A stretch of DNA of 16,923 nt from positions 1-16,923 of the forward strand of contig JAFKJZ010000181.1 in assembly GCA_017305815.1 (NCBI GenBank). Direction: 5' to 3'. A program made the position numbers and the translations under genes. The stretch comes from Hyphomicrobiales bacterium. Its GTDB lineage: Bacteria; Pseudomonadota; Alphaproteobacteria; Rhizobiales; Kaistiaceae. Shown one piece after another: positions 1 through 16,923 of the stretch (within the stretch, counting starts at the first letter, position 1; every line of letters begins with the position of its first letter). Under the pieces are notes generated by a model. The model was not told where the DNA came from. It saw only the letters and a program-made list of their open reading frames with translations, and did no database searches.

Positions 1-1
1 C

Positions 2-676
2 GTGCCGGCGCAAAGCGCGCATCTCGGCATCGTCGACCGGCTGTTCAGCCGCGTCGGCGCGGCCGACGACCTCGCCCGTGGCCGTTCGACCTTCATGGTC
101 GAGATGGTCGAGACCGCGGCCATCCTCAACCAGGCGACCGACCGCTCGCTGGTCATCCTCGACGAGATCGGTCGCGGCACGGCGACCTTCGACGGCCTGT
201 CGATCGCCTGGGCGGCGATCGAGCACCTGCACGAGGTCAATCGCGCGCGCGGCCTGTTCGCGACGCATTACCACGAGCTGACCGCGCTTTCGCAGCGCCT
301 GGCCAGGCTGGAGAACGCCACTGTCCGCGTCAAGGAATGGAACGGCGACGTCGTCTTCCTGCACGAGATCGTCGCCGGCGCCGCCGACCGTTCCTATGGC
401 ATCCAGGTGGCGAAGCTCGCCGGCCTGCCGGCCTCGGTGGTGGCGCGGGCGCGCGACGTGCTGGCGCATCTGGAGGAAACCGACCGGAAATCCCCTGCCG
501 CGACGCTGATAGACGATTTGCCGCTTTTTGCCGCGCTGGTGGCGAAACCGGCGCCCGTCGTTGCGGAAGATCCCCTCGGTCCCGTGCTCGACGGGCTGTT
601 GCCGGACGATATGACCCCGCGCGAGGCGCTGGAGGCGCTCTACCGGTTGAAGGCGCTACGGCCCCGCCGGGCCTGA
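2..676 (+). CDS. mutS: DNA mismatch repair ATPase MutS, C-terminal part (5' end outside window)
   Basis: MutS recognises base mismatches and small loops and uses ATP to recruit MutL. The visible 224 residues are the C-terminal half of the ATPase domain plus the C-terminal dimerisation region. Seen: the ABC-type signature region RSTFMVEM, Walker [12 protein letters not shown] (D54 and E55 of the fragment) and the H-loop FATHYHEL (H89). The first visible residues match the segment that in MutS follows about 20-25 residues after the Walker A loop, so the gene enters from upstream and the apparent GTG at base 2 is not the true start. The C-terminus ends in a helical stretch ([14 protein letters not shown]) typical of MutS. 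The stop is TGA at 674-676. glnD follows after 81 bp, a common neighbour pair in Rhizobiales. No strong terminator is visible in the gap. Confidence 0.97.
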
Positions 677-757
677 GGCGCCGCCTTTTGTTGGCGTGCG
701 CGGAAAAAGCGGTTTACGGTCCTCGCCTCCCGTCACGCCTCAAGGCCGATTGCCTCC

Positions 758-3535
758 ATGACCCGATCCGATACCGCGCTTCTCGACCGCCCATCCATCG
801 CGGCGGAATTGCTCGCGTTGGCGGCCGGGCTAGAGAAATCGGCCATCCGGGCGGCCGTCCTCGCTCATCTGAAGCAGCGCCTGCGCGAGGGGCGCGCGAG
901 CGCCGAGGCGCAACTGATCGCCGACGGGCGCGGCAGCGTCTGCGCCAGCAGCCTCTCGGCCCTGCAGGACGAGATCATCGGCGCCATCTACGAGGTGGCG
1001 TCCCGGCACATCTATCCGGCCGAGAACCCGACCTCGGCCGAGCGCATGGCGCTGGTTGCCGTCGGCGGCTATGGCCGCGGCATGCTGGCGCCCGGCTCCG
1101 ACATCGACCTGCTCTTCGTGCTGCCCTACAAGCAGACTCCCTGGGGCGAGAGCATCGTCGAATTCGTGCTCTACATGCTGTGGGACCTCGGTCTGAAGGT
1201 CGGCCACGCCACCCGCAATGTCGACGAGTGCATCCGCCTGTCGCGCGGCGACATGACGATCCGCACCGCGATCCTCGAGGCGCGCTTCCTCTGGGGCGAC
1301 CAGAAGCTGTTCGACGAACTGACCCAGCGCTTCGACGCCGAGGTGGTCAAGGGCACCGGGCCGGAGTTCATCGCCGCCAAGCTCGCCGAGCGCGACGAGC
1401 GCCATCGGCGCCAGGGCGCCTCGCGCTATCTGGTCGAGCCGAACGTCAAGGAAGGCAAGGGCGGCCTCCGCGACCTGCATACGCTGTTCTGGATCGCCAA
1501 GTATTTCTACCGCGTCCGCTCCGGCGACGCGCTGGTCGAGGCCGGGCTGTTCTCGCGCTCCGAGCTCGCGCTGTTCCGCAAGTCCGAGGATTTCCTCTGG
1601 TCGGTGCGCTGCCACCTGCATTTCCTGACCGGCCGGCCGGAGGAGCGGCTGTCCTTCGACGTCCAGCGCGAGATGGCGGTGCGGCTCGGCTACACCTCGC
1701 ATCCGGGCATGAAGGATGTCGAGCGCTTCATGAAGCACTACTTTCTCGTCGCCAAGGACGTTGGCGACCTGACGATGATCTTCTGCGCCGGGCTGGAGGA
1801 GGAGAACGCCAAGCCGGCGCCGCTCCTGAACCGGTTCTTCAACTTCGGCTCGCGCCGCCGCCATCGCAAGATTACCGGCACGAGCGACTTCATCGTCGAG
1901 CATGACCGCATCAACATGGCGGCGCCGGACATCTTCGAGCGCGATCCCGTCAATCTGATCCGCATCTTCCATCTCGCCGACAAGCAGAACCTCGCCTTCC
2001 ATCCCGATGCGATGAAGGAGGTGACGCGCTCGCTGAAGCTGATCGACGCCAAGCTGCGCGACGATCCCGAGGCAAACCGGCTCTTCGTGGAACTACTCGC
2101 CTCGCGCAACCAGCCCGAAACCGTGCTCCGCCGCATGAACGAGGCTGGCGTGCTCGGCCGCTTCGTGCCGGAGTTCGGCAAGGTCGTGGCGATGATGCAG
2201 TTCAACATGTACCACCACTATACGGTGGACGAGCATCTGATCCGCTCGGTCGGCGTGCTGGCCGAGATCGACGCCGGCGCGCGCAGCGAGGAGCATCCGC
2301 TCGCCAACACGGTGATGCCGACGATCCAGGACCGCACCGCGCTCTATGTCGCGATGTTCCTGCACGATGTCGCCAAGGGCCGGCCGGAGGACCATTCGAT
2401 CGCCGGCGCGCGGGTGGCGCGCAAGCTCGGGCCACGGTTCGGCCTGACGCCGGCGCAGACCGAGACGGTCGCATGGCTGATCGAGGCGCATCTCGTCATG
2501 AGCATGACGGCGCAATCACGCGACCTCGGCGACCGCAAGACGATCCAGGATTTCGCCGCCGTCGTGCAGAGCCTCGAGCGGCTGCGCATGCTGCTGGTGC
2601 TGACCATCGCCGACATCAAGGCGGTCGGGCCCGGGGTCTGGAACGGTTGGAAGGGCCAGCTGCTGCGCACGCTCTATTACGAGACCGAGCCGCTCCTGAC
2701 CGGCGGCCACAGCCAGGTATCGCGCGACGAGCGCGTCGCCGCCGCCAAGGCGGAGCTTGCCGATGCGTTGAAGGACTGGCCGAAGGAAGAGCTCGCCACC
2801 TATCTCGACCGGCACTACCCGGCCTATTGGCTGCGGGTCGACCTGCCGCGCAAGATCGCCCATGCGGGCCTGATCCGCGACGCCGACCGCTCCGGCAAGA
2901 CCCTCGCCACCGCCGTCTCGGCGCACGCCTTCGAGGCGATCACCGAGATCACCGTGCTGGCGCCGGATCATCCGCGCCTGCTTTCGATGATCGCCGGCGC
3001 CTGCACGGCTGCCGGCGGCAACATCGTCGACGCGCAGATCTTCACGACGACGGACGGTTTCGCCCTCGACACCATCTTCATCGCGCGCGAATTCGAGACC
3101 GATGCGGAGGAAACCGATCGCGCCCGCCGGGTCGGCGCGCTGATCGAACAGGCACTTTCCGGCGCCGTCGCCCTGCCGGACGTGATCGCCAAGAAGGCGA
3201 AGCCGCGCGCCAAGATCAAGGCGTTCACCGTCGAGACGCAGATCCTGCTCGACAATTCCTGGTCGAACCAGTTCACCGCCATCGAGGCGTCCGGGCTCGA
3301 CCGCCCGGGCCTGCTCTATGACCTGACCCGGTCGATCTCGGATCTCAACCTCAATATCGCCTCGGCCCATGTCGTGACCTTCGGCGAGCGGGCGGTCGAC
3401 GTCTTCTACGTCACCGATCTCACCGGCCGGAAGGTGATGAACGCCAATCGCGAGGCGAGCATCCGCCGTCGCCTGCGCCAGGCCTTCGAGGGGACGACGC
3501 CTACCGACAAGACGCCGGCGCGCAAGGCCGGGTAA
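758..3535 (+). CDS. glnD: Bifunctional PII uridylyltransferase / uridylyl-removing enzyme GlnD
   Basis: GlnD is the cytoplasmic glutamine sensor of the Ntr system. It uridylylates PII proteins (GlnB/GlnK) at low glutamine and removes UMP at high glutamine. The 925 residues show the full domain order. The nucleotidyltransferase domain has GGYGRG (103-108) and SDIDLL with the metal-binding pair D115/D117. A central PII-UTase-specific region follows. The HD hydrolase domain has FLHDVAKG with H536-D537. Two C-terminal ACT domains (about 727-805 and 839-910) bind glutamine. The length is close to that of rhizobial GlnD and slightly longer than the E. coli enzyme (890 residues). ATG at 758 is the only sensible start, though its Shine-Dalgarno is weak. 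No frameshift or missing catalytic residue is seen. Confidence 0.97.
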
Positions 3536-3652
3536 ACCGTGCCGTCCAAGGCGGGCCGTGGCGGGTTTCACCCGTGGCGCGTCTCGAACGGGCCCAGTCG
3601 GCTCGGCCTTCCCTTTGCCTTGATTTTCCAGCAACCAAGGGTCTAACTCGAC

Positions 3653-3672
3653 CCGCCCGCGGCCGCGGGCGG
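3653..3672. repeat. 20-bp perfect palindrome upstream of murJ
   Basis: The sequence ccgcccgcggccgcgggcgg is its own reverse complement and is all G/C. It ends 2 bp before the first possible ATG (3675) and 32 bp before the preferred murJ start (3705). In RNA it would form a strong GC stem that would hide any ribosome site for the 3675 ATG, which argues for the 3705 start. It could also be a protein-binding site or part of a weak terminator after glnD, but no T-run follows. Confidence 0.6.
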
Positions 3673-3704
3673 TCATGTCCCTCCTTCCGATCCGCCAGGT
3701 GGCA

Positions 3705-5270
3705 ATGTCTCTCCTGAAAAACTTTGTCACCGTCGGTGGCTCGACGACATCGAGCCGGCTTCTCGGCTTCGTGCGCGACATGTTCATGGCGGCGGCGCTC
3801 GGCACCGGGCCGGTGGCGGACGCCTTCATGGTCGCCTTCCGCTTCCCCAACCTGTTCCGCCGGCTTTTCGCCGAGGGCGCCTTTTCCTCCGCCTTCATTC
3901 CGCTGTTCGCCGGCAAGCTCGAGGCGGAGGGCCGCGACGCCGCGAAGGAATTTGGTTCCGAGGCGCTGTCGGCCCTGTTCGCCTTCCTGATCGTGCTGAC
4001 GGTGATCGCGCTGATCGCCATGGTCCCGCTCATGTATGTGATGGCGCCCGGCTTCGTGGCAGAGCCGTCTAAATTCGATCTCGCCGTGTTGCTGACGCGG
4101 ATCTCGTTCCCCTATCTGACGCTGATCTCGCTGCTGGCGCTCTATAGCGGCGTGCTCAACGCCGAGGGCCGCTTCATGGCGGCGGCAATGGCGCCAGGCC
4201 TTCTCAACGTCGTTTTGGTGGCCGCGCTCGCCTACATCCTGTTCTATAAGCTCGAAAACACGGCCGAGGCCGGCATCCTGCTGTCATGGGCGACGCTGAT
4301 CGGCGGCGTTCTGCAACTCGCCGTCGTCGTCGTCGACGCCTGGCGGACGGGCATGCTTTTGAAGCTGCGCTGGCCGCGGCTGACCGCCGGCGTTCGGCGG
4401 CTGACGACGCTCGCCGTTCCGGGCCTCGTCGCCGGCGGCGTTACCCAGATCAACATCGTCATCGGCACGATGATCGCCTCGTTCGCGCCGGGCGCCATCG
4501 CCATCCTCGGCTATGCCGATCGGCTGTATCAGCTGCCGCTCGGCATCGTCGGCGCCACCATCGCCGTCGTCATGCTGCCCGACCTGTCGCGCCATGTCCG
4601 TTCCGGCCGCACCGACCTGGTCCATCATACCCAGAACCGCAGCCTCGAATTCGCGATGACGCTGACGCTGCCGGCGGCGATCGCGCTGTTCGTGCTGGCG
4701 AAGCCGATCGTGCAGGTGCTGTTCCAGCGCGGCGAGTTCGGCCTGGACGACACGATCGCCACCGCGCACACGCTGATGGGCTATGCCGTCGGGCTGCCGG
4801 CCTTCGTGCTGATCAAGGTGCTGTCGCCCGGCTTCTTCGCCCGCGAGGACACCAAGACGCCGATGTGGTTCGCCGCCATCGGCGTCGCCGTCAACATCAT
4901 CGGCTCGCTGGCGCTGTTCCCGTCGCTGACCTATGTCGGCATCGCCATCGCGACCAGCATTTCGGGCTGGGTCAACGCGGCCCTGCTCGCCTGGGCCCTG
5001 CACCGGCGCGGTCATTTCGAGTTCGACGACAAGGTGAAGCGCAACATGCCGATGGTGCTCGTCGCCGCCATGGCGATGGGGCTCTCCGTCTTCCTCGCCG
5101 CCTGGTGGGCAGAGCCCTATTTCGCCGATCAGCGCATCCTGTTCCGCGCGGTGGCGATGGGCACGATCTGCGGTATCGGGCTGGTGCTGTTCGCGCTCTT
5201 CTGCCAGCTGACCGGCGTCGTCCATTTCGGCGCGATCGTCGGCAAGCTGCGCAACCGCGGCCGTCGCTGA
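3705..5270 (+). CDS. murJ: Lipid II flippase MurJ (MviN family)
   Basis: MurJ is an inner-membrane flippase of the MOP superfamily that moves lipid II to the periplasm for peptidoglycan synthesis. The protein (521 residues from this start; E. coli has 511) is hydrophobic throughout, consistent with the family's 14 membrane helices. Near the N-terminus the signature DAF.VAFRFPNLFRRLFAEGAFS is clear. With the start at 3705 the charged residues fall at R18, R24, D39 and R52, the same numbers as the functionally essential residues of E. coli MurJ, which strongly supports this start. An in-frame ATG at 3675 would add ten residues, but it repeats the MSLL motif and lies directly behind a perfect GC palindrome. 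AGGTGG at 3697-3702 is a close but usable Shine-Dalgarno. trpS follows after 60 bp. Confidence 0.95.
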   Translation: MSLLKNFVTVGGSTTSSRLLGFVRDMFMAAALGTGPVADAFMVAFRFPNLFRRLFAEGAFSSAFIPLFAGKLEAEGRDAAKEFGSEALSALFAFLIVLTVIALIAMVPLMYVMAPGFVAEPSKFDLAVLLTRISFPYLTLISLLALYSGVLNAEGRFMAAAMAPGLLNVVLVAALAYILFYKLENTAEAGILLSWATLIGGVLQLAVVVVDAWRTGMLLKLRWPRLTAGVRRLTTLAVPGLVAGGVTQINIVIGTMIASFAPGAIAILGYADRLYQLPLGIVGATIAVVMLPDLSRHVRSGRTDLVHHTQNRSLEFAMTLTLPAAIALFVLAKPIVQVLFQRGEFGLDDTIATAHTLMGYAVGLPAFVLIKVLSPGFFAREDTKTPMWFAAIGVAVNIIGSLALFPSLTYVGIAIATSISGWVNAALLAWALHRRGHFEFDDKVKRNMPMVLVAAMAMGLSVFLAAWWAEPYFADQRILFRAVAMGTICGIGLVLFALFCQLTGVVHFGAIVGKLRNRGRR

Positions 5271-5330
5271 TCGAATGCTTGCACGGCGCGGCGCTCCGCG
5301 CGATAACGCGCCGGAAAAACGGGGTTTCCG

Positions 5331-6384
5331 ATGACTGAATTCAAGACGCGCATCTTCTCCGGCGTCCAGCCGACCGGCAATCTGCATCTCGGCAACTATC
5401 TCGGCGCGATCGTCAATTTCGTCGCGCTGCAGGAAGCCAATGAGTGCATCTACTGCGTCGTCGACATGCACGCGATCACCGTCTGGCAGGAGCCGGCCGA
5501 GCTGACGCGGCAGATCCGCGAGGTCACGGCCGCCTTCGTCGCCGCCGGCATCGACCCGGTGAAGCACGTCGTCTTCAACCAGAGCCAGGTTTCGGCCCAT
5601 GCCGAGCTGGCCTGGATCTTCAACTGCGTCGCGCGCATCGGCTGGATGAACCGCATGACGCAGTTCAAGGACAAGGCCGGCAAGGACAAGGAGAACGCCT
5701 CGCTTGGCCTGCTCGCCTATCCGAGCCTGATGGCCGCCGACATCCTCGCCTACCAGGCGACGCATGTGCCCGTCGGCGAGGACCAGAAGCAGCACCTCGA
5801 GCTGACGCGCGATATCGCCCAGAAGTTCAACAACGACTATGCCGAGTCGATCGCCGCGCATGGTTTCGGCGACGCGTATTTCCCGATCACGGAGCCGGTC
5901 ATCACCGGGCCGGCCACCCGCATCATGTCGCTGCGCGACGGTTCGAAGAAGATGTCGAAGTCGGATCCGTCTGATTATTCGCGCATCAACCTGGCGCATC
6001 AACCTGGCCGACGACGCCGACGCGATCGCGCAGAAGATCCGCAAGGCCAAGACCGACGCCGAGCCGCTTCCCGGCGAGGCCGAGGGCCTGAAGGGCCGTC
6101 CCGAGGCCGACAACCTCGTCGGCATCTATGCCGCGCTCTCCGGTCTGACCAAGGACGACGTGCTGCGCGAGTTTGGCGGCCAGCAGTTCTCCGCTTTCAA
6201 GCCGGCGCTCGCCGATCTCGCGGTCGACAAGCTTGGTCCGGTCGGCGGCGAGATGCGCCGCCTGATGGCCGATCCCGGCCATATCGACGCGATCCTCGCC
6301 GATGGCGCGGCGCGCGCCGACGCGATCGCGCGCCCGATCCTCGACGGCGTCAAGGACATCGTCGGCTTCATCCGCCGCAAGTAG
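5331..6384 (+). pseudogene. trpS: Tryptophanyl-tRNA synthetase TrpS, frameshifted by a 13-bp tandem duplication
   Basis: TrpRS charges tRNA-Trp with tryptophan; it is a cytoplasmic class I synthetase and normally essential. The N-terminal part is intact: [17 protein letters not shown] holds the HIGH variant (H19-L20-G21-N22), and K207-M208-S209-K210-S211 is the KMSKS loop. After L221 a perfect 13-bp direct repeat (5981-5993 and 5994-6006) shifts the frame. The correct sequence resumes in the next frame ([15 protein letters not shown]...) and ends at TAG 6382-6384. Deleting one repeat gives 346 residues, normal for the family. As written, the original frame has no stop until 6938 and runs through uspA. 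This may be a real mutation or an assembly or sequencing error. The lost part is the C-terminal helical tRNA-binding domain, so the product as written should not work. Confidence 0.93.
5981..6008 (+). repeat. 13-bp tandem direct duplication inside trpS
   Basis: The unit gcgcatcaacctg occurs twice with no gap (5981-5993, 5994-6006), and period-13 identity continues two more bases to 6008. The homologous protein order is SRINL followed directly by ADDADA, so one copy is extra. Thirteen is not a multiple of three, so the reading frame shifts. Replication slippage, or a collapse or duplication during assembly, would leave this pattern. Confidence 0.97.
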
Positions 6385-6396
6385 GGCCTCCCCGGG

Positions 6397-6432
6397 GCCA
6401 TCCGGCGCTTGCCGGGCGGCCCGCCGGATGGC
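6397..6432. repeat. 11-bp perfect inverted repeat between trpS and uspA
   Basis: GCCATCCGGCG at 6397-6407 pairs perfectly with CGCCGGATGGC at 6422-6432 around a 14-nt loop, inside which GCC and GGC (6411-6413, 6418-6420) can pair again. The stem begins 12 nt after the trpS stop and ends 11 nt before the uspA ATG. No T-run follows, so it is not a classic intrinsic terminator. The purine-rich GGATGG at 6426-6431, the best ribosome-site candidate for uspA, lies in the 3' arm and would be hidden when the stem forms. Confidence 0.6.
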
Positions 6433-6443
6433 AGCATTGCAGC

Positions 6444-6938
6444 ATGCTGATGAAGCGCAAGAGCACGGAAACGGGTCACCGCCGCAAGTTTCTGGCGGTG
6501 ATCGACGACACGCCCGAATGCTCGCGCGCCGTCATCTACGGCGCCCGGCGCGCCGACCGCACCAGCGGCGGCCTCGTCCTGCTCTATGTGATCGAGCCGA
6601 CCGGCTTCCAGCACTGGATCGGCGTCGAGAACATCATGCGGGCCGAGGCGATGGACGAGGCCGAGGCGGCGCTCGGCCGCTTCGCCGATCTCGCCCGCCG
6701 CCATTCCTCGATCGAGCCGGAACTGGTGATTCGCGAAGGCACCCGCGCCGAGCAGATCCCGGCGCTGATCGAGGGCGACGAGGACATCGCCATTCTCGTC
6801 CTGGCGGCCGGCACCGACAAGGAAGGGCCGGGACCGCTGGTTTCCTCGATCGCCGGCAAGCTCGCGGCGACCTTCCCGGTGCCGATCACCATCGTGCCTG
6901 GCACGCTTTCCGACGACGACATCGCCGCCATCGCTTGA
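6444..6938 (+). CDS. Universal stress protein (UspA family)
   Basis: This is a single-domain universal stress protein of 164 residues, a small cytoplasmic nucleotide-binding alpha/beta fold whose exact role in this lineage is not established. Seen: an N-terminal [15 protein letters not shown] strand and loop typical of the family, a [11 protein letters not shown] strand, and a C-terminal region [20 protein letters not shown] followed by VPITIVPG. That last region corresponds to the ATP-binding G-x2-G-x9-G(S/T) motif but is degenerate, with S-S where G-S is usual; I recall similar sequences in rhizobial homologues, so this looks like a subfamily trait. Two starts are possible (ATG 6444 and ATG 6450), both with weak ribosome sites. 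Because of the trpS frameshift, the broken trpS frame runs into this gene in phase; it should nonetheless be treated as a separate gene. Confidence 0.85.
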
Positions 6939-6985
6939 AACCTGACCCCGAGACTACGATTTTAGGCGCCGGAGCCGGATTCCGC

Positions 6986-7014
6986 TTGGATCGCGCCTCG
7001 ACAATGACTACGAT
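6986..7014 (+). promoter_or_regulatory. Possible sigma70-type promoter for the Fe-S scaffold gene
   Basis: TTGGAT (6986-6991) and TACGAT (7009-7014) are separated by 17 bp. They match the consensus hexamers at 3/6 and 4/6 positions. A start of transcription near 7021 would place the iron-box-like palindrome (7021-7037) right over the initiation site, as expected for a repressor target. The match is weak, and the call rests mainly on this geometry. Confidence 0.3.
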
Positions 7015-7020
7015 GCCAAT

Positions 7021-7037
7021 TCTGGAAATATTCTAAA
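7021..7037. promoter_or_regulatory. Candidate Irr-binding iron control element (ICE box)
   Basis: TCTGGAA-ATA-TTCTAAA is an imperfect 7-3-7 inverted repeat. The right arm is TTCTAAA, and the left arm differs from its complement at two of seven bases. Its form fits the ICE motif (TTTAGAA-N3-TTCTAAA, from memory) bound by the haem-responsive regulator Irr in Rhizobiales. It is a local AT-rich island in GC-rich DNA, 23 bp before the start of an Fe-S scaffold gene. NifU-like scaffold genes (fssA) are reported Irr targets in Rhizobium. Regulation by Irr is inferred, not shown. Confidence 0.5.
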
Positions 7038-7060
7038 CAAGTTCGCGCGGAGCCCGCATC

Positions 7061-7618
7061 ATGTTCATCCAAACCGAAGCGACGCCGAATCCGTCGACCT
7101 TGAAGTTCCTGCCCGGCCGGCTCGTCCTGCCGGAAAGCACGGCCGATTTCCGCGATGCCGGCGAAGCCGAACGCTCGCCGCTGGCCGAGCGCCTGTTCTC
7201 CGTCAATGGCGTCTCCGGCGTGTTCCTCGGCCACGATTTCATCAGCGTGACCAAGAAGGACGGCGAGTGGCAGCACATGAAGCCGGCCATCCTCGGCGCG
7301 ATCATGGAGCATTTCATGGCCGGCGTGCCGGTGATGGCGACGCTGAAGCCGCATGCCAGCGACGAGGAATTCTTCGACGAGGGCGATGCCGAGCTGGTCG
7401 AGACGATCAAGGAGCTGATCGAGACTCGCGTCCGCCCGGCCGTGGCGCAGGATGGCGGCGACATCACCTTCCAGGGTTTCCGCGATGGCGTCGTCTATCT
7501 CAACATGCGCGGCTCCTGCTCGGGCTGCCCGTCCTCGACGGCGACGCTGAAGCACGGAATCCAGAACCTACTGCGTCATTTCGTGCCTGAAGTGCGCGAG
7601 GTTGAAGCGGTTTCCTGA
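7061..7618 (+). CDS. NFU1/NifU-type Fe-S cluster scaffold protein
   Basis: This protein is a carrier or scaffold that passes Fe-S clusters to target enzymes in the cytoplasm. The 185 residues show the two-domain layout of mitochondrial NFU1. The N-terminal Nfu_N domain begins FIQTEATPNPSTLKFLPG. The C-terminal NifU domain (about 110-180) holds GSCSGCPSS, with cluster ligands C153 and C156, preceded by VRPAVAQDGGDI. It lacks the N-terminal IscU-like and central domains of nitrogenase NifU, so it is the housekeeping type, corresponding to the gene called fssA in Rhizobium. ATG 7061 is the natural start for this conserved N-terminus. The 122-bp upstream gap holds an ICE-like box and a weak promoter, suggesting that it starts a transcription unit responsive to iron. 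tsaB follows after 45 bp. Confidence 0.93.
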   Translation: MFIQTEATPNPSTLKFLPGRLVLPESTADFRDAGEAERSPLAERLFSVNGVSGVFLGHDFISVTKKDGEWQHMKPAILGAIMEHFMAGVPVMATLKPHASDEEFFDEGDAELVETIKELIETRVRPAVAQDGGDITFQGFRDGVVYLNMRGSCSGCPSSTATLKHGIQNLLRHFVPEVREVEAVS

Positions 7619-7663
7619 TCCGCAGCGCTCGACAGCGGCCCGTTCAGCCTCTATCCGGGGCGC

Positions 7664-8326
7664 ATGAACCTGCTCGCCATCGATACCGCGCTCGAAAACT
7701 GCTCCGTTGGTCTCGCGACCGGCGGAGTCGTCTTCTCGCGCGTCGAAACCATCGGCAAGGGCCATGCCGAGCGGCTGATGCCGGAGATCGCGGCGCTGCT
7801 CGCCGAGGCCGGTGTGTCGGCGGCGAGCCTCGACCGCATCGTCGTCTCGATCGGCCCGGGTTCGTTCACCGGCCTGCGCGTCGGGATTTCGGCGGCGCGC
7901 GGCCTCGCGCTCGTCCACCGTATCCCCGTCGTCGGTGTCGGCACGCTGCAGGTCCATGCGGCGCTGGCGAAGCGCGAGCGCGGGGAGGTCGCCGATCGGC
8001 CGATCCTGGCGCTGCTGCCGGCGCGTGGCGACGATCTCTACGGCCAGCTCTTCTCCGCGAATGCCGAGCCGGTCGGCGAGGCGGTGCTTGAAGCCATGCC
8101 GTTCTTTGCCGAGCTGGCGGCGCAGTCGGGCGCGGACCTTGCCGGCGCCGGCGCGGCGCGGCTCGGATCGTCGGGACGGATCCTCCATGACCGCTCGGCT
8201 CCCGATATCGCGACCCTGCTGGAGCTCGGCGCGGCGCTCGATCCCGCCGGTCATCCGCCGAAGCCGCTCTATGTCCGCCCTCCCGACGCCAAGCCGCAGC
8301 TTCACAAGGGAATTGCGCGCCGATGA
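7664..8326 (+). CDS. tsaB: tRNA threonylcarbamoyladenosine biosynthesis protein TsaB
   Basis: TsaB is the inactive ASKHA-fold partner of TsaD in the complex that makes t6A at position 37 of ANN-decoding tRNAs. The 220 residues start MNLLAIDTALENCSVGL, the expected N-terminal actin-like strand. They contain VSIGPGSFTGLRVGISAARGLAL, the most conserved TsaB segment. The stop overlaps the rimI start in an ATGA arrangement (8323-8326), so the two are translationally coupled. tsaB-rimI pairing is common in bacteria. A GGGG run just before ATG 7664 is the likely ribosome site. Confidence 0.95.
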   Translation: MNLLAIDTALENCSVGLATGGVVFSRVETIGKGHAERLMPEIAALLAEAGVSAASLDRIVVSIGPGSFTGLRVGISAARGLALVHRIPVVGVGTLQVHAALAKRERGEVADRPILALLPARGDDLYGQLFSANAEPVGEAVLEAMPFFAELAAQSGADLAGAGAARLGSSGRILHDRSAPDIATLLELGAALDPAGHPPKPLYVRPPDAKPQLHKGIARR

Positions 8327-8811
8327 TGGATATGTTGTTGCGGCCTCGCATCATCCTGGACGCCGCCGAGGCGGAGGATGCCGAGGCGTTGGCCGAGATC
8401 CATGCCACCGGTTTCCGGCGCGGCTGGAGCGCCGACGAGATCGACGCGCTGATCGCCGACAAGACGGTGAGCAGCCATGTGCTGCGGCGCGAATCCCTGT
8501 TCGGGGTCCGCCGGCCGCAGGGTTTCATCCTGATCCGCACCGTGGCTGACCAGGCCGAGGTGCTGACCGTCGTGGTGGCGCCCGCCGCGCGCGGCCGCGG
8601 CTATGGCCGCCGGCTGATGGAGGCGGCGCTGCGCGCGCTCTATCGCGACCTCGTGCCGGAGATCTTTCTGGAAGTCGACGAAAAGAATGCCAGCGCGGTA
8701 TCACTCTACCGCTCGCTCGGATTTGTCGAAGTGGGCCGCCGAAAGGGCTACTATGCCGAGGACCATGGTCCGGGCGGAACGGCGCTGGTGCTGCGCTTGA
8801 AGCTCCGGTGA
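8323..8811 (+). CDS. rimI: Ribosomal-protein-alanine N-acetyltransferase RimI (GNAT)
   Basis: This is a GNAT-family acetyltransferase that, by homology and context, acetylates the N-terminal alanine of ribosomal protein S18. Seen in the 162 residues: motif A, VLTVVVAPAARGRGYGRRL, with the acetyl-CoA pyrophosphate loop R90-G91-R92-G93-Y94-G95, and motif B, NASAVSLYRSLGFVEVGRRKGYY. ATG codons at 8323, 8326 and 8332 are all in frame; 8323 is chosen for the 4-bp overlap with tsaB. The N-terminus is a little longer than in E. coli RimI (148 residues). Substrate specificity is inferred from the tsaB neighbourhood. Confidence 0.9.
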   Translation: MMDMLLRPRIILDAAEAEDAEALAEIHATGFRRGWSADEIDALIADKTVSSHVLRRESLFGVRRPQGFILIRTVADQAEVLTVVVAPAARGRGYGRRLMEAALRALYRDLVPEIFLEVDEKNASAVSLYRSLGFVEVGRRKGYYAEDHGPGGTALVLRLKLR

Positions 8812-8825
8812 AGCGAGTTGGTGTC

Positions 8826-8831
8826 AGGGGG
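8826..8831 (+). promoter_or_regulatory. Ribosome binding site fixing the mur start
   Basis: AGGGGG lies 6 nt before ATG 8838. A longer frame opens at GTG 8808, overlapping the rimI stop, but it has no comparable ribosome site and adds ten residues not expected in the family. This site supports 8838. Confidence 0.5.
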
Positions 8832-8837
8832 CAGGAG

Positions 8838-9293
8838 ATGAGTGTGACGCAAGAGCTGCAGCATCCGACAACCCTGGAAGACGCCTGCGTCGAGAAGGGC
8901 ATGCGCATGACCGAGCAGCGCCGCGTCATCGCGCGCGTGCTCGACGCCGCCACGGATCATCCCGATGTCGAGGAGGTCTATCGCCGCGCCTCGGCGATCG
9001 ATCCGCGTATCTCGATCTCGACCGTCTACCGCACCGTGAAGCTGTTCGAGGACGCCGGCATGATCGAGCGTCACGATTTTCGCGACGGTCGCAGCCGCTA
9101 TGAGGCGGTGTCGGAAGAGCATCACGACCACCTGATCGACCTGCGCAGCGGCGACGTCATCGAGTTCCGCAGCGAGGAGATCGAGGCGCTGCAGGAGCTG
9201 ATCGCCCGCCGTCTCGGCTACAAGCTGGTCGACCATCGGCTCGAGCTCTATGCCGTGCCGATCGACGACAAGACGCCGAAGGGCCGTTCCTGA
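8838..9293 (+). CDS. mur: Fur-family metalloregulator, Mur-like (manganese uptake regulator)
   Basis: This is a Fur-superfamily DNA-binding repressor. In Rhizobiales the Fur orthologue at this locus responds mainly to manganese and is called Mur; iron control passes largely to Irr and RirA. The 151 residues show a winged-helix domain (MRMTEQRRVIARVL ... ISISTVYRTVKLFEDAGMIER) and the metal-site motif H95-H96-D97-H98, then IEFRSEEIEALQELIARRLGYKLVDHRLELYAVP. The CxxC pair that follows HHDHLI in E. coli Fur is absent (LIDLRSGDVIEF), consistent with a Mur-type protein without a cysteine zinc site. The start at ATG 8838 rests on AGGGGG six bases upstream. The stop overlaps the plsC start by one base (TGATG). 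Other name used for this gene: fur. Confidence 0.88.
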   Translation: MSVTQELQHPTTLEDACVEKGMRMTEQRRVIARVLDAATDHPDVEEVYRRASAIDPRISISTVYRTVKLFEDAGMIERHDFRDGRSRYEAVSEEHHDHLIDLRSGDVIEFRSEEIEALQELIARRLGYKLVDHRLELYAVPIDDKTPKGRS

Positions 9294-10138
9294 TGGGGCG
9301 GCTGCGGCTCGCCGCGATCCTGGCGGGCCTGTTGCTGACGACGCTGGTCCTGCTGCCGGTCCAGCTCTTCGCCATCCGCTTCCGGCCCAAGCTGGCTGCC
9401 CGCGTGCCGATGTGGTGGCAGCGTGTGGCGGCGCGCTGCCTTGGCCTGCGCGTCCGGGTCGAGGGAGCGCCGGCGACGGACCGGCCGCTCCTGATCGTCT
9501 CCAATCATGTTTCCTGGGTCGATATCGTTACGCTCGGCAGCCTGCTGCCGGGCTCCTTCGTCGCCAAGAGCGAGGTCGGCGGCTGGCCGGTGGTGAAGTG
9601 GCTGGCGCGGCTGCAGCGAAGCGTCTTCATCGACCGCACGCGGCGGACGGCGACTGCCGCCGCCAACAGCGCCATTGCCGCGCGGCTGGCCGGTGGCGAG
9701 GCGCTGGTGCTGTTCGCCGAGGGCACGACCGGCGACGGCATCTCGATCCTGCCCTTCCGCAGCGCCCTGGTCGGGGCCGCGCGCGAGGCGGGCGGCGGCG
9801 ACCGGCCGATCGTCGTTCAGCCCGTCGCCATCGTCTATGTCGGCTTCCAGGGCCTGCCGATCGACCGCTCGCGCATGGCCGAGATCGCCTGGCATGGCGA
9901 CATGGACCTGGCGCCGCATCTGGTCGGGTTGATCGATATCGGCGCTATCGATGCCGTGGTCGCGTTCGGTGAGCCGATCGTGTTCGGACCGGACGTCGAC
10001 CGCAAGCAGGTGACGGCCTCGGCCGAGGCGGAAGTGCGCGCGCTGGTGCGCTCGATCCGGGCGCGGGGCCTCAAGAACATCACCGTCACCGCGCCGTCAC
10101 CGGAAGCGCCTATTCTCAGCGAGGCAGAAAGCGGATAG
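9293..10138 (+). CDS. plsC: 1-acyl-sn-glycerol-3-phosphate acyltransferase (PlsC family)
   Basis: PlsC-family enzymes add the second acyl chain to lysophosphatidic acid at the inner membrane, giving phosphatidic acid for phospholipids. The 281 residues begin with a hydrophobic helix (about 7-30). They then show the acyltransferase blocks N71-H72-V73-S74-W75-V76-D77 (the HX4D catalytic motif), FVAKSEVGGWPVVKWLA, VFIDRTRR, LFAEGTTGDG with E143-G144-T145, and QPVAIVY. The start ATG shares a base with the mur stop, so translation is coupled. Rhizobiales carry paralogues in this family, including OlsA for ornithine lipids, so the exact acyl acceptor is inferred. Confidence 0.88.
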   Translation: MGRLRLAAILAGLLLTTLVLLPVQLFAIRFRPKLAARVPMWWQRVAARCLGLRVRVEGAPATDRPLLIVSNHVSWVDIVTLGSLLPGSFVAKSEVGGWPVVKWLARLQRSVFIDRTRRTATAAANSAIAARLAGGEALVLFAEGTTGDGISILPFRSALVGAAREAGGGDRPIVVQPVAIVYVGFQGLPIDRSRMAEIAWHGDMDLAPHLVGLIDIGAIDAVVAFGEPIVFGPDVDRKQVTASAEAEVRALVRSIRARGLKNITVTAPSPEAPILSEAESG

Positions 10139-10152
10139 GAAGGGACAGGCGA

Positions 10153-10169
10153 CGGCGGGACACCCGCCG
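10153..10169. repeat. Hairpin in the plsC-miaB gap
   Basis: CGGCGGG (10153-10159) and CCCGCCG (10163-10169) form a perfect 7-bp stem with loop ACA. It sits 14 bp after the plsC stop in the 77-bp gap before miaB. No T-run follows, so it could slow or end transcription only with help, or it may just separate the two transcription units. Confidence 0.4.
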
Positions 10170-10215
10170 GAAGCGATCGTGCCAAGCCGAACCGTGGCGG
10201 TAGATAACCGGATCA

Positions 10216-11622
10216 ATGACCGGAACCCAAGAAAAGAAGCGCGTCTTCATCAAGACTTATGGTTGCCAGATGAACGTCTACGATTCCGATCGTATGGCGG
10301 ATGCCCTGGCAAGCGATGGCTACGAAGCGACCGACAAGGTCGATGACGCCGACCTCGTCCTCCTCAATACCTGTCACATCCGCGAGAAGGCGGCCGAGAA
10401 GGTGTATTCCGAACTCGGGCGCCTGCGCGTGATGAAGGAAGAGGCGGCGCGGAGCGGCCGTGCCGTGACCATCGGCGTGACGGGCTGCGTCGCCCAGGCC
10501 GAGGGCGCCGAGATCGCCCGCCGCGCCCCGGTCGTCGACCTGGTCGTTGGGCCGCAATCCTACCAGCACCTGCCGCAGCTCCTGCGCGACGTCGCCGGCG
10601 GCAAGCGGGCGGTCGAGACCGAGTTCGCGCTCGCCGAGAAATTCGAGCGTCTCCCGGCCGCGACCCGCGAGCGCACGCGGGCGCGCGGCGTCACCGCCTT
10701 CCTCACCATCCAGGAAGGCTGCGACAAGTTCTGCACCTTCTGCGTCGTGCCGTACACGCGAGGGGCGGAAGTCTCGCGACCGGTCGCCCGGATTGTCGAG
10801 GAAGCCCAGCGGCTGGCCGATGCCGGCGTGCGCGAGGTGACCCTGCTCGGCCAGAACGTCAATGCCTGGCACGGCGCCGGCACCGACGGCCGCGAATGGG
10901 GCCTCGGCGAGCTGCTGTTCCGCCTCGCCGAAATCCCGGGCCTCGACCGGCTGCGCTACACCACCAGCCATCCCCGCGACATGGACGACGCGCTGATCGC
11001 GGCGCATCGCGACCTGCCGGCGCTGATGCCCTATCTGCACCTGCCGGTGCAGGCGGGTTCCGACCGGATCCTCGCGGCGATGAACCGCAAGCACAAGGCG
11101 GACGACTATCTCCGCCTCGTCGACCGCATCCGCGCCACACGCTCCGACATCGCGCTTTCCTCCGATTTCATCGTCGGCTTCCCCGGCGAGACGGACGAGG
11201 ATTTCGAAGCGACGATGCGCCTGGTCGAGACGGTCGGCTATGCCGCGGCCTATTCGTTCAAGTACAGCGCCCGCCCGGGAACGCCGGCGGCGGGCCGGGA
11301 CGGCCATGTTGACGAGCGGGTGATGTCGGAGCGGCTGCAGCGTCTGCAGGCGCTGATTCTCGACCAGCAGACGGCGTTCAACCGGTCGCGCGTCGGCACC
11401 GAGATGGACGTGCTGTTCGAGAAGGCCGGCCGCCGCCCCGGCCAGCTGATGGGCCGCTCGCCCTATCTGCAGGCCGTGCTGGTCGACGGCGACGAGAGCC
11501 GGATCGGCACGATCGGCCGGGTTGCGATCACCGGACTTGGTTCGAATTCCCTGTTTGGCACCTTGGCCGAGCCGGTTGGCCGGACGGCCGCGATCTCGAG
11601 CACCGTGGAGGCCATTACGTGA
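10216..11622 (+). CDS. miaB: tRNA-2-methylthio-N6-dimethylallyladenosine synthase MiaB
   Basis: MiaB is a radical-SAM enzyme with two [4Fe-4S] clusters that adds a methylthio group to i6A37 in tRNAs. The 468 residues show all parts. The N-terminal UPF0004 domain has [15 protein letters not shown] (C17), [10 protein letters not shown] (C53) and VTGCVAQ (C91) as ligands of the auxiliary cluster. The radical-SAM domain has C169-x3-C173-x2-C176 (CDKFCTFC). A C-terminal TRAM domain (about 385-450) follows. The text [10 protein letters not shown] and TTSHPRDM agrees with MiaB, not with the ribosomal-protein enzyme RimO. The Nfu scaffold upstream is the kind of protein that may supply its clusters. 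The stop overlaps the GTG start of phoH by four bases. Confidence 0.96.
11606..11611 (+). promoter_or_regulatory. Ribosome binding site fixing the GTG start of phoH
   Basis: TGGAGG, inside the end of miaB, ends 7 nt before GTG 11619. The next in-frame ATG (11673) has no comparable site. This favours the GTG start and translational coupling to miaB. Confidence 0.55.
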
Positions 11623-12704
11623 ATGCACGCTCCCATACGCCGCCCGGAGTGCCGGGTGGCCGCGCCGCTGACATGTCGCATGCTTCCGACATCACCCATG
11701 TCGTGATCGCCTTCGACGACAACCGGCTGGCGAGCGAGCTCCTTGGCCAGTTCGACCAGAACCTGGCCATCATCGAGCAGAAGCTCGGCGTCGAGGCGGT
11801 GGCGCGCGGCAATCAGGTGACCGTGCGCGGACGCCCCGAAGCCTGCGCCCAGGCGCGGCTGGCGCTCGACCTGCTCTATGTCCGCCTGCAGCAGGGCCAC
11901 GAGGTCGGTCCCGCCGACGTCGAGGGCGCCATCCGCATGGCGATCGCCGACGACGAACAGCTCTCGCTGCCGAGCCTGGAGCCGAAGGGCCGGCTCGCCA
12001 TGGCGCAGATCTCGACCCGCCGCCGCACCGTGATGGCCCGCAATCCGGCCCAGGACGCCTATATCCGGGCGATGGACCGGGCCGAGCTCGTCTTCGGCAT
12101 GGGCCCGGCCGGCACCGGCAAGACCTATCTCGCCGTCGCTTATGCCGCCGCCCTGATCGAGCGCGGTGATGTCTCGCGCCTGATCCTGTCGCGGCCCGCC
12201 GTCGAGGCGGGCGAGCGGCTCGGCTTCCTGCCCGGCGACATGAAGGAGAAGGTCGATCCCTATCTCCGCCCGCTCTATGACGCGCTCTATGACATGATGC
12301 CGCCGGAAAAGGTCGAGCGCGGCCTGACTTCCGGCATGATCGAGGTGGCGCCGCTCGCCTTCATGCGCGGCCGCACGCTGGCGAACGCCGTCGTCATCCT
12401 GGACGAGGCGCAGAACACCACCTCGATGCAGATGAAGATGTTCCTGACCCGCCTTGGCGAGGGATCGCGGATGATCGTCACCGGCGACCCGACCCAGGTC
12501 GACCTGCCCCCTGGCCAGATCTCCGGCCTCGTCGAGGCGAGCGAATTGCTGCGCGACGTGCCCGGCATCGTCCAGATCAAGTTCACGGATGTCGACGTCG
12601 TTCGCCATCCGCTCGTCGGCCGCATCGTGCGCGCCTATGACAAGGCGCCGCCGCGTCCCGTCTCGCCGCCGCCGCGCGGCGCTCGCTCGGGAGGCCCGGC
12701 ATGA
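11619..12704 (+). CDS. phoH: PhoH-like ATPase (YbeZ homologue)
   Basis: This is a PhoH-family P-loop ATPase of 361 residues. The family is linked to RNA metabolism and forms a conserved pair with the YbeY endoribonuclease; its precise reaction is not settled. Seen: an N-terminal KH-like region (about 20-105), then [18 protein letters not shown] with Walker A G162-T169 (K168), [19 protein letters not shown], and Walker [12 protein letters not shown] (D262, E263) followed by [13 protein letters not shown] at 11619 is preferred because TGGAGG lies seven bases upstream and the codon overlaps the miaB stop; ATG 11673 would remove 18 residues. The stop overlaps ybeY (ATGA at 12701-12704). Confidence 0.94.
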
Positions 12705-13198
12705 GCGCAAATACCCTGCCGATCGCGATCGACCTGCTGGTCGAGGCTGGCGACTGGCCGGAGGAGGACCAGCTCGCGCGTCTGGTGGCGCAGGCGGTCG
12801 AGGCGAGCTTTGCCGTCGGCCAGCTGCCTGCGGTCAAGGGCTCCGAGCTTTCCGTCGTCTTCACCGACGACGAGCATGTGCGGCAGCTCAATGCGGATTA
12901 TCGCGACAAGGACAAGGCGACCAACGTGCTGTCCTTTCCCGGCAGCCCGCCGGACTCCAAGCGCTTCGGCCCGCTGCTCGGCGACATCGTGGTTGCACGT
13001 GAAACAGTGGTCGCCGAAGCCGCCGAGCAGGGGCTGGCTTTCGAGGACCATCTGACCCATCTGGTGGTGCACGGGTTGCTTCACCTCTTCGGGCATGATC
13101 ATCTGGAGGATGACGAAGCGGAACGCATGGAATCTCTGGAGACGGAGATCCTGGCCCGCCTTGGCATTGCCGACCCTTACGCCGAGCCTCCGCTGTAA
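12701..13198 (+). CDS. ybeY: Endoribonuclease YbeY (rRNA maturation factor)
   Basis: YbeY is a single-strand metallo-endoribonuclease needed for 16S rRNA 3'-end maturation and 70S ribosome quality control. The 165 residues contain the family-defining zinc site H124-G-L-L-H128-L-F-G-H132-D-H134 and the upstream segment LNADYRDKDKATNVLSFPG. The N-terminus is slightly extended compared with E. coli (155 residues). The start overlaps the phoH stop by four bases. In Sinorhizobium the orthologue also affects sRNA regulation; that is family knowledge and is not seen here. Confidence 0.96.
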   Translation: MSANTLPIAIDLLVEAGDWPEEDQLARLVAQAVEASFAVGQLPAVKGSELSVVFTDDEHVRQLNADYRDKDKATNVLSFPGSPPDSKRFGPLLGDIVVARETVVAEAAEQGLAFEDHLTHLVVHGLLHLFGHDHLEDDEAERMESLETEILARLGIADPYAEPPL

Positions 13199-13236
13199 GG
13201 CGGCGGCGATCGATCAGCACTGACAAACGACGGACG

Positions 13237-14214
13237 ATGAGTGACACCGAGACGCCCGGTTCGAGCGCGGAATCGAACCCCGAGCCCCAGAGTAGTCAAA
13301 CCCCCGCGCCGGAATTGCGCGAGACGGAACGCGCACCCGAAAGCTGGCTGGATCGAATCCGCCAGGCGGTGGGGCTCAAGGTAGCCGGATCCCTGCGCGA
13401 CGACATCGAGGACGCCCTGGACGCGGGCGAGGCGGACAACACCTTCACCGCCGAAGAGCGCCGCATGCTGCGCAACATCCTGCATCTGCGCGAGGTCCGC
13501 GTCGACGACGTGATGATTCCGCGCGCCGACATCCTTGCCCTCGACGTCGACCAGACCGTCGGCGAGGCCGTGGCGGCCTTCCGCGATTCCGGCCATTCGC
13601 GCATGCCTGTCTACCGCGAAAGCCTCGATGACCCGATCGGCATGGTCCATATCAAGGATCTGATGGACTACATGATGTCGGCGGCCTCGATCGAGGGCGG
13701 ACTGGACCTCTCCCGGATCAATCTCGGCATTCCTCTCGGCGAGACATCGGTGATCCGCGAAGTGCTGTTCGTGCCGCCCTCCATGCCGGCCGCGACGCTG
13801 CTTTCGACCATGCAGGCGAAGCGCGTGCAGATGGCGGTGGTGATCGACGAATATGGCGGCACTGACGGGCTGGTCTCGCTCGAGGACGTCGTCGAGATCG
13901 TCTTCGGCGATATCGAGGACGAGCACGACGTCGAGGCGCCGATGATCGTCCGCGATGCCGACGGCTCCTATCTCGCCGACGCCCGCGCCGACCTGGACGA
14001 TGTCGAGGCGGTGCTCGGCACACGGCTCGATCTCGGCTCCGAGCATGACGACGTCGACACGCTCGGCGGCATGGTGTTCACGCTGCTCGGCCGGATCCCG
14101 GCCATCGGCGAGCAGATCGACGTTCCCGGTGGCCTGCAGTTCGAGATCCTCGAGACCGACCCGCGCCGCGTGAAGCGCCTGCGCATCCGCCGCACGGACG
14201 CGGCGGCCGCGTGA
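13237..14214 (+). CDS. corC: CorC/HlyC-family CBS-domain protein (YbeX/TlyC)
   Basis: This soluble member of the HlyC/CorC family has 325 residues. Seen: an acidic, low-complexity N-terminus (about 1-30), an amphipathic start of the conserved core (LRDDIEDALDAGEADNTFT), a CBS pair (about 85-215) including VDDVMIPRADILALD, VYRESLDDPIGMVHIKDL and VVIDEYGGTDGLVSLEDVVE, and a C-terminal CorC_HlyC domain (about 230-320). It lacks the N-terminal DUF21 membrane domain of larger relatives, so it is the YbeX-type short form. Suggested roles are cobalt/magnesium efflux (Salmonella CorC) and, for YbeX, ribosome metabolism; the genomic neighbours fit the latter. The haemolysin label in databases is historical. 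The gene lies 38 bp after ybeY. Confidence 0.9.
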   Translation: MSDTETPGSSAESNPEPQSSQTPAPELRETERAPESWLDRIRQAVGLKVAGSLRDDIEDALDAGEADNTFTAEERRMLRNILHLREVRVDDVMIPRADILALDVDQTVGEAVAAFRDSGHSRMPVYRESLDDPIGMVHIKDLMDYMMSAASIEGGLDLSRINLGIPLGETSVIREVLFVPPSMPAATLLSTMQAKRVQMAVVIDEYGGTDGLVSLEDVVEIVFGDIEDEHDVEAPMIVRDADGSYLADARADLDDVEAVLGTRLDLGSEHDDVDTLGGMVFTLLGRIPAIGEQIDVPGGLQFEILETDPRRVKRLRIRRTDAAAA

Positions 14215-14221
14215 CCGCCGT

Positions 14222-14262
14222 GCCGCGCTCCCGCATCCCTCGTTCCCGCGCCTGAGCGCGGC
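14222..14262. repeat. Alternative hairpins in the corC-lnt gap
   Basis: GCCGCGCTC (14222-14230) is a perfect 9-bp complement of GAGCGCGGC (14254-14262) over a 23-nt loop. The 3' arm can instead pair locally: CCGCGC (14246-14251) with GCGCGG (14256-14261) around the tetraloop CTGA. The two folds exclude each other. The structure sits 22 bp before the lnt ATG and has no T-run. Confidence 0.4.
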
Positions 14263-14283
14263 CCACCAGAGATCCGGGAGACC

Positions 14284-15918
14284 ATGGCCTTTCGCTCGAA
14301 CAGTCTGGCGGCGCCGGATCGGCCCCGCCCCATGGTACTGGCGCGAGGCTGGCGGCGGGCCGGTCTCGCCATTCTCGCCGGGGCCGGCTCGGCCCTGGCG
14401 CTGCCGCCGCTCGGCTGGTTTCCCGTCCTCTGGATCACGCTCCCGTTCCTCGTGTTCCTGCTCGACCGCGCGCCGGCCACCTCTGCCGGTGGGCTATCGC
14501 GCTTCCGCTCCGGCTTCGCCGTAGGCTGGAGCTTCGGCTTCGGCTATTTCGTCGGCGGGCTCTGGTGGATCGGCGCCGCCTTCCTCGTCGACGCGGCGGC
14601 CTTCGCCTGGCTCATGCCGCTCGCCGTTCTGGCCCTGCCGGCCGGCCTCGCCCTGTTCTGGGGGCTTGGCGCCGGCGTCGCCCGCATCGCCTGGCCGCGC
14701 GGCTGGCCCCGTATCCTCGTCCTCGCCGTCTGCCTCAGCCTGGTCGAGTGGCTGCGCGGGCATGTCCTGACCGGCTTTCCATGGAACGCCTTCGGCTATG
14801 CCATTATGCCGGTGCCCGTGATGATGCAGGTCGCCTCGCTGATCGGCGTCTGGGGCGTCACCTTCTTCGCCTTTCTCGTCGCTGCGGCGCCAATCCTGTG
14901 GTTCAGCCGCGATCCCGGCGATCGAGTTGTGGATCGTTGTGCGTTTTTTGTGATCGCCGCGCTGTTCCTGGCGGACCTCGGCTTCGGTTTTGCACGCCTC
15001 GCATCGGCCGAAACGGCAATGGTACCTGGCGTCAGGCTCCGTCTGGTGCAACCTGTGATCGCACAGGACCAAAAATGGGCCTCCGGTCGCGGCGACGAAA
15101 TTCTTGGCCGATATCTACGGTTGAGCGCAACCGGCATGGAAGAGGGAAAACCCGCCCCTTTCACCCATCTGATCTGGCCGGAAACCGCCTTTCCCTTCCT
15201 GCTCGACGAGCAGCCGAACGCGCTGGCGCTGATCGGTTCGTTCCTGCCGGACAACGCGACGTTGATCACCGGCGCCGCCCGCGGCCAGGCGGTTGTGGGC
15301 GAAGAAATCGAGCCGCGGGTTTTCAACAGCCTGCAAATAGTCGATTCCGACGGGATAGTTCGGAGCAGTTACGATAAGGTGCACTTAGTCCCATTCGGAG
15401 AATACCTGCCATTCGACAGAATTCTCCGGGGTCTCGGGATCAGTCAAATGATTGCTTTGCCGGGCGGTTTCGACGCCGGCGAACGACGGATGACGCTGGA
15501 TCTGCCGGGGGCGCCGTCCTTCAGTCCGCTCATCTGTTACGAGATTATCTTCGCCGGCGAGGTGGTCGACGGTGCCGATCGACCCGGCTGGATCGTCAAT
15601 GTCACCAATGATGGCTGGTTTGGCGATACTCCGGGCCCCTGGCAGCATCTGCATCAGGCAACCATAAGAGCGGTCGAAGAGGGCATCCCGGTAGCACGTT
15701 CTGCAAACTCAGGCGTGTCCGCAATCATCGATCCCTATGGGAACCTCTTGGCATATCTTGGAGTTGACCAAGATGGCGTTGTCGACGGTACTCTTCCAGT
15801 TGCAATAAGGCCTACAATCTATTCCAAGTATCGGGACAGTCTTTATTTCGCCTTGATCATACTCGCGATCGTTGTAGCCTCTACTGGAAGTTTCACCCGG
15901 ACTAAACAACGCAATTGA
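14284..15918 (+). CDS. lnt: Apolipoprotein N-acyltransferase Lnt
   Basis: Lnt is an inner-membrane enzyme that adds the third acyl chain to the N-terminal cysteine of lipoproteins, needed for Lol-dependent sorting to the outer membrane. The 544 residues show several N-terminal membrane helices (about 20-240), a periplasmic nitrilase domain and a C-terminal membrane helix (FALIILAIVVAS). The catalytic triad is present: E300 in LIWPETAFPF, K365 in YDKVHLVPFGEYLPF and C418 in LICYEIIF. ATG 14284 has GGGAG just upstream. The 3' half is unusual: from about 15300, GC falls to about 50%, and it counts 48% over 15721-15900, with ATA, TTA and AGA/AGG codons rare elsewhere in the window. The protein still reads as normal Lnt to its end. 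Confidence 0.95.
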   Translation: MAFRSNSLAAPDRPRPMVLARGWRRAGLAILAGAGSALALPPLGWFPVLWITLPFLVFLLDRAPATSAGGLSRFRSGFAVGWSFGFGYFVGGLWWIGAAFLVDAAAFAWLMPLAVLALPAGLALFWGLGAGVARIAWPRGWPRILVLAVCLSLVEWLRGHVLTGFPWNAFGYAIMPVPVMMQVASLIGVWGVTFFAFLVAAAPILWFSRDPGDRVVDRCAFFVIAALFLADLGFGFARLASAETAMVPGVRLRLVQPVIAQDQKWASGRGDEILGRYLRLSATGMEEGKPAPFTHLIWPETAFPFLLDEQPNALALIGSFLPDNATLITGAARGQAVVGEEIEPRVFNSLQIVDSDGIVRSSYDKVHLVPFGEYLPFDRILRGLGISQMIALPGGFDAGERRMTLDLPGAPSFSPLICYEIIFAGEVVDGADRPGWIVNVTNDGWFGDTPGPWQHLHQATIRAVEEGIPVARSANSGVSAIIDPYGNLLAYLGVDQDGVVDGTLPVAIRPTIYSKYRDSLYFALIILAIVVASTGSFTRTKQRN

Positions 15919-15943
15919 CACGCAGATTGCGCAGCGGCATTTT
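15915..15943 (+). promoter_or_regulatory. Possible promoter for the PraR-like gene
   Basis: A perfect -35 hexamer TTGACA (15915-15920) overlaps the lnt stop. CATTTT (15938-15943) lies 17 bp downstream and matches the -10 consensus at only three positions. If used, it gives a leader of about 125 nt holding two hairpins. Confidence 0.4.
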
Positions 15944-15965
15944 GCGCGCGGGCGGGGCTTATTAG

Positions 15966-15986
15966 ATCGGCGGAGCTTCCGCCGAT
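15966..15986. repeat. Perfect 9-bp hairpin in the lnt-praR gap
   Basis: ATCGGCGGA (15966-15974) and TCCGCCGAT (15978-15986) are exact complements around loop GCT. No T-run follows, so an intrinsic terminator is unlikely. It could be an operator, or part of the leader of the regulator gene downstream. Confidence 0.5.
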
Positions 15987-15989
15987 AGT

Positions 15990-16003
15990 GCGTGCAGGCA
16001 CGC
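15990..16003. repeat. Second hairpin in the lnt-praR gap
   Basis: GCGTGC (15990-15995) and GCACGC (15998-16003) are exact complements separated by two bases, three bases after the preceding hairpin. In RNA the innermost pair must open to make a loop. As DNA it is a short palindrome that may bind a dimeric regulator. Confidence 0.35.
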
Positions 16004-16076
16004 GGACTAGTCAGGGTAGAAGCCCTTTCTGTAATTTCCGGCCGGTGCGGCATGGGTCTAGGAGAAGAAGCCCTTG

Positions 16077-16487
16077 ATGGCTAACAAGAAGCAGCCCAAT
16101 CCCGTCGATATGCATGTGGGTGGGCGCGTCCGGCTCCGCCGAATGATGCAGGGCATGAGTCAGGAGAAGCTGGGCGAGAGCCTCGGCATCACGTTCCAGC
16201 AGATTCAGAAGTATGAGAAGGGCACCAACCGCATCGGCGCCAGCCGTTTGCAGCACATCGCGCAGGTGCTCGAAGTGCCGGTTTCGTTCTTTTTCGAGGA
16301 TGCGCCGGGCGCATCTGCAGAAAGCGGTTTCGCCGAAGCGCGCCCTGCCGCCTTCGTCACCGACTTTTTGACCAGCACCGAAGGCCTGCAGCTGAACAAG
16401 GCCTTCGTCCGCATCAAGGACACCAAGGTGCGTCGTCGTATCGTCGAACTCGTGCGGGCCGTGGCCGGCGAAGAAACCGACGATTGA
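16077..16487 (+). CDS. praR: XRE-family helix-turn-helix regulator (PraR-like)
   Basis: This is a small cytoplasmic DNA-binding regulator of 136 residues. The HTH (about 16-70) reads VRLRRMMQGMSQEKLGESLG then ITFQQIQKYEKGTNRIGASRLQ, and the motif VPVSFFFEDAPG follows. This matches the PraR/PhrR-type regulators of Rhizobiales, which repress biofilm and quorum-sensing genes in Rhizobium leguminosarum and reb genes in Azorhizobium. Position between lnt and metK agrees with the praR locus in rhizobia, as I recall it. The C-terminal part (about 80-136) has no recognised domain. A TTG at 16074 precedes ATG 16077; AGGAG at 16060-16064 serves either. The identity as PraR itself, not a paralogue, is likely but not certain. 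Confidence 0.82.
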   Translation: MANKKQPNPVDMHVGGRVRLRRMMQGMSQEKLGESLGITFQQIQKYEKGTNRIGASRLQHIAQVLEVPVSFFFEDAPGASAESGFAEARPAAFVTDFLTSTEGLQLNKAFVRIKDTKVRRRIVELVRAVAGEETDD

Positions 16488-16617
16488 TTGCTTCGCCGGC
16501 TGAGGCCGGGCGGGCAGGCGGCAATTGAGTTTCAGCTTGCGTCGGACAGGGTTGGGTCGGAAGTTTCTTCTCCGTCGTCGCGGTTCCGCGCGAACGGGCC
16601 CTTTGCGGCTTGACCCA

Positions 16618-16654
16618 CTGGCGGTACTGGCTAAAAAAGCCATGGTATCGCCGG
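16618..16654 (+). promoter_or_regulatory. Candidate antiterminator hairpin upstream of metK
   Basis: An outer 10-bp stem pairs 16618-16627 with 16645-16654 (two G-U pairs). An inner perfect 5-bp stem TGGCT/AGCCA (16628-16632, 16638-16642) has a five-A loop and a two-base bulge (16643-16644). Its 3' arm shares bases 16650-16654 with the next hairpin, so only one of the two can form at a time. A promoter-like pair TTGACC (16610-16615) and TAAAAA (16632-16637) overlaps it; if that promoter is used, this hairpin would not be transcribed whole. Confidence 0.4.
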
Positions 16655-16675
16655 AGCACCTGCTCCGGCCATTTT
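16650..16675 (+). terminator. Terminator-like hairpin in the praR-metK gap
   Basis: GCCGGAGC (16650-16657) and GCTCCGGC (16662-16669) form a perfect GC-rich 8-bp stem with loop ACCT, followed by CATTTT. The T-run is short (four). It may end praR transcription or act as an attenuator for metK, whose start lies 19 bp beyond. Confidence 0.5.
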
Positions 16676-16694
16676 CTGCACGGGGTCCGTTGCG

Positions 16695-16923
16695 GTGTCG
16701 AGAACGTCATATCTGTTCACGAGTCAGTCAGTTTCCGAAGGGCATCCTGATAAGGTCTGTGACCGTATCTCCGACGAAATCGTCGATGCCTTCTTCCGCA
16801 TCGGTCCGGAGCAGGGCTGGGATCCGAGCCACCTTCGCGTCGCCGCCGAGACGCTCGCCACCACCAATCGCGTGGTGATCGCCGGCGAAACGCGCGGCCC
16901 GGCCGCGATCACCCGCGATCTCG
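16695..16923 (+). CDS. metK: S-adenosylmethionine synthetase MetK, N-terminal part (3' end outside window)
   Basis: MetK makes S-adenosylmethionine from methionine and ATP in the cytoplasm. Only the first 76 codons are in the window. Starting from GTG 16695 the protein reads [20 protein letters not shown] then [15 protein letters not shown], followed by [22 protein letters not shown], an unmistakable MetK N-terminus. GTG is the only start that keeps the family's few residues before YLFTS; GGGGT at 16682-16686 is the ribosome site, eight bases upstream. An oddity is that residue 11 is Gln (CAG at 16725-16727) where the family has an almost invariant active-site Glu (TSES, E8 in mature E. coli MetK). 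Upstream lies a 207-bp gap with two competing hairpins. Confidence 0.95.

Follow-up and report, generated by a model that had tools for sequence, protein, structure and literature searches.

Parts of two assembler papers describe faults close to the arrangement reported here: SOAPdenovo2 is said there to often insert gaps between contigs that overlap (PMC5368935), and in Meraculous negative gaps are attributed to overlaps that defeat the k-mer graph by being too short or repetitive (PMC3158087). The likeness is that a short sequence closing one contig reappears at the beginning of its neighbor, and we see this, with a 13-base unit, at a gap (C1:511) in the draft genome analyzed here. Unlike those negative gaps, the repeat in trpS that concerns us has no Ns between its copies. 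Another described system is the bacterial TrpRS family TIGR00233, which is matched by both parts of this trpS; unlike the enzymes of that family, however, trpS as assembled is not one frame. Our analysis leads us to conclude, with a probability of roughly 85%, that the assembled sequence is wrong in having a second copy of the 13-mer, two contig ends with an overlap of about 13 bases having been set end to end, and that no living cell carries the broken gene. This figure also counts a flawed read or library molecule where coverage was low, which would give the same picture.

The window (the whole stretch of DNA that was analyzed, 16,923 nucleotides) is an entire contig, C351, of a draft genome of the genus Kaistia that comprises 4,211,459 bases in 719 contigs, with a completeness of 92.07% and a contamination of 5.28%. 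The closest named relatives of its TrpRS are mostly Kaistia proteins (P0006, P0012, P0017, and others) of 346 to 347 residues. trpS occupies positions 5331 to 6384, and the duplication shifts its frame just past the KMSKS loop, as follows.

5331..5993, + strand: trpS 5′ part, catalytic domain, in the ATG frame (TIGR00233, 247 bits, profile 2-204)
5981..5993, + strand: GCGCATCAACCTG, copy 1, exact match
5994..6006, + strand: GCGCATCAACCTG, copy 2, exact match, abutting copy 1
5995..6384, + strand: trpS 3′ part, in the next frame, through to the regular stop codon (TIGR00233, 36.6 bits, profile 202-328)
5331..6938, + strand: nominal frame of 535 codons made by the duplication (from the ORF list), open in frame into the downstream gene and to its stop
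6444..6938, + strand: intact gene, universal stress protein family (PF00582, 46.8 bits against a cut-off of 24; matched in 13 of 14 relatives)
Gene order, first half: mutS 3′ end, glnD, murJ, trpS, universal-stress-family gene, Nfu-type gene, tsaB, rimI-like gene (the names mutS, for a fragment, nfu, and rimI stand for scores under the NCBIfam cut-offs)
Gene order, second half: fur-like gene, olsA, miaB, phoH-like gene, ybeY, CorC/HlyC-domain gene, lnt, helix-turn-helix gene (the names fur and phoH likewise stand for scores under those cut-offs)

A first-pass annotation had described a 13-bp tandem duplication at 5981..6006 that shifts the frame after the KMSKS loop, and both observations hold. 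On the plus strand of the window GCGCATCAACCTG is found at 5981 and 5994 only, as a direct tandem, and Tandem Repeats Finder reports 5981-6008 with a period of 13, 2.2 copies, and a 100% match, the top score among its 18 rows. The unit begins with GC and GC comes directly after it; this second GC, at 6007-6008, extends the period by two bases, giving 15 consecutive matches at distance 13. Only 4 of 2,000 triplet shuffles of the window contained an exact tandem repeat of any unit length from 13 to 60, so the tandem is not a chance repeat. As for the frame, a single one does not run across the TIGR00233 profile: positions 2-204 are matched in the ATG frame and positions 202-328 in the next. The 5′ part contains the KMSKS motif and clears the curated cut-off of the family (247 versus 176.75 bits); the 3′ part consists of the last 129 codons of the gene (5995-6381), and no Pfam family was matched in it.

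The frame-shifted stretch of the nominal product (residues 222-371) had no homologue at an E value of ≤0.001 among 7,980 scored candidates, none of which pointed to the same frame-shifted product in another genome; the search also failed to list the window's own 535-residue frame, and it says little where gene callers drew other boundaries. One residue near the site deserves mention. After SRINL the window has Ala, versus Thr in five of the six proteins that reach this position. The sixth, the metagenomic protein P0002, also has Ala and yet is full length, so this substitution is unconnected to the duplication.

Comparison with relatives sets the window apart at this one point. A trpS match was obtained in 39 of 40 relatives (G021 being the one without), and loci were fetched for 29 of the 39, 13 of them from the same genus. 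When the two parts of the gene were searched for separately, all 29 fetched loci and all 80 named genome loci had them joined by a single copy of the 13-mer, with no second copy in any of them; 14 of the 29 relatives showed the one copy in a further comparison as well. The spacing of the two parts is −11 in every one of these 109 loci and +2 in the window, which alone is 13 bases longer. With two copies in the window and one in all loci examined, none of them from an identified second genome of the species, the features of a phase-variable repeat tract are lacking. The 5′ part is 91 to 98% identical to its counterpart in each of 14 relatives, and the 3′ part 77 to 94% identical in the same number, over 128 or 129 of its 129 residues. 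The genes to the left (the mutS end, glnD, murJ) and both trpS parts have matches in all 14 relatives; to the right of trpS the next two genes are matched in 13, the following nine in 9, and the helix-turn-helix gene in 8. One of these last eight matches spans residues 1-93 only, whereas the other gene matches cover the full query or nearly so.

The 15 other gene pieces of the window that we compared have intact frames relative to these genomes. In an alignment with six same-genus relatives, the 13-base copy is the sole intragenic insertion missing from all six; the other base extra to the window, at 7016, lies outside genes. Gaps confined to the window's side of this alignment fall at 5270 (behind a stop codon), 7366 (a missing codon, that is, three bases, in a gap shared by two of the six relatives), 8812 and 14478 (three bases each), and 16639 (outside the genes compared). 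A chimera of two strains joined at this point was also considered and set aside; identity to the six relatives, taken in 500-base steps, shows no step at 5994. DNA conserved across species was likewise rejected as the cause of a break here: the longest exact matches to 119 loci from outside the genus begin at about 5610 to 5626, away from the repeat, and reach 69 bases at 5619, versus up to 33 bases near the repeat. The repeat site is not the most conserved part of trpS across genera.

How might such a repeat come about in an assembly? Two contigs would have ended within trpS, overlapping by 13 to 15 bases, an overlap that would fall below the assembler's overlap rule. Read pairs would have ordered the two contigs as neighbors, and they would then have been abutted with the overlap left unmerged, producing an apparent tandem duplication that shifts the frame. 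In all likelihood the organism itself carries a normal trpS with a single copy. We infer that the repeat site is itself a contig join; if the estimated gap there was zero, the fault of an unmerged overlap would yield exactly the tandem repeat seen in trpS.

The rest of the assembly offers a means of judging this. We sampled 100 more of the 719 contigs; together with the window, 80 of the 101 contain letters, 549,473 bases in all. These 80 contigs hold eight N gaps, of 4 to 67 bases, across seven contigs, so the draft was scaffolded, apparently with estimated gap lengths. Four of the eight were compared with relatives; two of these four carry surplus sequence, and one of them has an exactly repeated flank. 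This is C1:511 (498-543), where the 13-mer GCCGACGCCACGC closes the left flank and appears again two bases past a run of 18 Ns. A single copy without a gap is found in all four aligned relatives (in one of them with a one-base difference), so the 18-N gap is probably false. The stretch is 30 bases shorter in five of six genomes searched, the sixth having no match. At least once, then, this assembly leaves a 13-base overlap of contig ends unmerged, and a repeated contig-end sequence at a join of the same assembly is what an unmerged overlap in trpS leads one to look for. At C593:747 (746-772) there are 18 surplus bases, 4 of them N, relative to the two genomes, of four, that match in full; this gap has no exact flank repeat but a near repeat of 12 bases in the right flank. 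The remaining two compared gaps, C350:2165 and C1:4653, differ from their counterparts in relatives by no more than about two bases.

Some of this evidence points the other way. The copies at C1:511 are separated by Ns, and those in the window are not. At each of the two odd gaps the surplus (30 or 33 bases at C1:511 and 18 at C593:747) is a multiple of three, so by length it is compatible with a real in-frame insertion. Moreover, apart from the one in the window, the 549,473 sampled bases contain no tandem duplication whose unit is 13 to 200 bases long, so N-free duplications are not common in this assembly; a genome-wide flood of them is not seen in the 80 contigs. Seven other short tandem repeats (units of 10 and 12) were noted, and the two that were compared have the same length in five of five relatives. 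The smooth identity to relatives across 5994, the site not being the best conserved part of trpS, and the slightly raised mean dN/dS of the 3′ part given below belong on this side as well. The order of the contig list, which descends in length with long contigs interspersed, was considered as a mark of patched contigs and dropped, as rank numbers sorted by name may explain it equally well.

The alternative that fares best is a real duplication, produced when replication slipped at the two-base GC match and carried by some of the sampled cells, which are dead, dying, or reverting through loss of a copy, with the assembler having happened to take their variant. We consider this unlikely. The GC that starts the unit and the GC that follows it are what slippage would use, and in this flanking two-base match the site resembles the short tandem-duplication mutations that arise by microhomology slippage. 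The difference is that this one would knock out an essential gene for which no substitute was found. A consensus sequence normally reflects what most cells carry, and growth requires TrpRS. The want of a homologue for the frame-shifted stretch among the candidates scored also counts against it, and the fold at the repeat site is ordinary (z score of −0.18, with 73 of 200 shuffles folding equally well), so that we see no hairpin to drive slippage and set aside a hairpin-driven duplication.

A very young event would, in turn, leave the remainder of trpS without clear decay, and this is what is observed. For the 5′ part, dN/dS between the window and six relatives is 0.031 to 0.069, and among those relatives it is 0.021 to 0.100; for the 3′ part the corresponding ranges are 0.058 to 0.194 and 0.025 to 0.181, with a mean of 0.13 for the window, slightly above the 0.09 among relatives. 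Judged from these substitution patterns, both parts look constrained. The first-pass annotation had likewise seen no decay in the rest of the gene.

It had also suggested a search of the genome for a second trpS. When the draft was searched with the trpS profile, two pieces at a single locus were recovered, and a DNA search of the 92%-complete draft yielded no second gene, just short matches of 28 to 67 bases. Another PF00579 match, on contig C611, proved to be a tyrosyl-tRNA synthetase instead (TIGR00234, 266.5 bits against a cut-off of 113.8). We favor an artifact because no second trpS was found, trpS shows no clear decay, the window genes compared are unbroken, and C1:511 holds an unmerged 13-base overlap. 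Where the first-pass annotation left the event as recent or an artifact, the second choice gains from the single trpS, the lack of clear decay, and the C1:511 join, and a recent real event is less favored; its claim of an essential gene broken in the organism by the duplication finds no support. If the second copy is indeed an assembly error, the practical caution is that exact short tandem repeats that break the frame of essential genes in fragmented drafts should first be suspected as unmerged contig overlaps, and inspecting an assembly's own N gaps for repeated flanks provides a simple test that needs no reads.

Three readings in which the duplication is fixed are very unlikely: a second TrpRS hidden elsewhere, bypass, and an enzyme in two pieces. 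In the first of these, the cell relies on another TrpRS encoded in the missing part of the genome. At 92.07% completeness a gene could be absent from the draft, but each of 13 same-genus genomes has exactly one trpS match, and the 3′ part, on which selection would then be relaxed, is under roughly the constraint seen in relatives; we hold the chance of a hidden enzyme to be very slight. In an order-wide survey of 297 genomes (the present one included), 292 had a trpS match, 288 of them above the cut-off. The five genomes without one are 67 to 84% complete, save one at 96% with 6% contamination.

In the second, ribosomes would produce a working TrpRS either by a 13-base hop from a codon in one copy to its twin in the other or by a +1 shift. 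Each whole codon of the first copy does recur 13 bases further along, giving pairs that could act for take-off and landing, and the site is like the ribosomal bypass of phage T4 gene 60 in that the skipped bases would lie between identical codons. Unlike gene 60, the window has no stop codon after any take-off codon (the ATG frame is open from 5331 to 6938), no conserved arrangement (one copy in 109 of 109 loci), and no unusual structure at the site in the fold test. Translational bypass of the 13-base repeat has no support, and a fixed duplication in which TrpRS is made by such hops strikes us as highly improbable. If true, it would mean that a perfect short repeat alone suffices for tolerable bypass in an essential gene.

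Least credible of all is a trpS that is genuinely split, its two parts made separately and then assembled: both parts match TIGR00233, but the ORF-list frame that carries the 3′ part begins at ATG 5839, inside the 5′ part, and would add 52 wrong-frame residues, the two-part TrpRS matches in genus g77 lie in one frame, the trpS frame of G229 is broken by two Ns in the record, and the pieces in G023 and G181 lie on two contigs.

Other broken or short trpS records were encountered, in numbers too small for us to claim any rate. In the draft G229 (L237, near 1497) the two Ns stand just before the KMSKS codons of trpS, and the profile match falls in two frames; G023 and G181 have their trpS divided between two contigs. 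In 6 of 10 genomes searched from genus g77 (L239-L244, L248-L253) the TrpRS profile is matched in two same-frame pieces split near profile position 168, a pattern that suggests an in-frame insertion; with both matches in one frame, we did not retain g77 as a natural parallel for a split trpS. Among the best 120 TrpRS proteins listed, four are shorter than 330 residues, and two of these (P0015 and P0074) end within SDPSDYSR, close to the window's repeat. Elsewhere in the window, lnt (14284-15918) and tsaB with the rimI-like gene (7664-8811) show lower likeness among Kaistia species than do most of their neighbors (70 to 83% for the six nearest).
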